From Asaia bogorensis (GTDB taxonomy: Bacteria; Pseudomonadota; Alphaproteobacteria; CACIAM-22H2): a stretch of DNA of 64,000 nucleotides. The translations under genes were made by a program, and so were the position numbers. Location: contig CAMDLT010000003.1 of the NCBI GenBank assembly GCA_945901855.1, positions 62,001 to 126,000 of the forward strand. The letters run 5' to 3'. The notes below the pieces were generated by a model. It did not search any database and was not told where the DNA came from. It saw nothing but the letters and a program-made list of their open reading frames with translations. The first letter of the stretch is position 1; each line of letters begins with the position of its first letter. Below are positions 1-64,000 of the stretch, in pieces.

Positions 1-554
1 CCATAGATTTTTGCCAGCGTACCGTCGCTCGCGCGTAAGACCGGGCGCGCATCGACGCGATCGACCGAATTGTCGTAAAGGTAGAACCGATCCACAATCG
101 GCGCGGCGACGGCTGCGATCGCCATCGACTTGGCATAACGTGAAACGATTTTCTCGATCGGCACCGTGTGACCGCCTTTGACGTAGCGTGCGGCGATGCG
201 AGCCGCATTGATTTCGGGGCCCGATGTGCCGATAAAAAACAGCCGCACAAAATATCCGAGATTGCGCGCGCCCAGAATGAACTGGAGCTTTTCGTCCGTC
301 GACAAAACAGTCTCAAATGCCAACGGCCGAAGTTGTGCGACAGCTTCGCGGCGGCGAAGTTCGGCAAGATCGGCCGCCTTCTTGATACTGTCCGGGTCAT
401 TCCAACCCGAAAATTCGTGCTGGGCGATGTCGTCGGGATTGACGTAGAGCACGTCCCTTCCCCAGTCGCTGTCCCGCAACCTTGCGGTTACCGTGGTCTT
501 TCCCGACCCATTGGGTCCCGCGATGCAGATCAGCGGCGGACGAAGCGTTTCCAC
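1..554 (-). CDS. Zeta-toxin-like P-loop kinase / predicted ABC-type ATPase (3' end beyond window)
   Basis: About 184 N-terminal residues are visible and the frame runs off the left edge of the window. A Walker A motif GPNGSGKTT lies about ten residues from the N-terminus. A NPDDIA stretch and an FETVLS segment follow, the pattern of the zeta-toxin/COG4185 kinase fold. Family members phosphorylate UDP-sugars or nucleotides, and many are toxins held in check by a neighbouring antitoxin. The start chosen is a GTG at 554, the first plausible start before the conserved LICIAGPNG strand. It overlaps the upstream 63-codon gene by 25 bases, so the two are probably translationally coupled. Toxin activity is an inference; many chromosomal members are uncharacterised. 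Confidence 0.75.
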   Translation of the reverse strand, partial: METLRPPLICIAGPNGSGKTTVTARLRDSDWGRDVLYVNPDDIAQHEFSGWNDPDSIKKAADLAELRRREAVAQLRPLAFETVLSTDEKLQFILGARNLGYFVRLFFIGTSGPEINAARIAARYVKGGHTVPIEKIVSRYAKSMAIAAVAAPIVDRFYLYDNSVDRVDARPVLRASDGTLAKIY

Positions 555-721
555 TGCGGATCTTTCAACGCGCGATTTGTCGCTTCGCGAACCATGTCGA
601 GTACGCGTGCCTCGGCAACATCGCAACCGATGCGCGCATCCTCGCCCGCAGCTGCGATGATCGCAGGCAAGGCGCGGTCGAAATCGTCGTCGATCCAGTC
701 TGGTACAGGCGGTTTGGACAT
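530..721 (-). CDS. Small acidic protein, possible antitoxin partner
   Basis: A 63-residue protein beginning MSKPPVPDWIDDDFDRAL, predicted helical and acidic in its first half, ending in a basic tail KRFVRR. It lies between ftsH (15 bases away) and the zeta-toxin-like gene, and overlaps the start of the latter by 25 bases. I recognise no domain. Size, tight overlap and position in front of a zeta-like kinase suggest an antitoxin or accessory subunit, but this rests on context only. It is in the same orientation as ftsH and may be read through from that operon. Confidence 0.6.
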   Translation of the reverse strand: MSKPPVPDWIDDDFDRALPAIIAAAGEDARIGCDVAEARVLDMVREATNRALKDPQWKRFVRR

Positions 722-735
722 AATGCCACCTTGGA

Positions 736-2670
<1,935 letters not shown>

Positions 2671-2691
2671 CTTCGTTGTCCCCACAAGGGT

Positions 2692-3990
2692 TCAGCTATT
2701 CCCCGATCCGGTCGATCCGATAACCGCAAAAGCGGGACCGGTTAAAGCGTGCCGAGGCTGGAAACGAACGTCTACGGTATCAAGCCAATGGCCGTCGCGT
2801 CCATAAGAGAGGTGGGGTACGGCAACGATGCCGTCAAGGTCCCGGATCGCGGGCAGACTGGCGCGCGCTGCAAGCGGCACCGATTTGGCCGCCTGTTGAC
2901 GCAGCTTTGTCGGCAAAGACGCCCACCCGGATACCCCCAAAGCGACAATTTCAAGCCCCACCGCGGAACTGCGCTGGGTGGCCGCAAAGCGCCCGTCCCA
3001 GAACACCGCATTTGCGTGTGCCAGGGCGGTTGCGGGCGCGCAAGCCCGCGCCTCGCGCGCCACCAGCAAACTTCCGTCGCGTTCGATTTCCAGGCGACAA
3101 TATCCGAGCGTGCGGCCGTGGCGACCGGGGTCGGCCTTGGCCAAGATCGTCCATGCCTGCGCCAAGGCCGCGTCGCACGGCGCATAGGCAGCCGCACCGA
3201 CGCACAGAATCGCGCGGGCCAGAACGCCAAGCGCGATGTCGAGCGACGCGGCCCGCAAGACCGCGCGATCGAGACGCACAAAACCCGCCGGCGATACGGC
3301 CGCCGCCCGCGCAGCCCACCCGGCAACGGATTTTTCCAAGGATTGGCGCGCCTCTGCGGCGGCCGGATCGATCGGCGCAACGTGGCCAGCCCGCAGGCGC
3401 GCGCGCAAAAACCGGGGGTCGCGATTGGTCGGATCTTCGAACCAGTCGAGCGCGCGGCTGCGGCAGATATCCAGCAACGCGGCGTGCCGAAACTCCAGCA
3501 ACGGGCGCAACAGCCGCACGCCGCGATCGGCGACGATCGCCGACATGCCCGCACGCCCGCGCGTTTTGGCGCCGCGCGCCGTGCGCATGGCGGCGGTTTC
3601 GTCCTGGTCGTCGGCATGGTGGCCCAACAGCAGGTGGATGATGCCGTGCGCACGGCACGCCGCCACCAACAGATCGCGCCGTGCAAGGCGCGCCGCGTTC
3701 TGGATGCCCGAGGCGGGTTTGGCGCTGCGCCATACAAGCGTGCGGCATTCGATCCCCAGATGCGCCGCACGCTGGGTCAGCAAAGCAGCCTCGACGGCCG
3801 AATTGGCGCGCAACCCATGATCGACATGCAGGGCCACCACGCGCCCGCCTTGCACCGCCGCCCATTCGTGCGCGAGGGCCAGCAGAGCGGTCGAATCGCC
3901 GCCGCCCGACCAGGCAACGGCAAGCGTGGGGTTTTCTTCGAAGGGGCCCAGTGCGGCGAGGGCGGCGCCAAAACGGCTTTGGCCGTTCAC
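2692..3990 (-). CDS. tilS: tRNA(Ile)-lysidine synthase TilS
   Basis: Modifies C34 of the CAU-anticodon tRNA(Ile) to lysidine using ATP and lysine, so that it decodes AUA. The PP-loop SGGGDS (residues 28-33) is intact, followed by HVDHGLR and GHHADDQDET, standard for the family. Length 432 residues. The start is GTG and overlaps the cpoB stop in a GTGA junction, which indicates translational coupling. It sits between cpoB and ftsH, the conserved alphaproteobacterial arrangement. Confidence 0.95.
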   Translation of the reverse strand: MNGQSRFGAALAALGPFEENPTLAVAWSGGGDSTALLALAHEWAAVQGGRVVALHVDHGLRANSAVEAALLTQRAAHLGIECRTLVWRSAKPASGIQNAARLARRDLLVAACRAHGIIHLLLGHHADDQDETAAMRTARGAKTRGRAGMSAIVADRGVRLLRPLLEFRHAALLDICRSRALDWFEDPTNRDPRFLRARLRAGHVAPIDPAAAEARQSLEKSVAGWAARAAAVSPAGFVRLDRAVLRAASLDIALGVLARAILCVGAAAYAPCDAALAQAWTILAKADPGRHGRTLGYCRLEIERDGSLLVAREARACAPATALAHANAVFWDGRFAATQRSSAVGLEIVALGVSGWASLPTKLRQQAAKSVPLAARASLPAIRDLDGIVAVPHLSYGRDGHWLDTVDVRFQPRHALTGPAFAVIGSTGSGNS

Positions 3991-4970
3991 CCGCAGGCGA
4001 GCCGCGTGCGCTCGCGCGTCGCGGCGATCTTGATCGATTGCGTCGCGGCGGGATAGCGCCGGTCAAGTTCGGCCAACGTGCCGCACGCGTCTTGTTTGCG
4101 GTTGAGTTGGCCCAACGATTGGCCCAGGCGCAACAGCGCATCGGGCGCTTTGGTGTTTTGCGGGAAACGCCGGAACTGCTCGGCAAAAGCGCCCGCCGCA
4201 TTGGTCCAGTCGCGCCGCGCATAGAAGGTTTCGCCCAGCCAATATTGCGCATCGCCCGCCAGACGGTGCGTGCCGTTGGCCGTCACGAAACTGCGCAGCG
4301 CCTGTTCGGCCCCGCCAAAATCGCCGCGATCCTGCACCGCCTGCTGGTAGAGCCCGTAGGCGAATTCGTACTGCGTTTCGGGCGGGCCTGCGGGCAGTTG
4401 AACGTTTGCCGCTGACGGAACGGCGGCAGCTTGCGGCCCTCCCGCCGGTGCGCCCGGTGCCAGCACCAAACGCTGTTCGCCCGGACGCAAGACCGGTGCC
4501 GGCGTGCCCGCTTGGGCCGGGGCGGCTTGGGTTGGGGCTGTTTGGGCTGGAACTGCCTGTGCAGTTCCCGCCGGGGCTGCGGGCTGTTCGAGTTTGTTGA
4601 GCCGGAAATCGACATCGCCGACAAGTTTGTCGAGACGCTGCTGGGCCTGCATGGCGCGATTGAGGGCGTCTTCGAGGCGCCCCGTCAGATCGCGCATCTG
4701 GCCTTCGAGCGCCGCGATGCGCACTTCCGTTTGTTCGACGAACCCCGAAGACGGCTGCACGCCGGTATTGGGCGACATGATCGGCGGCGCGTTGCTGGGC
4801 TGAACGCCGCCCGTCCCGCGCGCAAGATTGCGCTGCATGACGTCCATGTCGCGCTGCAGCCGGTCCATGCGCTCGATCAGCGCGCGCGTGTCCTGGCCCG
4901 TTTGGGCGAAAGCCGGGCCCGCCGCAACGACGGCAAAGACGGCAAGAAGGAAGATTTTGCGAATCGTCAT
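3987..4970 (-). CDS. cpoB: Tol-Pal system protein CpoB/YbgF
   Basis: Periplasmic coordinator of Tol-Pal function with peptidoglycan synthesis at the division site. From the chosen ATG at 4970 there is a Sec signal peptide (MTIRKIFLLAVFAVVAAG, cleavage near AFAQ). An N-terminal coiled coil (about residues 25-115) is followed by an Ala/Pro/Gln-rich linker and then C-terminal TPR repeats (about 205-327) of the YbgF type. Length of 327 residues is typical of alphaproteobacteria. The open frame extends further upstream but the signal peptide fixes the start. It overlaps tilS by four bases and follows the pal genes. Confidence 0.93.
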   Translation of the reverse strand: MTIRKIFLLAVFAVVAAGPAFAQTGQDTRALIERMDRLQRDMDVMQRNLARGTGGVQPSNAPPIMSPNTGVQPSSGFVEQTEVRIAALEGQMRDLTGRLEDALNRAMQAQQRLDKLVGDVDFRLNKLEQPAAPAGTAQAVPAQTAPTQAAPAQAGTPAPVLRPGEQRLVLAPGAPAGGPQAAAVPSAANVQLPAGPPETQYEFAYGLYQQAVQDRGDFGGAEQALRSFVTANGTHRLAGDAQYWLGETFYARRDWTNAAGAFAEQFRRFPQNTKAPDALLRLGQSLGQLNRKQDACGTLAELDRRYPAATQSIKIAATRERTRLACG

Positions 4971-5044
4971 AGCGCCAATTTTAAAGATTGCGGCGGACGA
5001 AGGAAAGCCGCCCGCCGCCATGCTTGTCGGTTCGCCCGGCCGGT

Positions 5045-5599
5045 TCAATTTACCAGCATGACGGCGCGGCGGTTCTGCGCCCAAACCTGCTCGCTCGAAC
5101 CCAACACCTGCGGACGTTCTTTGCCGAACGACACGGTCGACAAGCGGCGCGCTTCGATACCTTGCGAGATCAGGAAGTTGCGCGCGGCCGCCGCCCGACG
5201 TTCACCCAAAGCCAAATTGTATTCGCGGGTGCCGCGCTCGTCCGCATGGCCTTCGATCGTGGCCGCAACGGTCGGGTTCTGGCGCAGCCAACCGGCCCAA
5301 CCTTCAACCGTGCGGCGCGCATCTGTGCGCAAATCCGAGCGGTCGGAATCGTAATAGATGCGGTCGCCGACGCGCTGGGCCAGATCTTCTTGGCTGCCCG
5401 GCCGGACCGCGCCGACTTGGTTCGCTGCACCAGCGCTGCCAACACCGGCACTTCCGACGACAGGCGCATTCGCCACGGCCGGAACGCCGCTGCCCGAGCC
5501 GCCGACACCGCCCGTGTTGGTACCCGTCGAATCGCAGGCACCCAACAGCGCCAGTGCGGCCGCAGCGGCCAGCAATTTGGCCTGCATCGTCGTTTTCAT
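5045..5599 (-). CDS. pal: Peptidoglycan-associated lipoprotein Pal (downstream copy)
   Basis: Outer-membrane lipoprotein that anchors the envelope to peptidoglycan and is the end point of the Tol machine. Lipobox LLGAC lies near residue 22; a Gly/Ala/Val-rich linker follows; the OmpA-like domain (about residues 80-184) contains GHADERGTREYN and the conserved QNRRAVML end. 184 residues. A good ribosome-binding site, GGAGGG, lies about ten bases before the ATG. This is the third OmpA-family gene of a tandem set and closely resembles the gene at 6296-6808, implying duplication. It is separated from cpoB by 74 bases. Confidence 0.93.
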   Translation of the reverse strand: MKTTMQAKLLAAAAALALLGACDSTGTNTGGVGGSGSGVPAVANAPVVGSAGVGSAGAANQVGAVRPGSQEDLAQRVGDRIYYDSDRSDLRTDARRTVEGWAGWLRQNPTVAATIEGHADERGTREYNLALGERRAAAARNFLISQGIEARRLSTVSFGKERPQVLGSSEQVWAQNRRAVMLVN

Positions 5600-5724
5600 G
5601 GTTTTCGACCCTCCGGAAAAACAAAACCTCGTTCGACCTACTCTGCGAATCGGCCGAAATGCAACGTGGAAGGCGCGTGTGTCGCTGCGAAGGCGAATTT
5701 GCGGCAATATTGGGGCTTGATCTG

Positions 5725-6174
5725 TCAGGGCTGCTCGGCGCGCACGACAACGCGGCGCAACAACGCCGATGCGCGCGGTTCGGCCGCGAGAATGCCAGGG
5801 CTGTCCTGCCCGTAGGAGAGCGAGGAAATGCGCGCCAAAGCGATGCCCGAATCGGTCAAAAAGGCCTGCACGGCGGCCGCTCGCCGCACGCCCAAAGCCA
5901 GGTTGTGGTCGGGCGTGCCGACCTGGTCGGTGTGGCCCTCGATCACGACGCGCAGGGTCGGCTCGGCAACCAGGACGGGCAGCATGCGCGCCAATGCCTG
6001 ACGGGCGGCAGGCTCGATCGCGGCGCTGTCGGGTTCGAAAAAAACCAGCACGACGCGCGCGGCGTCGGTTTCTGGCGTATCGGCTGGCGGCGGCGACGTC
6101 GCGCAGCCTGCGACTATGAAGAGCCCGGCAAAAAGCGCGATGAGGTGGGCGCGAAGGTGACGGGCACGGGTCAT
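5725..6174 (-). CDS. Diverged OmpA/Pal-family lipoprotein
   Basis: A 149-residue lipoprotein with lipobox IVAGC near residue 19 and an OmpA-like peptidoglycan-binding domain (VVLVFFEPDSAAIEP, then EGHTDQVGTPDHN). It lies between two true Pal genes but is clearly diverged: EGHTDQVG replaces EGHADERG, and the linker is short. The OmpA fold suggests peptidoglycan binding. Its job beyond Pal is unknown. The start at 6174 is chosen because it begins the signal peptide; a terminator-like hairpin lies about 40 bases upstream, so the gene may need its own promoter or depend on readthrough. Confidence 0.88.
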   Translation of the reverse strand: MTRARHLRAHLIALFAGLFIVAGCATSPPPADTPETDAARVVLVFFEPDSAAIEPAARQALARMLPVLVAEPTLRVVIEGHTDQVGTPDHNLALGVRRAAAVQAFLTDSGIALARISSLSYGQDSPGILAAEPRASALLRRVVVRAEQP

Positions 6175-6212
6175 CGCAAAATCCGGCGGCAAAAGGGTTC
6201 TGTTCGGGCACG

Positions 6213-6246
6213 AAAACGCCCGCTTGGGAAATCTCCCAAGCGGGCG
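6213..6246 (-). terminator. Intrinsic terminator after the tolB-proximal pal gene
   Basis: A perfect 13-base-pair inverted repeat (arms 6217-6229 and 6234-6246, four-base loop) is followed on the minus strand by TTTTCG. It lies 50 bases past the stop of the pal gene at 6296-6808. The short T run makes it moderate in predicted strength. Confidence 0.8.
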
Positions 6247-6295
6247 CTTCGCGTTTGAACCAAACCGGAGCGGCAACAAAACGCCGCTCGGCGGC

Positions 6296-6808
6296 TTAGT
6301 TGACCTGCATCACCGCGCGGCGGTTCTGCGACCAGGCCGCTTCGTTCGAGCCGAGGACCGCCGGGCGTTCCTTGCCGTACGAAATCGTCGCGACGCGGCG
6401 GGCTTCGATGCCCTGCGAGACGAGGAAGTTGCGGGCGGCCGTCGCACGGCGTTCGCCGAGCGCGATGTTGTATTCGCGCGTTCCGCGCTCGTCCGCATGA
6501 CCTTCGACGGTCACGGTGACTTGCGGGTACTGGCGCAGCCATGCGGCCCAACGTTCGACCGTGCGGCGCGCTTCGGGGCGCAGTTCCGACTTGTCGAAAT
6601 CGTAGAAGACGCGGTCGCCGACATTCTGGACCAAATCTTCCTGCGAACCCGGGCGCGGACCCGGACGCGTCGCGGGCGCCTGGGCGGCAGCGGCAGCGGG
6701 GGCCGTCGCGGCACCAGCGCCGCCGGTGGCGGCTTGGTTCTGCGGGGCGGTCTCGCACGCGGCGAGCAGGGCAACTGCTGCGAGCGTGCCAATCAGCTTG
6801 AAGCGCAT
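6296..6808 (-). CDS. pal: Peptidoglycan-associated lipoprotein Pal (tolB-proximal copy)
   Basis: 170-residue Pal, in the canonical position directly after tolB. Lipobox LLAAC near residue 18, an Ala/Pro-rich linker, then an OmpA-like domain with GDRVFYDFDKSEL, GHADERGTREYN and QNRRAVMQ. It binds peptidoglycan and TolB. It shares nearly the same GSQEDL-VGDR-YYD and GHADERGTREYN blocks with the copy at 5045-5599. A dedicated promoter (7053-7081) and a terminator (6213-6246) bracket it, so it can form a short abundant transcript, as expected for a structural lipoprotein. Confidence 0.95.
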   Translation of the reverse strand: MRFKLIGTLAAVALLAACETAPQNQAATGGAGAATAPAAAAAQAPATRPGPRPGSQEDLVQNVGDRVFYDFDKSELRPEARRTVERWAAWLRQYPQVTVTVEGHADERGTREYNIALGERRATAARNFLVSQGIEARRVATISYGKERPAVLGSNEAAWSQNRRAVMQVN

Positions 6809-7052
6809 CTAACGGAACTCCTCTTTCTTCCCTAAACCCGCGTCGTCTTTCCGACGGGGCGACGTGGATGGTGGCAATGCCTACTTGCCGAGAACGTGGC
6901 CTTTTGCCGAAGCCCTGCTCTTGCGGCGCTGCGAACGTTGCTTGAGCCGCGTCTAGCGCAAATTGCGTCGGATTGCGACGACATATTGCGCATAGCTGCA
7001 GTGCAGCATTGCCCGTATCGGGTTAAGAGCATTTCTTGGCGAAACCGTGTGC

Positions 7053-7081
7053 AATATAGAAGCGGAAGCACGCAAAATCAA
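7053..7081 (-). promoter_or_regulatory. Sigma-70-type promoter for pal
   Basis: Minus strand reads TTGATT, a 17-base spacer, then TATATT (-35 at 7076-7081, -10 at 7053-7058). It lies in the 279-base gap between tolB and pal, leaving an untranslated leader of about 240 bases. A TTGACA (7086-7091) overlaps the tolB stop but is too far from this -10. No other convincing feature was seen in the rest of the gap (6809-7052). Confidence 0.55.
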
Positions 7082-7087
7082 GCGCTG

Positions 7088-8473
7088 TCAAGGCAGTAGC
7101 GGCGACCAAGCCGGATCCGATCCGTCGGCCGGCGTGAGGATCTCGCGCTCGTTGTAACCCGTTAGATCGATTGAGAAAAGTCGCGCACTGCCCCCCTGCC
7201 CGCGGGCGTCGGTGGGACCCTGGCGAAAATACATCACTACACGACCATTCGGCGCCCAGGTGGGTCCTTCGACCAAAAACGCGCGCGTCAAAAGGCGCTC
7301 GTCCTGGCCGTTGGGGCGCATGACGCCGATGTAGAATTCGCCCTCGGTTTGCTTCGTGAACGCGATCAGATCGCCGCGCGGCGACCACACGGGCGTCGAA
7401 TAGCGCCCGGTCCCAAAGCTGATGCGCTGCACGTTGTCGCCGCCAGCCGTCATCGTATACAATTGCTGCGTGCCGCCGCGATCGGAGTTGAAAACGATCT
7501 GGCGCGCGTCGGGCGAATAGGAAGGCGACGTGTTGATCGACGGATGCTGCGTGACGCGCCCTTGCTGGCGCGTGCGCAGATCGAGCGTGTAGACGTCGGT
7601 ATGGCCGCTCTGGGACATCGACATCACCACGCGATTGCCGTCGGGCGAAAAGCGCGGCGCGAACGTCATGCCCGGAAAATCGCCGACCACTTCGCGCTGG
7701 CCCGTGTCGATATTGTAGAGATAGACGCGCGGGCGCACGATGTTTGGGTTGCTGGGCTGCGGCACGTAAGCGAGATACGTGATCTCCTGTGCCGTTGGCG
7801 AAAAGCGCGGCGTGAGCACCAGTTCGCGCCCATCGGTCAGGAACCTGTGGTTGGCGCCGTCCTGGTCCATGATGGCCAGGCGCTTGATGCGCCGCTGCTG
7901 CGGACCCGATTCCGACACGTAAACAATGCGCGTGTCGAAATAGCCGTCCTCGCCCGTCACGCGCTTGTAGACCGCATCCGACACGATATGCGCGATGCGC
8001 CGCCAATTGGCCGCCGCCGTCGTGTAGACGCGCCCCTCCATCTGGCTTTCGGCGAAGACGTCCCACAGCCGGTATTCGACGCGCAACCTTCCGTCGCGCT
8101 GGGTTTCCACGCTGCCTTGCACCAGCAGCGCCGCATTGATTCCGCGCCAGTCGGGAAAACGCGGACTGGCGTTGCGCATGTCGGCAGGCGACTGGATGAA
8201 GGCGCGCGGATCGATCGGACGGAACAGGCCCGAGCGGTCGAGATTGCCCGAAATCACCTTGGCGACTTCGGCGCCGATTTCGTTGTCCGGCCCTTCGCCA
8301 AAAAAACGCGACACGGCCGTCGGCACCGGGTCGACCCGCCCGCGCGTAATGTCGATGCGCACTTGCGCCGCTGCGGGCATCGCCGGTGCAAGGGCTGCAG
8401 CGGCAAGACCGCCCGCACCGCCGAACAGCGCGCGGCGCGACAGGGGAAACAAGGTTCGCTCGATTTTGGCCAT
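7088..8473 (-). CDS. tolB: Tol-Pal system beta-propeller protein TolB
   Basis: Periplasmic partner of Pal and TolA. 461 residues: an N-terminal alpha/beta domain (about 40-170) followed by a six-bladed WD40-like propeller with repeated SPDG/SPTG blade motifs (for example RFSPDGNRVV, SYSPDARQIVF). The N-terminus carries SRRALFGGAGG followed by an alanine-rich stretch and AAAQ, which looks like a twin-arginine signal rather than a plain Sec signal. It follows tolA by 54 bases in the tolQRAB operon. Confidence 0.97.
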   Translation of the reverse strand: MAKIERTLFPLSRRALFGGAGGLAAAALAPAMPAAAQVRIDITRGRVDPVPTAVSRFFGEGPDNEIGAEVAKVISGNLDRSGLFRPIDPRAFIQSPADMRNASPRFPDWRGINAALLVQGSVETQRDGRLRVEYRLWDVFAESQMEGRVYTTAAANWRRIAHIVSDAVYKRVTGEDGYFDTRIVYVSESGPQQRRIKRLAIMDQDGANHRFLTDGRELVLTPRFSPTAQEITYLAYVPQPSNPNIVRPRVYLYNIDTGQREVVGDFPGMTFAPRFSPDGNRVVMSMSQSGHTDVYTLDLRTRQQGRVTQHPSINTSPSYSPDARQIVFNSDRGGTQQLYTMTAGGDNVQRISFGTGRYSTPVWSPRGDLIAFTKQTEGEFYIGVMRPNGQDERLLTRAFLVEGPTWAPNGRVVMYFRQGPTDARGQGGSARLFSIDLTGYNEREILTPADGSDPAWSPLLP

Positions 8474-8527
8474 GGGTTTGGTTTCCGCAGTGAAAACGAA
8501 AAAAGGGAGCTTAAAGCGATTCGGGGG

Positions 8528-9532
8528 TCAACGTCTTTGACCAAGAGAGTCACTTCCCCGAAAGACAAGCGTAAGGTTGCCGTTCAACATCTGTTGCGCA
8601 TTGGTGGCTGGAATCGGCAAGGGCGATGCACGCAACACGGCGCGTCTCGTCATTTCAGCAAAAGACTGACGCGATGGGCCTTCATCCCCCATTACACGTT
8701 CGATACGAACGTCTTGGACGGTCCCGTCGGCCAACAACCAAACTCTCAATTCAACGGCAAATGTCTCTATTCCTCGAGCCCCAATATCAACGCTCATTCT
8801 CTCGGAAACTTTGGCGTTAATTGCATCTCGGTCGGTCATCGACAAGGGCAGCAGCGGATTGTTGGGCGCGTTGGACGCCGCGCGCGCAGCCGTCTGCGCC
8901 GCCGGTGCGGGCGCCGGTGCCGGTGCGCTTTGCGCCGGGGTCGGGCGCGGACGCGTCAGATCGCGCAACACGTTGTCGAGATCGAAATTCTGCGCGGGCC
9001 GTGCGGGCGGCGCTGGCGGCGTTGCAGGCCGCGGCGCCGGAGCTGGCGGCGGCGGCGGCGGCGTGGGCGTCGGTGCCGGCACGGGGGCAGGAGCCGGTGC
9101 CGGTGCCGGAGGTGCCGGAATGGGCGTTGGCGGGGCGGGTGGCGTTGGCGCCGGGGGCGGTGGCGGGGGCGGTGGGGGCGCCGGTGTCGGACGCGGCGGC
9201 GGCGTGGGCGTCGGCGGTGCAGGCGTCGGCGGTGCAGGCGTCGGCACCGGCGGCGTTTCGACTTTTGGCGGTTCCGGGCGGGGCGGTTCGGCGCGGGGGG
9301 GCTCCGGGCGCGGCGGGGGCGCGTTGGTGATCGCCGCGATCGGCAGCACTTCGAAAACCAACGGGCGTTCTTCGACCGGCAGGTCGCGCGAAATCAGATT
9401 GGGAATGCCGAACACGGCCAGCGCGAACAGGGCCGCATGCAGCGCTGCCGACGCCGCAACGCCGCGCGCCATGCCGCGCGAAAGGCCGCTCGGGCCGTCG
9501 GCGGCATCGAAAGTGGCGCTGGGCGAGGCCAT
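8528..9532 (-). CDS. tolA: TolA (proline-rich inner-membrane linker protein)
   Basis: 334 residues. One membrane segment near residues 25-45 (ASAALHAALFALAVFGI), then a very long Pro-rich region (about 70-195, built from repeats such as PAPPT) instead of the helical Lys/Ala-rich domain of E. coli TolA, then a C-terminal TonB/TolA-like domain (about 235-330). It spans the periplasm and transmits proton-motive force from TolQR to TolB-Pal. A 15-base unit is repeated in tandem at 9208-9237. The position between tolR and tolB supports TolA rather than TonB. Confidence 0.9.
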   Translation of the reverse strand: MASPSATFDAADGPSGLSRGMARGVAASAALHAALFALAVFGIPNLISRDLPVEERPLVFEVLPIAAITNAPPPRPEPPRAEPPRPEPPKVETPPVPTPAPPTPAPPTPTPPPRPTPAPPPPPPPPPAPTPPAPPTPIPAPPAPAPAPAPVPAPTPTPPPPPPAPAPRPATPPAPPARPAQNFDLDNVLRDLTRPRPTPAQSAPAPAPAPAAQTAARAASNAPNNPLLPLSMTDRDAINAKVSERMSVDIGARGIETFAVELRVWLLADGTVQDVRIERVMGDEGPSRQSFAEMTRRAVLRASPLPIPATNAQQMLNGNLTLVFRGSDSLGQRR

Positions 9533-9535
9533 CGG

Positions 9536-9994
9536 TCAGCGACGCGGGACCGGTTGGCCGCGCGGCACTTCGGCGACAAGCGCCACTTTTGTGTAGCCCG
9601 CCGCCGCGACCGCGCCCATCACTTCGAGCACGCGCCCGTAATTGATCGCCCGGTCGCCGCGCACGAAGATGCGTGCCTCCGTGTTGTTGTTGGTAATGGC
9701 GCGCAGGCGCACGATCAGGGCATCGAGTTCGAGCTCGCTGTCCATCAAAAAGACCTTGCCGTTCGCATTGACGCTGACCACCAGCGGCTCGTCCTGGCCA
9801 GTGGCGCGCGCGGCTTGGGTCTGCGGCAGGTCGACGGGCACGGTCGAGGTCAACAACGGTGCCGTGATCATGAAAATCACCAGCAGAACCAGCATCACGT
9901 CGACGAAGGGCGTGACGTTGATTTCGGCAACCAAGCGCGTTTGGCGGCGCGAATGCGTGCCGCGCCGCCCGCCTTGCATCATGGGTCCGGCCAT
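9536..9994 (-). CDS. tolR: Tol-Pal system protein TolR (ExbD family)
   Basis: 152 residues with one membrane helix (about 28-48, VDVMLVLLVIFMITAPLL). The helix follows the family signature EINVTPFVDVMLVLL, whose aspartate is the proton-carrying residue. The C-terminal periplasmic domain of ExbD/TolR follows. With TolQ it forms the proton-driven motor energising TolA. The start is 3 bases after tolQ and the stop 3 bases before tolA, so it is tightly operonic. Confidence 0.96.
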   Translation of the reverse strand: MAGPMMQGGRRGTHSRRQTRLVAEINVTPFVDVMLVLLVIFMITAPLLTSTVPVDLPQTQAARATGQDEPLVVSVNANGKVFLMDSELELDALIVRLRAITNNNTEARIFVRGDRAINYGRVLEVMGAVAAAGYTKVALVAEVPRGQPVPRR

Positions 9995-9997
9995 CGG

Positions 9998-10723
9998 CTA
10001 GCTCTTTTCTTCGAGCTGGCGCGACAAGATCGCGCCGAACTCGGAGGAAAAGGTTTCGAGCCGCCCGGCATAGCGGTTCAGATCGGACGAAATCTTGTTG
10101 TACGCGATCACGGCCGGGATGGCAGCGATAAGGCCCAAGGCGGTTGCGAACAAAGCTTCCGCCAAGCCCGGTGCGACCGACGCGATCGAGGTGTTCTTGG
10201 TGACGCCGATCGCATGGAACGAGCGCATGATGCCCCACACCGTCCCGAACAGCCCGATAAAGGGCGCAACCGAACCGACGGAGGCAAGGAACGTCATCTG
10301 TTTTTCGAGCCGGTCCATCTCGCGCGACAAGGTCACGGCCATCACGCGCTCGATGCGCGCTTGCAGGCTCGCGCGCATCTGGCCCGCGGCAACCAAACCT
10401 TTGGCGGCCGTGCGGCGCCACTCGCGCATCGCGGCACCGAACATCGCGGTCATCGGATCGGAAGGCTGGCTGCCGACGCGGTCGTAGAGATCTTCGAGCG
10501 AACCGCCCGACCAGAACTGGTCTTCGAACTGGTTGGCAGCCGCTTGCAGCTTGCGCAAGCGCAGCAGCTTGTCGATCACGATCGCCCAGGTCCAGAACGA
10601 CGCGACGACCAGAACCAGAATGACAAACTGCCCGACCAGATCGGCATGCAGGAACAGCGCCCAAGGCGTGAATTCCGGCATGCCGCCGCCTGCCAGTGCG
10701 GTTGTTTCGACGGTACGATCCAT
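9998..10723 (-). CDS. tolQ: Tol-Pal system protein TolQ (MotA/ExbB family)
   Basis: 241 residues with three membrane segments (about 25-45, 135-160 and 175-195) and the ExbB signature FIGLFGTVWGIM. It forms the proton channel with TolR. The open frame extends far upstream, but the ATG at 10723 gives the family-typical N-terminus and length. It lies 37 bases downstream of ybgC in the conserved operon. Confidence 0.96.
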   Translation of the reverse strand: MDRTVETTALAGGGMPEFTPWALFLHADLVGQFVILVLVVASFWTWAIVIDKLLRLRKLQAAANQFEDQFWSGGSLEDLYDRVGSQPSDPMTAMFGAAMREWRRTAAKGLVAAGQMRASLQARIERVMAVTLSREMDRLEKQMTFLASVGSVAPFIGLFGTVWGIMRSFHAIGVTKNTSIASVAPGLAEALFATALGLIAAIPAVIAYNKISSDLNRYAGRLETFSSEFGAILSRQLEEKS

Positions 10724-10760
10724 AGTGCGGTGTTCCTCAAGAAAGTGGCAAAAGAGTGTT

Positions 10761-11189
10761 TCAGGTTTTCGTGACCAGAATATGGCGCGCCAAGGCTGCG
10801 CGAACGTCGTCCGGCAACCGCGTGGCGCGCCCGTCGGCCAGCCGAATGCAGGCCAGCCGCACGCGAATCGTCGCAAGCTTCGTACCATTTTCGGCGCGGC
10901 GCACAAGCTGCTCGCCCTCGGCCGTGGCCCCGCCAATGTCCAAAATCGTCGTCTCGACAACCAGCGCGTCGTCAAGCCGCGCGGGCGCGTGGTAGTCGAC
11001 CGAAACCGATTTGACCGCAAACGCCACGCCGCTTTTGACGGCCACGTCGCGCTGGACGATGCCCGCATCGCGCAGAATCTCTGTGCGCGCGCGCTCGGCG
11101 AATTTGAGATAGTTGGCGTAATAGACGATGCCGGCTGCGTCGGTATCTTCGTAATAGACGCGGGTTTGGAAGCGATGCACCTGGCTCAT
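10761..11189 (-). CDS. ybgC: Tol-Pal-associated acyl-CoA thioesterase YbgC
   Basis: 142-residue hot-dog-fold thioesterase acting on short-chain or acyl-ACP-linked acyl-CoA. The family motif [19 protein letters not shown], with the catalytic Asp, is at residues 12-31. The ATG overlaps the ruvB stop (ATGA). YbgC is the usual first gene of the tol operon. Confidence 0.95.
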
Positions 11190-12268
11190 GCGCCCGACCC
11201 GCCAATCTCGGATGCGGCATCGGGGCTCGCCTGAAGATCGAGCTGCACCTGGGCGCCCGCAGGCGGCGTCATGCCCAAATGGCGCCAGCCTTTTTCGCCC
11301 AGCACACGGCCGCGCGGCGTGCGCAGCAGCAGCCCTTCTTGCATCAAAAACGGCTCGATCACTTCCTCGATCGTGTCGCGCTGCTCTGCCAAGGCGGCCG
11401 CCAGCGTTTCGACGCCCACCGGCCCGCCGCCGTAATTTTCGGCAATGCCGCGCATGTAGCGCCGATCCATGGCATCGAGGCCGAGCGCATCGACCTCAAG
11501 CTTCGCAAGCGCCGCATCGGCCGCCCGGCGGTCAATCGGATCGATGCCGTCCACGGCGGCAAAATCGCGCACACGGCGCAGCAAACGCCCGGCAATGCGC
11601 GGCGTGCCTCGGCAGCGCCGCGCGATTTCGCGTGCACCGTCGGCAGCAAGGTTGCACCCCAGCACGCCCGCCGCCCGCCGCACGATCGCCTCGAGTTCGT
11701 CCGGTGTATAAAAAATAAGACGCAGCGGAATGCCGAAGCGATCGCGCAACGGCGTCGTTACCAGCCCCGCGCGGGTCGTCGCACCCACCAGCGTAAAAGG
11801 CGGCAAATCGATGCGCACCGAGCGCGCCGCCGGTCCCTCGCCGATGATGAGGTCGAGCTGGAAATCCTCCATCGCCGGATAGAGGATTTCTTCGACCGCG
11901 GGCGCCAGACGGTGGATCTCGTCGATGAACAGAACGTCGCGCGGCTGCAAGTTGGTCAGCAACGCCGCCAAATCGCCCGCCCGCGCGATGACAGGGCCGG
12001 ACGTTGCGCGAAAGCCCACGCCCAATTCCTTGGCGACGATTTGCGCCAGCGTGGTTTTGCCCAAGCCCGGCGGGCCGTGCAGCAGCACATGGTCGAGTGC
12101 TTCGCCGCGTCCGCGCGCCGCCTCGACGAACACGCGCAGATTCTCGCGCACCTGGCGCTGGCCGACGAACTCGTCGAGCGACAGCGGCCGGATTTTTTGC
12201 TCGGGCGCGTCGTCCGGCAAAATCGCCTGGCTGACTTCGCGCGCCACCTCGTCGGGCTTTTTTTTCAT
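11186..12268 (-). CDS. ruvB: Holliday junction branch-migration helicase RuvB
   Basis: AAA+ motor of branch migration. 360 residues: Walker [10 protein letters not shown] (about 66-74), Walker [10 protein letters not shown], sensor GATTRAG, and a C-terminal winged-helix DNA-binding domain ending near GWRHLG. The ATGA overlaps on both sides (with ruvA and ybgC) show a compact operon. Confidence 0.97.
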
Positions 12269-12882
12269 CCGCCGAGTTCCTGCAAGCCCAGCGGAATCAG
12301 CGCTTCGACGCGTGCACTATCGCCCAATTTCTTGACGGCCTTGTTGACGGCCGCAATGGCTTCGGCGCGCTTGTAGCCAAGATTGACGAGCGCTGAAACC
12401 GCATCGGCCGCCGCCGCGTTGGCCGGGGCTGCACCCGGCAACGCGCTTGCGCCCTTCGCGGCCGCGATCGCCAGGCCGAGCGCCGACACTTTGTCCTTGA
12501 GTTCGCTTGCGATCCGCATGGCGAGTTTGGGGCCGACTCCGTCGGCGCGCGTGAGCGTCGATTTGTCGTCGGCCAAAATCGCCGCCGCAACTTCGCCCGG
12601 CGCCAAGGCCGAGAGCAACGCCAACGCCGCTTTGGGACCGACCCCCTGCACGGTCGTCAGCAGCCGATAGCAGTCGCGCTCCTCGGCCGCAACGAACCCG
12701 AACAGTTCGAACGCGTCTTCGCGGATGCTGGTTTCGATCAGCAAGGCGCACGGCTCCCCCACGCCCGGCAAAGCCGCAAGCGTGCGCGAGGAGGCGCGCA
12801 CCAGATAGCCGACCCCGCCGACATCGAGCACGCAATTGTCGCGGCCAACCTCGTCCACCCGGCCCTTGAGCTTGGCGATCAT
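12265..12882 (-). CDS. ruvA: Holliday junction DNA-binding protein RuvA
   Basis: 205 residues. The N-terminal OB fold starts [11 protein letters not shown]; helix-hairpin-helix repeats include [14 protein letters not shown] and [19 protein letters not shown]; an Ala-rich linker leads to the small C-terminal domain III ([11 protein letters not shown]) that contacts RuvB. The ATG at 12882 overlaps the ruvC stop by four bases. Confidence 0.96.
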
Positions 12883-13400
12883 CGCGCCCCCGCCATGACG
12901 GTGCCCTTGGCATACGCCGTGCGGCTGGCCGCGTGATGCGCGTGGCAGATCGCGATCGCGAGCGCGTCGGCCGCATCGGGACCGGCAAATTCCACGCCCG
13001 GCAACAGGCGCTGGACCATCATCTGGATCTGCGCCTTGTCGGCATGCCCCGCGCCGACGACGGACTTCTTGACCGCGTTCGCGGCATACTCGGCCACCGG
13101 CAACCCGCAGCGTGCCGGGGCGAGCAGCGCAATGCCGCGCGCCTGGCCAAGCTTGAGGGCGGAGGCGGGATTGGCGTTTACAAACGTTTCTTCGACCGCC
13201 GCTTCCGCAGGTTGCCATTTTTCGATAGCCGCCACGAGCCCGTCATAGAGCGCCGCCAGACGCTGCGCCATCGGCGCCTCGGCATCGCTTTGCACGCGCC
13301 CGTTGGCGACATGGCGCAGGCGGTTGCCATCGACCGCGATCACGCCCCAGCCGGTCGTGCGCAAACCCGGATCGATGCCGATGAGGCGCATGCCGCTCAA
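12879..13400 (-). CDS. ruvC: Crossover junction endodeoxyribonuclease RuvC
   Basis: Resolves Holliday junctions. 173 residues with the RNase H-like fold: catalytic Asp in [12 protein letters not shown] (D10), glutamates in AVEETFVN, and the C-terminal acidic pair in [18 protein letters not shown] overlaps with yebC upstream and ruvA downstream. Confidence 0.96.
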
Positions 13401-14146
13401 GCCGACAATTTGGCGAGCACGGAGTCGGCGACTTCGAAATTCGCCGTCACGGTCTGCACGTCGTCATTGTCTTCGAGCGCTTCGATCAGATCGAGCACGG
13501 CGCGCGCACCTTCTTCGTCGAGCGGCACGGTAACATTGGGCTTGAAGACCAGCGTCGCGCGCTTGGGCTCGCCGAATTTGGCTTCCAGAGCGGCGCGCAC
13601 CGCGCCGAAATTTTCGACGCTGGTGGTGATCGCGTGCGTCTCGGCGTCGCTTTCGACATCGTCGGCGCCGGCGTCGAGCGCGGCTTCGAAAATCGCGTCG
13701 GGCGCGGCCTTGGCGGCGGCAAACGCGATTTCGCCCACGCGCGTGAAATTGAACGCGACCGAATTGGTTTCGCCCAACGCTCCGCCGTTTTTCGACAGAA
13801 TGGTGCGAATGTCGGGTGCTGTACGGTTGCGGTTTTCGGTGAGCGCTTCGACGATGAGCGCGACGCCGTTCGGGCCGTAGGCTTCGTAGCGCACTTCTTC
13901 GTAGACCACGCCGTCTTCCTGGCCCGAGCCGCGCCGGATGGCGCGATCGACCGTATCTTTGGGCATGTTGTTTTCGCGCGCGAGGATGACGGCGGCGCGC
14001 AAGCGCGGATTGACCGCGATATCGGGCAGCCCGTTGCGCGCGGCGATGGTGATCTCGCGGATGATTTTGGTGAAGATCTTGCCCCGCCTGGCATCCTGCC
14101 GGCCTTTGCGGTGCATGATATTTTTGAATTGGGAATGGCCTGCCAT
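13397..14146 (-). CDS. yebC: YebC/PmpR family transcription or translation regulator
   Basis: 249 residues. Begins [23 protein letters not shown], the family signature, with the middle motif [20 protein letters not shown]. Family members bind DNA or act at ribosomes on difficult sequences such as proline stretches. The start at 14146 is fixed by this N-terminus although the frame stays open further. It is the first gene of the ruvCAB block. An 8-base-pair inverted repeat (14174-14194) lies in its upstream region. Confidence 0.95.
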
Positions 14147-14308
14147 GGCAAAATGTCCCGCAAGAAGCTCGAACCGATTCGGCACGCGAATCGGCTAGAT
14201 ATACGCAAATCCACCCGAAACCTATACCAAATCTGGCCGGGTGTCATGGTTTGTTCTAGGCAACAAGCGATGCGTATCCTGGGCGCCCCGATCTGCGAAA
14301 CGGAGAGC

Positions 14309-14767
14309 ATGATATGCATTCGGCCTTTCGGGTTTTTGCTCGCGGCGATGTTCGTGTTGGGACTAGGTGCCAGCGCCACCGCGCAAACGCTGGCCTCGCC
14401 CTACGATTTCGAGACAAGCGTCGCGAGGCTTGAGGCGTCGGTTGCGGCCAACGAGATGTTTTTGGTTGCAACCGCAAGCGCCTCGCGCGCGGCGGCAGGC
14501 CAAGGCATCGCCATTCCCGGCAATGCGGTGCTGCTCGTGTTTCGCAACGACTATGCCCGCCGCATGCTGGCGGCCAGCGTCGATGCGGGCATCGAAGCGC
14601 CGCTGCGCATCTATGTGAGCGAGAACGCGGCGGGGGCCGTCGCCGTGCGCTGGCAAGTGCCCTCGGCCGTCTTTGCGCCCTACAAAAATCCCGCGCTCGA
14701 CGCGTTGGCCCAAGAACTCGATCCGATCTTCTTACGCATCGTTGCCCAAGCGCTGGCACGGCCGTAG
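14309..14767 (+). CDS. Exported DUF302-domain protein
   Basis: 152 residues with a Sec signal peptide (hydrophobic segment about residues 7-24, cleavage near ATAQ) and one DUF302 domain (about 30-145) recognisable by the NAVLLVFRNDYARRMLAA region. The function of DUF302 is unknown. The start is uncertain: ATG at 14309 gives the cleaner signal peptide, while an in-frame ATG at 14270 would add 13 residues. The yedE-like gene starts 6 bases after its stop, so they are probably co-transcribed; DUF302 proteins are often found near sulfur-handling genes. Confidence 0.8.
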   Translation: MICIRPFGFLLAAMFVLGLGASATAQTLASPYDFETSVARLEASVAANEMFLVATASASRAAAGQGIAIPGNAVLLVFRNDYARRMLAASVDAGIEAPLRIYVSENAAGAVAVRWQVPSAVFAPYKNPALDALAQELDPIFLRIVAQALARP

Positions 14768-14772
14768 TCGCG

Positions 14773-15756
14773 ATGGAACTTGTGGCACTCGGCGCCGCCC
14801 TTGGCTTTTGCCTGATTGCGGGCGGCATCGGATTTGCGGGCAGCTATCGCGCGTGGCTGGCGGCGGGCGACACAAAAGGCGTGCGCGCCCAATTGCTGTT
14901 TTTGGGCGCCGCGATCGCCCTGCATGCGCTCGTCTTCGGTCTTGGCGGATATGGCGGCGGGTTCGTCGCCCCCGTCGGCATCGGCCTTGGCGTCGGCGCC
15001 TTCATGTTCGGCATCGGCATGCAGATGGCCAGCGGCTGCGGCTCGGGCACGCTTGGCGCACTCGGGGCGGGAAGCGTGCGCATGCGTGCGGTGCTGCCGT
15101 TTTTTGTTGCGGGCGCTTTTTGGGGCTCGCTCGACGCGCCCGCCTGGGACGCCCTGCCCGCTTTTGCGCCCGTGTCGCTGGGCGACGCATGGGGCTGGAG
15201 CCTGTCGGCCGTCATACAGCTTTTGTTTGTAGCAGCACTGTGGCGGCTTTTGCCCAAGTCTGCCGCCCTGCCGCAGCGCACGGTCGCAGCCGCCCTGGCG
15301 CTTGCGGTGTTTGCGGCCGCCTGCGTACCGCTTGCGGGCCACCCGTGGGGCATCACCTCGGCATTCGCGCTGGGCGGCGCCAAAATCACGCAAACGCTGG
15401 GCTGGGATGCTGCGCAGTCGGCCGCTTGGTCGCAAGGCTGGCAGGCCCAAGCCTTGGCCGATCCGTGGTGGCACGACACGACCGCGCGCCTCGATATGGG
15501 TTTGGTACTGGGGGCGTTTGCAGCCGCGCGGATCGTTTCGCCGCGGCCGCGTTTTGCCATGCCCGATTGGCGCGGCTGGGCGTTTGCAGCCGTGGGCGGT
15601 TTGCTGATGGGCTATGGTGCCCGCATTTCGGGCGGGTGCAATATCGGCGCCTTTATCGGCGGCGTCGTTTCGGGCAGTCCGCATGGCTGGGCCTGGATCG
15701 TCGCGGCCTTGGTGGGCTGCCGCGTCGGCATTGCGCTGACGCCCGCACGCCGCTAA
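14773..15756 (+). CDS. YeeE/YedE (TsuA-type) sulfur-compound transporter
   Basis: 327 residues, about nine to ten hydrophobic segments. Conserved cysteines in ASGCGSG (about residue 93), SGGCNIGA (about 291) and VGC (about 315) match TsuA/YeeE, where such cysteines relay thiosulfate through the membrane. It lies 6 bases after the DUF302 gene. The substrate (thiosulfate or another sulfur species) is inferred from the family. It converges with the phosphoesterase gene and shares four bases with it. Confidence 0.9.
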   Translation: MELVALGAALGFCLIAGGIGFAGSYRAWLAAGDTKGVRAQLLFLGAAIALHALVFGLGGYGGGFVAPVGIGLGVGAFMFGIGMQMASGCGSGTLGALGAGSVRMRAVLPFFVAGAFWGSLDAPAWDALPAFAPVSLGDAWGWSLSAVIQLLFVAALWRLLPKSAALPQRTVAAALALAVFAAACVPLAGHPWGITSAFALGGAKITQTLGWDAAQSAAWSQGWQAQALADPWWHDTTARLDMGLVLGAFAAARIVSPRPRFAMPDWRGWAFAAVGGLLMGYGARISGGCNIGAFIGGVVSGSPHGWAWIVAALVGCRVGIALTPARR

Positions 15757-16565
15757 GGCAGCGCTGGCGCCAGTCGGCCGCCTTGGCGCACTGGGGCCAC
15801 GCGCGTGGCGAGGCCGTTTGTGCCGATCTCGGCATAGATCGCGCACAACGTGCCCTCGCCTTCGGCGGGCGTCAGGCGCTCGCCCGGCAGTTTGCGCACG
15901 AAGCGCTGGATGGCCGGCTCTTTTTTCATGCCGATGACGGAATCGTAGTCGCCGCACATGCCGGCATCGGTCTGGTAGCCCGTCCCGCCCGCCAGCACCT
16001 GGGCGTCGGCTGTCGGCACGTGGCTGTGCGAGCCCACCACAAGCGAGGCGCGCCGATCGCAAAAATGCGCGAACGCGTATTTCTCGCTCGATGCCTCGCC
16101 ATGCAGATCGATCAGAATCGCCGCCGTCCCGTTGGCGCCAAGCTTATGTTTCTCCAGCGCCGCATCGACCGCCGCAAACGGATCGTCGAGCGCGTCCATG
16201 AACAGACGCGCCATCGCGTTCATCACCACGATCTGGCCGCCATTGGGAAGCTTGTACACGCCGACCCCTTTGCCGGGCGTGTTTTTGGGGAAGTTGATCG
16301 GTCGCAGCAATTTGGGATCGCGTTCGATCGTCAGCATCAGCTCGCGCTGGTCCCACACATGGTTGCCCGTGGTGATGCAATCCACGCCCGTCGCGTAAAG
16401 CTCGGCCGCGATTTTGTCGGTGATGCCGTAGCCGCCGGCCGCGTTCTCGCCATTGGCCACGACAAAATCGAGACCGAGCGATTTGCGCAGACCCGGCAGA
16501 TGGCGCGCCACCGCCTCGCGCCCCGAACGGCCCACGATATCGCCCAAAAACATCAGTTTCAGCAT
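15753..16565 (-). CDS. TIGR00282/YmdB-type metallophosphoesterase
   Basis: 270 residues. Metal-binding motifs are all present: GDIVGRSGR (residues 8-16), GNHVWDQ, DLHGEASSEK and GSHSHVPTAD. Characterised homologues are cyclic-nucleotide phosphodiesterases (YmdB). It overlaps fthC by 7 bases and the two are probably co-translated. Cellular role here is not evident. Confidence 0.92.
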   Translation of the reverse strand: MLKLMFLGDIVGRSGREAVARHLPGLRKSLGLDFVVANGENAAGGYGITDKIAAELYATGVDCITTGNHVWDQRELMLTIERDPKLLRPINFPKNTPGKGVGVYKLPNGGQIVVMNAMARLFMDALDDPFAAVDAALEKHKLGANGTAAILIDLHGEASSEKYAFAHFCDRRASLVVGSHSHVPTADAQVLAGGTGYQTDAGMCGDYDSVIGMKKEPAIQRFVRKLPGERLTPAEGEGTLCAIYAEIGTNGLATRVAPVRQGGRLAPALP

Positions 16566-17158
16566 GGTTGCGGCGCTTTCCAGATCGCGTCTTCGGTCGC
16601 GATAAAATCGAGGTTTTTGTCGTATTCGTTTGCCGGCACCGCATCGACGCGCTGGCAGGCAAATCCAAGGCCGATCGCCTGCATCGGGCGCAACGCCGCC
16701 AAGGTACGGTCGTAAAACCCGCCGCCATAGCCAAGCCTGCGGCCGGTCGCATCGAACGCCAGCAGCGGCGCCAGCACGACGCTTGGCACGCAGAACGTAC
16801 GCTCGGGCGCGGGCTCGGCCATGCCAAAACGATGTTGGACGAGCGCGTCGCCCGGCGCATATGCCCGGAACACAAGTGCTGCGCCCTTGGCCACCACGGC
16901 GGGCAGCGCCAACGCATAGCCGCGCGCGTGCAAGGCGGCCATCAGCGGCAGCGGGTCGATCTCGTCGCCGAACGCGGCATAGCCTGCCACGACCGTGCCC
17001 GCCGGAAACGCGATTTCGGCAAGAATGCGATCGCGCAGAGAAAGTGCAGCAGCCGCCCGCGTTGGCGCGTCGATAGCTGCGCGCCGCAAGCGCATCTCGG
17101 CACGCAGCGTCGCCTTGGCGGACAACAAGCGGTCAAGAAGCGGCGAAGTCGCGTTCAA
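16559..17158 (-). CDS. fthC: 5-formyltetrahydrofolate cyclo-ligase
   Basis: Converts 5-formyl-THF to 5,10-methenyl-THF with ATP. 199 residues with the N-terminal AKATLRAEMRLRR segment and the C-terminal signature RLGYGGGFYDRTL. It lies directly downstream of the predicted 6S RNA, the widely conserved ssrS-ygfA arrangement, and is probably made from the same transcript. Confidence 0.94.
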   Translation of the reverse strand: MNATSPLLDRLLSAKATLRAEMRLRRAAIDAPTRAAAALSLRDRILAEIAFPAGTVVAGYAAFGDEIDPLPLMAALHARGYALALPAVVAKGAALVFRAYAPGDALVQHRFGMAEPAPERTFCVPSVVLAPLLAFDATGRRLGYGGGFYDRTLAALRPMQAIGLGFACQRVDAVPANEYDKNLDFIATEDAIWKAPQPC

Positions 17159-17182
17159 AATCGGTTCCGCGCTGCTGGGGTA

Positions 17183-17349
17183 AAAGTGGACGGAGCCGCA
17201 AAGGCCGTCGGCGTTGGTTTCCTCCGTGGCCCGCTAGAAGCAGGTGGGAACCATATTCCGAAACCACGGTTTCGGAAGGAACAGCCCCCTAGGAGTGTGT
17301 ATCGCCCCGGGGAATACGCATGCCTAACGCGCCGCGCAGCCCCGTCCGT
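17183..17349 (-). ncRNA. ssrS: 6S RNA (SsrS), RNA polymerase regulator
   Basis: Predicted from position and structure, not from a covariance search. The region upstream of fthC is non-coding. Its ends pair in a terminal stem (arms 17336-17347 and 17188-17199, almost fully complementary with G-U pairs). An internal hairpin with ten-base-pair arms TTCCGAAACC/GGTTTCGGAA is also present. A promoter sits at the expected distance upstream. 6S RNA mimics an open promoter and sequesters housekeeping RNA polymerase in stationary phase. Ends are approximate. Confidence 0.75.
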
Positions 17350-17353
17350 GACT

Positions 17354-17382
17354 AACATAGGCTTCTGCCGGGCCAAGGGCAA
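17354..17382 (-). promoter_or_regulatory. Promoter of the 6S RNA
   Basis: Minus strand reads TTGCCC (17377-17382), a 17-base spacer, then TATGTT (17354-17359). The predicted transcription start (about 17347-17349) coincides with the outer strand of the 6S closing stem, which supports both calls. Confidence 0.65.
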
Positions 17383-17480
17383 CCCGGTACGCAGCTTTGC
17401 CGATCGATCCGCGAACCAAGTGGCCGCCCGGCGCCTGGCACTTGGGCCGCGTGCGGTCGGGAATGCCCGACCGCACGAAA

Positions 17481-17512
17481 GAAAAAGGCCCCGCCAGAAT
17501 GGCAGGGCCTTT
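17481..17512 (-). terminator. Intrinsic terminator of the MHS transporter gene
   Basis: Eight-base-pair outer stem AAAGGCCC/GGGCCTTT (17484-17491 and 17505-17512) extended by an inner GCC/GGC pair; the minus strand continues into TTTTTCTTTC. It lies about 24 bases past the transporter stop. Confidence 0.85.
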
Positions 17513-17535
17513 CGTCGCCGCCGGTCAGCGACCGG

Positions 17536-19242
17536 TCATTTGTTGCCGTCGTAGGTGAAGATGTCGCGGTCCTTGGTTTCCGGCACGAACAGGAAGCCGA
17601 TGACCGCCGTTCCCAGCGCCACCACGATCGGGTACCACAACCCGTAATAGATGTCGCCTGTCTGCGCCACCATGGCAAACGACGTGGCCGGCAACAGTCC
17701 GCCGAACCAACCGTTGCCGATGTGGTAGGGCAGCGACATCGAGGTGTAGCGGATGCGCGTGGGGAACAGTTCCACCAGCGCCGCCGCGATCGGCCCGTAG
17801 ACCATCGTCACGTAGATCACCAGCACCGTCAGGATCGCGATGATCGTCAGGGGTTGCGACCGGAAAATGTCGAAGAAGCCCGACACTTTCACGCGGTTGG
17901 GGTCGGTTGCGCTCGGATAGCCCGCCGCCGTGATCGCTGCACCCGCAGCGCGGTTGAAGGCCGCCGTCTTGGCCGCACCTTCGGCACCGGCCTTTTCCAG
18001 ATCGAACGACTCGATCGCCGTCGTGCCGACGACGATCGTGGCCGTCGACCCTGCGGGCGCGGCTTCGGTCGTGTAGGACACGGCGTTGCGCGCGAGGAAG
18101 GCCTTGGCGATGTCGCACGAGTTGGTGAACTTGACCGTGCCCGTCGGATTGAACTGGAACGAGCAATCGGCCGGATCGGCCTTCACAACTACGGGCGATT
18201 CGGTCTGCGCCTTGAACAAGGTCGGATCCGCGTTCGCCGTCAGCGCCTTGAACAGCGGGAAGTAGGTCAGCGCCGCAATGACGCAGCCCGCCAGGATGAT
18301 CGGTTTGCGGCCGATCCTGTCCGACAGCGAGCCGAAGACGATGAACCCGCCGGTGCCCAGAATCAGCGACCACGCGATCAGCACGTTCGCTGTCAGCAGA
18401 TCGACCTTGAGGATCGATTGCAGGAAAAACAGCGCGTAGAACTGGCCCGTGTACCACACCACCGCTTGGCCTGCCGTCAGGCCCAGCAAAGCCAGCAGTG
18501 CGATCTTCGCGTTTTTCCACTGGCCGAAAGCTTCCGAAAGCGGCGCTTTGGAATGCGTGCCTTCTTCCTTCATTTTCTTGAAGGCCGGGCTTTCGTTCAT
18601 CTGCAGACGGATCCACACCGAAATGCCGAGCAAGAAGACCGACACCAGGAACGGAATGCGCCAGCCCCAATCGGCGAAGTCCTTTTCGCCGAGATAAAGA
18701 CGGATCGACAAGATCACCAGCAGCGACAGCAGCAGGCCGATCGTCGCCGTGGTCTGGATGTAGCTGGTGAAATAGCCGCGCCGTCCCGGCGGCGCATGTT
18801 CGGCCACGTACACGGCCGCCCCGCCATATTCCCCGCCCAGCGCCAAGCCTTGCAGCATGCGCAGCGCGATCAAGATGATCGGCGCCGCAACGCCGATCGT
18901 GGCGTAGTTGGGCAGCACGCCGACCAGGAAGGTCGAAGCGCCCATAATCACGATCGTGACCAAGAAGGTGTATTTGCGGCCCACCATGTCGCCCAAGCGG
19001 CCGAACACCAGCGCGCCGAACGGGCGCACCAGGAAGCCGGCAGCAAAGGCCAGCAACGCAAAGATGTTGCGCTGCGCTTCCGGGAATGCGCTGAAAAACT
19101 GCGCCCCGATCAAAGCCGCAAGCGATCCATAAAGGTAAAAATCGTACCACTCGAAAATTGTGCCAAGCGACGAGGCGAGAATGACCTTGCGCTCCTCGGC
19201 CGTCATCGGCGCTGCTTTGGACGGATTAGCCATATCGGTCAT
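17536..19242 (-). CDS. MHS-family MFS transporter with large periplasmic insert
   Basis: 568 residues, 12 membrane segments of the metabolite:H+ symporter family, with the motifs GRLGDMVGRKYTF (82-94), the EYGGAAVYVAEHAP block and SDRIGRKP (307-314). MHS members carry organic acids, osmolytes or shikimate; the substrate cannot be read here. Unusual is an extra segment of about 120 residues (336-460) in the loop between helices 9 and 10, predicted periplasmic, with two cysteines (360 and 376). This explains why it is longer than the usual 430-450 residues. Probably a stand-alone gene with its own promoter and terminator. Confidence 0.93.
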   Translation of the reverse strand: MTDMANPSKAAPMTAEERKVILASSLGTIFEWYDFYLYGSLAALIGAQFFSAFPEAQRNIFALLAFAAGFLVRPFGALVFGRLGDMVGRKYTFLVTIVIMGASTFLVGVLPNYATIGVAAPIILIALRMLQGLALGGEYGGAAVYVAEHAPPGRRGYFTSYIQTTATIGLLLSLLVILSIRLYLGEKDFADWGWRIPFLVSVFLLGISVWIRLQMNESPAFKKMKEEGTHSKAPLSEAFGQWKNAKIALLALLGLTAGQAVVWYTGQFYALFFLQSILKVDLLTANVLIAWSLILGTGGFIVFGSLSDRIGRKPIILAGCVIAALTYFPLFKALTANADPTLFKAQTESPVVVKADPADCSFQFNPTGTVKFTNSCDIAKAFLARNAVSYTTEAAPAGSTATIVVGTTAIESFDLEKAGAEGAAKTAAFNRAAGAAITAAGYPSATDPNRVKVSGFFDIFRSQPLTIIAILTVLVIYVTMVYGPIAAALVELFPTRIRYTSMSLPYHIGNGWFGGLLPATSFAMVAQTGDIYYGLWYPIVVALGTAVIGFLFVPETKDRDIFTYDGNK

Positions 19243-19326
19243 CCCGGATCCCTTTTATGTTTGGCGCTTCGCCGTTGCCGGACCGAGCGCACGCGTTGCC
19301 CCCCGATTTAACATCGGTTCCGTGTG

Positions 19327-19354
19327 CTTATACGCGGAAGGACGCCATATTCAA
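19327..19354 (-). promoter_or_regulatory. Candidate promoter and palindrome for the MHS transporter
   Basis: Minus strand TTGAAT (19349-19354), 16-base spacer, TATAAG (19327-19332), leaving a leader of about 78 bases. A small inverted repeat ACATA-AAAAA-TATGT (19354-19368) abuts the -35 and could be an operator. The AT-rich patch up to about 19400 stands out from the surrounding GC-rich DNA. Confidence 0.45.
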
Positions 19355-19413
19355 CATAAAAAATATGTCTATTTTCCAGCCATTCGTCTTATCAACGGCT
19401 CAAGCGTGCGTTT

Positions 19414-20280
19414 TTATTTTGCGAAAACGAGCGTATGCCAGCCAGCGATGGCAATCCGCCGCACGAAGATAGCGCCCCGTGCCCGGAATGCTGCGCCCAC
19501 CCACGCTTCTTGATCGGCCAAAAGTCCGGACAAAATCAACGTCCCGCCCGGCGCCATCGCGTCAACGAGGCGGGTTACGAACTGCGTCAGCGGACGCGCC
19601 AAAATATTGGCGACGACCAGATCGAATCGGCCGCGCGTGGGCCCCAATTTGGCAAACCCCGCCGATGCGCGCACCTCGATGCGCCGGGCCAAGCCGTTCG
19701 CGCGCATATTGAGGCGCGCAAGGTTGGCCGAGTCGATGTCGATGTCGCTTGCCAGCACCCGGCAAGGACGCGCACGCGCCGCCCCGATCGACAGAATGCC
19801 GGAGCCGCAGCCAAGATCGAGCATGCGCTTGAAGCGCTTGCGCTTGGCAAGATCGCCGATCGCCAGCAGGCAGCCTTTGGTCGTTGCATGCTCGCCCGAG
19901 CCGAAGGCGATCGACGCGTCGAGCGCCACCGCAAACGCGCCTGCCGGGACCGGACGTTCGACATGGCTGCCGTAGACGAAAAAACGCCCGATTTCGAGCG
20001 GCGGAAACGAGGCGCGGTTTTCGGCGAGCCAGTCGCGTGCCGGCAATTCTTCGACGCCGAGCGGCGGTACCGGGCGTCCCAAATCCTTGGCGACCTTGAA
20101 GATCAGCGGCGCCAAACGGCCAAGATCGGGCTTCGCGTCGAAAAACGCTTCGACCAGCCACGGTCCGTTGGGCGCGGTTTCGAACGCCGTCAACGCGCCC
20201 GCTTCCTCCTCGATCGCCTGCACATAGGCGGCTTGGCTGATCGCATCGGCCGGAAACGCAAGACGCCAGATCGTGCTCAT
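19414..20280 (-). CDS. prmA: Ribosomal protein L11 methyltransferase PrmA
   Basis: SAM-dependent methyltransferase of ribosomal protein L11. 288 residues: an N-terminal substrate-binding domain followed by a Rossmann domain with DLGCGSGILSIGAA (SAM loop) and the post-motif VVANILARPL. The frame remains open upstream, but ATG 20280 gives the family N-terminus and overlaps the uvrD stop (ATGA), so the pair is co-translated. Confidence 0.94.
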   Translation of the reverse strand: MSTIWRLAFPADAISQAAYVQAIEEEAGALTAFETAPNGPWLVEAFFDAKPDLGRLAPLIFKVAKDLGRPVPPLGVEELPARDWLAENRASFPPLEIGRFFVYGSHVERPVPAGAFAVALDASIAFGSGEHATTKGCLLAIGDLAKRKRFKRMLDLGCGSGILSIGAARARPCRVLASDIDIDSANLARLNMRANGLARRIEVRASAGFAKLGPTRGRFDLVVANILARPLTQFVTRLVDAMAPGGTLILSGLLADQEAWVGAAFRARGAIFVRRIAIAGWHTLVFAK

Positions 20281-22559
20281 GCTTTCTCCACGAAGGTTTC
20301 CATCACGTGCTTGAGACCGCCATGCTCGAATTCGACTTCGAGCTTGCCGCTCTCGGCGGCGACGACGCGGCCATAGCCGAATTTCTGGTGGAACACGCGC
20401 ATTCCGGGCTGCAAGCCGTTGGCGGCACGCGAACTTGGCTGGGCGTGAAAGCGGCCCTCGATCACGGGGGCCCGTCTGGCGCCGTAGGAAAAGGGCCGCG
20501 ACGCAGCACTTTCGCCGCCACCGCTGCCGTGCGCAAACTGCGGCCCGTCGCCCCATAGACCCGGCTCGCTTTTGACCTCGAGCCTTTCGGGCGGCAATTC
20601 GCCCACAAAGCGCGAGGGCACGCTCGATTGCCACATGCCGTGGATGCGCCGGTTGGCGGCGAACGAAACATAGGCGCGCCTGCGCGCGCGCGTCAGGCCG
20701 ACATGCGCAAGGCGACGCTCTTCCTCGAGCCCCTCCTCGCCTTTTTCGTCGAGCGAGCGCGGATGCGGGAACAGGCCTTCTTCCCAGCCCGGCAAAAACA
20801 CGGCGCCGAATTCGAGCCCCTTGGCGGCATGCAGCGTCATCAAGCTTGCCATGTCGCCGGGTGCGCCGGCCGCGTTTTCCATCACCAGGCTGACATGTTC
20901 GAGAAACGCCTGAAGGTCGTCGTATTCCTCAAGCGCCGCCACAAGCTCCTTCAGGTTTTCGAGCTTGCCGGGCGCCTCGGGCGATTTGTCTTCCTGCCAC
21001 ATGCGCGTGTAGCCGCTTTCGTCGAGCACGCTTGCGGCAAGCTCGGCATGGTTGGCGCGCGGCGCCTGGGCGCGCCAGCGCGCAAAATCCTCGACGATGC
21101 GGCGAATGGCGTTGCGTGCGGCGGGCTTGAGTTCGTCCGTGCCGACCAGCATTTCGGCCGCCGCCAGCAACGGCATGCCGCGCGCGCGCGCCAGACGCTG
21201 CAAGGTCTGCAAGCTCGCATCGCCGATGCCGCGGCGCGGTTTGTTGACGATGCGCTCGAACGCCAGATCGTCGTCGGGCTGGGCGATGACGCGCAAGTAC
21301 GCGATCGCGTCGCGGATTTCCTCGCGCTCGTAGAAGCGCGGGCCGCCGATCACGCGGTAGGGAATGCCGAGCGTGATGAAGCGCTCCTCGAACTCGCGCG
21401 TCTGGAAGCTCGCGCGCACCAGAATTGCCATGTCGCCGAGCTTTTCGCCCGCGCGTTGCAGCGCTTCGATTTCGTCGGCGACGAACCGCGCTTCCTGTTC
21501 GCCGTCCCACACGGGCCGCACCTCGACAAGGCTGCCGGCGGTCTGGGCGGTCCACAAGGTTTTGCCCAGACGCTGGCGGTTGTGCGCGATGAGGGCGGCG
21601 GCGGCGGCCAGGATATGTTCGCTGGAGCGGTAGTTCTGCTCGAGCCGGACGATCTTGGCGCCGGGAAAATCCTTTTCGAAGCGCAGGATGTTGCCGACCT
21701 CGGCGCCGCGCCAGCCGTAGATGGATTGGTCGTCGTCGCCGACGCAGGCGAGGTTGTGCGAGCCCTGCGCCAAAATTCGCAACCAAAGATATTGCGCGAC
21801 GTTGGTGTCCTGGTATTCGTCGACCAACAGATAGCGGAAACGCCGATGGTATTCGGCCAGCACGTCGGGCCGGGTCTGGAACAGGGTCAGATTGTGCAGC
21901 AGCAGATCGCCGAAATCGCAGGCGTTCAGCGTTTTGAGACGTGCCTGGTAAAGGGCATAAAGTTCGGCCAAGCGCCCGCCGGCGATTTCTTCGGCCGCAT
22001 CCTTGGCGTTGCCGACTTTGTCGGGCGTCAGGCCGCGGTCCTTCCAGCGTTCGATCGCCGTATGCACGATGCGCGGCGGCCATTTTTTGTCGTCGATATT
22101 TTCGGCCTGCAGCAGCTGCTTGACCAGCCGGATCTGGTCGTCCTGATCGAGGATCGTGAAATTGGGTTTGAGGCCGACGAGCTCGGCATGGCGGCGCAAA
22201 ATGCGGGCGGCCAGAGCATGGAACGTGCCGAGCCACATCGCCTCGACCGAATCGCCGACAATGGCGCCGATGCGGCTGCGCATTTCGGCCGCCGCTTTGT
22301 TGGTGAACGTGACTGCCAAAATCTGGTTGGGAAACGCCTTGCGCTGGACCAGCAGATGCACGACGCGCGTGATCAGCACGCGCGTTTTGCCCGTCCCCGC
22401 CCCTGCCAGCACCAAAAGCGGCCCTTCGGTCGCGGTAACGGCATCGCGCTGCGGCGGATTGAGCGCGCGCAGATAAGCCGGTTCGGCTGCCAGAGCAGCG
22501 CCTGCATCGGTCGCGGTTGGGACCAAAGGCTCGGGCGGAGAATCGGGCAGAGTTTCCAT
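20277..22559 (-). CDS. uvrD: UvrD/PcrA-type DNA helicase
   Basis: Superfamily 1A 3'-5' helicase for mismatch and nucleotide-excision repair. 760 residues. Motif I AGAGTGKTR, motif II DEYQDTN, motif III GDDDQSIYGWRGA, motif IV EQNYRSS and motif VI VGLTRARRRAYVS are all intact; a C-terminal region ending KFGYGRVVAAESGKLEVEFEHGG forms the RNAP-binding Tudor-like tail of PcrA/UvrD. Start at 22559 is likely but an in-frame start at 22595 would add 12 residues; neither has a strong ribosome-binding site. Confidence 0.95.
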   Translation of the reverse strand: METLPDSPPEPLVPTATDAGAALAAEPAYLRALNPPQRDAVTATEGPLLVLAGAGTGKTRVLITRVVHLLVQRKAFPNQILAVTFTNKAAAEMRSRIGAIVGDSVEAMWLGTFHALAARILRRHAELVGLKPNFTILDQDDQIRLVKQLLQAENIDDKKWPPRIVHTAIERWKDRGLTPDKVGNAKDAAEEIAGGRLAELYALYQARLKTLNACDFGDLLLHNLTLFQTRPDVLAEYHRRFRYLLVDEYQDTNVAQYLWLRILAQGSHNLACVGDDDQSIYGWRGAEVGNILRFEKDFPGAKIVRLEQNYRSSEHILAAAAALIAHNRQRLGKTLWTAQTAGSLVEVRPVWDGEQEARFVADEIEALQRAGEKLGDMAILVRASFQTREFEERFITLGIPYRVIGGPRFYEREEIRDAIAYLRVIAQPDDDLAFERIVNKPRRGIGDASLQTLQRLARARGMPLLAAAEMLVGTDELKPAARNAIRRIVEDFARWRAQAPRANHAELAASVLDESGYTRMWQEDKSPEAPGKLENLKELVAALEEYDDLQAFLEHVSLVMENAAGAPGDMASLMTLHAAKGLEFGAVFLPGWEEGLFPHPRSLDEKGEEGLEEERRLAHVGLTRARRRAYVSFAANRRIHGMWQSSVPSRFVGELPPERLEVKSEPGLWGDGPQFAHGSGGGESAASRPFSYGARRAPVIEGRFHAQPSSRAANGLQPGMRVFHQKFGYGRVVAAESGKLEVEFEHGGLKHVMETFVEKA

Positions 22560-22937
22560 CGTCGTCGATTTACAGCATCCAAGGAGGTGCCGCAAATTTC
22601 ACAAAAACCGTATCGTTTTTTGTCATGTTGATTTTTAGCGCGCATAAAGCGCGGCGCGAACGCGCCCGGAAACCGGAGGGTTTCTCCCGTGCGCCAAGGA
22701 ATACTTGCGGTATCGCCGACAAGGGCAGCTTCAAATTCGATACGCGCTTGGCCGGCAACAGCAATGTCGGCCACACTTGCGGCACCGCCCTTGGCGACGC
22801 CGAACGCAAAGCGCTTGTCGCGTAGCTCAAAGGACTCCAAGCGGCCCGGTTCGAAAAGCCGCTTGGCGAAACGGGTTTTGGCATGGAGAATGCTTCGCAG
22901 CGGCGCTTTCTCCATGCCGTCGAAACCGGAGGCCTTC
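22560..22937. other. Intergenic region between uvrD and the HtrA-like gene
   Basis: A 378-base non-coding stretch. Its right half contains a decayed cytochrome-like coding fragment (separate entry). The left part (22600-22640) is AT-rich and probably holds promoters for one or both flanking genes, but I could not assign clear -35/-10 pairs. No ORF with convincing coding character spans it. Confidence 0.6.
22721..22840 (+). pseudogene. Remnant of a c-type cytochrome (RoxA/di-haem peroxidase-like C-terminus)
   Basis: Read in the frame beginning at 22721 this stretch gives a run containing FDTRLAGNSNVGH, then CGTALGDAERKALVA, an in-frame TAG at 22823-22825, then LKGL. This resembles the C-terminal block of RoxA-like/cytochrome-c-peroxidase-type proteins (GNxNxGH, then YGT, then ALxxYLKxL). 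The TAG stands where a Tyr codon is expected and TGC stands for another Tyr, both single-base changes. No start, haem CXXCH or upstream portion is present. I read it as the tail of a deleted gene; the call rests on motif memory only. Confidence 0.45.
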
Positions 22938-23921
22938 ATGGGTGCGTCGCGGTTCTTTTTGGCTCTCGTCGCAGGATTTTTGCTGGCCCTGCCCGTCCAG
23001 GCCCAATCGCTCGACGAGGCGCTCTCGGGCGTGCTGCGGCTCAAAACCTTCGTGCCGGCCGAAGCACGCACGGCGCAGACGCTGGGGCGCGAGCGCGAAG
23101 GCTCCGCCATTCTGATCGACGCAAGCGGCCTGCTGCTGACGGTCGGCTATCTGATGGTCGAAGCCTCGGGCGGCGAGGTCCATCTGCCCGACGGGCGGGC
23201 TGTGCCCGCAACGATCGTCGGCTACGACCAGGATAGCGGGCTTGGCCTTATGCGCATGGCGGAGAGCCCGCGCGGATTGAAACCGCTGGCGCTCGGCCGT
23301 TCGGACAGCGTCAAGGATCGCGACCAAGTGGCGATCCTGGCGTTCGGCGGCCGCAGCTCGGCAGCGCCTGCCATGGTCGTCTCCCGGCGCACGTTTGCCG
23401 GCAACTGGGAGTATCTGCTCGATACCGCCATCTGGACCGCACCGCCGCATCCGGCGTGGAGCGGCGCCGCCCTTGTCGACGGCGACGCGCGGCTCGTGGG
23501 CGTGGGCTCGCTGATCGTCAACAACGCGACCGGAACGTCGGCCCCGATTCCGGGCAACGTGTTCATCCCGATCGATCTGTTGCGCCCGATCCTGGGCGAT
23601 CTGATCGTCCAGGGCCAGTCAAGCGACCCGGTGCGCCCGTGGCTGGGCATGACCTTGGCCGAAGCCGAAGGTCGTCTGGTCGTGCTGCGCGTGACGCCCG
23701 AAGGCCCGGCCGAGCGCGCGGGCATCAAGCGCGGCGACATCGTGCACGCGGTCAAGGACGCGCGGCCTTCGTCGCTCGAAGAATTCTATCGCGCGATCTG
23801 GGCGCAGGGTGCGGCCGGAACCGTGGTCGATTTCGAATTGCTGCAAGACGGCCGCGTGCGGCAGATGAACGTGCCGTCGATCGACCGGCGCAACCATTTG
23901 AAGCTGCGCTCGACGCTGTAG
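22938..23921 (+). CDS. HtrA/S1C-like trypsin-fold protein with PDZ domain, catalytically degenerate
   Basis: 327 residues with a Sec signal peptide (hydrophobic stretch about 5-20, cleavage near VQAQ), a trypsin-like domain (about 30-215) and a PDZ domain (about 225-315, with GPAERAGIKRGDIVHAV). Aligned to HtrA/DegP by eye, the His position of LTNxH reads LTVGY, and the Asp position of the SDIALL motif reads SGLGL; the Ser motif reads WSGAALV. Two of three catalytic residues therefore seem lost, and it may be a periplasmic scaffold or binding protein. Ribosome-binding site GGAGG lies 5 bases before the ATG at 22938, which fixes the start although the frame extends upstream. Confidence 0.88.
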   Translation: MGASRFFLALVAGFLLALPVQAQSLDEALSGVLRLKTFVPAEARTAQTLGREREGSAILIDASGLLLTVGYLMVEASGGEVHLPDGRAVPATIVGYDQDSGLGLMRMAESPRGLKPLALGRSDSVKDRDQVAILAFGGRSSAAPAMVVSRRTFAGNWEYLLDTAIWTAPPHPAWSGAALVDGDARLVGVGSLIVNNATGTSAPIPGNVFIPIDLLRPILGDLIVQGQSSDPVRPWLGMTLAEAEGRLVVLRVTPEGPAERAGIKRGDIVHAVKDARPSSLEEFYRAIWAQGAAGTVVDFELLQDGRVRQMNVPSIDRRNHLKLRSTL

Positions 23922-23949
23922 CCGGTTGCCGGGCGGCTCGTCGTGCGGC

Positions 23950-24660
23950 TCAAGCGATCCGCAGATAGCGGCGCTGCAAGGCGGCCGAGCCCAAGCCCAG
24001 CGCGATCCAAAAGGCGGCCATCGCGCCAAGCGATGCCAGCGCAAAATGCTGCGCGAGTTCGGCCGTAACGCCGCTGTCGCCAAGCGCGCCGCTTTGCGCC
24101 ATCAGCCTTGGCAGCCCCATCGCTTCGCCGGGCGCGCCGACCGCATTCGGCAGCGCCACGACCAGAAGCCCAAGCGCCCATTGCCAGGGACGAAACGCAA
24201 ATGCCATGGCGCCAATGCCGACCAGCGTTGCCGCAGCGGTGGCAACCCACCAGATTTGCCGCGCCAGCAAATCGCCCTCGGCCATGCCCGGCAGGGCGGG
24301 GGCAACGCCCATTGCCGGCGCAAACGCAAACGCAGCGAACCCGAACGCGCCAATCCCCAAGCCTGCGCGCCAATCGAGGGCGAGGCCGCGCGCCGCGCGC
24401 ACGACCAGCAGACCCGCATTGGCAAGCAAAGCAAAACCGATCCCGGTCAGCACGTCGAACAGCACCGACAGGCCGACGCGCATGGCGCCTTCGGGCGACC
24501 AATCGTGGCCGTGCCCGGCATGGTCCTCGATTTCTGCCGCAGTCTCGAACGTTTCGGCGACGGCGATAAGCGGCCACACGCCGAACGCCTGCACCGACGC
24601 GGCAAGCAGGCCCGCGAGCGTGCCAGCGGCAAGCGCGATCCAGAACAGCCGGGCGATCAT
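23950..24660 (-). CDS. cbtA: Cobalt transporter subunit CbtA
   Basis: 236 residues with five to six hydrophobic segments and the His-rich periplasmic loop HAGHGHD (residues 47-53) characteristic of CbtA. CbtAB is a predicted secondary cobalt importer in bacteria that make cobalamin. ATG 24660 gives the typical N-terminal membrane helix. It follows cbtB by 10 bases. Confidence 0.92.
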   Translation of the reverse strand: MIARLFWIALAAGTLAGLLAASVQAFGVWPLIAVAETFETAAEIEDHAGHGHDWSPEGAMRVGLSVLFDVLTGIGFALLANAGLLVVRAARGLALDWRAGLGIGAFGFAAFAFAPAMGVAPALPGMAEGDLLARQIWWVATAAATLVGIGAMAFAFRPWQWALGLLVVALPNAVGAPGEAMGLPRLMAQSGALGDSGVTAELAQHFALASLGAMAAFWIALGLGSAALQRRYLRIA

Positions 24661-24670
24661 CGACGGGCGA

Positions 24671-24847
24671 TCAGTGGCAGGGGAAAGCGAAGCTGTGACG
24701 CGAATCGTGGGCCGCATTGTGGACGCTCGATGCCCCAGCAAACCCCACGCCCGCCAGCACGAACATTCCGAACACGGCCGCGACCAAACTTGCGGACAAC
24801 GCGCGCGCGCGCACATCGACAGGCGCAAAAACAACAGGCTGAGACAT
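24671..24847 (-). CDS. cbtB: Cobalt transporter subunit CbtB
   Basis: A 58-residue protein with one membrane helix (about residues 15-36) and a C-terminal His cluster HNAAHDSRH ending FPCH, the metal-binding signature of CbtB. The gene lies directly upstream of cbtA. No cobalamin riboswitch fits in the 73-base gap to the preceding gene. Confidence 0.92.
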   Translation of the reverse strand: MSQPVVFAPVDVRARALSASLVAAVFGMFVLAGVGFAGASSVHNAAHDSRHSFAFPCH

Positions 24848-24920
24848 TCGACGTTCCCCCGCAGAAATTACCGTACGGGCAAAGTTACTACGGATCGCGG
24901 GTCTGGCGCAAGCCACGCGG

Positions 24921-25409
24921 TCAACGTCGGTGCCCGACCGCGCGCCCCGCGCCTTCGGGCAACGGCAAGTGCGCATGGGCCTTGGCAAACGCGTCGATGC
25001 GCGCGCGATCGTCCTGCGCAAATGCCGTCGCGCGCCGCGATCCCAGATCGACATGCAGCGACAGCATTTCCATGGTCGCGCACAGCGTGCCCGTGGCGCG
25101 GTTGCGCAGCGCATGGAAATAATGGAAGCGCTTGGCATCCACGTTCAAAATTTGGGTGGCGATGGCCATATCGTCGCCCAAGGTCAGTTCCGACAAATAG
25201 CGCACATGGGCTTCGACCGCGAAGAAGCTGCGATTCGTGCGCTTGCGCCAGGCAGCGCCGAAATCGATCGCCTCGAACAGCGTGTCGGTCGCGTTGTCGA
25301 ACGCCAGCACGTAAAAAGCCACGTTCAGATGGCCGTTGTAATCGATCCATTCCGGCCGCACAGGTTCGGCGTGGCGATCGAAGGGTGCGGAAAAAGCCGT
25401 TGCGTTCAT
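24921..25409 (-). CDS. Hot-dog thioesterase (betainyl-CoA/4-hydroxybenzoyl-CoA thioesterase-like)
   Basis: 162 residues with the hot-dog active-site region PEWIDYNGHLNVAFYVLAFD (residues 19-38) and AVEAHVRYLSEL. It resembles the thioesterase that is stand-alone or fused to carnitine dehydrogenase and hydrolyses betainyl-CoA, but no carnitine genes lie nearby, so the substrate is open. It lies upstream of cbtBA on the same strand with a 73-base gap. Confidence 0.82.
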   Translation of the reverse strand: MNATAFSAPFDRHAEPVRPEWIDYNGHLNVAFYVLAFDNATDTLFEAIDFGAAWRKRTNRSFFAVEAHVRYLSELTLGDDMAIATQILNVDAKRFHYFHALRNRATGTLCATMEMLSLHVDLGSRRATAFAQDDRARIDAFAKAHAHLPLPEGAGRAVGHRR

Positions 25410-25452
25410 GCGCCCAAATTGTGCCGTCCGGCGCCGCGAATCAAGCGCGCGT

Positions 25453-26490
25453 TCAGCTGCCGCCGGAGCCGCCCCAGCGCTGGGCAAGGCGCTGCATGGT
25501 TTCGAGCGCCAGCCGGTTGGCAAGCGTGCCGACGGAAACCTGACGGTTGCCGCGTTCGATGGTGCCACCGGGCACGATCGTCCAGCCGTTGGCATTTTCG
25601 ATATCGTCGTCTTCGGCGACGGCGTCGAGCTGCTCGCGCTGGCCGCGCACCAGGCTGCCGTCGCGCGCCTCGTAGCGGCGGCGCAGCAGATCGGGCGGGA
25701 TCGCGCGCGTGACGAGCGTCGCGACGATTTCCCCGCTTGCCACGTCTTTGGTCGTCACGCGAAAGCTTTTGCGCGTCGGCGAGCGCGGGTCGTCGAGCAT
25801 AACGATCTCCATCAGCAGCTCGGCCTTGCCGAGCAGCGCCGCGGTCTCGATGTTCTGCGCGCTGCCGGTCCGCTGGGGGCTTGCCGCCGCGGTCGTGCGA
25901 ATGATCGTGTTGCGGTCGATCATGCGGGTCGAGGCGTCGAGCATGGCGTTAGTAAACGCGGCCTCGAAACCGGCGCCGAAAAATTCGTCGGGCGTGGCGC
26001 CCGCCCGGCCGCCCGCCCCCGCGCGCCCGCCAACGACAACGCAGCTCGACGTTTCGCTGCTGCGGGCGGCTTGGGCGTCGATTTGGGCGCGTCCCAAAAC
26101 GCCAATCTCGCCCGACGCGCTGCCGCTGGCCTTGCGATCGTCGCGGCTGATCACCTCGATCGCGCAATCCTGCCCGGCCAATTCGCCCAATTGGCGAAAC
26201 CAATAGACCACGATGCGCGGCCGATTTTGCGCCGCATACGCGGCCCGATAGGTCGCAGCCGTACTGTTGCGGTCGATCGCGGCGGGGGCGCCGGGGCGCG
26301 GCTGGCGTGTCAGCACGCCCGGCACGTCGGTGCGATACCCATCGGCGCCGATGCCGCCCAGCCCTGGAATGGGTGCGGCTTGCGGCGCGTCGGCAGCGGG
26401 CGGCACATAGGGCGGCACCGCTTGGGCAAGCGCGCCCACGGGCGCCAGAATAACCATGCCAAGAGCAGCGCAGCGCAGCGTCTTCATCAT
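25453..26490 (-). CDS. Exported protein of the LpoB cluster, unknown function
   Basis: 345 residues. Sec signal peptide (hydrophobic residues 8-20, cleavage near ALAQ), then a Pro/Ala-rich segment, then a mixed alpha/beta domain with two cysteines (around residues 108 and 141). A Gly-rich stretch GGRAGAGGRAGA lies near residue 150, and MIDRNTIIR is near 190. I recognise no family. The tandem ATGATGA with the upstream lipoprotein gene shows tight coupling, and it is the last gene of the lpoB-COG3014-ycfL block, so an envelope role with those lipoproteins is likely. Confidence 0.8.
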   Translation of the reverse strand: MMKTLRCAALGMVILAPVGALAQAVPPYVPPAADAPQAAPIPGLGGIGADGYRTDVPGVLTRQPRPGAPAAIDRNSTAATYRAAYAAQNRPRIVVYWFRQLGELAGQDCAIEVISRDDRKASGSASGEIGVLGRAQIDAQAARSSETSSCVVVGGRAGAGGRAGATPDEFFGAGFEAAFTNAMLDASTRMIDRNTIIRTTAAASPQRTGSAQNIETAALLGKAELLMEIVMLDDPRSPTRKSFRVTTKDVASGEIVATLVTRAIPPDLLRRRYEARDGSLVRGQREQLDAVAEDDDIENANGWTIVPGGTIERGNRQVSVGTLANRLALETMQRLAQRWGGSGGS

Positions 26491-26978
26491 CGCGGATCCG
26501 CTCCTTTGAGTTCGACCAGATAGAGCGCGACTTTCTGCGCGTCCATCGAGGATTCCTGGTAGATCGCAAACGCGCGCGGCGACAAGAAGACGCGCTTCCA
26601 CACCGAGACGGGTTCGCTCGGCGCCTGGGCGCTATCCATGAATTGCGTGCGCGCCTCGATTTGGATCGGCGTGTCGGTGCAGTTGACCATGCGCGCCGTC
26701 ACCTGCACGCGGCCCGCATCGTTGCGGCTGGCGCCCAGCGACTGGACCAGCACCCGGTCCGTAATGCGCCGATCCGTGAACGCGACGGCATTGAGCGGCA
26801 CTTCTTGCATGGTGCCCGGCACCATCGGCGCCATCGCTGGACCTGGATTGCGCTGGGCGGTCAAAAACGGCGTGAAATCGCATTGCACGGCGATGGGCTG
26901 GGCGCAGCCCGCCAGCATCGCGCCCGCCAACGCAACCGCCGCCACCGCACCCAACCGTTTGCCCCATGCCAATGCCAT
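26487..26978 (-). CDS. YcfL-like lipoprotein
   Basis: 163-residue lipoprotein (lipobox MLAGC near residue 24). It carries a beta-rich domain with MVNCTDTPIQIEARTQF, typical of YcfL/COG3018-type proteins encoded next to LpoB in gammaproteobacteria. Start at 26978 by the signal peptide. Assignment is by pattern and neighbourhood; the function of YcfL is unknown. Confidence 0.7.
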   Translation of the reverse strand: MALAWGKRLGAVAAVALAGAMLAGCAQPIAVQCDFTPFLTAQRNPGPAMAPMVPGTMQEVPLNAVAFTDRRITDRVLVQSLGASRNDAGRVQVTARMVNCTDTPIQIEARTQFMDSAQAPSEPVSVWKRVFLSPRAFAIYQESSMDAQKVALYLVELKGADPR

Positions 26979-27009
26979 TTTCCCGTCTCCTCTTGTCGCG
27001 TTCGTATCC

Positions 27010-28269
27010 CTAGCGTCGCTGCCGCATGATCGCGTTGGGGGCAACATCCGGTACCCACAACGCGGATACCGAGCGAATCCATCCAAGCGAACAATTGCCG
27101 ACTTTTTCCAGCCGGATCTGGGCCGGCGTGTCGGCCAGCGGGGATTGGGTTTCGTCGAGCCATTCTGCCACAACTTTAGAGGTGGGCGGAACCGATTCGA
27201 GCGTTGCGACGTGGATTCGGTCGGGCAGGTTATCCCAGCTGCGCACATCGGCCTCGGCTTGCATCTGCGCGGCGATGCCTTGCACCAACAGCCCAAACGC
27301 CGCAATGCCAAGGCCCGCAAGCGCCGTGTCGCGATCGCCCGAATTCGCGCCGTAGGTGGCCGCGAGAACCCCTGCCCCGACCAACACGCTGCCCGTGGTG
27401 TCGGTCGCACCCTTCCAGACGGCCTTGTTGGCCAAAATCGCGTCGATCGGACGGCCGCCGCGCGTGGTCGCCTGATAGAACACGTCGCCCGCCAGAATGC
27501 CGGGCACCATCACGCCGTCGACGGAAAAATTGACGCCCTGCTCGCGAATATTGCCGCTGCGCCGGAAGACCAGCCGTTCGCGCCCAGCACCTTCCGCCGC
27601 TTTGAGGGGGCCGCGCCCCGTTTCGGCCAGCAGCAGCACGGTGTGCGAGGCCGGCGGCTCGGCCAAGCGTGGCTGATGGCGGGCGGCTTCGGCAAACGCA
27701 TCGCGCGCATCGACCGCATTGCCATAGCAGCGCCGCGCCCAACCTTCCAAAAACAGCATGGCCGCAAAGTCGGACCGGTAGGTTTCCTCGGCGGCAATGC
27801 TGTCCTGGAAGATGGCACCGCGAAACGAGGCGGCCGCATTGTCGTATTCGCCGCTGCGCATATAGGCCAGACCGCGATAATAGTAAGCCATCGCGCGTTC
27901 GTAAGGCTCGCCTTTGAAATCCTTGATATTCTCCTTGATCCAAAGCGAGCGCGCGGCGGCCGCCCGGGGATTGTCGGCATAGATCGCATCGATCGATTCG
28001 AGCGCGCGGTCGAACGACGCTGCGGCATGCGCGATTTCGTCGATTTCCAACGCCGCCAGCCCCGTGCGGGTATGGTTCAAGACCGCATTGCGCTGGCCTT
28101 CGATGGGGATGCGGGCATAGAGCCTGCGCAACGGCGCCGGCTTGTCGGCAAGGTATTCTTCGAGCTGGATCGGGTCGACCTTGATTTCCAGCTCGTGCGT
28201 TTGGGTGGTCACGCACCCGGCCAGCAAGGCGCTACATGCCGTTGCGGCCAGGGCCTTGCGAAAAACCAT
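27010..28269 (-). CDS. COG3014-type outer-membrane lipoprotein with TPR-like repeats
   Basis: 419 residues. Lipobox LLAGC near residue 19; helical repeats of TPR type (about 60-190, including YYRGLAYMRSGEYDNAAASF); then a beta-rich region with a glycine-rich hydrophobic segment (about 290-325) that could touch a membrane. COG3014 proteins accompany lpoB and ycfL in other proteobacteria; their role is undescribed. It follows lpoB by 13 bases. Confidence 0.8.
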   Translation of the reverse strand: MVFRKALAATACSALLAGCVTTQTHELEIKVDPIQLEEYLADKPAPLRRLYARIPIEGQRNAVLNHTRTGLAALEIDEIAHAAASFDRALESIDAIYADNPRAAAARSLWIKENIKDFKGEPYERAMAYYYRGLAYMRSGEYDNAAASFRGAIFQDSIAAEETYRSDFAAMLFLEGWARRCYGNAVDARDAFAEAARHQPRLAEPPASHTVLLLAETGRGPLKAAEGAGRERLVFRRSGNIREQGVNFSVDGVMVPGILAGDVFYQATTRGGRPIDAILANKAVWKGATDTTGSVLVGAGVLAATYGANSGDRDTALAGLGIAAFGLLVQGIAAQMQAEADVRSWDNLPDRIHVATLESVPPTSKVVAEWLDETQSPLADTPAQIRLEKVGNCSLGWIRSVSALWVPDVAPNAIMRQRR

Positions 28270-28282
28270 CCGTCGGCCGCGC

Positions 28283-28933
28283 CTAGCGATAGACGACGTC
28301 GTCGGTGGCCGCGCGCGTGAACTCGTAGTCGTTCTCCCACACGATCGTGCCGCGTTCGGTATCGATCATCTGGAAGACGATGTAGTTCGTGCGCTGAACG
28401 GCGCCGGTCGTGCCGCTGCGCGCGTTCAGCGTTGAAATGCGGCCCGACAGCCGCAAATCGGCGCTCGCCTGCGCCTGGGCAAGGCCCGTGGTGCCTTGGT
28501 CGACGACGCCGTCGCGACGCATGGCGCGTTCCTGGTTGACGAGCGCCGCCTGGTTGCGCGCAACGAACACCATCTGGCCTTTGGACGCGCGATTGAGCTG
28601 CACGCGAAGGCGGTCGGTAATCAGATTCTTGTCGATGGGCTGGGTTCCCGAGACTTCGAAAAACTGGCCGTCGATGACGACTTGCGGCGGGTTGGGGCGC
28701 GCGGCCAGCGCCGACAGCGTGCGGTTCGACAGCATGTCGCGCACCATCTGGTCGGTCATTGCCGCAATGTCCTGCGCTTCGATGCCAACGCCGCTGACGG
28801 GCCCGCGTTCGCCCGGCGCCACGGTTACCGTGCGCGAGCCGCCCGCAACGCTCAAAGCCCCCTCGTTGGTTTGGCAGGCACCGAGCCCGAGCGCGGCGAC
28901 GCCGACAACCAGAAACTTTGTTACAGCGTTCAT
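28283..28933 (-). CDS. lpoB: Penicillin-binding protein activator LpoB-like lipoprotein
   Basis: 216 residues. Lipobox LGAC near residue 20, a short linker and the LpoB alpha/beta domain (MVRDMLSNRTLSALAARP, VVIDGQFFEVSGT, YIVFQMIDTERGTIVWENDYEF). In gammaproteobacteria LpoB crosses the peptidoglycan to activate PBP1b. The linker here is shorter than in E. coli. First gene of a four-gene block. Confidence 0.83.
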   Translation of the reverse strand: MNAVTKFLVVGVAALGLGACQTNEGALSVAGGSRTVTVAPGERGPVSGVGIEAQDIAAMTDQMVRDMLSNRTLSALAARPNPPQVVIDGQFFEVSGTQPIDKNLITDRLRVQLNRASKGQMVFVARNQAALVNQERAMRRDGVVDQGTTGLAQAQASADLRLSGRISTLNARSGTTGAVQRTNYIVFQMIDTERGTIVWENDYEFTRAATDDVVYR

Positions 28934-29076
28934 CGCACGAAATCCTTCATGTTTTTGCAACCGCATATTCTTCGCCGATATTCGCCACGCTCGCAAGCGG
29001 AAAGCGATGGGCTGCGCGCCCATTTGGTGCCCGAAAAAAATTCCCCGTTTGGGACGGGATTGGGCGACAAAGACGC

Positions 29077-30027
29077 ATGGTTTCCAGCATCCTCGCGTGG
29101 GTCAACGCGCGCGCTTCCAAAATTCTTGCGCTTTGCCTGTTCGTGGGCATCGCGTTTCCCGATCTAGCGGCAGCGGCGCGCCCGTTCTTGCTGCCGGCCG
29201 TAACGATCCTGCTCGCCTCGGCGATTTTGCGCATGAATTGGACGCGGCTCGCCGATCCGCTGCGCCAGCCCGCCAAGATCGCCATATTGGTCGTGCTGCT
29301 GATGGTGGGGGTGCCGTTGCTGGCCGTGCCGCTGGCGGACGCGTTGCTGCCCGGCCCGCTTGCCCGGGCGATCGGGCTGTTTAGCAGCGCGCCGATGCTG
29401 GTATCGGTCACGGCCTATGCGATCATGCTCGGGCTCGATGCGCGCTGGGCCTTGGTTTTGCTGGTCGCAACGTCGTTGGCCGTCCCTCTTACGCTGCCGC
29501 CCTTGGCGGCGATGCTGCTGCATCTGGACGTCGCGATCGGGGCGGGCGATTTGCTGCTGCGTCTGGCGGGGTTGGTTGGCGGCGCGTTTGCTGCCGCCTA
29601 TGCGATCCGCAAACTCGCCGGGGCCGAACGGCTGAAGCGCCATGACGGCGCTATCGGCGGCTTGGGGGTTTTGGTGCTGGTGGTGTTCGCGTTCGGCGCG
29701 GTCGACGGTTTTGCCGATGCGATCCGCAGCGATCCTGCAAAAGTCGCGCTCTATATGGCGGCGGCGTTCGGCGCCAATTTCGGCCTGCAAGCGCTGACGG
29801 CGGCAGTTTTGGTCCCGTTCGAGCGCGTGCTGGGCCTGACGCGCGCCGAGAGCCTCACAGCGTCGCTTGCGGCCGGCAACCGCAATTTTGCGCTGGTGGT
29901 GGGCGCGATCGGAACCGGCAGCGACAGCGACCTGTTTTTGTATTTCACGTGCATGCAGTTCCCGATCTACATGACGCCGTTCCTGCTGGGCGCGATCTAC
30001 CGGCGCGCGATGGCGGCAAGCGCCTAG
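29077..30027 (+). CDS. Bile acid:sodium symporter (BASS)-type membrane protein
   Basis: 316 residues, nine to ten hydrophobic segments. Motifs resemble the BASS/NTCP superfamily, for example SAPMLVSVTAYAIML in the middle and LTASLAAGNRNFALVVGAIG near the C-terminus. Substrate unknown (organic anions are common). ATG 29077 is chosen because the frame upstream crosses the divergent promoter region. It ends four bases into the convergent panC. Confidence 0.82.
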   Translation: MVSSILAWVNARASKILALCLFVGIAFPDLAAAARPFLLPAVTILLASAILRMNWTRLADPLRQPAKIAILVVLLMVGVPLLAVPLADALLPGPLARAIGLFSSAPMLVSVTAYAIMLGLDARWALVLLVATSLAVPLTLPPLAAMLLHLDVAIGAGDLLLRLAGLVGGAFAAAYAIRKLAGAERLKRHDGAIGGLGVLVLVVFAFGAVDGFADAIRSDPAKVALYMAAAFGANFGLQALTAAVLVPFERVLGLTRAESLTASLAAGNRNFALVVGAIGTGSDSDLFLYFTCMQFPIYMTPFLLGAIYRRAMAASA

Positions 30028-30862
30028 CCCACCGCGATATTGTCGATCAGGCGCACGCCGCCAAGATGGACTGCCACGAACAAACGGGCGGGCGGGGCCA
30101 TCGCAAGCGCAAGCGTGGCAGCGTCGCGCAGTTCGACATAGTCGATCGGCCCGAAACCTTTTGCCGACAATTCGCCAGCGGCGTCCTTCGCGCACGCAAG
30201 CGCATCGCCGCCTGCCAGGATGCGCGCGGCCGCCCGCGCCATCGTCGTCGGCAGATGCGCCGCGACCGCGCGCAAGTCGGCCGACAAACGCCGGTTGCGC
30301 GAGCTCATCGCCAGCCCGTCCGCTTCGCGCAAGGTTGCGACCGGCACGATGCGGACCGGCATGGCCAAGTCTTCGACAAGTCGTTTGACGACCAGAAGCT
30401 GCTGATAGTCCTTCTCGCCGAACGCCGCGACATCCGGCTGCACCTGCCCGAACAGTTTTGCCACGACGGTCGCAACGCCCTGAAAATGGCCGGGGCGCAC
30501 CGGCCCGCACAGCACGTCGCTCAGCGATCCCGCCACCGTCACGCGCGTGGCATCGCCCGGCGCATACATGTCGGCGACGCCCGGCAAATAGGCAAGATCG
30601 ACGCCGACGCGCGCAAGGGCGGCAAGATCGCCGGCCTCGTCGCGCGGGTAGGCGTCGAGATCTTCGCTCGGCCCGAACTGCGTCGGATTGACGAAGATCG
30701 AGGCCACAAGGTAGTCGGCATCGCGGCGCGCCGCGTCCACCAGCGCCAAATGGCCCGCATGGAGCGCGCCCATCGTCGGCACAAAGCCGATCCGCTTGCC
30801 GGCCTTGCGCGCAACGGCAATCTGCGCGCGCAGATCCGCGACGCGCCGTGCGATGCTAAGCG

Positions 30863-30866
<4 letters not shown>
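30024..30866 (-). CDS. panC: Pantothenate synthetase
   Basis: Joins pantoate and beta-alanine using ATP. 280 residues with [16 protein letters not shown] (HxGH motif), [28 protein letters not shown] and MSSRNRRLS (KMSKS-like). ATG 30866 overlaps the metH stop (ATGA), so it is co-translated as the last gene of the methionine operon, an unusual partner for panC. Confidence 0.95.
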
Positions 30867-33502
<2,636 letters not shown>

Positions 33503-33503
33503 G

Positions 33504-34556
33504 TCAGAAACTCACCGCTTCCATGCCCGCCAGCCGCAGCCGCGCGCCGATTTTGGGGATTTGCCGGGGGGCGACGCCCGCAACCGCCTTGGCGATCGCG
33601 GCGATGTGGCCGGGCGTGGTGCCGCAGCAACCGCCCACCACATTGATCCAGCCGTTGCGCGCCCACACGCCGACCAACTGGCCCGTCATTTCGGGCGGCT
33701 CGTCGTAGGCGCCCATGTCGTTGGGCAGGCCCGCATTGGGATAGACGCAGATCAGCGTATCGGCGCGGCCTTGGATATCGCCCACATACGGGTGCAGTTC
33801 GGTCGCGCCGAACGAGCAGTTCATGCCCATGGTCAAGGGCTTGGCGTGGCGCACCGAATTCCAGAACGCTTCGACCGTCTGGCCCGACAGATTGCGCCCC
33901 GCCATATCGGTCAAGGTCAGCGAGCACATCACGGGAATGTCTTCGCCGCGCGCTTCGCCCGCTTCCGAACACGCGACGAGCGCCGCCTTCGCGTTCAGCG
34001 AGTCGAACACGGTTTCGACCATGATAAAATCGGCGCCGCCGTCGAGCAGCCCGTCGATCTGCTCGCGGTAGATCGTGCGCATTTCGTCGAACGACACGGC
34101 GCGGTAGCCCGGATTGTTGACGTCGGGGCTGATCGACAGCGTTTTGTTCGTCGGCCCCAGCGCGCCGACCACGAAACGCGGACGGGCAGGATCGGCCGCC
34201 ATCGCGCGGTCGCACGCCTCGCGGATCACGCGTGCGGCCGCAAAGCTGATCTCGCGCGCCTGCGCCTGCAGCCCGTAGTCGGCAAGGCTAATGGCGTTCG
34301 AGTTGAAGCTGTTGGTCGCCAGAATGTCGGCGCCTGCCGCAATGTATTTGCCGCAGATTTCGGCGACGATGTCGGGCCTGGTCAAATTGAGCAGATCGTT
34401 GTTGCCCTTCTGGTCGTGGTTGTAGCTGCGCCCGTTGCGGTAGCCCGCCTCGTCGAGCTTGTAGCTCTGGATCATCGAGCCGTAGGGGCCGTCTTTGACG
34501 AGGATCCGCTCGGCCGCGAGTTTGCGGAACAGATCGGCTTTTTGCGCACGGGTCAT
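33504..34556 (-). CDS. Methionine synthase, homocysteine S-methyltransferase part
   Basis: 350 residues forming the Zn-dependent homocysteine-binding barrel of MetH. Zn ligands are visible as NCSFGA and the CC pair in [10 protein letters not shown]. Other MetH-type signatures are DGPYGSMIQ and [17 protein letters not shown]. Split MetH genes of this kind are common in alphaproteobacteria. Start ATG 34556 lies 11 bases after metF. Confidence 0.95.
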
Positions 34557-34567
34557 GGCTGTGTCCT

Positions 34568-35470
34568 TCAAGCGGCTGCCGCCGCCACTTTGGCCGGACG
34601 CAAGCCCAACACGTGGCAGATCGAATAGGCAAGATCGGCGCGGTTGAGCGTGTAGAAATGGAATTCCGTCACGCCGTGCGCCTGCAGTCGGCGGCATTGT
34701 TCGGCCGCGACCATGGCCGCGACCAGACGGCGCGTTTCGGGATCGGGGTCGAGGCCGTCGAACAGGTCGGCGAGCCACCTTGGCACCGACGCGCCGCACA
34801 TTTTGGAGAATTTTTGTACCTGCGCGAAGTTCGTGACCGGCAGAATGCCGGGCACGATTTCGTTGCGGATGCCGCGCGCGGCGCATTTGTCGCGGTAGCG
34901 CAGATAGACGTCCGTGTCGAAAAAATATTGCGTGATGGCGCGGTTGGCGCCCGCATCGAACTTGGCCTTCAGATAGTCGAGATCGGCTTCGGGCGACGGC
35001 GCGTCTGGGTGCGCTTCGGGATAGGCGCCGACCGAAATGTCGAAATTGGCGATTTTGCGGATGCCCGCGACCAGGTCGTTCGCGTAGGCGTAGCCGTCTG
35101 GATGGGGCGTGTATTTGGTCTGGCCCGCCTGCGGATCGCCGCGCAGCGCCACGATGTGGCGCACGCCCGCCGCCCAATAGCTGCGCACCACGTCGTCGAT
35201 TTCGGCGCGCGTCGCGGCAACGCAGGTCAGATGCGCTGCGGGCGACACGTCGCTTTCGGCGGCGATGCGCTTGACGACCGCATGCGTGCGCTCGCGCGTC
35301 GAACCGCCCGCACCGTAGGTTACCGACACGAAGCGCGGCCCCAGCGGGGCGAGGCGCTCGAACGCGGTCCACAGCTGCTTGTCCATCTCCTCGTTCTTGG
35401 GCGGGAAGAATTCGAAGCTGACGGCGAGGGCGCGCGTCGCGGTTTCGCCGCCAAAAAGCCGGTCGTTCAT
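34568..35470 (-). CDS. metF: 5,10-methylenetetrahydrofolate reductase
   Basis: Makes 5-methyl-THF, the methyl donor for MetH. 300 residues, FAD-dependent TIM barrel with VSFEFFPPKNEEMD near the N-terminus and FVSVTYGAGGSTR, ALRGDPQ and ITQYFFD. ATG 35470 overlaps the stop of the regulator gene (ATGA). Confidence 0.96.
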   Translation of the reverse strand: MNDRLFGGETATRALAVSFEFFPPKNEEMDKQLWTAFERLAPLGPRFVSVTYGAGGSTRERTHAVVKRIAAESDVSPAAHLTCVAATRAEIDDVVRSYWAAGVRHIVALRGDPQAGQTKYTPHPDGYAYANDLVAGIRKIANFDISVGAYPEAHPDAPSPEADLDYLKAKFDAGANRAITQYFFDTDVYLRYRDKCAARGIRNEIVPGILPVTNFAQVQKFSKMCGASVPRWLADLFDGLDPDPETRRLVAAMVAAEQCRRLQAHGVTEFHFYTLNRADLAYSICHVLGLRPAKVAAAAA

Positions 35471-36459
35471 GGGCTGGATGCTCCTTGCAGGGACTCGAAG
35501 ATTGGCAGGGGATCGGAAATTGGCGGCTTGTCGGCCGCCCACAGACAGACGGTCAGCGGCACGCCCGGCAAAGCGACAGGGGCGAGCGGGCGGAGATTGC
35601 CGGCGACCATCCAGGCCCGCATGTCGCTGTCGGCGAAGCCCAAGCGCCGGTGCGCGTGCTGGGTGCGCAGCGTATCGAGCACGTGCGGCGCAAAATCGAC
35701 GACGACAAGCCGCCCGCCGGGACGCAGAACGCGCGCGGCTTGCGCGATCGCGGCGGCCGGCTCGTCGGCAAAATGCAGCACTTGGTGGATCGTCACGAGG
35801 TCAAATTCCGGCGCGTCCCATACCAAACGATACATGTCGCCCTGGCGTACATGCACGTTGACCAGCCCCGCGCGGGCCAGATTGGCGCGCGCCACGCGCA
35901 GCATCTCGTGCGATTGGTCGATGCCGACGCCCTTGGCACCGCGCGCGCCCAATACTTCCAAAATGCGGCCCGTGCCCGTGCCGATATCGAGCAAGTCGTA
36001 GTCCGCGCGCGGCGGCACCAGCGCCAGCAACTGGCGCTCGACCTCGCGGTCGGGCACGTGCAGCGAGCGTATCCGGTCCCAACTGGCGGCATTCGCATCG
36101 AAATAGGCGGCTGCCCGCTGCGCCCGAAGGGCCCGAACGGCCACAAGCCCGTCGCGGTCGCGCACCAACTGCATATCGTCGCCCGGCAGCATGTCGGCCA
36201 GTTGGCGGACCAAACCGTTGGCGCGCGAGCCCTCCGCCAAACGGTAAAAGACCCAGCTGCCTTCCGGCAATCGGTCGAGCAACCCCGCATCGCAGAGAAG
36301 TTTCAAATGGCGCGAGACCCGCGGCTGGCTTTGCCCCAGAATCTGCACAAGTTCGCTGACCGTCAGCTCGCCTTGCGCGCACAACGCCAGCAGCCGCAGC
36401 CTGGTCGGCTCGGCCGCCGCCCGCAATCCATCCAACAAATCATTTAGCGAATGCGCCAT
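35467..36459 (-). CDS. ArsR-family regulator fused to a SAM methyltransferase domain
   Basis: 330 residues. N-terminal winged helix (about 1-90, PTRLRLLALCAQGELTVSELVQILGQSQPRVSRHLKLL), then a Rossmann methyltransferase domain (about 120-300, DLLDIGTGTGRILEVL and LRPGGRLVVVDFAPH). Such fusions head met operons in alphaproteobacteria and are thought to sense SAM or SAH, like SahR. It is the first gene of the metF-metH operon, and a palindrome (36467-36482) lies 8 bases upstream of its start, pointing to autoregulation. Start ATG 36459 is preferred over an in-frame start 36 bases upstream inside that palindrome. Confidence 0.9.
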   Translation of the reverse strand: MAHSLNDLLDGLRAAAEPTRLRLLALCAQGELTVSELVQILGQSQPRVSRHLKLLCDAGLLDRLPEGSWVFYRLAEGSRANGLVRQLADMLPGDDMQLVRDRDGLVAVRALRAQRAAAYFDANAASWDRIRSLHVPDREVERQLLALVPPRADYDLLDIGTGTGRILEVLGARGAKGVGIDQSHEMLRVARANLARAGLVNVHVRQGDMYRLVWDAPEFDLVTIHQVLHFADEPAAAIAQAARVLRPGGRLVVVDFAPHVLDTLRTQHAHRRLGFADSDMRAWMVAGNLRPLAPVALPGVPLTVCLWAADKPPISDPLPIFESLQGASSP

Positions 36460-36466
36460 AACCGAT

Positions 36467-36482
36467 ACATATAACGATATGT
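36467..36482. promoter_or_regulatory. Palindromic operator upstream of the met operon
   Basis: ACATAT-AACG-ATATGT, two perfect six-base arms with a four-base centre, in an AT-rich stretch 8 bases before the regulator start. Size and composition fit an ArsR-family operator; it would cover the promoter or ribosome-binding region. Confidence 0.65.
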
Positions 36483-36530
36483 TTATATAACACAACAGTT
36501 AAGTCAAGATTTGCGAATCCAGCAGAAACA

Positions 36531-36554
36531 GACTGTTGTTTCGACGCAACAGTC
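36531..36554. repeat. Inverted repeat in the met/mla divergent region
   Basis: GACTGTTG and CAACAGTC separated by eight bases; a third half-site CAACAGT lies at 36493-36499. No T run follows, so an operator is more likely than a terminator. The remaining part of the gap up to 36751 shows no other clear element. Confidence 0.4.
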
Positions 36555-36751
36555 CCCGCCGATCCGTGTGGAGAACCCGCCCGCGACTGGATAAATTGGA
36601 GATCCTTATGATAACTATCGGTTCTTGCTGCGGATGAGTCGGAGTCGATTTATTTGCGGCGATGGTTTAATTTCGCGCCGACTTGATAGGCCGAATCGAC
36701 CGGTCAAAAGTCTGTTTCGATCCGTACCGTTGCGAAGGGTGCCCCGTTCAA

Positions 36752-37618
36752 ATGTCGCAAGTAACGAATTCAGGTCTACCGAAGCCAGGGTTGTCGCGCG
36801 TGGCGGTTGCAGTTTCGCTGGCGGCATTTTTGACCCTCGGCGCGCCCGTCGCGCAGGCCGACAATCTGGCGGTCGCAGATCGCCAAAACCAGCAAATCGC
36901 GCAGGCGCAAGATGCGGGCGGCGATATCTGGGATCCGATCGAAGGTGTGAACCGCTATTTCTTTGAAGTGAACCGCTTTCTCGACGAAATTGCGCTGAAG
37001 CCTGCCGCCGCTTGGTACGGCATGCTGCCGCAGGGCGCGCGCACCGGCGTGGGCAACGCGCTTGGCAATCTGCGCACGCCCTGGACCGTCGTCAACGATG
37101 GGTTGCAAGGCGAAGGCACGCGGGCCGGCACGGCGATCGCGCGCTTTTTCATCAACACCTTCATCGGGTTTTTCGGCGTGTTCGATCCGGCCAAGGATAT
37201 GGGCCTCGTCCATCACGACGAAGATGCCGGGCAAACCTTGGCGGTTTGGGGCGTCGATGACGGCCCTTACGTGATGTTGCCGCTGCTGGGCTCGTCCAAC
37301 GGGCGCGATATCATCGGCATCGTCGTCGATGCGTTCCTCGATCCGTTCAATATCGTCTCGCGCGGCGCCGACGCCAACTGGGCGCCGATGGCACGCACGG
37401 GAGCGACGGCGGTACATCAGCGTGACGCGAACGCCCAGCAGATCGAAGATCTGCAGCGCAGCTCGACCGATCTGTACGCGACCGTGCGCCGCGTCACGGT
37501 GGAACGCCGCCGCTCCGAAATCCGCAACACGTCGTCGGGCTCCAGCCTGCCGTCGCCGCGCATGACCGACGGCGAGGTGCCGGCTTCGTCGGGGCCGCGC
37601 GCCGAAGTGCCGCGCTAA
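36752..37618 (+). CDS. mlaA: MlaA/VacJ-family phospholipid-trafficking protein
   Basis: 288 residues. Outer-membrane component removing surface-exposed phospholipids. Signal-like hydrophobic segment (about 15-35), then the VacJ domain with DPIEGVNRYFFEVNRFLDE, FFINTFIGFFGVFDPAKDMGL and a GPYVMLPLLGSSNGRD segment. Unlike E. coli MlaA no lipobox Cys is present (APVAQA site), so it may be a soluble or Sec-cleaved form. Start ATG 36752 is inferred from the signal peptide. mlaC follows after 27 bases. Confidence 0.9.
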   Translation: MSQVTNSGLPKPGLSRVAVAVSLAAFLTLGAPVAQADNLAVADRQNQQIAQAQDAGGDIWDPIEGVNRYFFEVNRFLDEIALKPAAAWYGMLPQGARTGVGNALGNLRTPWTVVNDGLQGEGTRAGTAIARFFINTFIGFFGVFDPAKDMGLVHHDEDAGQTLAVWGVDDGPYVMLPLLGSSNGRDIIGIVVDAFLDPFNIVSRGADANWAPMARTGATAVHQRDANAQQIEDLQRSSTDLYATVRRVTVERRRSEIRNTSSGSSLPSPRMTDGEVPASSGPRAEVPR

Positions 37619-37627
37619 GCGAGCTGC

Positions 37628-37638
37628 GGGGGGGGGGG
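37628..37638 (+). repeat. Eleven-base G homopolymer before mlaC
   Basis: A run of eleven G lies 7 bases upstream of the mlaC ATG, where the ribosome-binding site is expected. It could act as the Shine-Dalgarno sequence, and length changes by slippage would alter its spacing from the start codon. The exact length may be affected by sequencing error. Confidence 0.7.
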
Positions 37639-37645
37639 CGCCGCC

Positions 37646-38275
37646 ATGTTGCGACGCACGTTTTTGGCCATACTTGCCGCCATTCCAATGGTCTGGGCAT
37701 CGTCCGGCGCGTTGCTGGCGCAACCGGCTGGGCAAAATCCGTTCCCTGCCGCGGCAGCCTTTATCGACAGCTTGGCGCAGCGCGCGATCGAGGGGCTGAC
37801 GAGCAAAGACATCGACTATACCGAACGCACGCAGCGTTTCCGCGCGCTGTTCACCGAGGCGTTCGATGTGCCCACGATCGGGCGTTTCGCGCTGGGCGTG
37901 CCGTGGCGCCAGGCCAGCGAAAGCGACCGGGCCGAATATCTGAAAGCCTTCGAGGATTTTATTGTGGCGAGCTACGCCACGCGCTTTGCCGATTACGGCG
38001 GCGAGAAAATCGTCACCGTGGGATCGCGGCGCGGCGACGACAGCGAAGTGTTCGTGCAGTCGCACTTCATGCGTGCGCAAGGCGCACCGGTGCGGGTCAC
38101 ATGGCGCTTGCGCCCCGTCGCCGACAGCTGGCGCATCATCGACGTGATCATCGAAGATGTCAGCATGGCGATCACGCAGCGCGACGATTTTTCGGCGACC
38201 GTGCAGCGCAACGGCGGCCGCCTGCAGCCGCTGATCGAAGCGTTGCGCGCCAAAGCCACCGCCCCGCGCGGCTGA
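37646..38275 (+). CDS. mlaC: MlaC/Ttg2D-family periplasmic phospholipid-binding protein
   Basis: 209 residues with a Sec signal peptide (MLRRTFLAILAAIPMVWASS, cleavage near LLAQ) and the MlaC domain (about 40-200, with FDVPTIGRFALGVPWRQAS and WRIIDVIIEDVSMA). It ferries phospholipids between MlaA at the outer membrane and the inner-membrane MlaFEDB; those partners are not in this window. Confidence 0.93.
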   Translation: MLRRTFLAILAAIPMVWASSGALLAQPAGQNPFPAAAAFIDSLAQRAIEGLTSKDIDYTERTQRFRALFTEAFDVPTIGRFALGVPWRQASESDRAEYLKAFEDFIVASYATRFADYGGEKIVTVGSRRGDDSEVFVQSHFMRAQGAPVRVTWRLRPVADSWRIIDVIIEDVSMAITQRDDFSATVQRNGGRLQPLIEALRAKATAPRG

Positions 38276-38336
38276 AGATTTACCCCGACGACAGCCACTG
38301 CCGCGCGCTTCGGCAGGTGGCGATGGCCTCAGGCAT

Positions 38337-40769
38337 TCAAATCGTCGCGCCCAGATGGCGCAGCGGGCGTCCGGGGGCGATCGCCTGGGCCGCACGCAAA
38401 ATGCCGGGCGCATCGATGCCATAATGGCGGTACAGATCGGCGATGGTGCCGGTCTGGCCGAAATGCTCGACGCCCAAAGCGCGCGTCCGGTTGCCGCGCA
38501 CGGAACCGAGCCACGCCAGCGTGGCGGGATGCCCGTCCACAACCGTGACGAGCGCCGCGTGCGAAGGCAGCTCCGCAAGCAGCCGTTCGACATGCGCCTG
38601 CGCATGGTCGTGACCCGCTTCGCGCGCGCGCTGGGCAGCCGTCCAGCCCGCATTCAAACGGTCGGCGGACGTGACGGCCAGCAGCCCCACATCGGGCCGG
38701 TCTTCGCCAAGCAAACCCACGGCGGCGATCGCTTCGGGCGCAAGCGCACCCGTATAGACGACCGCAACCGACGCGTTGGGGCCGGGCTTGCGCAGCCAAT
38801 AGCCGCCATCGACGATATCGCGCGCAAGGTCGGGCGTCATCGCGCGGCGGGGCTGGTCGAGCGGACGCGTGGACAGGCGCAGATAGACCGAACCGCCCGT
38901 CGCATCGCGCAGCCACGTGCGCTTGTCGTCGCCAATTTTATCGCCCCCCACGTCGTCGCCCCCAGCGTCGTCGCCGGCGCGCTGCATGTAGTCGAACCCG
39001 AAGCGCATCACGACAGCCAATTCGTCGAGGAACGCGGGCTCGAACGCGCACAGCCCGTCTTGCGCCATGCCGACCAACGGCGTCGCGATCGACTGGTGCG
39101 CCCCGCCTTCGGGTGCAAGCGTGACGCCCGAAGGCGTCGCCACCAGCATGAAGCGCGCATCCTGATAGCAGGCATAATTGAGCTGATCGGCGGCGCGCAG
39201 GATGAACGGGTCGTACACCGTGCCGACCGGCAGCAAGCGTTCGCCGTTGATCGCGTGCGACAAGCCGAAGGCGGAGAGCGCCAGAAACAGATTCGATTCC
39301 GCGATGCCAAGCTCCAGATGCTGGCCCTGCGGCGAGAAAGTCCAGTTGTAGGTCGACGGGATGCGCTCGGCCTTGAAGATGTCGGCCATGGTTTCGCGCG
39401 CGAACAGGCCGCGCCGGTTGATCCAGGGCCCCAGATTGGTCGATACCGTCACGTCGGGCGCGGTCGTTACGATGCGCGCGGCAAACGCGCTTTTTTCGCG
39501 TGCGATTTCGTTGAGGATCTGCCCGAACCCCATCTGCGTCGAGATCGCTTTGCCCGCCGAATCGGGGACGGCCAGCGTTGCGGGCACTTCCACTTTGGCC
39601 GCCCGCAAGCGCCGCGTGCCGCCAACAAAAAACGGCGTGCTATCGACGAAGCGCTGGAGGTCGGCCGCAGGCATCCCGCTGCCTTCCCATTTCTCCCATT
39701 CGCGGCCCGGCCGCACGTTGGCGGCCGCACGAAACGCATCCATCTGGGCCGGGTTCATCAGCCCGGCATGGTTGTCCTTGTGGCCCGCAAGCGGCAGGCC
39801 GAACCCTTTGATCGTGTAGCAGATGAACAAAGTGGGCCGGTCGTGCGCAGCCGCTTTTTCGAACGCGGCCAGCAGCGAGGGCAGATCGTGGCCGCCGAGA
39901 TTTCCCATGAGGGCGGCAAGTTCGTCGTCCGAACGCCGTTCGATCAGGCGCAAGATCGCGCCTTGGTCGCCGAGGTCGTCGTTCAGCCGTTTGCGCCACG
40001 CGGCCCCGCCCTGAAAGGTGAGCGCGGAATAGAGCTGGTTGGGGCAGCGATCGATCCATTCGCGCAGCTTGTCGCCGCCGGGTTCGGCAAAAGCGGCTTG
40101 CTGCAAGGCGCCGTGTTTGACGATCGCCACGTCCCACCCGAAATTGCGGAACATGGTTTCGAATTTTTCCCACAGCCCTTCGCGCACCACGGCGTCGAGC
40201 GATTGGCGGTTGTAGTCGACGATCCACCAGCAATTGCGCAGCCCGTGTTTCCAGCCCTCGACGAGCGCTTCGTAGATGTTGCCTTCGTCCATTTCCGCAT
40301 CGCCGATCAGCGACACCATGCGGCCCTCGGCCCGCTCTTTCATCCAGCCATGCGCTTTGACGTAATCTTGCACGAGCGACGAGAACAGCGTCTGCGCGAC
40401 GCCCAGGCCGACCGAGCCCGTGGAAAAATCGACGTCGTCGACGTCCTTGGTGCGCGAGGGATAGCTTTGGGCGCCGCCAAAGCCGCGAAAATTTTCGAGC
40501 TTCGCCTGGCTTTGGTTGCCGGCCAGATACTGAATCGCATGGAAGATCGGCGAGGCATGCGGCTTCACCGCCACGCGGTCTTGCGCACGCAGCGCGCCGA
40601 AATACAGCGCCGTCATGATGGTGGCGAGCGAGGCCGACGACGCCTGGTGCCCGCCCACTTTGATCTCGCCGGCCGCGCGCACATGGTTGGCATTGTGGAT
40701 CGTCCACGCGGCGAGCCACAAAATGCGCCGCTCGAGTTCGGCCAAGTACGGAAGCCTGCTGTCGGTCAT
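38337..40769 (-). CDS. AceE/MdeB-like thiamine-diphosphate 2-oxoacid dehydrogenase E1 (transketolase family)
   Basis: 810 residues, single-chain E1 type. ThDP-binding motif GDAEMDEGN begins near residue 151, with VDYNRQSLD following; the C-terminal halves match the transketolase pyrimidine and C domains (LELGIAESN, LLPVGTVYDPF). Length and motifs fit homodimeric pyruvate or 2-oxobutyrate dehydrogenase E1. It follows a threonine-dehydratase-like gene by 11 bases and sits opposite an Lrp-type regulator, a layout like Pseudomonas mdeR-mdeA-mdeB, where MdeB is 2-ketobutyrate dehydrogenase E1. A low-complexity Asp/Gly insert (DDAGGDDVGGDKIGDD) lies near residue 600. No E2 or E3 gene is adjacent. 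Confidence 0.8.
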   Translation of the reverse strand: MTDSRLPYLAELERRILWLAAWTIHNANHVRAAGEIKVGGHQASSASLATIMTALYFGALRAQDRVAVKPHASPIFHAIQYLAGNQSQAKLENFRGFGGAQSYPSRTKDVDDVDFSTGSVGLGVAQTLFSSLVQDYVKAHGWMKERAEGRMVSLIGDAEMDEGNIYEALVEGWKHGLRNCWWIVDYNRQSLDAVVREGLWEKFETMFRNFGWDVAIVKHGALQQAAFAEPGGDKLREWIDRCPNQLYSALTFQGGAAWRKRLNDDLGDQGAILRLIERRSDDELAALMGNLGGHDLPSLLAAFEKAAAHDRPTLFICYTIKGFGLPLAGHKDNHAGLMNPAQMDAFRAAANVRPGREWEKWEGSGMPAADLQRFVDSTPFFVGGTRRLRAAKVEVPATLAVPDSAGKAISTQMGFGQILNEIAREKSAFAARIVTTAPDVTVSTNLGPWINRRGLFARETMADIFKAERIPSTYNWTFSPQGQHLELGIAESNLFLALSAFGLSHAINGERLLPVGTVYDPFILRAADQLNYACYQDARFMLVATPSGVTLAPEGGAHQSIATPLVGMAQDGLCAFEPAFLDELAVVMRFGFDYMQRAGDDAGGDDVGGDKIGDDKRTWLRDATGGSVYLRLSTRPLDQPRRAMTPDLARDIVDGGYWLRKPGPNASVAVVYTGALAPEAIAAVGLLGEDRPDVGLLAVTSADRLNAGWTAAQRAREAGHDHAQAHVERLLAELPSHAALVTVVDGHPATLAWLGSVRGNRTRALGVEHFGQTGTIADLYRHYGIDAPGILRAAQAIAPGRPLRHLGATI

Positions 40770-40780
40770 GGCGCGTTCCT

Positions 40781-41752
40781 TCAGCTTGCAACGGGCGTCT
40801 GGCCCGCCAGCACGGTACGGAAGACGTCCGTATCCACATTGCCGCCGCACAAAACGAGCCCGACGCGTTTGCCGCGCATCGCCGCTTTCTCCTGCAGCAG
40901 GGCCGCAAGCGGCGCCGCCCCCGCCCCTTCGGCGACGTTGTGCGTGTCGTGGAAATAGGCGCGCATGGCGCCCGCCACTTCGTCGTCCGAAACCGCGACG
41001 ATGCGCGCAACGCCCTTGGCGACGATCGCCAACGCGTCGGCCGAAGGAATGCGCACTGCCATGCCGTCGGCGAAGGTGCGCGCGGAATTGGTTTCAATCA
41101 CGCGGCCCGCTTCGAACGAAAGCTTGTAGGCGTTGGCCCGGTCCGACACGACGCCGACAATCTTGGTCGCAAGCCCAAGCAGATCGCGCGCCAGCACCAG
41201 CCCGCAAATGCCCGAGCCCAAACCGATCGGCACATAGACCGTGTCGAGATCGCCGAACGCGCCGAACAGTTCGAGCGCGTAGGTCGCAACGCCTACCACC
41301 AGATCGCGCTGGAAGGAGGGCGCGAATTCGTAGCCGCGCGTCTGGGCCAGCGCTGCCGCATGGCTGCGCGCTTCGTCGAAATCGGCCCCGTGTTCGATGA
41401 GGTCGGCGCCAAGCGCGCGCATGGCGGCATTTTTTTCAAGCGAATTGCCGCGCGGCACCACAATGGCGACCGGCACGCCGGCCTTGCCCCCGGCATAGGC
41501 CAAGCTTTGGCCATGATTGCCGCGCGTGGCCGACACGACGCCTTTGACATGCGGGCGCTCGCGCTTGAGCCGGTCGAAATAAGTTATGCCGCCGCGGATT
41601 TTGAACGCGCCCGTCGGCGTGTGGTTTTCGTGTTTGACGACGACATGCGCGCCCGCGCGCTCGGCCAGCAAGGGCCATGCATGCTGCGCAGTCGGGCCAA
41701 AATGGGCGTGGACAAGGGCGGCTGCGGTTTCAAGTTCGCCAAGTGTGAACAT
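40781..41752 (-). CDS. Threonine/serine dehydratase-like PLP enzyme
   Basis: 323 residues, fold type II. PLP lysine K51 in GAFKIRGG, substrate loop ATRGNHGQS, phosphate loop GLGSGICG and the terminal LCGGNVD. It would deaminate threonine to 2-oxobutyrate (or a related hydroxy-amino acid). It has no regulatory ACT domain, so it is a catabolic type. It is upstream of the E1-like gene, which could decarboxylate the 2-oxoacid product. Confidence 0.85.
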   Translation of the reverse strand: MFTLGELETAAALVHAHFGPTAQHAWPLLAERAGAHVVVKHENHTPTGAFKIRGGITYFDRLKRERPHVKGVVSATRGNHGQSLAYAGGKAGVPVAIVVPRGNSLEKNAAMRALGADLIEHGADFDEARSHAAALAQTRGYEFAPSFQRDLVVGVATYALELFGAFGDLDTVYVPIGLGSGICGLVLARDLLGLATKIVGVVSDRANAYKLSFEAGRVIETNSARTFADGMAVRIPSADALAIVAKGVARIVAVSDDEVAGAMRAYFHDTHNVAEGAGAAPLAALLQEKAAMRGKRVGLVLCGGNVDTDVFRTVLAGQTPVAS

Positions 41753-41825
41753 CGGTTTCTCGCGCAGGAGGACGGATTGCGCAGATTAGCACGGACAGTT
41801 TGCGCGATCCGGGATGCGGCAAAAT

Positions 41826-41839
41826 ATCAAAAATTTGAT
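41826..41839. promoter_or_regulatory. AT-rich palindrome, candidate Lrp/AsnC site
   Basis: ATCAAA-AA-TTTGAT, perfect six-base arms, in the 152-base gap between the dehydratase and the Lrp-family regulator. It lies in the middle of the gap, where a shared operator is expected. Confidence 0.5.
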
Positions 41840-41866
41840 TTTTTCGGCGCTTTCGAGATAGTTCAC

Positions 41867-41879
41867 GCAAACAGTTTGC
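41867..41879. promoter_or_regulatory. GCAAAC-A-GTTTGC palindrome, second candidate operator
   Basis: Perfect six-base arms with a one-base centre, 25 bases before the regulator start. The half ACAGTTTGC recurs at 41795-41803, so the gap holds one full and one half copy, as in cooperative Lrp-type binding. Confidence 0.5.
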
Positions 41880-41904
41880 ATCGAACAATGAAAGGCGCAA
41901 AAAA

Positions 41905-42348
41905 ATGGCGGAGTTGGCCCTCGACAAATTCGACCATCGCATCCTGGCGGCGTTGCAGCGCAATGCGCGCGCCAGCAACCTGGAGCTTGAAAAAACCGTC
42001 AAGCTGTCGCACTCGGCGATATCGAGGCGTATCGCGCGGCTTGAAAAAGCGGGCGTGATCGAAGGCTACGGGGCGCGCGTCAACCAGGCGAAACTGGGGC
42101 TGACCGTGCGCGCCTTTGTCGGCGTCACGCGCGACCCGTCGCTGTCGGCCGAGGCGCTGGGCCGCGCCCTTGGTGCCATCCCCGGCGTCGCCGCAAGCTA
42201 TGTCGTGACGGGCGACCAGGACGTGTTTTTGGAGGTGTTTGCGCGCGATTTGCAGGATTTCGCCGAGTTGATGCTGGCGCGGGTGCAGCGCGTGCAGGGG
42301 GTGGCCACCACGCGCACGATCTTCGTCATGCGCGAATGGCGCCCTTGA
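41905..42348 (+). CDS. Lrp/AsnC-family transcription regulator
   Basis: 147 residues: N-terminal helix-turn-helix (about 1-60, [22 protein letters not shown]) and C-terminal RAM/ligand-binding domain (about 65-140). Divergent from the dehydratase-E1 operon, it most likely controls it in response to an amino acid. ettA follows after a gap of 70 bases and is probably independent. Confidence 0.93.
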
Positions 42349-42418
42349 TCTGCCGCCGGGGTGTGCTATCTCCGGGGCCAGCTTTTTCGATCCGTCCCCC
42401 CGCAAGGAAATGCCCGCC

Positions 42419-44101
42419 ATGGCCGCCTATCAATATGTCTATGTGATGAAGCGTCTCGCCAAGGTCTATCCGGGCGGGAAAAAGGTTTTGGACGATATTT
42501 GGCTCTCGTTCATGCCGGGCGCCAAAATCGGCGTGCTGGGCCTCAACGGGTCGGGCAAATCGACGCTGCTGAAGATCATGGCCGGTCGCGACGGCGACAC
42601 GTCGGGCGAACATTTCTTGGCCGAAGGGGCGACGTGCGGCTATCTCGAGCAGGAACCGCAGCTCGATCCCAAAAAGACCGTCGCCGAAAATGTCATGGAG
42701 GGGCTTGGGCCGCTGAAGCGGATGGTCGACCGCTTCGAAGAAGTGTCGAACAAATTTGCCGACGTGACCGACGACGACGAAATGAACGAGCTTCTGGCCG
42801 AACAGGCCGAACTGCAGGAAAAGATCGACGCCGCCGACGCGTGGGATCTGAGCCGCACGATCGAAATCGCGATGGATACGCTGCGCTGCCCGCCGGGGGA
42901 TGCGGGCGTCGAGAAGCTGTCGGGCGGCGAGCGGCGCCGCGTGGCCTTGTGCCGACTGCTGCTGCAAAAGCCCGATCTGCTGCTGCTCGACGAACCGACC
43001 AACCATCTCGACGCCGAATCCGTGGGCTGGCTCGAGCGGTTTTTGCACGACTATCCGGGCTGCGTCGTGGCCGTCACGCACGACCGCTACTTCCTCGACA
43101 ACGTCGCGGGCTGGATCCTCGAACTCGACCGCGGCAAGGGCATCCCGTGGGAGGGCAACTATTCGTCCTGGCTCGACCAGAAACAAAAGCGCCTGGCGCT
43201 CGAAGACAAGCAGGAAACCAACCGGCAAAAGACGCTCGAGCGCGAGCTGGAGTGGATCAAGTCGAGCCCGCGCGCGCGCCAAGCCAAAAACAAGGCGCGT
43301 ATCCAGGCCTATGACGCGCTGGTGGCCGAGGAGCGCGACCGCGCGCCCGATACGATGCAGATTTCGATCGCGCCGGGTCCGCGCCTGGGCAACACGGTGG
43401 TGGTCGCCGAAAATCTCAGCAAGGGGTTCGGCGACAAACTGCTTATCGACAAGCTCAATTTCCGCCTGCCGGCGGGCGGCATCGTTGGCATTATCGGGCC
43501 CAACGGGGCCGGCAAAACCACGCTGTTCCGCATGCTGGTCGGCCAGGACAAACCCGATGGCGGCGAACTGACGATCGGCGAGACGGTGCAGTTCGGCTAT
43601 GTCGACCAAAGCCGCGACGATCTGGATGCCGCCAAAAACGTCTGGGAAGAAGTCTCGAACGGCGACGACATCATCGTGATCGGCGGCAAGAACGTGCCGA
43701 GCCGCGCCTATGTGGCGTCGTTCAATTTCAAAGGCGCCGACCAGCAAAAGAAAGTCGGCCAGCTTTCGGGGGGCGAGCGCAACCGCGTGCAGCTCGCCAA
43801 GATGCTCAAAGCCGGCTCCAACGTGCTGCTGCTCGACGAACCGACCAACGATCTGGACGTCGATACGCTGCGCGCCCTCGAAGAGGCGCTGCTGGGCTAT
43901 TCGGGCTGCGTACTGGTCATCAGCCACGACCGCTGGTTCCTCGACCGCGTAGCGACGCACATCCTGGCGTTCGAAGGCGACAGCCAAGTCGTCTGGTTTG
44001 AAGGCAACTACCAGGATTACGAGGCCGACAAAAAGCGCCGCTTGGGCGCCGATGCCGACCAGCCGCACCGCATCAAATACAAACCGCTCACCCGCGGCTG
44101 A
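42419..44101 (+). CDS. ettA: Energy-dependent translational throttle protein EttA
   Basis: ABC-F ATPase that binds the ribosomal E site and gates the first elongation steps according to ADP/ATP. 560 residues with two ABC domains: GLNGSGKST and [10 protein letters not shown] in the first, GPNGAGKTT and [10 protein letters not shown] in the second, joined by the long P-site tRNA-interacting linker (about 245-310). ATG 42419 gives the family-typical [11 protein letters not shown]; an ATG nine bases earlier is only two bases from the AAGGA site. Confidence 0.95.
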
Positions 44102-44122
44102 AATGCTGCAACCGCAAGACGG

Positions 44123-45475
44123 CTAGCGCCCGGCGATGGTGCAGCCGTCGATGCGCAGCGTGGGCGCGTCGGTGCCGTGGCGGAAGACCAGATCGTCGGC
44201 CGGGATCGTGTGCAAAAACATCTCGATCAGGTTGCCTGCGACCGTCACTTCGCTGACCGGGTAGGCAAGCTCGCCGTCCTCGATCATGAAGCCCGCCGCA
44301 CCGCGGCTGTAGTCGCCCGTCACGCCGTTGACGCCGCTGCCGATGAACTCGGTCACGTAAAGGCCGCGCTTGATGCCTTTGATCATCGCGGCCTGCGCGA
44401 TCGTGCCCGCTTCCATATAGACGTTGGTCGTGGAAGGGCTTGGCGGCGAGCTGGTGCCGCGCGCGGCATGGCCGGTCGAGGCAAGCCCCAATTGGCGGGC
44501 CGAGCGCAGATCGAGAACCCAGCTGGTCAGCACGCCCTTGTCGATCAAGCGGCGACGTTTGGGGGCAAGGCCCTCGCCGTCCACGGGCTTGGAGCCAAGG
44601 CCGCGCTTGCGGAACGGATCTTCGACGATCGAGATCTGCGCGCCAAATACAGCTTCGTTCATTTTGGATTTGAGGAAGCTCGTGCCGCGCGCGATCGAGG
44701 TGCCGTTGATAGCACTGGTGAAATGCCGCACGAGGCTGCCCGACACGCGCGGATCCAGCACGATCGGCAATTTGCAGGTTTCGATCTTGCGCGGGTTGAG
44801 GCGGCGCACCGCGCGCAAGCCCGCTTCGCGGCCGATTTTGGCAGGGTCGTCGAGATCGCTTGCATGGATCGCCGACGACCAATCGTAGTCGCGCTCCATG
44901 CCGGTTCCCTCGCCCGCAATGACAGAGGCGGAAAACGAGTGGGAGGAGCGCGCGTATTCGGCTGCAAACCCGTTGGACGCGACCAGCGCCACCCGGCTCG
45001 ATCCCCAGCTGGCATCGGCCCCGTCGGAGTTGGTGACGCCCTTGACCGCCAGCGCCGTTTCTTCGGCCGCGGCCGCGCGCGCCATCAGTTCCTCGGCCGA
45101 GGGTTCCACCGGATCGACAAGATCGAGATCGGGAAAATCGCGTGCGATGGCGGCCGCATCGGCGATGCCGCAATAGGGATCTTCGGGCGCTTGGGCGGCC
45201 ATGGCGACCGCGCGCTCGACCAGTCCTGCCAGCGCCTTGGCGGAACGGTCGTTGGAGGAGACGATCGCCTGGCGCTTGCCCATCAGCACGCGCAAGCCAA
45301 GATCGTAGCCTTCCGCGCGCTCGAGCTTTTCAAGCTTGCCCAGGCGCCGCGAATGGCTGACCGACACGCCCTCGACGAACACGGCATCGGCATCGCTTGC
45401 CCCGGCGCGTTTGGCTTTGGCGATCAGGTCGGCGAGCAGGTCGAGCGTCGAAGCGGTCTTTTCCATTTTCGGCAT
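44123..45475 (-). CDS. pmbA: TldD/PmbA-family metalloprotease PmbA
   Basis: 450 residues; the inactive-site partner of the TldD/TldE peptidase that processes small peptides such as microcin B17. Shows the GYDLGLRVLMGKR strand near the N-terminus, GTSFLKSKMNEAVFG and the family-typical GVTGDYSRGAAGF near the C-terminus. Start at 45475 (MPKMEK); a second ATG lies nine bases in. No tldD gene is nearby. Confidence 0.92.
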   Translation of the reverse strand: MPKMEKTASTLDLLADLIAKAKRAGASDADAVFVEGVSVSHSRRLGKLEKLERAEGYDLGLRVLMGKRQAIVSSNDRSAKALAGLVERAVAMAAQAPEDPYCGIADAAAIARDFPDLDLVDPVEPSAEELMARAAAAEETALAVKGVTNSDGADASWGSSRVALVASNGFAAEYARSSHSFSASVIAGEGTGMERDYDWSSAIHASDLDDPAKIGREAGLRAVRRLNPRKIETCKLPIVLDPRVSGSLVRHFTSAINGTSIARGTSFLKSKMNEAVFGAQISIVEDPFRKRGLGSKPVDGEGLAPKRRRLIDKGVLTSWVLDLRSARQLGLASTGHAARGTSSPPSPSTTNVYMEAGTIAQAAMIKGIKRGLYVTEFIGSGVNGVTGDYSRGAAGFMIEDGELAYPVSEVTVAGNLIEMFLHTIPADDLVFRHGTDAPTLRIDGCTIAGR

Positions 45476-45477
45476 TC

Positions 45478-46452
45478 CTATCGCATGCGCAGATAAAGTT
45501 CGCGGCACGCCGCTCCCGAACCCAACACAAAAGCCAGCGCCAATACAAGCGCGGCCGCACCAGGGATATGGCGCAACCCCGCCAGCATCACAAGCCCCGC
45601 AAAAACCGCCGCGATCCGCCACAGCCACGGCGCCGTCCAATCGCGCCGCACCAGCCGCAACACAAGGCCGCCCGCAAACGCCGCCGCAACCGCGTAGCCA
45701 AGCCCCAGTGCAAGCGCGAGCGCCAGGATCAATGCGCCTGCCAGCGGCAAGCCCACCAGCGTGACCGCCGAGAGCAGCACCGCAAACGGGCCGACGACGG
45801 CAATCCCCAGCCCCCACAGCAAAACGCGCCCGGTCTTGGTGCGCACGGCCTCGGCGCAGGCCCCCATATAGCCGGGCGCCAGTGCGGCCAGCAACAAGGC
45901 ACTGCCCCACACGGCGATGTTGAACGCAAAGCGCAGCACGGTGCCGACAAACCCCAGCAACGCGTCGATCGCGTTGCCGACCCCGCCCGCATCGTAGACG
46001 AGGCCCTGGGCGAGCTGCGCGTTGGCATGGATTTCGGGCGGATCGAGCGCCCAGACTTTGAGCTTGCCCGCGATGCGCGTATTGGGCCCGACGATCACCC
46101 GCGAGGCCGCGACCGACACGTCGCCGGCCGACACGAGGTCGATCACGACCGTATCGCCCGCGAGCCACACGCGCTGGGCATAGCGCCCGGCCATCGCGAT
46201 GTCGAAGCCGAACAAAAACACGTTGCGCTTGACGCTGGTCGCAGCCCCGATGCCGATGCTGCCGCCCGTCGCCACCAGATCGCCCGCAATCTCAGCCTCG
46301 ATCGAAATTTGCCCGCCCGCGAGCGTGACGTCGCCCTCGATCAATCCTTGCACGTCGATGATCGGCGCCATGCGCGCCAAGTCGGATGCGGCCGTCGGGA
46401 CGGGCGCAAAGGCAAGCCAGACGGCGGCAAAGAGGGCCGCCGCGCGTTTCAT
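45478..46452 (-). CDS. Bactofilin-like polymer-forming protein with C-terminal membrane domain
   Basis: 324 residues. Signal peptide (about 1-22), then beta-helix-like repeats (about 30-130, including [22 protein letters not shown] and [12 protein letters not shown]) as in polymer-forming/bactofilin domains. Four to five membrane helices follow (about 160-315). The fold suggests a membrane-linked scaffold, but no function is known. It overlaps ubiD by four bases (ATGA). Confidence 0.78.
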
Positions 46453-47966
46453 TTCCAGATTGCCTTGCCGCTGCCGGGCAGGCCGAGCTTGGCCCATTTT
46501 TTGGTGACCGTCTCGACCACGTCGGCATCCATGCGGATCTGTTCGCCCCATTCGCGCTTGGTCTCGGGCGGCCATTTGTTGGTCGCATCGAGTCCGATTT
46601 TGGAGCCAAGCCCGCTTTCGGGGCTCGCAAAATCCAGATAGTCGATGGGCGTGCCCTCGATGAGCGTGATGTCGCGCGCCGGGTCCATGCGCGTCGACAG
46701 CGCCCACATGACGTCCTTCCAGTCGCGCGCGTTGATGTCGTCGTCCACGACGATGACCCATTTTGTGTACATGAACTGGCGCAGATAGCTCCACACGCCC
46801 AGCATCACGCGCTTGGCGTGGCCCGGATACGCCTTCTTCATCGACACGACCGCGATGCGGTACGAGCAGCCTTCGGGCGGCAGCCAGAAATCCACGATCT
46901 CGGGGAATTGCTGGCGCAGCAGCGGCACGAACACGTCGTTGAGCGCCTCGCCCAGCACCGAGGGTTCGTCTGGCGGGCGGCCCGTGAAGGTCGAGAGATA
47001 GATCGGATTGCGGCGCATGGTGATGGCGCTCACCGTAAACACTGGGAATTTTTCGACCGAGTTGTAGTAGCCGGTATGGTCGCCGTAGGGGCCCTCGTCG
47101 CCGTATTCGTCGAGGCTGACATGGCCCTCCAGCACGATCTCGGCTTCGGCGGGCACCTTGAGCGGCACGGTTTTGCAATCGACCAGCTCGACGCGCTTGC
47201 CGCGCAGCAGTCCCGCGAACTGGTACTCCGACAGCGTGTCGGGAACCGGCGTGACGGCCGCCAGAATCGTGCCGGGATCGGCGCCCAGCACCACGGCGGC
47301 GGGCAACGGTTCGCGCTTGCCCGATTTTTTCCAGCGGTGATGGTGCTGCGCTCCGCCGCGATGCTTGAGCCAGCGCATCAAGGTGCGGTCGCGCCCCAGC
47401 ACCTGCATGCGGTAGATGCCCAGATTGAAACCGTCCTCGCGCTTGTCGCCGGGGCCTTTGGTGACGACCAAGGGCCAGGTGATCAAGGGGGCGGGCTCGC
47501 CCGGCCAGCATGTCTGGATCGGCAGACTGCCAAGATCAATCTGCTCGCCGGTCAGCACGATTTCTTGGCATGGCGCCGTGCCGAACATGCGTGTCGAAGG
47601 TTTCATCGACAAAACGGTCTTGGCGAGCGGGACGAGCTCGAGCGCTTCGCGCCAGCCCTCGGGCGGCTGGGGCTGACGCAAAAAGGCCAGCGTTTCGCCC
47701 ACTTCGCGCAGTTGGTGCGGCTCGCGGTCCATGCCCCAGGCAACGCGTTCGACCGTGCCGAAGAGATTGACGAGAACCGGAATCGGCGAAATCGAGCCGT
47801 CGGCCTTGACGGGCTTTTCGAACAGCACGGCCGGTCCGCCCTCGGCGAGCAGCCGGGTCTGGATCTCGGTCATCTCGAGAACGGTCGAAACGGGTTCCTG
47901 CACCCGCACCAGCCGTCCGGTTTTTTCCAGGCGATCCATAAAATCGCGCAACGACGCGTAAGCCAT
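46449..47966 (-). CDS. ubiD: UbiD-family decarboxylase (3-octaprenyl-4-hydroxybenzoate carboxy-lyase)
   Basis: Prenylated-FMN-dependent decarboxylase of ubiquinone biosynthesis. 505 residues with [37 protein letters not shown] and [17 protein letters not shown], all typical of UbiD. ubiA lies in the same window (54222), but ubiX was not seen. It is first in an operon with the bactofilin-like gene; a promoter at 47973-48001 places the transcription start at or next to the ATG. Confidence 0.95.
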
Positions 47967-47972
47967 GCCCCC

Positions 47973-48001
47973 TATATAGAACGCGCCGCGCCGTCCGCCA
48001 A
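47973..48001 (-). promoter_or_regulatory. Promoter of ubiD, near-leaderless
   Basis: Minus strand TTGGCG (47996-48001), 17-base spacer, TATATA (47973-47978). The predicted start falls at about 47966-47967, i.e. on the first base of the ubiD ATG or one before it. Confidence 0.5.
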
Positions 48002-48056
48002 TCGCGGCGGAAAGATCGGATTCGACGAATTCTCATTTTTAGTGTATATATTTTTA

Positions 48057-48062
48057 TATAAT
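48057..48062 (+). promoter_or_regulatory. TATAAT -10 element before the DUF900-type hydrolase
   Basis: A perfect TATAAT sits in a markedly AT-rich stretch (48034-48070) ahead of the gene at 48086. No good -35 was found at the right distance, so an extended or activator-dependent promoter is possible. A ribosome-binding site AGGGGAA (48073-48079) follows. Confidence 0.4.
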
Positions 48063-48085
48063 TTTACTTGATAGGGGAAATCCCG

Positions 48086-49285
48086 ATGTCCGAATCTGGC
48101 CTGCAGTTTTTTGCGACGAACCGCGCCATGGAAACGCTGGGACGAATCGTCCAGGACCCCGGCGACGAGCGCGAACGGCGCATCGGCATGGAGCGCGGCG
48201 GCTACTATTTCATCGACACCCACAAATTCATGTCCGACTTTTTCGCGACCGTGGACGGCGCGGCGATGCCGGAGGCGGCCCTTGTCGCGAACTCGAAAAC
48301 GGACGTGTTCGACGCGTTTCTTGCCAAGCCGTCGGTCGGCCGCGTCGTCGTGTGCGTGCACGGCTTCAATGTGAAGCTGCACCATGCCGTCACCTGGTTC
48401 CGCATCCTCACCGACACGATGCGCAACCACGGCCTTGCCGACCGCATGGTGCTGCGCGCCGACGACGCGCGGCTGGAAACGGCTCCGGCCGGATCTTTGA
48501 CGGCCTTTATCGGCTTCTCCTGGCCGTCGAACGGCAGCACCCTTGCCTATAATCGCGACCAGGCCGATGCCGTCGCGTCGGCCGGCGCGTTTGCCAATCT
48601 GGTCGGCCGCATCGTGGCATACGACAAAAAAATCTCGCTGCTGTGCCATTCAATGGGCAACTACATGGCCTGCAACGCGCTGGCGGCGCTGGTCAAGGAA
48701 ACGACCGTGCCGACCGCGATGACGGCGGAATACCTTCAAAAGATGCTGGAGATTTCGCCCCAAGCGGCCGATGCCAAAGCCAAAGCGCTGCAAACCAGGA
48801 TGCAGCGCAATGTCGACGGCCAGCCCGAAACGTTCCTGATCGACCGTTTCGTGATGGTGGCTCCGGATGTCGAGCGCCGCCACGTTACAAAATCGAAGGA
48901 CCAAGAGAGCAAGCGCCAGTATGTCGGCCCGTTCTTCAGCGCGCTCGAACACACGGTGCGCGAGACGACGAACGTCTATTCGCGCTTCGACGGCGCCTTG
49001 AACATTTCGAATCTCGAAAAAAAGCCGAAGGACCTTGCCCTCAAAATCGGCGACGCGCTGAGCTCGCTCAGCTTCGGCATGCTCGATTTTCTCGAACGCA
49101 ACCCCGACTACAAATGGGAAATGCGGCTGGGTTCCTCCGCGCATCCGGTGACAGCGCCGCCCCGAATGCGCTCGCTGAACGCGACCGAAATCGCGGGCCG
49201 ACCGATCGACCATTCGGACCATATTGACGTGCCCGCTTTGGCGCTCGCGATCGGCAAGGCGCTTGGTCTCGAAGCCGGCGCTTGA
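48086..49285 (+). CDS. DUF900/alpha-beta hydrolase-fold protein
   Basis: 399 residues. A hydrolase core (about 85-270) has the strand VVVCVHGFN, the SWPSNGS segment and a nucleophile elbow CHSMGNYMACNAL, i.e. Ser in a C-H-S-M-G pentapeptide. Features match the DUF900 family. The C-terminal 110 residues are unassigned. Substrate unknown. The AGGGGAA site and ATG at 48086 fix the start. It lies at the left edge of a probable accessory block. Confidence 0.8.
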   Translation: MSESGLQFFATNRAMETLGRIVQDPGDERERRIGMERGGYYFIDTHKFMSDFFATVDGAAMPEAALVANSKTDVFDAFLAKPSVGRVVVCVHGFNVKLHHAVTWFRILTDTMRNHGLADRMVLRADDARLETAPAGSLTAFIGFSWPSNGSTLAYNRDQADAVASAGAFANLVGRIVAYDKKISLLCHSMGNYMACNALAALVKETTVPTAMTAEYLQKMLEISPQAADAKAKALQTRMQRNVDGQPETFLIDRFVMVAPDVERRHVTKSKDQESKRQYVGPFFSALEHTVRETTNVYSRFDGALNISNLEKKPKDLALKIGDALSSLSFGMLDFLERNPDYKWEMRLGSSAHPVTAPPRMRSLNATEIAGRPIDHSDHIDVPALALAIGKALGLEAGA

Positions 49286-49315
49286 GCGGGGTGGGACGAC
49301 GGTGCATAAACCGAC

Positions 49316-50002
49316 ATGCGCCGTTTCCCGCCGGAATTTTCCGACCTGCTGACCCCAAAGGGACGCCGCCTTGCGAGCGTGGGCGACAAGCCGTTTTTTG
49401 CCGCAAGCGACCTGATCGACGCCAAACAGGCGGCAGGCGCGTTTTTGCTGCTCGAACGTGACCTTCGCGCGGTGCTGAAGCCGCTGGTGCATGCGATCCC
49501 GCCCGAGACAATTGCAAACCAGACGCGCAACTACCAAGAACGCCTGCCCAAGACCGTGCGCAATCTAGCCGCCGACATCGACGGCGCGCGCAGCAAGGCC
49601 GCCAAAATTGCGCGCGCCATCGGGCTCGATGCCATGATGGGATCGCCGAGCTTTTTTGCGTTTGCCCAGAAACTGTCAGGCCGCAAGCTCGATCCCCAAT
49701 TTGGCCGCCAGGTGCTGCGCTACGGCGTTGGCGACTATGCCGGGCCGCATACCGACCACCACCCGGAGGAGCCGCGCGCCACAGACGGCTATTTCGATTT
49801 GCACCTGACATTCGCAGGCGCAGGCGCCAAACGCCAATTGCTGGTCTATGCGAACGAAGGCCATTTCGACCAAGTGGCGGAGGTGGCGGTTGCGGGCGGC
49901 GTTACGGCCTACCGGCTGCCCTTCTGGCACTACACGACGCCGCTCGAAGGCCCGCCCGATGCCGCGCGCTGGGTCGTGCTGGCGACGTTTTTGTACGCGT
50001 AG
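49316..50002 (+). CDS. 2-oxoglutarate/Fe(II)-dependent oxygenase-like protein
   Basis: 228 residues. The jelly-roll iron site is suggested by RYGVGDYAGPHTDHHPE (HxD, about residues 137-153), and LPFWHYTTPL followed by RWVVLATFLY supplies the distal His and a possible 2OG-binding Arg. Substrate unknown. It follows the hydrolase gene by 30 bases and may be co-transcribed with it. Confidence 0.72.
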   Translation: MRRFPPEFSDLLTPKGRRLASVGDKPFFAASDLIDAKQAAGAFLLLERDLRAVLKPLVHAIPPETIANQTRNYQERLPKTVRNLAADIDGARSKAAKIARAIGLDAMMGSPSFFAFAQKLSGRKLDPQFGRQVLRYGVGDYAGPHTDHHPEEPRATDGYFDLHLTFAGAGAKRQLLVYANEGHFDQVAEVAVAGGVTAYRLPFWHYTTPLEGPPDAARWVVLATFLYA

Positions 50003-50025
50003 AGATATTGCTAAGCAAAATACTT

Positions 50026-50073
50026 TTGACTGTCATCGCGCAATCTTTAATATATACTCTCTTAAGGTATATA
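50026..50073 (+). promoter_or_regulatory. Promoter and inverted-repeat operator of the GNAT-PIN operon
   Basis: TTGACT (50026-50031), 16 bases, then TAATAT (50048-50053). An inverted repeat TATATAC-TCTCTTAAG-GTATATA (50051-50073) starts inside the -10 and extends past the predicted transcription start. A protein bound there would block transcription, as expected for an autoregulated toxin-like or defence operon. Confidence 0.5.
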
Positions 50074-50097
50074 ATCTGAAGAATTTTGGGGCGTGCG

Positions 50098-52254
50098 GTG
50101 TCGAAGATTCGATCCATCCAAATCATCACGCCTGCTGCTGAAACCGAGCGCTTTGTCGATGATGCTCGAAAAGCTGGCGATGCCAATAAGAAAGCCCTTG
50201 GCTTTCTGCCTATCTCTGCATATAGCGATTTTTCAGCTCAAGGCACTCTTTTTATCGCAATTTCCAACGACAAATATGCTGGTCATCTAGCGTTCGGGGG
50301 CAAATTTCCGCATATCAAGATTTGGCAACTGACCGTGGCCGACCCGTATCGCAATTGTGGAGTGGGTCGAAAACTGTTCGACGCGCTGGTGAACTATGCC
50401 ACGCAACGAAACATCATGACGTTGCGGGCCGATGTTGCTGCAGACCTTGTCGCCAACCACTTTTGGGATAAAATGGGACTGGCTGTCGCGCGCACGCGTG
50501 CTGGAAAGACGCCGAACCGGACGATCAATGTCCGCGAGAAACTACTCTCGGATAACGACCTTCTCTCGAATGTTTTGGCAACGAGCATCTCGGGTATTCG
50601 CGATATCGAATTCAAACCGGTCGCGGACAAACTAACATGTATTCTCGATTTGAATTTTCTGATCGACGCTCTGCGACCAAATAGACCGCTTCACGATGAT
50701 GCCATCAAGCTGATGGCGGCTGCCTTGCGGCAGCGAGTGCGACTGTATCTGGCGCCGGAGGCCGACGTCGAGATACAACGAAATGCGCCGACGTCGGCAA
50801 TGGACCCGCTCAAAGTTTTCGCGGACGCATTGCCAAGAATTCCAGCAGTTCCGGAGGCGTCGATCCGAGCGCGTATGCAGACGTTACGTTCGATCGTCTT
50901 TCCGAGCAAACCATTGTCCAAACAATTGACACCGCAAGAAACGAGTGATTTGCGGCATCTGGCATTCTGCGCCGAGCTTCGCATTGGCAGATTTGTCACG
51001 CGAGATCGTGCTTTGCTAGCTGCACGCGATTCGTTGCTCCGAAATTTCGAAATTGATGTCACAACTCCGGCCGATGTTATCTATGACGTTGAGGGTGCTG
51101 AACTCGTCGGCAGCGCTCCAAAAACGGCGGATTCCGAAACGCGCATAATCGTTGAGTCCGCAAGCCCGTCTCGGATTCAAGCGCTGAGGGCAGAAATTCT
51201 GGCCGCTTCGCCCGCCACCTCGGCCGCTCTTGAAACGATTGAATTGACGAATCGTAGTTCGGCTCTAGTCGCAACGCGCGACGGGGCGCCGTTCGCCGTC
51301 GCCTGGGTAAAACAGCAAACGGGTGCCAAGTCAGAAAGCGTCTGGTCAATTGCATTTCTGGCGCCTTCCATCGACGACATTTTAATTGCGGATCAGTTCC
51401 TGGCCAGTATCGTGCATTCGGGGATCGGGATGAAGGAGACCCGGCATGAAATCAATCTGTTCAATGCCGGACCTTTTGTCGTTGATCACTTGAAATCGCG
51501 CGGCTGTTTAGAAGGTCGGCAATTCGCCGCCGATCCACACCGATTATTGAAATTTGCAGTTACCGGATATGTGGATGCGGAAACTTGGCCCAAGTTTGTG
51601 GAAACTCTTCGATCCGCGATCGACTTGGCGCCGATGGGATTGGCAATGCCTGGCCCCAGCGATGCACAAACTGCCCAACTGCGAAAAGGGACTGGTCAAA
51701 TCGTCCCGACGACATGGTTTGAACTTGAAACAGTCACCGGTCCTGTTCTATATTTGTTTCGAACAGATTCGGCCTTGCTTGTACCAATCAATAAAGCTTT
51801 TGCTGAAGAGCTTTTGGGTAGCAGGCAGGGTAATGCCTTTGCAATGCAGGCGGCACGACTGCGGACGGAGCGAGTTTATTTTCGATCAGCAAGGGGCCTG
51901 AAAGCGAAACAGGGGATGCCAGTCATTTTTCGTGAAACGAAAAAAAACGGTGGCTCGGGCGCGGCCATTGGTTGCGCCCGTCTAACGCACTACGGCATCT
52001 ATGATACCGACGTCGCACGCACAAAATTCCGAAACCGAGGCGTGATAGACTTAGATCAATTCGAGCGCGCGGACCGGAAGAAGACCGTGTGCGTTTTGGC
52101 TTTCGACAATTTTCAAGAATTCACGATCGCTGTTTCGCTGAAGAAGCTTCATGAGATCAAAGCCGTGACAGGCACGCAGAACGTTACCGCTGAAACCATC
52201 AAAATCAGCATCGCTCAGAAAATTCTCGAAATGGGCTTTCGCGATGGAAAATAA
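50098..52254 (+). CDS. Multidomain GNAT + PIN + PUA/ASCH-like protein
   Basis: 718 residues from GTG 50098 (a TTG at 50086 is the alternative). Domain order by eye: GNAT acetyltransferase (1-145) with the acetyl-CoA loop YRNCGVGRKL (84-93); PIN-type nuclease domain (about 178-325) with acidic residues D184 in CILDLNFLID, E221, D284 and D303 in TRDRALL; a second acyltransferase-like region (about 380-490); a C-terminal beta-rich ASCH/PUA-like domain (about 588-715). A PIN nuclease plus PUA-like domain points to RNA as target. Base composition is visibly AT-richer than its neighbours, which suggests transfer. It overlaps the ASCH gene by 11 bases. Confidence 0.8.
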   Translation: MSKIRSIQIITPAAETERFVDDARKAGDANKKALGFLPISAYSDFSAQGTLFIAISNDKYAGHLAFGGKFPHIKIWQLTVADPYRNCGVGRKLFDALVNYATQRNIMTLRADVAADLVANHFWDKMGLAVARTRAGKTPNRTINVREKLLSDNDLLSNVLATSISGIRDIEFKPVADKLTCILDLNFLIDALRPNRPLHDDAIKLMAAALRQRVRLYLAPEADVEIQRNAPTSAMDPLKVFADALPRIPAVPEASIRARMQTLRSIVFPSKPLSKQLTPQETSDLRHLAFCAELRIGRFVTRDRALLAARDSLLRNFEIDVTTPADVIYDVEGAELVGSAPKTADSETRIIVESASPSRIQALRAEILAASPATSAALETIELTNRSSALVATRDGAPFAVAWVKQQTGAKSESVWSIAFLAPSIDDILIADQFLASIVHSGIGMKETRHEINLFNAGPFVVDHLKSRGCLEGRQFAADPHRLLKFAVTGYVDAETWPKFVETLRSAIDLAPMGLAMPGPSDAQTAQLRKGTGQIVPTTWFELETVTGPVLYLFRTDSALLVPINKAFAEELLGSRQGNAFAMQAARLRTERVYFRSARGLKAKQGMPVIFRETKKNGGSGAAIGCARLTHYGIYDTDVARTKFRNRGVIDLDQFERADRKKTVCVLAFDNFQEFTIAVSLKKLHEIKAVTGTQNVTAETIKISIAQKILEMGFRDGK

Positions 52255-52699
52255 AGCGGGTGCACTGGTTTCACTGAAACAACGCTTTGCTGCTGCCATT
52301 TTCAGCGGTGCCAAAACTGTTGAACTGCGCACGCGCGCCGTCAGCCTGTCGTCCGGAGATATGCTTCTTATCTACGTAACGACCCCAGTCGGCGAATTGC
52401 AGGGCAGCGCTATTGTAGATTTTGTCGATATCAGAAGCCCGGCAACGATTTGGCGCAAGTACGGTCCATTGACAGCGCTTGATCGCCATGAATTCGACGC
52501 CTATACGTCGGGTCGTGCGGCCGTTTCAGCGATTGGCTTGCGCGAGGTACAAAAATTCTCGATGCCGCAAAGCCTTGCCGCTTTGCGACGTTCAATGGGA
52601 CATTTTTATCCGCCGCAATTCATGACGTTTCTCGACAACGCTCGGCTTGATGCCATGGCCGGAAGTTCGTTGTCGGCACACCGGATCGCAGCCGAATAA
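52244..52699 (+). CDS. ASCH-domain protein
   Basis: 151 residues. N-terminal ASCH/PUA-like fold (about 1-115) with SLKQRFAAAIFSGAKTVELR and DMLLIYVTTPVGELQG, the SIKP-type and LIYxTxP signatures of ASCH proteins, which bind RNA or nucleotides. It starts inside the end of the GNAT-PIN gene and has no clear ribosome-binding site of its own, so it is translationally coupled. With the ASCH-like domain of its partner the operon carries two such modules. Confidence 0.83.
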   Translation: MENKAGALVSLKQRFAAAIFSGAKTVELRTRAVSLSSGDMLLIYVTTPVGELQGSAIVDFVDIRSPATIWRKYGPLTALDRHEFDAYTSGRAAVSAIGLREVQKFSMPQSLAALRRSMGHFYPPQFMTFLDNARLDAMAGSSLSAHRIAAE

Positions 52700-52721
52700 C
52701 AGCGATCCACGACCCGCAGGC

Positions 52722-53501
52722 CTAATCGGCGGCGCGCTTGCCTGTCAGTTCGCTTTTGAGGCCGCGCAGCGATTGCGGGTCGAGGCCTGCCCAATTGGCG
52801 GCGGGCTCTGCCGACACGTCCTTGTCGTAATAGCCCCATTTGCCGAATTCGGTGAAGCGCGCGGGCTTTACCGCGTGCGTTTCGGGCATGATCTTGTAGC
52901 AGCGCCCGTCGCGGCCCAGCAGCGGGATCGGGCGCTTCCAGCGCGTAAACGCACGCCGCATATTCGCCGAATGCTCGCGGTTGGCATCGAACTCGTCGCT
53001 GTCCACCTCGAACAGAAGTTCATAGGCGGCCACGAACTCGTCGATGAAGCGCATATTGACGATCTGCAAATGCGACTGCACCCAGCACCGGTCTTCGAAC
53101 GTCCAGAACACCGACAGGCCGATAAAATCGCGCTCGCGGTCGATATAGGGGAAAAACGGGAAGGTACGGCACGACATCGACCGATTGTCGCGCTCGCAGA
53201 AACGAGCGCCCTTGCATTCGATCGCCACGCAATCTTCGTGCAGGTCGGACAGTTCTTTTTCGGTCGCTTTATCGGGAATCTTGTATTTGTGCCACAGATC
53301 GGTGCGGCTCTGCAGCAGCTTCCATTCGTGCTTGTCGACGATCGGAATGGCCGTATCGGTCGAACAGCAAATCGGCGAGCCGCCATTATGGACGCCGCAT
53401 TTGGCCCCGCAGTCGAACGCCGAGACGGGTGCCACGAACATCTTGTAGATGCGTTCGTACAGTTCGGGCGAGGCGGATTTGGGCGGGCGAATGCGCGACA
53501 T
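52722..53501 (-). CDS. Cysteine-cluster protein (YkgJ-like metal-binding)
   Basis: 259 residues. Eight cysteines lie in two groups: C31, C35, C45 and C46 (DCGAKCG, PICCS) and C91, C96, C102 and C111 (DCVAIECKG, FCERD, SCRTFPFFPYID). The second group resembles the zinc/iron-chelating CxxC-rich domain of YkgJ-type proteins, whose CRTFP-like end is typical. Metal and role are unknown. It is convergent with the ASCH gene and marks the right end of the accessory block. Confidence 0.7.
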   Translation of the reverse strand: MSRIRPPKSASPELYERIYKMFVAPVSAFDCGAKCGVHNGGSPICCSTDTAIPIVDKHEWKLLQSRTDLWHKYKIPDKATEKELSDLHEDCVAIECKGARFCERDNRSMSCRTFPFFPYIDRERDFIGLSVFWTFEDRCWVQSHLQIVNMRFIDEFVAAYELLFEVDSDEFDANREHSANMRRAFTRWKRPIPLLGRDGRCYKIMPETHAVKPARFTEFGKWGYYDKDVSAEPAANWAGLDPQSLRGLKSELTGKRAAD

Positions 53502-53565
53502 GGCTGCGACTATAGGCGCTGGCCCGCAAGCGCCGCCAGACGGCGCAAGCCGAGGCACGAGTCTT

Positions 53566-54225
53566 TTATCGAACCTGTTGCCCAAGCGCCACGACGCGCA
53601 GCACGCGCGTGGTCCGCACGTCCCGGTCTTCCAGATCGCGGTCGGTTGGCACGTCGTAGCGAGCGATCTCGACCAGCCCCGCCGTGGGCAGATAGGCCCG
53701 CCCCGGATCGGCGACCAGCACCTCGGCTCCGGCGGCGGCACAGTCTTGCAGCCAGGGCCAAAGCCGGTCGGCCATGGGTTTTTCATAGAAAACATCGCCC
53801 GCAAGCACCAGGTCGGCGACCGGCGGTTTGTCGGTGCCCAGACGTATCCGCAGCTTGACGCCGTTGGCGGCGGCATTGAGTTCCATGGCGGCCGCCGCAA
53901 ACGCGTCGATCTCGCAGGCGACCACGCTGGAAGCGCCCACCGTGGCAGCGGCAATGCCCGCAATGCCGCAGCCGGCTGCAAAATCGAGCACCGTTTTGCC
54001 GCGCGCCAGCGCGGGCCGGTCGAACAATACGCGCGCCAAGGCCTGCCCGCCGGGCCATGCAAACGCCCAATAAGGCGGCGGCAGGCCGGTTTGGGCAAGG
54101 CTCGCCTCGGTCGCTTCCCAAAGTTCGGTCGCGCGCGTCGCTTGATGCAGGCGCAATTCCGGCACCAGCGACGGCGCGACAAGCCGGGTTTGGGCACGCA
54201 CGAACGCGTGCCGATCCAGGCTCAC
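53566..54225 (-). CDS. ETF-beta lysine methyltransferase-like (METTL20/Nnt1 type) protein
   Basis: 219 residues, class I SAM methyltransferase. The PYWAFAWPGGQALARVL segment and the SAM loop DFAAGCGIAGIAAA precede a GDVFYE motif, i.e. the DxxY signature of the METTL20 group, which in alphaproteobacteria methylates lysines of electron-transfer flavoprotein beta. The start is GTG at 54225, overlapping the ubiA stop (GTGA). Confidence 0.83.
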   Translation of the reverse strand: MSLDRHAFVRAQTRLVAPSLVPELRLHQATRATELWEATEASLAQTGLPPPYWAFAWPGGQALARVLFDRPALARGKTVLDFAAGCGIAGIAAATVGASSVVACEIDAFAAAAMELNAAANGVKLRIRLGTDKPPVADLVLAGDVFYEKPMADRLWPWLQDCAAAGAEVLVADPGRAYLPTAGLVEIARYDVPTDRDLEDRDVRTTRVLRVVALGQQVR

Positions 54226-55121
54226 GAAGCGCCCAGCAGGATTCCCGCCAGCAGCAGCCAGCCGAACAGACGGTTCGATTTGAATTTGGCCATGCAATCG
54301 GCCGGGTCGTCGAAATTGCCGCGCGCCGCCTGCCAAAAAAGCTGCACCGCACCGGCCGCCAAAAAGCCGAAAAATACGATATCGCGTTCGGCGGCAACCC
54401 CTGCCCCGGCGAACAGCGCGATCGCGGCGGCATAGAACGCGTACAAAGCGGGGCGCGTGGCGCCGCCCAAACGCAGCGCCGAAGATTTGATGCCGATCAG
54501 CGCGTCGTCTTCTTTGTCCTGATGCGCGTAGATCGTATCGTAGCCGAGCGTCCAGAAAATGCCGCCGATATAGAGCAGCACCGCCGCAGGGGCCAGCGCA
54601 TCCGCCGCCGCCGCATAGCCCATCAACGCGCCCCAATTGAATGCGAGGCCCAAAAAGAATTGCGGCCACCACGTCACGCGCTTCATCAGCGGATAGGTGA
54701 ATACGAGCACCAGCGACGCCACCCCAAGCCAGATCGCCGTCGGCGCCAATTGCAGCAATATCCAAAAGCTCAGCCCAAGCTGCAGCACCATAAACGCGAC
54801 GGCCTGCTTGGTCGTAACCTGACCCGAGGGAATCGGCCGATCGGCCGTGCGCGCCACGGCCGCATCGAAATCGCGGTCGATAATGTCGTTGTAGGTGCAG
54901 CCGGCCCCGCGCATGGCAAGCGCCCCAAGGCCGAACAGCGCAAACAACCACGCCGACGGCTCGACCAGCGCGATCGACCACCAGCACGGAAACAGCAGCA
55001 GCCACGTGCCGATCGGCCGGTCGAGCCGGGCGAGACGCGCATACCCTTGCAAGGCGCGCGGCAACAGCCGTTCGACCCAATTGTTTTTCGGAATATCGCT
55101 GGCGTGTTCGCTGGCCGTCAT
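54222..55121 (-). CDS. ubiA: 4-hydroxybenzoate polyprenyltransferase UbiA
   Basis: Attaches the isoprenoid tail in ubiquinone biosynthesis. 299 residues, eight to nine membrane helices, with the two Asp-rich motifs NDIIDRDFDAAVART and YDTIYAHQDKEDD. It acts before UbiD (46449). The methyltransferase gene overlaps its stop. Confidence 0.95.
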   Translation of the reverse strand: MTASEHASDIPKNNWVERLLPRALQGYARLARLDRPIGTWLLLFPCWWSIALVEPSAWLFALFGLGALAMRGAGCTYNDIIDRDFDAAVARTADRPIPSGQVTTKQAVAFMVLQLGLSFWILLQLAPTAIWLGVASLVLVFTYPLMKRVTWWPQFFLGLAFNWGALMGYAAAADALAPAAVLLYIGGIFWTLGYDTIYAHQDKEDDALIGIKSSALRLGGATRPALYAFYAAAIALFAGAGVAAERDIVFFGFLAAGAVQLFWQAARGNFDDPADCMAKFKSNRLFGWLLLAGILLGAS

Positions 55122-55237
55122 CGCAGCGGCACGCTAGCGCATTCGCGACAAAAAGTCCCTTTTTGATCGGCAGGATGCAAACGCGCAGATGACGAAATAG
55201 CGACGTTTTGCAGCGTGCCGATCCTGTGCTAGGCATC

Positions 55238-56029
55238 ATGGCGATGGGGACGGGGCAAAAATTGGGGGATGCAAATCGCTTGCATGCGCGCCTGCATTTT
55301 GCGGGCGCGTTGGCGCAGGGGTCCGTGCGGCTTGAGGCGGACGCTGCCCATTATTTGCGCCATGTGCTGCGCTTGAATCCGCCCCAGCGGATCGGCCTTT
55401 TCAATGCAAACGACGGCGAATTTGCCGCACGCCTTCAAGGCTTCGACAAAAAGGGGGCAGATCTCGACATCGAAGAACGCGTGCGTGCCCCCAAACCGGA
55501 CGGCACGGATATCTGGCTCGTCTTTGCGCCCATCAAGCGCGCGCATCTGGAGTTCCAGGCCCAAAAAGCGACCGAACTGGGCGCCAGCGCCTTGTGGCCC
55601 GTTGCGACCGCGCGCACGAATGTCGAGCGCGTCAACGAGAAGCGCTTGGCGGCGATCGCCACCGAAGCCGCCGAGCAAAGCGAACGCTTGAGCGTGCCCC
55701 AGATCAGGCCAAGCGCAACCTTGGCAGCCGCCCTTGCGAACTGGCCTGCCGAGCGACAAATGCTGCTGTGCGACGAAACCGGCGGGGGGGCGCCGTTGGC
55801 GCCATTTTTGACCGGCCAAGATCTTGCCAAACCATGGGCCATCCTGACCGGTCCCGAGGGCGGCTTTGCGCCCGACGAACTGGCGCTGCTGCGCCGCCAC
55901 GCGTTCGTGCGCCCCGTGGGCTTGGGACCGCGCGTGCTGCGCGCCGATACGGCCGCCTTGGCCGCTCTTGCCGTCTTCCAGGCGCTGGCGCCCGATGCCA
56001 AGCAAGCGCCGCGATTCGTATCCAACTGA
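55238..56029 (+). CDS. rsmE: 16S rRNA (uracil1498-N3)-methyltransferase RsmE
   Basis: 263 residues; SPOUT-fold methyltransferase. N-terminal PUA-like region (HYLRHVLRL) and C-terminal knot with AILTGPEGGFAPDEL and LGPRVLRADTAALAALAV. Start at 55238; another ATG is six bases in. gshA follows after 12 bases, as in other alphaproteobacteria. Confidence 0.94.
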   Translation: MAMGTGQKLGDANRLHARLHFAGALAQGSVRLEADAAHYLRHVLRLNPPQRIGLFNANDGEFAARLQGFDKKGADLDIEERVRAPKPDGTDIWLVFAPIKRAHLEFQAQKATELGASALWPVATARTNVERVNEKRLAAIATEAAEQSERLSVPQIRPSATLAAALANWPAERQMLLCDETGGGAPLAPFLTGQDLAKPWAILTGPEGGFAPDELALLRRHAFVRPVGLGPRVLRADTAALAALAVFQALAPDAKQAPRFVSN

Positions 56030-56041
56030 AAGGTATTCTTC

Positions 56042-57415
56042 ATGTCGGCCCCACCCACCTCGCGCGGCGAGATTTTGACCTCCAAGCGACAATTGATCGA
56101 CTGGATCGCGTCGGGCGAAAAACCCAAGGACGCGTGGCGCATCGGCACCGAGCACGAAAAATTCCTGTTCGAACTGGGCACGAACAAACCGCTGCCCTAC
56201 GAAGACCAAAAAGCCAGCGTGCGCGGCCTGCTCGACGGGCTGACGCGTTTTGGCTGGCAACCGGTGCTCGAAAACGGCAAGCCCATCGCGCTGCTCAAGG
56301 ACAATTGCTCGGTGACGCTGGAGCCCGGCGGCCAGTTCGAACTCTCGGGCGCGCCGCTTGAGACGCTCTACCAGACGTGCGACGAAACCAACCGGCATCT
56401 GGCCGAATGCAAGACCGTGGCGGCCGAACTGGGGTTGGGGCTGCTGGGCATGGGGTTCGCGCCCGAATGGACGCGCGCCGACATCCATTGGATGCCAAAG
56501 GGCCGCTACAAAATCATGCGCGACTACATGCCCAAGGTCGGCACGATGGGCCTCGACATGATGCTGCGCACCTGCACCGTGCAGACCAATCTCGATTTTT
56601 CGAGCGAAGCCGACATGGTGCAGAAATTCCGCGTCTCGCTTGCCTTGCAGCCGATCGCTACGGCCATATTCGCGGATTCGCCGTTTCTCGAGGGCAAACC
56701 GTCGGGCTATTTGAGCTATCGCAGCCACACCTGGACCGATACGGACGCCAATCGCTGCGGCCTGATCCCGTTCGTGTTCGAAGACGGCATGGGCTACGAG
56801 CGCTATGTCGACTGGATGCTCGACGACGTGCCGATGTATTTTGTCTACCGCAACCAAAAATACGTCGATGCCGCAGGCCGTTCGTTCAAGACATTCATGG
56901 CCGAGGGCCTGCCCGATCTGACGGACGAGCCCGCGACGACGGGCGACTGGTCGGACCACATCACGACCGCCTTCCCGGAAGTGCGGCTGAAGAAATATCT
57001 CGAAATGCGCGGGGCGGACGGCGGCCCGTGGAAGCGCTTGTGCGCGTTGCCAGCACTTTTCGTGGGCCTGCTCTACGACCAAGCGGCGCTCGACGAAGCG
57101 AGCGCGCTCGTCAAAGGCTGGACGATCGAGGAGATGCTCGCCTTGCGCCGCGACGTGACGAAGCACGCTCTCAAAGCGAGGTTCCGCAACGGCACCGTCA
57201 ACGACATCGCGGCCGAAATGGTGGCGATCGCACGGCGCGGCCTGCGCGCGCGCCAGCGCTTCAACCGCATGGGCGATGCCGACGAAAGCGTGTTTCTCGA
57301 CACGCTGCAGGAAACCGTCGAAAGCGGCGACTGCCCGGCGGAAGAAAAACTCCGCCGCTACGAAACCGAATGGGGCCGCTCGGTCGCCCCGCTCTACGAC
57401 ATCTACGCGTACTGA
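56042..57415 (+). CDS. gshA: Glutamate-cysteine ligase, class II
   Basis: First step of glutathione synthesis. 457 residues of the plant/alphaproteobacterial class: WRIGTEHEKFLFELGT near the N-terminus, EPGGQFELSGAP, and TDTDANRCGLIPF. It shares an operon with rsmE. The AT-rich end (57421-57440) may hold a weak hairpin but no clear terminator. Confidence 0.95.
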   Translation: MSAPPTSRGEILTSKRQLIDWIASGEKPKDAWRIGTEHEKFLFELGTNKPLPYEDQKASVRGLLDGLTRFGWQPVLENGKPIALLKDNCSVTLEPGGQFELSGAPLETLYQTCDETNRHLAECKTVAAELGLGLLGMGFAPEWTRADIHWMPKGRYKIMRDYMPKVGTMGLDMMLRTCTVQTNLDFSSEADMVQKFRVSLALQPIATAIFADSPFLEGKPSGYLSYRSHTWTDTDANRCGLIPFVFEDGMGYERYVDWMLDDVPMYFVYRNQKYVDAAGRSFKTFMAEGLPDLTDEPATTGDWSDHITTAFPEVRLKKYLEMRGADGGPWKRLCALPALFVGLLYDQAALDEASALVKGWTIEEMLALRRDVTKHALKARFRNGTVNDIAAEMVAIARRGLRARQRFNRMGDADESVFLDTLQETVESGDCPAEEKLRRYETEWGRSVAPLYDIYAY

Positions 57416-57449
57416 AAACACTTCGCCTGAAATTATTTTGGCGGCAATC

Positions 57450-57476
57450 TGTCGAAAAGCGGTGCGCTCGAACGTC
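57450..57476 (+). promoter_or_regulatory. ECF-type promoter of the YciI/ECF42 pair
   Basis: TGTCGA (57450-57455), exactly 17 bases, then CGTC (57473-57476). This matches the TGTCGA / CGA(T)C consensus reported for ECF42 sigma factors, so the sigma gene probably drives its own operon. Confidence 0.7.
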
Positions 57477-57527
57477 ATTGGTTTGCAGACGCGCAAAAAG
57501 GCGCGCTCGCCAAGCGAAGGAAAAACC

Positions 57528-57884
57528 ATGGAATACGCCATTCTGTTTTACGAATCCCCGGCCGCCAACGCCGAACGTGCCGACCCCGCAAAATCCCAAG
57601 CCTATTGGGGCGCTTGGGGGGCCTATGTGAAGGCGCTCGTGGAATCGGGCATCTCCAAAGGCGGCCAGGGCCTGCAATCGCCCCATACGGCAACGACCGT
57701 GCGCTTGCGCAACGGCAAGCGCCACGTGCAGGACGGCCCCGTGGCCGACGCCAAAGAACAGCTCGCCGGTTTTTTCATCGTCGATGTGCCGGATCTCGAC
57801 ACCGCCCTCGCGTGGGCCGCGCGCAGCCCGGCGGCACTCGATGCGGCCGTCGAAGTGCGGCCGGTACTGCCGCCGATGCCGTGA
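57528..57884 (+). CDS. YciI-family (DGPF-type) protein
   Basis: 118 residues, ferredoxin-like fold with MEYAILFYES at the N-terminus and DGPVADAKEQLAGFFIVDVP, the DGP-type signature. Function of these proteins is unknown; they accompany ECF42 sigma factors. Ribosome-binding site GAAGG about 8 bases before the ATG. The sigma gene starts inside its stop codon (GTGA). Confidence 0.9.
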   Translation: MEYAILFYESPAANAERADPAKSQAYWGAWGAYVKALVESGISKGGQGLQSPHTATTVRLRNGKRHVQDGPVADAKEQLAGFFIVDVPDLDTALAWAARSPAALDAAVEVRPVLPPMP

Positions 57885-59095
57885 ACGGCGACAGGCAGGA
57901 CGTTCGGGCGGCGGCCGAGGCTGCCGCCCGCAATGCCTATGGCCGTTTGCTCGCGTATTTGGCCGCGCAAACGCGCAATATCGCGGCCGCCGAAGATGCG
58001 CTGGCGGATGCGTTTGCATCGGCCCTTGCCGCGTGGCCCGCAAGCGGCGTGCCGGAAAATCCCGAAGCCTGGCTGCTTACGGCCGCACGGCGCAAATCGC
58101 TCGACGCGCGAAGGCACGCAAGCGTGCGTGCAGCGGCCGAACCGACCTTGGCGCTGATGGCCCAACGCAGCGAAACCGAAATGGCGTTTCCCGACGAACG
58201 CCTGAAATTGCTGTTCGTGTGCGCGCACCCCGCGATCGACGCGGCGGCGCGCACGCCGTTGATGCTGCAAGCCGTGCTGGGGCTCGATGCCGCGCGCATC
58301 GCGTCGGCGTTTTTGGTCTCGCCGACGGCAATGGGCCAGCGGCTGGTGCGCGCCAAGGCCAAAATCAAGGACGCCGGAATCGCTTTTGCCCTGCCCGAAA
58401 GCGACGAACTGCCGCAACGTCTCGACGCCGTGCTGGCAGCCATCTATGCCGCGTTCGCCAGCGGCTGGGACGATCTCGCCGAAGACGCGCGCGAAGCGCT
58501 CGACGGCGAAGCGATCTGGCTTGGCGAAACGCTGGCGACGCTAATGCCAGACGAGCCCGAAATTCTGGGTTTGCTCGCGCTCATGCTGCATTGCCAGGCG
58601 CGGCGCGCGGCCAGGCGCGATGCGGCGGGCGCGTTCGTGCCGCTCGACCGCCAAGACACGACGCGCTGGGACGCGGCACTGATCGCGCGTGCAGAGCGGC
58701 TGCTGAGCCATGCCGCGACGTTGGCGCGCCCGGGGCGCTACCAGCTCGAAGCCGCGATCCAGTCGGTGCATGCCGGGCGCGCCGTCACGGGCGCAACCGA
58801 CTGGCGCGCGCTGTCGCTGCTCTATGCGGCATTGGCAGCGCAAGCCCCATCGATGGCAATCCACGTCGGCCAAGCGGCGGTCGAAGCGCGCCACAGCGGG
58901 CCGCAAGCGGGCCTCGATTTGCTCGACCGGTTGCCGAGCGACGCGGCGCTCAGCTACCAGCCCTATTGGGCCGTGCGCGCGCATCTGCTGCGCGAAGCGG
59001 GCGAAATGCGCGAAGCCAACGCGGCCTTTGCGCGCGCCGCAGGCCTTGCCGACGATCCGGCCTTGCGCGCATATCTGACAGCGCAGATCGCCTGA
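57881..59095 (+). CDS. RNA polymerase ECF sigma factor, ECF42 group
   Basis: 404 residues. Region 2 (about 15-65, AYGRLLAYLAAQTRNIAAAEDALADAF) and region 4 (about 110-165) are followed by a long helical C-terminal domain (about 185-400, the DUF6596/TPR-like part) typical of ECF42. No anti-sigma gene is adjacent, as is usual for this group, where the C-terminal extension is thought to control activity. The start is a GTG at 57881. Confidence 0.9.
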   Translation: MNGDRQDVRAAAEAAARNAYGRLLAYLAAQTRNIAAAEDALADAFASALAAWPASGVPENPEAWLLTAARRKSLDARRHASVRAAAEPTLALMAQRSETEMAFPDERLKLLFVCAHPAIDAAARTPLMLQAVLGLDAARIASAFLVSPTAMGQRLVRAKAKIKDAGIAFALPESDELPQRLDAVLAAIYAAFASGWDDLAEDAREALDGEAIWLGETLATLMPDEPEILGLLALMLHCQARRAARRDAAGAFVPLDRQDTTRWDAALIARAERLLSHAATLARPGRYQLEAAIQSVHAGRAVTGATDWRALSLLYAALAAQAPSMAIHVGQAAVEARHSGPQAGLDLLDRLPSDAALSYQPYWAVRAHLLREAGEMREANAAFARAAGLADDPALRAYLTAQIA

Positions 59096-59101
59096 CGTCG
59101 C

Positions 59102-59701
59102 TTACGCGGGCGCGCCCACGATCGAAAATCGCGTCTGCCCGTAGACGCGCATGTCGAGTTCCAGGAATCCCGGCGGGGTTTCGTCTTTTTCGTCGCTTGC
59201 AAGCTCCACCACGCATACGGCGCCTGGGACCAGCCAGCCGCGTCTGGCGAAGGCGACCAGCGCTTTGCCGGCGAGGCCCGAGCGATAGGGCGCGTCGAAA
59301 AATGCCAAGTCGCACGGTGCCATCGGCGCCACCGGAACGCTTGGCGGGTCGCCAGCGTCGGCTGCCAGCACGCGCGCGCGCGCCTGCGCGCCAAGCGATG
59401 CGACATTGGCCGTGCAGACTGCGCGCGATGCGGCCGCCTGGTCGACGAACAGGCAGCTTGCGGCACCACGCGACAACGCCTCGAGCCCCAAAGCGCCCGT
59501 GCCTGCAAACGCGTCGAGCACGCGCGCGCCGATCAGTCTCGAAACGCCGCCCGGCGCAAACTGCCCGTGCGCCAGAATGTCGAACAGCGCTTTGCGTTGG
59601 CGTTCGCCCGTTGGGCGTACCGCGTCGCCTGCGGGCACCGCCAGGCGCCGCCCGCGCCATTCGCCCGCCACGATGCGGATCGTGCCGATCGGTTTGTTCA
59701 T
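59102..59701 (-). CDS. rsmD: 16S rRNA (guanine966-N2)-methyltransferase RsmD
   Basis: 199 residues with IRIVAGEWRGRRLAVP and VRPTGERQRKALFDIL, the SAM loop DAFAGTGALGLEALSRGA and catalytic motif FFDAPY (DPPY in many homologues). ATGA overlap with the MaoC gene upstream. It is convergent with the sigma gene with a six-base gap. Confidence 0.93.
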   Translation of the reverse strand: MNKPIGTIRIVAGEWRGRRLAVPAGDAVRPTGERQRKALFDILAHGQFAPGGVSRLIGARVLDAFAGTGALGLEALSRGAASCLFVDQAAASRAVCTANVASLGAQARARVLAADAGDPPSVPVAPMAPCDLAFFDAPYRSGLAGKALVAFARRGWLVPGAVCVVELASDEKDETPPGFLELDMRVYGQTRFSIVGAPA

Positions 59702-60135
59702 GTCGTTGTGCGCGGGGCGACCAGATCGGCCGTCATGATCTGGACGGGTCCCGTGCGGTCGTTTGTGGTCGCGCGGATTTTGACGAACCCCAAATGCGGT
59801 TTGGATTTTGACGCGCGCAGCTCGATCACTTCGACCGCAAGGCGGATCGTCTCGCCCGCCGCCAGGGCTTTGGGCCACGCGACCTGCACGCCCGCCCCCA
59901 CCACGCCGCCCGCAATCGGCAATGTTTGCACGAGCAGGCGCATGGTGAGCGACGCCGTATGCCAGCCGCTTGCCACCAGCGCGCCGAAGAACGAGTCCTT
60001 GGCGGCGGCTTCGTCCAGATGGAAGGGCTGCGGATCGAACTGGCCCGCAAAGTCGCGGATCATGTCGGCATCGACCGCAAGCGGGCCGCTTTCGAAGGTC
60101 TGGCCGACGGCAAAATCCTCGAAACGAAGCGTCAC
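59698..60135 (-). CDS. MaoC-family dehydratase
   Basis: 145 residues of hot-dog fold. RFEDFAVGQTFESGP at the N-terminus and QFDPQPFHLDEAAAKDSFFGALVASGWHTASL contain the hydratase-2 motif (Asp and His). Acts on an enoyl-CoA, substrate unknown. The start is GTG at 60135, overlapping the rluB stop (GTGA). Confidence 0.9.
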   Translation of the reverse strand: MTLRFEDFAVGQTFESGPLAVDADMIRDFAGQFDPQPFHLDEAAAKDSFFGALVASGWHTASLTMRLLVQTLPIAGGVVGAGVQVAWPKALAAGETIRLAVEVIELRASKSKPHLGFVKIRATTNDRTGPVQIMTADLVAPRTTT

Positions 60136-60893
60136 GCCGGTTTGCCCTTTTTTTGCGGCGGACCGGCGAGCGCGCCCAGCGTCTTGCGCAGTTCGCCGGG
60201 GCCCACTTCCTCGAACGCCGCGCGCGGCAATCCTTCGAGCGAAAAGGCGCCGTAGTCGGTGCGAATCAGCCGGTTCACCTGCAGCCCCAGCTGTTCGCAC
60301 ACGCGGCGCACTTCGCGGTTTTTGCCTTCGGTCAGTTCGAACACGAGCCACGAATTGCGGCCCTCGGTTCGCCCGTCCATCGCCGCGACTATCGAGCCGT
60401 ATTGCACGCCGTCGATCGAAATGCCGTTCTTGAGGCGGGCCAAGCGGTCGGGATCGGGCGAGCCGAACACGCGCACGCGATAGCGTCGCACCAGCCCCGA
60501 GGCCGGCAATTCCAGATGGCGCTTGATGGCGCCGTCGTTGGTGAGCAGCAGCAAGCCTTCGGAATTGAAGTCGAGCCGGCCGACCGGCATCAAGCGCGGC
60601 AGATGGCTTGGCAGGCCGTCATAGATGGTCGGGCGGCCTTGCGGGTCGCGGGCGGCCACCAGCACTTCGCGCGGCTTGTTGAAACGGAACAGACGCGGGC
60701 GTTCGCGCGCCTGCAATTTCTTGCCGTCGACGACGATTTCGTCCTCGTCGCTCACGTTGTGCGCGGCGCGGTGCAACTTGTTGCCGTTGACGAACACGCG
60801 GCCCTGTTCGATCAGCGCCTCGGCTTCGCGCCTTGAACACAGCCCCGCGCGCGCAATGACCTTGGCGACGCGCTCGCCCGCTTTTTCGCTCAT
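60132..60893 (-). CDS. rluB: 23S rRNA pseudouridine synthase, RluB/RsuA family
   Basis: 253 residues: S4 RNA-binding domain (about 1-60, ERVAKVIARAGLCSRREAEALIEQGRVFVNG), then the catalytic domain with GRLDFNSEGLLLLTNDG (catalytic Asp) and EGKNREVRRVCEQLGL. Assignment to RluB rather than RsuA or RluE is by overall similarity. The upstream gene's TGA shares one base with this ATG. Confidence 0.9.
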   Translation of the reverse strand: MSEKAGERVAKVIARAGLCSRREAEALIEQGRVFVNGNKLHRAAHNVSDEDEIVVDGKKLQARERPRLFRFNKPREVLVAARDPQGRPTIYDGLPSHLPRLMPVGRLDFNSEGLLLLTNDGAIKRHLELPASGLVRRYRVRVFGSPDPDRLARLKNGISIDGVQYGSIVAAMDGRTEGRNSWLVFELTEGKNREVRRVCEQLGLQVNRLIRTDYGAFSLEGLPRAAFEEVGPGELRKTLGALAGPPQKKGKPA

Positions 60894-61606
60894 CAACCCG
60901 CACTCGCTTTGACAAAGGCCGCAAAGATCAGATCGTCGCCCGGATCGATGGCGTATTCGGGATGCCACTCGACGCCCAGACAAAAGCGTTTGCCGGGAAG
61001 CTCGATGCCCTCGACCACGCCGTCGGGTGCGCGCGCATTGATCCGCACGCCCGGCCCCACGTCTTTGACCGCCTGATGGTGCGCGGAATTGACGTGCATC
61101 GTCGCGCACCCCACGGTCCGGTGCAGCAGCGTGCCGGGCTCGATCGCGACCGCGTGGCCGGGTTCGGTGCGCGGGTTGGGCTGTTCGTGCGCGAGCGCGC
61201 CCGGAATTTCGTCGGGGATGTGCTGGTGGAGCGTGCCGCCCAGCACCACGTTCAGCAATTGCTCGCCGCCGCAAATGCCAAGGATCGGCAGATCGCGCGC
61301 GAGCGCGCCCTTGACCATCGCGTATTCGAAGGCGGTGCGCCGGTCTTTGGTCGTGACCGTCGCATGCTTGCTCGCGGCCCCGAACAAAGCCGGGTCCACG
61401 TCGAACGCGCCGCCGGTGACGAGCAAACCGTCGAGCGTGTCCAGATAGGCTTGCGAAAGATCGGGCTCGTGCGGCAAGACCAGCGGCAAGCCGCCGGCTT
61501 TGGCGACGGCGTCGCAATAGTTTTGGCGAACCGCGTACCACGGCATTTTGGACCAGCCGCCGGCGGGTTCGCAGTCGAGCGTGATGCCGATGCGCGGAAT
61601 TTTCAT
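60893..61606 (-). CDS. Gamma-glutamyl-GABA hydrolase / PuuD-like class I glutamine amidotransferase
   Basis: 237 residues with nucleophile elbow GICGGEQLLNV, NSAHHQAV and the catalytic GVEWHPE. The family cleaves gamma-glutamyl amides such as gamma-glutamyl-GABA in putrescine breakdown; no puu genes lie near, so the substrate is uncertain. ATG 61606 (MKIPRIGITLD) is preferred; an in-frame GTG at 61621 would add 5 residues. Confidence 0.88.
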   Translation of the reverse strand: MKIPRIGITLDCEPAGGWSKMPWYAVRQNYCDAVAKAGGLPLVLPHEPDLSQAYLDTLDGLLVTGGAFDVDPALFGAASKHATVTTKDRRTAFEYAMVKGALARDLPILGICGGEQLLNVVLGGTLHQHIPDEIPGALAHEQPNPRTEPGHAVAIEPGTLLHRTVGCATMHVNSAHHQAVKDVGPGVRINARAPDGVVEGIELPGKRFCLGVEWHPEYAIDPGDDLIFAAFVKASAG

Positions 61607-61650
61607 GCCTCCTCTTATCACGGGCGCGATTCCGGCGTAAACGAAAGCGC

Positions 61651-62100
61651 ATGGCGACGAATTTTATGGATCTGGCCCTCGCCCAAGCGCGCATGGCCGC
61701 AGCGGCAGGGGAAGTGCCGGTGGGCGCCGTCATCGTCGATGCGGCGAGCGGCGGCATCGTCGCCTCGGCGCATAATCGCGTCGAGCGCGACCGCGATCCG
61801 ACAGCGCATGCCGAAATGCTGGCGATCCGCGCCGCTGCCGCCGCGCTTGGCCAGACGCGGCTCGAAGGCTTGGATCTCTATGTCACGCTCGAGCCGTGCG
61901 CCATGTGCGCGCAGGCGATCGCGTTTGCGCGCCTGCGGCGGCTCTATTGGGGTGCATCGGATCCCAAAGGGGGCGGCGTCGAATACGGCGCACGCATTTT
62001 TGCGCAAGCCACCTGCCACCACCGCCCCGAGCTTTACGGCGGCATCGGCGAAAGCGAATCGGCGGCCTTGCTGCAGGATTTTTTCAAGCGCCTGCGCTGA
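61651..62100 (+). CDS. tadA: tRNA-specific adenosine deaminase TadA
   Basis: Deaminates A34 to inosine in tRNA(Arg). 149 residues with Zn site HAE (H53, E55) and PCAMC (C83, C86). It overlaps the convergent MBL gene by 17 bases. Confidence 0.95.
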   Translation: MATNFMDLALAQARMAAAAGEVPVGAVIVDAASGGIVASAHNRVERDRDPTAHAEMLAIRAAAAALGQTRLEGLDLYVTLEPCAMCAQAIAFARLRRLYWGASDPKGGGVEYGARIFAQATCHHRPELYGGIGESESAALLQDFFKRLR

Positions 62101-63106
62101 AGCGCCACACGCCCTTGGCGTCGCGCGTGCGGCGTGCTGTACCCCGGCTTTCGAGCAGATGCAGATGGGCGAGCGCCTCGCCCACCGCCAAACCCACATT
62201 GTGCGGGCCGATCTCGCGCCGGAACAGCAACGGAAAACAATCGACGGCGCTGAGGCCTGCTGGCGTTTCGGCAAACGCCGCAAGCAGCTTCGCCAGCCGT
62301 TCTTCGTGGTGGGCGCGAATATCGGCGATGCGCGCCTGCACGCCCGTATAAGGCTGGCCGTGGGCGGGCAACACCAGCACGTCGCTGGGCAGATCCGCAA
62401 AACCGTCGAGACACGCAAGATAGTCGCGCAACGGATCGGCCATCGGCTCGGCCGGCCACACGCCGATATTGGGCGTGATGCGCGGCAGCAGAATGTCGCC
62501 GCCGACCAGCACGTTGCGCACGGCCGACGACAGGCACGCATGTTCGGGACAATGCCCGCGCCCGATGATCGGCAGCCATGTTTCGGCGCCGATGCCAAGC
62601 GCCTGACCGCCCTGGATGCGGCGATAGAAGGGCGGCAAATCGGGCACGCCGCGCCGGTAGATGTTCTGCGGGCTGGCGAACTGGCCCATCGCGTCGGCGG
62701 CAACGCCGTTGGCCGCGTAGAACGAAACCTTGTGCGCGATATCGGCATCGTTGCCTTGGGCATGGACCGCGCGCGCGGTGTAGTACTCGCCAAGCGTGGT
62801 CCATAATTCGACGCCATATTGCGCGCACAGCCACCCGGCCAGCCCCATATGGTCGGGATGGAAATGCGTGCAGATCACGCGGCTGATTTGGCGCTCGCCG
62901 ATCGCCGCCCGCCAATGCGCCTTGGTGTCGTCGCGATGCAGGCCCGTATCGACGATGGCAAATCCCGCAGCGCCGTCCGCGATCAACCACAAGTTGATGT
63001 GGTCAGGCGGAAAGGGCAGCGGCATGCGCACCCAGAACAGGCCCGGCTGGATTTCGAGCGCCGCACCCGGTGCGGGCGGCTCGATCGGCGCGTAGACGAG
63101 GCTCAT
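62084..63106 (-). CDS. MBL-fold metallo-hydrolase
   Basis: 340 residues. Beta-lactamase-fold metal site THFHPDHMG (HxHxDH) near residue 80, GRGHCPEH and GGDILL further on. A C-terminal helical extension (about 265-340) is common in MBL hydrolases of this size. Substrate unknown. Four-base overlap with purD (ATGA) makes it co-translated. Confidence 0.88.
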   Translation of the reverse strand: MSLVYAPIEPPAPGAALEIQPGLFWVRMPLPFPPDHINLWLIADGAAGFAIVDTGLHRDDTKAHWRAAIGERQISRVICTHFHPDHMGLAGWLCAQYGVELWTTLGEYYTARAVHAQGNDADIAHKVSFYAANGVAADAMGQFASPQNIYRRGVPDLPPFYRRIQGGQALGIGAETWLPIIGRGHCPEHACLSSAVRNVLVGGDILLPRITPNIGVWPAEPMADPLRDYLACLDGFADLPSDVLVLPAHGQPYTGVQARIADIRAHHEERLAKLLAAFAETPAGLSAVDCFPLLFRREIGPHNVGLAVGEALAHLHLLESRGTARRTRDAKGVWRFSAGA

Positions 63107-64000
63107 GGCGTGCCCAAAATCTGCCAGCCGATGTCGCGCCTGCAAAAACCGCCGGGCCAGTCGAGCGCATCGACCGCCGCATAGGCGGCTTTTTGCGCAG
63201 CGGCGGCGTCGCGACCGGTGCCAACGATGCCGAGCACGCGCCCGCCATCGGCCAGCACCCGCCCGTCTTGCGCGCGCGTTCCGGCATGGAACACGGTGGC
63301 GCCCGGCACGCGCGCGGCAGCTTCGAGCCCGCGAATTTCGCTGCCCTTTTCGGGCGCCTGGGGATAGCCCTTGGCGGCCATCACAACGCACATCGCCGTC
63401 GCCGCCCGCCAGCGCAGATCCAGCCGGTCGAGCCCGCCCTCGGTTGCGGCCAGCAAGGCGGGCAGCAGATCGGATTCAAGGCGGGCCAGCAGCGTCTGGC
63501 ATTCGGGATCGCCGAACCGCACATTGAATTCGATCAGTTTGGGCCCGCTTGCGCCGATCATCAGCCCGGCGAACAGCACGCCCTTGAACGGCGCGCCTTC
63601 CGCCGCCATGCCGCGCAATGTCGGCAGCACGATTTCGTCGAGCACGCGCTTTTCCATCGCCGCATCGACCAAGGGCGTCGGCGAATAGGCGCCCATGCCG
63701 CCCGTGTTGGGGCCGGTATCGCCCTCGCCCACGCGCTTGTGGTCTTGCGCCGCCGCCAGCGCCAGCGCGTGCGTGCCGTCGCACAGCGCGAAAAAACTCG
63801 CTTCCGCGCCGTCGAGAAATTCTTCGATGACAAGTTCGCTTCCCGCGTCGCCGAAGCGCTTTTGCGTCATCGCTTCGTCGATGGCGGCGCAGGCTTCGGC
63901 ATGCGATTGCGCGACGACGACGCCTTTGCCCGCCGCCAAACCGTCGGCTTTGACGACGACCGGCAACGGCTGCGTGCGCACATACGCGATCGCCGCATCC
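63103..64000 (-). CDS. purD: Phosphoribosylamine-glycine ligase (N-terminus beyond window)
   Basis: Second step of de novo purine synthesis. The visible 298 residues are the C-terminal part of PurD: KADGLAAGKGVVVA, FGDAGSELVIEEFLDGAEASFF, GDTGPNTGGMGAYSP and FNVRFGDPECQ of the ATP-grasp domain. The frame continues past base 64000. The GTG at 63981 is a Val inside the protein, not a start. Confidence 0.95.
   Translation of the reverse strand, partial: DAAIAYVRTQPLPVVVKADGLAAGKGVVVAQSHAEACAAIDEAMTQKRFGDAGSELVIEEFLDGAEASFFALCDGTHALALAAAQDHKRVGEGDTGPNTGGMGAYSPTPLVDAAMEKRVLDEIVLPTLRGMAAEGAPFKGVLFAGLMIGASGPKLIEFNVRFGDPECQTLLARLESDLLPALLAATEGGLDRLDLRWRAATAMCVVMAAKGYPQAPEKGSEIRGLEAAARVPGATVFHAGTRAQDGRVLADGGRVLGIVGTGRDAAAAQKAAYAAVDALDWPGGFCRRDIGWQILGTP

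Follow-up and report, generated by a model that had tools for sequence, protein, structure and literature searches.

Genes A and B, two overlapping genes in the window (the whole 64,000-nucleotide stretch of DNA analysed here), are best read as a probably horizontally acquired RNA-cleaving anti-phage or toxin module, in a variant form that is sister to the predicted (PIN)-GNAT-EVE + ASCH systems catalogued in PADLOC as PDC-M11. To this joint reading, which draws on sequence and profile comparison, we give a somewhat better than even chance. Protein A carries a GNAT domain ahead of the PIN-GNAT-EVE order, its internal GNAT lacks the loop motif of the canonical proteins, and its ASCH partner is homologous to an RNase of determined structure.

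The gene pair and its insertion site

Gene A (50098..52254, + strand, GTG start) encodes 718 residues and overlaps gene B (52244..52699, +; 151 aa) by 11 nt. From its N-terminus, A consists of a GNAT domain of Ard1/RimI-like fold (GNAT1; residues 5-150, 50110..50547, +), in which the RxxGxG/A acetyl-CoA loop is present as RNCGVG at residues 85-90; a PIN domain (residues 179-333, 50632..51096, +); a second region of GNAT fold without the acetyl-CoA loop motif (GNAT2; residues 350-492, 51145..51573, +); and a C-terminal barrel of the PUA superfamily, EVE/ASCH-like (residues 555-714, 51760..52239, +). Gene B encodes an ASCH protein homologous to ZmASCH. Pfam recognised ASCH in B, and in A it placed GNAT at residues 47-127. 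A preliminary description of this DNA had called by eye a GNAT, a PIN, a second acyltransferase-like region, an ASCH/PUA-like end and a separate ASCH protein, and profiles, folds and Pfam agree with those calls. Its account of a low-GC two-gene operon, AT-richer than its neighbours, was borne out by composition: the pair has a GC content of 52.6%, against a mean of 65.0% (SD 1.4, minimum 61.8%) in pieces of its own size taken from elsewhere in the window, and a GC3 of 0.53, against 0.74-0.83 in five neighbouring genes.

The pair occupies an accessory insertion (50003..52721) between two conserved convergent genes that lie outside the module. The upstream flank gene (49316..50002, +) encodes 228 aa without a Pfam or NCBIfam match; the downstream one (52722..53501, -) encodes a Cys-rich protein of 259 aa without a Pfam match, for which the name YkgJ, a guess, found no support in Pfam and was rejected. 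Among 11 genomes of the genus, the pair was found in two (the window's genome and G009), both times between the same two convergent genes, and in seven the site was empty, with the flank genes 6-137 bases apart (between alignment ends). Empty sites include those of G003 and G004, near kin of the window genome, and that of G005, although its flank proteins are 93% and 95% identical to those of G009. In G002 an alpha/beta hydrolase gene (Abhydrolase_1; L037:2183-3427) sits at the module's intergenic site, so the site accepts different cargo; the site of G006 (74% complete) was left unjudged, this genome having no match to the upstream flank gene. The pair is therefore not kept in core synteny by all relatives; such conservation is what the preliminary description had named as speaking against its reading.

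This patchy presence among close kin indicates that the module was gained or lost at a permissive site, and A and B form an accessory two-gene cassette, probably imported from elsewhere. Between the window and G009, protein identity was 42% for A and 54% for B, and 61% and 75% for the flank proteins; one old insertion followed by losses and two separate arrivals would both fit. No recombination mark was identified at the insertion site. At the empty site of G008, a palindromic-looking sequence was seen by eye between the flank genes (L039:1364-1501).

Gain and loss among close kin also speaks against a housekeeping role, and hence against an RNA-surveillance or anti-toxin device in which GNAT1 or PIN would repair or remove aberrant acetylated or modified RNA and so protect the host. 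Bell et al. suggest, in the available text, that PIN-GNAT-EVE may degrade toxic acetylated aminoacyl-tRNA produced by phage GNAT-EVE (PMC7641849). Such a device would leave GNAT1 without a clear role, and we consider it decidedly unlikely.

Relatives, the PIN domain and the two GNAT regions

Protein, profile and alignment searches collected 16 proteins of GNAT1-PIN-GNAT2-EVE layout (window-type proteins), including that of the window. The others come from a Tagaea MAG of the window's genus (G009), a Caulobacter rhizosphaerae plasmid, another Caulobacter, Brevundimonas (twice), an alphaproteobacterial MAG (AlphaMAG), Mitsuaria (a betaproteobacterium), the genomes G374, G227, G365 and G455, three IMG/VR contigs and one Prevotella (Bacteroidota). 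An ASCH gene accompanies all 16, adjacent in 15 and fused in one. The fused protein, from AlphaMAG (L013:3549-6128), has 859 aa.

Matches at E <= 1e-10 were found in four of 385 genomes of the class, the window's own counted. A scan of genome contigs with the single protein gave no match, and an alignment-based scan gave seven loci; the viral scan returned nothing with A1 as query and three loci with A3; no homologue of two query proteins was found in any phage record; and the class of G477, when searched, yielded no further locus. Candidates set aside were L014 (a lone GNAT), L004 (25% identity, one internal stop) and L008, which is a contig of G009 again and not a separate locus; L047 (G660) has a frame of 729 aa but the locus is cut, and it was left uncounted.

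For comparison, a canonical set of seven proteins (L020-L026) was taken from 12 profile matches, L030 being window-type and L027, L028, L029 and L031 being excluded as matching only part of the profile. Four of the seven have a PIN part and three do not; Pfam found GNAT in five, EVE in four and PIN_3 in four, and ASCH genes adjoin. A search of plasmids gave 33 records, of which eight were fetched and seven used as further canonical proteins, L085 being omitted. On its archaeal plasmid, the L085 relative (L085:1501-3002) is split into two annotated genes.

The PIN acids D184, E221, D284 and D/E303 are conserved in 15/15 window-type proteins (Prevotella was left out of the count). The Pfam family PIN_3 falls below cut-off in the window protein and reaches E <= 0.1 in 11/11 aligned members (best 1.6e-6); EVE was matched in 1/11. 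AF2 confidence across the window PIN was middling (block means 57-87), and the fold searches support the GNAT folds and the barrel, domains which took up the result lists. The preliminary description had said that a structure with no PIN or GNAT fold would tell against it; GNAT folds were found, and the PIN domain is backed by profiles together with the kept acids.

GNAT1 resembles RimI/Ard1 and, more weakly, streptothricin acetyltransferases, and the Caulobacter homologue bears the annotation 'GNAT family N-acetyltransferase', as might suit an ordinary metabolic or antibiotic acetyltransferase whose other domains are decorative. We hold that reading to be extremely unlikely, given the conserved PIN acids, the ASCH partner in 16/16, the collinearity with PIN-GNAT-EVE set out below, and the finding that GNAT1 (E <= 1e-12) was seen only within the fusion (3/3 matches in 398 genomes of the phylum, own included, all inside frames of 723-729 aa). 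The strict pattern RxxGx[GA] occurs in register in 7/15 GNAT1 domains and xxxGx[GA] in two more, the Gly being replaced by K, R or N in the other 6/15; a plain pattern count gives eight loops, one of them an out-of-register match. Since the loop varies among the 15, GNAT1 activity is uncertain in some members; the canonical GNAT has K at the Gly position too.

The GxKxGE loop is present in 14/14 canonical proteins (11 with PIN and three GNAT-EVE; seven found via the PADLOC profile and seven via tblastn in plasmids) and in 0/16 window-type GNAT2 regions (0/15 by alignment, with the Prevotella protein added separately). The pattern [RQ]xxGx[GA], also looked for in GNAT2, occurs in 0/15. We excluded 33 viral loci from the loop count, because the scan pattern used there already contained the GxKxGE loop. 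A window-type profile aligned with the seven canonical-set proteins in one collinear stretch of 475 columns, which runs from PIN as far as the C-terminal end (probability 98.8), residues 180-717 of window A aligning to positions 2-499 of the canonical profile. Because this collinear alignment begins at PIN, it is GNAT2 that corresponds to the GNAT of the canonical proteins, with GNAT1 as an extra domain. Comparison of GNAT1 with the canonical GNAT profile, as a guide to a possible origin by copying, was weak (probability 31.9). From these motifs, the working acetyltransferase seems to be the N-terminal GNAT1, which is presumably catalytically active, and the internal GNAT2 seems to have decayed. 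The variant shows which parts evolution has kept (PIN acids and barrel in A, together with the ASCH partner), the acetyltransferase motif being located in another domain, and two domain-specific mutants within one protein could test acetyl transfer.

In a tree of the PIN-GNAT2-EVE part, calculated without the GNAT1 columns, one branch (100/100) separates the 16 window-type from 10 canonical rows; the tree is unrooted, omits L086, whose gene model is short, as well as the three GNAT-EVE proteins that lack PIN, and was flagged for long branches meeting at that split and for odd letter make-up in several rows. The Prevotella row lies nearest the canonical side. In the simplest history, GNAT1 was gained once and GNAT2 lost its loop; an ancestor with two intact GNATs, the first of which was lost in the canonical line, would be a tenable, less simple alternative.

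The ASCH partner, neighbourhoods and a candidate mechanism

Protein B is homologous to ZmASCH (ZMO0922, PDB 5guq/5gus; E 8e-14, 129 residues), which was shown by experiment to be a magnesium-dependent RNase acting on single-stranded RNA and in whose cleft Tyr47, Lys53 and Ser128 contribute to binding or cutting, according to the sections available (PMC5615036). Mapped by hand from the printed alignment, Tyr47 corresponds to Y44 in B, Lys53 to G50 and Ser128 to F126; the Tyr/Lys/Ser set is thus incomplete in B, the Tyr being kept and the two others replaced. The counterparts of ZmASCH Y47 and Q127 are invariant in 14/14 aligned B proteins. When plasmids were searched with ZmASCH, 35 records matched: 26 matches lie <=1 kb from a canonical (PIN)-GNAT-EVE match, two lie beside a window-type gene, one is on the same record at 2.4 kb, and the remaining six are beside none of the 30 listed (PIN)-GNAT-EVE rows (three further rows are unlisted). 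With 28/35 matches within about 1.1 kb of a (PIN)-GNAT-EVE-type gene, ZmASCH very probably is a member of the (PIN)-GNAT-EVE partner family, and the homology ties an orphan RNase structure to a candidate defence family. The PDB name of ZmASCH mentions a helix-turn-helix, like the HTH-ASCH partners described for alphaproteobacteria. Its numbered neighbour, ZMO0921, is called a hypothetical protein in the available part of one paper.

Among the neighbours searched by family, no recognised defence gene stands next to the window pair. At other loci, genes for nSTAND3 and HNH proteins lie nearby, the HNH protein matching type IV weakly (L005, plasmid); a serine recombinase lies upstream and type III RM and DUF1828/PDC-M24B downstream (L032); type IIG RM, AAA and HNH_5 lie upstream of A (L090, Prevotella); and a tyrosine integrase adjoins (L034). 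The viral contig L033:1-12154 carries the pair, a secretin gene some 8 kb from it and, by eye, small coat-like proteins, which is suggestive of a filamentous phage. HNH_5 genes abut the pair in different phyla, upstream of A (L090:5097-5969) and downstream of B (L030:188-973, G455), and an HNH_5 endonuclease is a possible third component in some loci. Flanks for the family search were picked by eye, by their defence-like gene lists, with the flanks of L009-L012 outside the set, so the defence neighbours count as support and not as a rate.

Judged by these domains and contexts, A and B most likely form an RNA-cleaving module that arrests translation and is directed against phages. Protein A would combine in one chain a nucleic-acid-reading barrel (EVE/PUA fold), a PIN ribonuclease and an N-terminal acetyltransferase, GNAT1 appearing to have assumed the role of the internal GNAT, which has decayed and may now serve as a scaffold; protein B would be a ZmASCH-type RNA-binding partner. 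Phage infection (or loss of B) may act as the trigger, with the PUA-fold domains recognising modified nucleic acid of the phage or the host. The PIN domain would then cut RNA (tRNA or mRNA), and GNAT1 may acetylate a substrate attached to RNA, for example charged tRNA, so that translation would be halted; B might either restrain A or present the RNA. The open-licence literature (preprints outside its scope) yielded no experimental test of any (PIN)-GNAT-EVE system, so that we infer every functional step, RNA targeting by the pair included. The preliminary description had proposed a stress, toxin or defence module that cuts or modifies RNA; an RNA-cutting defence or toxin function is the best reading here as well, and 'RNA-directed' in the sense of guided found no support.

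A plain toxin-antitoxin addiction pair, with A as toxin, B (ASCH) as binding or repressing antitoxin and phage defence incidental, is possible if rather unlikely. The overlapping operon, the accessory distribution and carriage on a plasmid and mobile elements would suit such a pair, and toxin-antitoxin function was among the predictions of Bell et al. in the text available (PMC7641849). An A-B fusion as in AlphaMAG would be odd for a toxin with a labile antitoxin, and B is related to an RNase. To our knowledge, A also far exceeds the PIN and GNAT toxins in size, and B is not related to a known antitoxin fold; both points count against an addiction pair.

We regard as unlikely a further possibility, a mark-and-cut immune enzyme in which GNAT1 replaced GNAT2, an acetyl mark placed on an RNA-linked amine would license PIN cleavage of that RNA, and the EVE barrel, with the ASCH partner, would read or position the mark. 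If it were true, no part of the family would have a relative characterised by biochemistry earlier than ZmASCH.

Comparison with known systems

Fusions of (PIN)-GNAT-EVE type with an ASCH partner were described by Bell, Wolf and Koonin (2020), who cite Iyer et al. 2013, predicted toxin-antitoxin or defence systems and, in the sections available, stated that no module of these systems had been experimentally characterised at that time (PMC7641849). According to the legend of Fig. 7 in that paper, further domains frequently occur, so the extra-GNAT case may have been seen there and left unnamed; the term 'GNAT-PIN' is absent from the paper (PMC7641849). The terms PIN-GNAT, GNAT-PIN and GNAT-EVE occurred in no other paper found in the open-licence literature (preprints outside its scope), and the available text of further literature on ASCH, PIN and GNAT does not describe the N-terminal-GNAT layout. 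The system is thus not new, as the preliminary description had thought possible, being preceded by the available account of Bell et al. (PMC7641849) and by PDC-M11A/B; new, as far as our searches reached, are the extra GNAT at the N-terminus, the decayed loop of the internal one and the link to ZmASCH.

PADLOC matched A to PDC-M11A (E 1.1e-5, C-terminal third only) and B to PDC-M11B (E 5.6e-20). The profile PDLC04421 was matched by 8/11 aligned members, the window among them, and by the Prevotella homologue over profile positions 3-458 (of 486) in the part that follows GNAT1. We equate PDC-M11, where PDC presumably stands for phage defence candidate, with the systems of Bell et al., because the layout of the proteins found by PDC-M11 agrees.

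The two-protein PIN system DS-5 protects against phages and was judged likely no toxin-antitoxin pair, deletion of its partner gene being viable without cost and abolishing phage protection, as given in the available text (PMC13092281). It resembles the window pair in having two genes, for a PIN RNase and a second protein, and differs in that its partner is DUF5830/AcrIF4-like and not ASCH. ZmASCH, homologous to B, shares with it the Y47 and Q127 positions but has K53 and S128 where B has G50 and F126. GNAT toxins of the TacT and AtaT type acetylate aminoacyl-tRNA. They resemble the window protein in combining a GNAT fold with a putative toxin role, and the RxxGxG/A loop occurs in window GNAT1; in contrast, the window GNATs are fused within a 718-aa multi-domain chain, and no ribbon-helix-helix antitoxin gene was seen. 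With VapBC the window-type proteins share the PIN acids D, E, D and D/E (15/15), but no small VapB-type antitoxin adjoins A, whose neighbours are the ASCH gene and two flank genes without a family match.

The (PIN)-GNAT-EVE + ASCH systems share with the window-type pairs the PIN-GNAT-EVE order in one chain and an ASCH partner, separate or fused. A defence context is seen at L005, L032 and L090, while the window pair behaves as accessory and has no recognised defence gene among its searched neighbours. The canonical chain begins with PIN (or with GNAT in the GNAT-EVE form), whereas the window protein and its 15 relatives add an N-terminal GNAT. Further differences are the lack of GxKxGE in the window-type internal GNAT (a loop seen here and lying outside the published definition), an ASCH partner without HTH in the window, no AAA_17-type gene among the searched neighbours of the window pair, and the position of window-type proteins on their own side of the tree. 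On account of the extra N-terminal GNAT, we class the window pair as a variant of PDC-M11 and not as a plain member.
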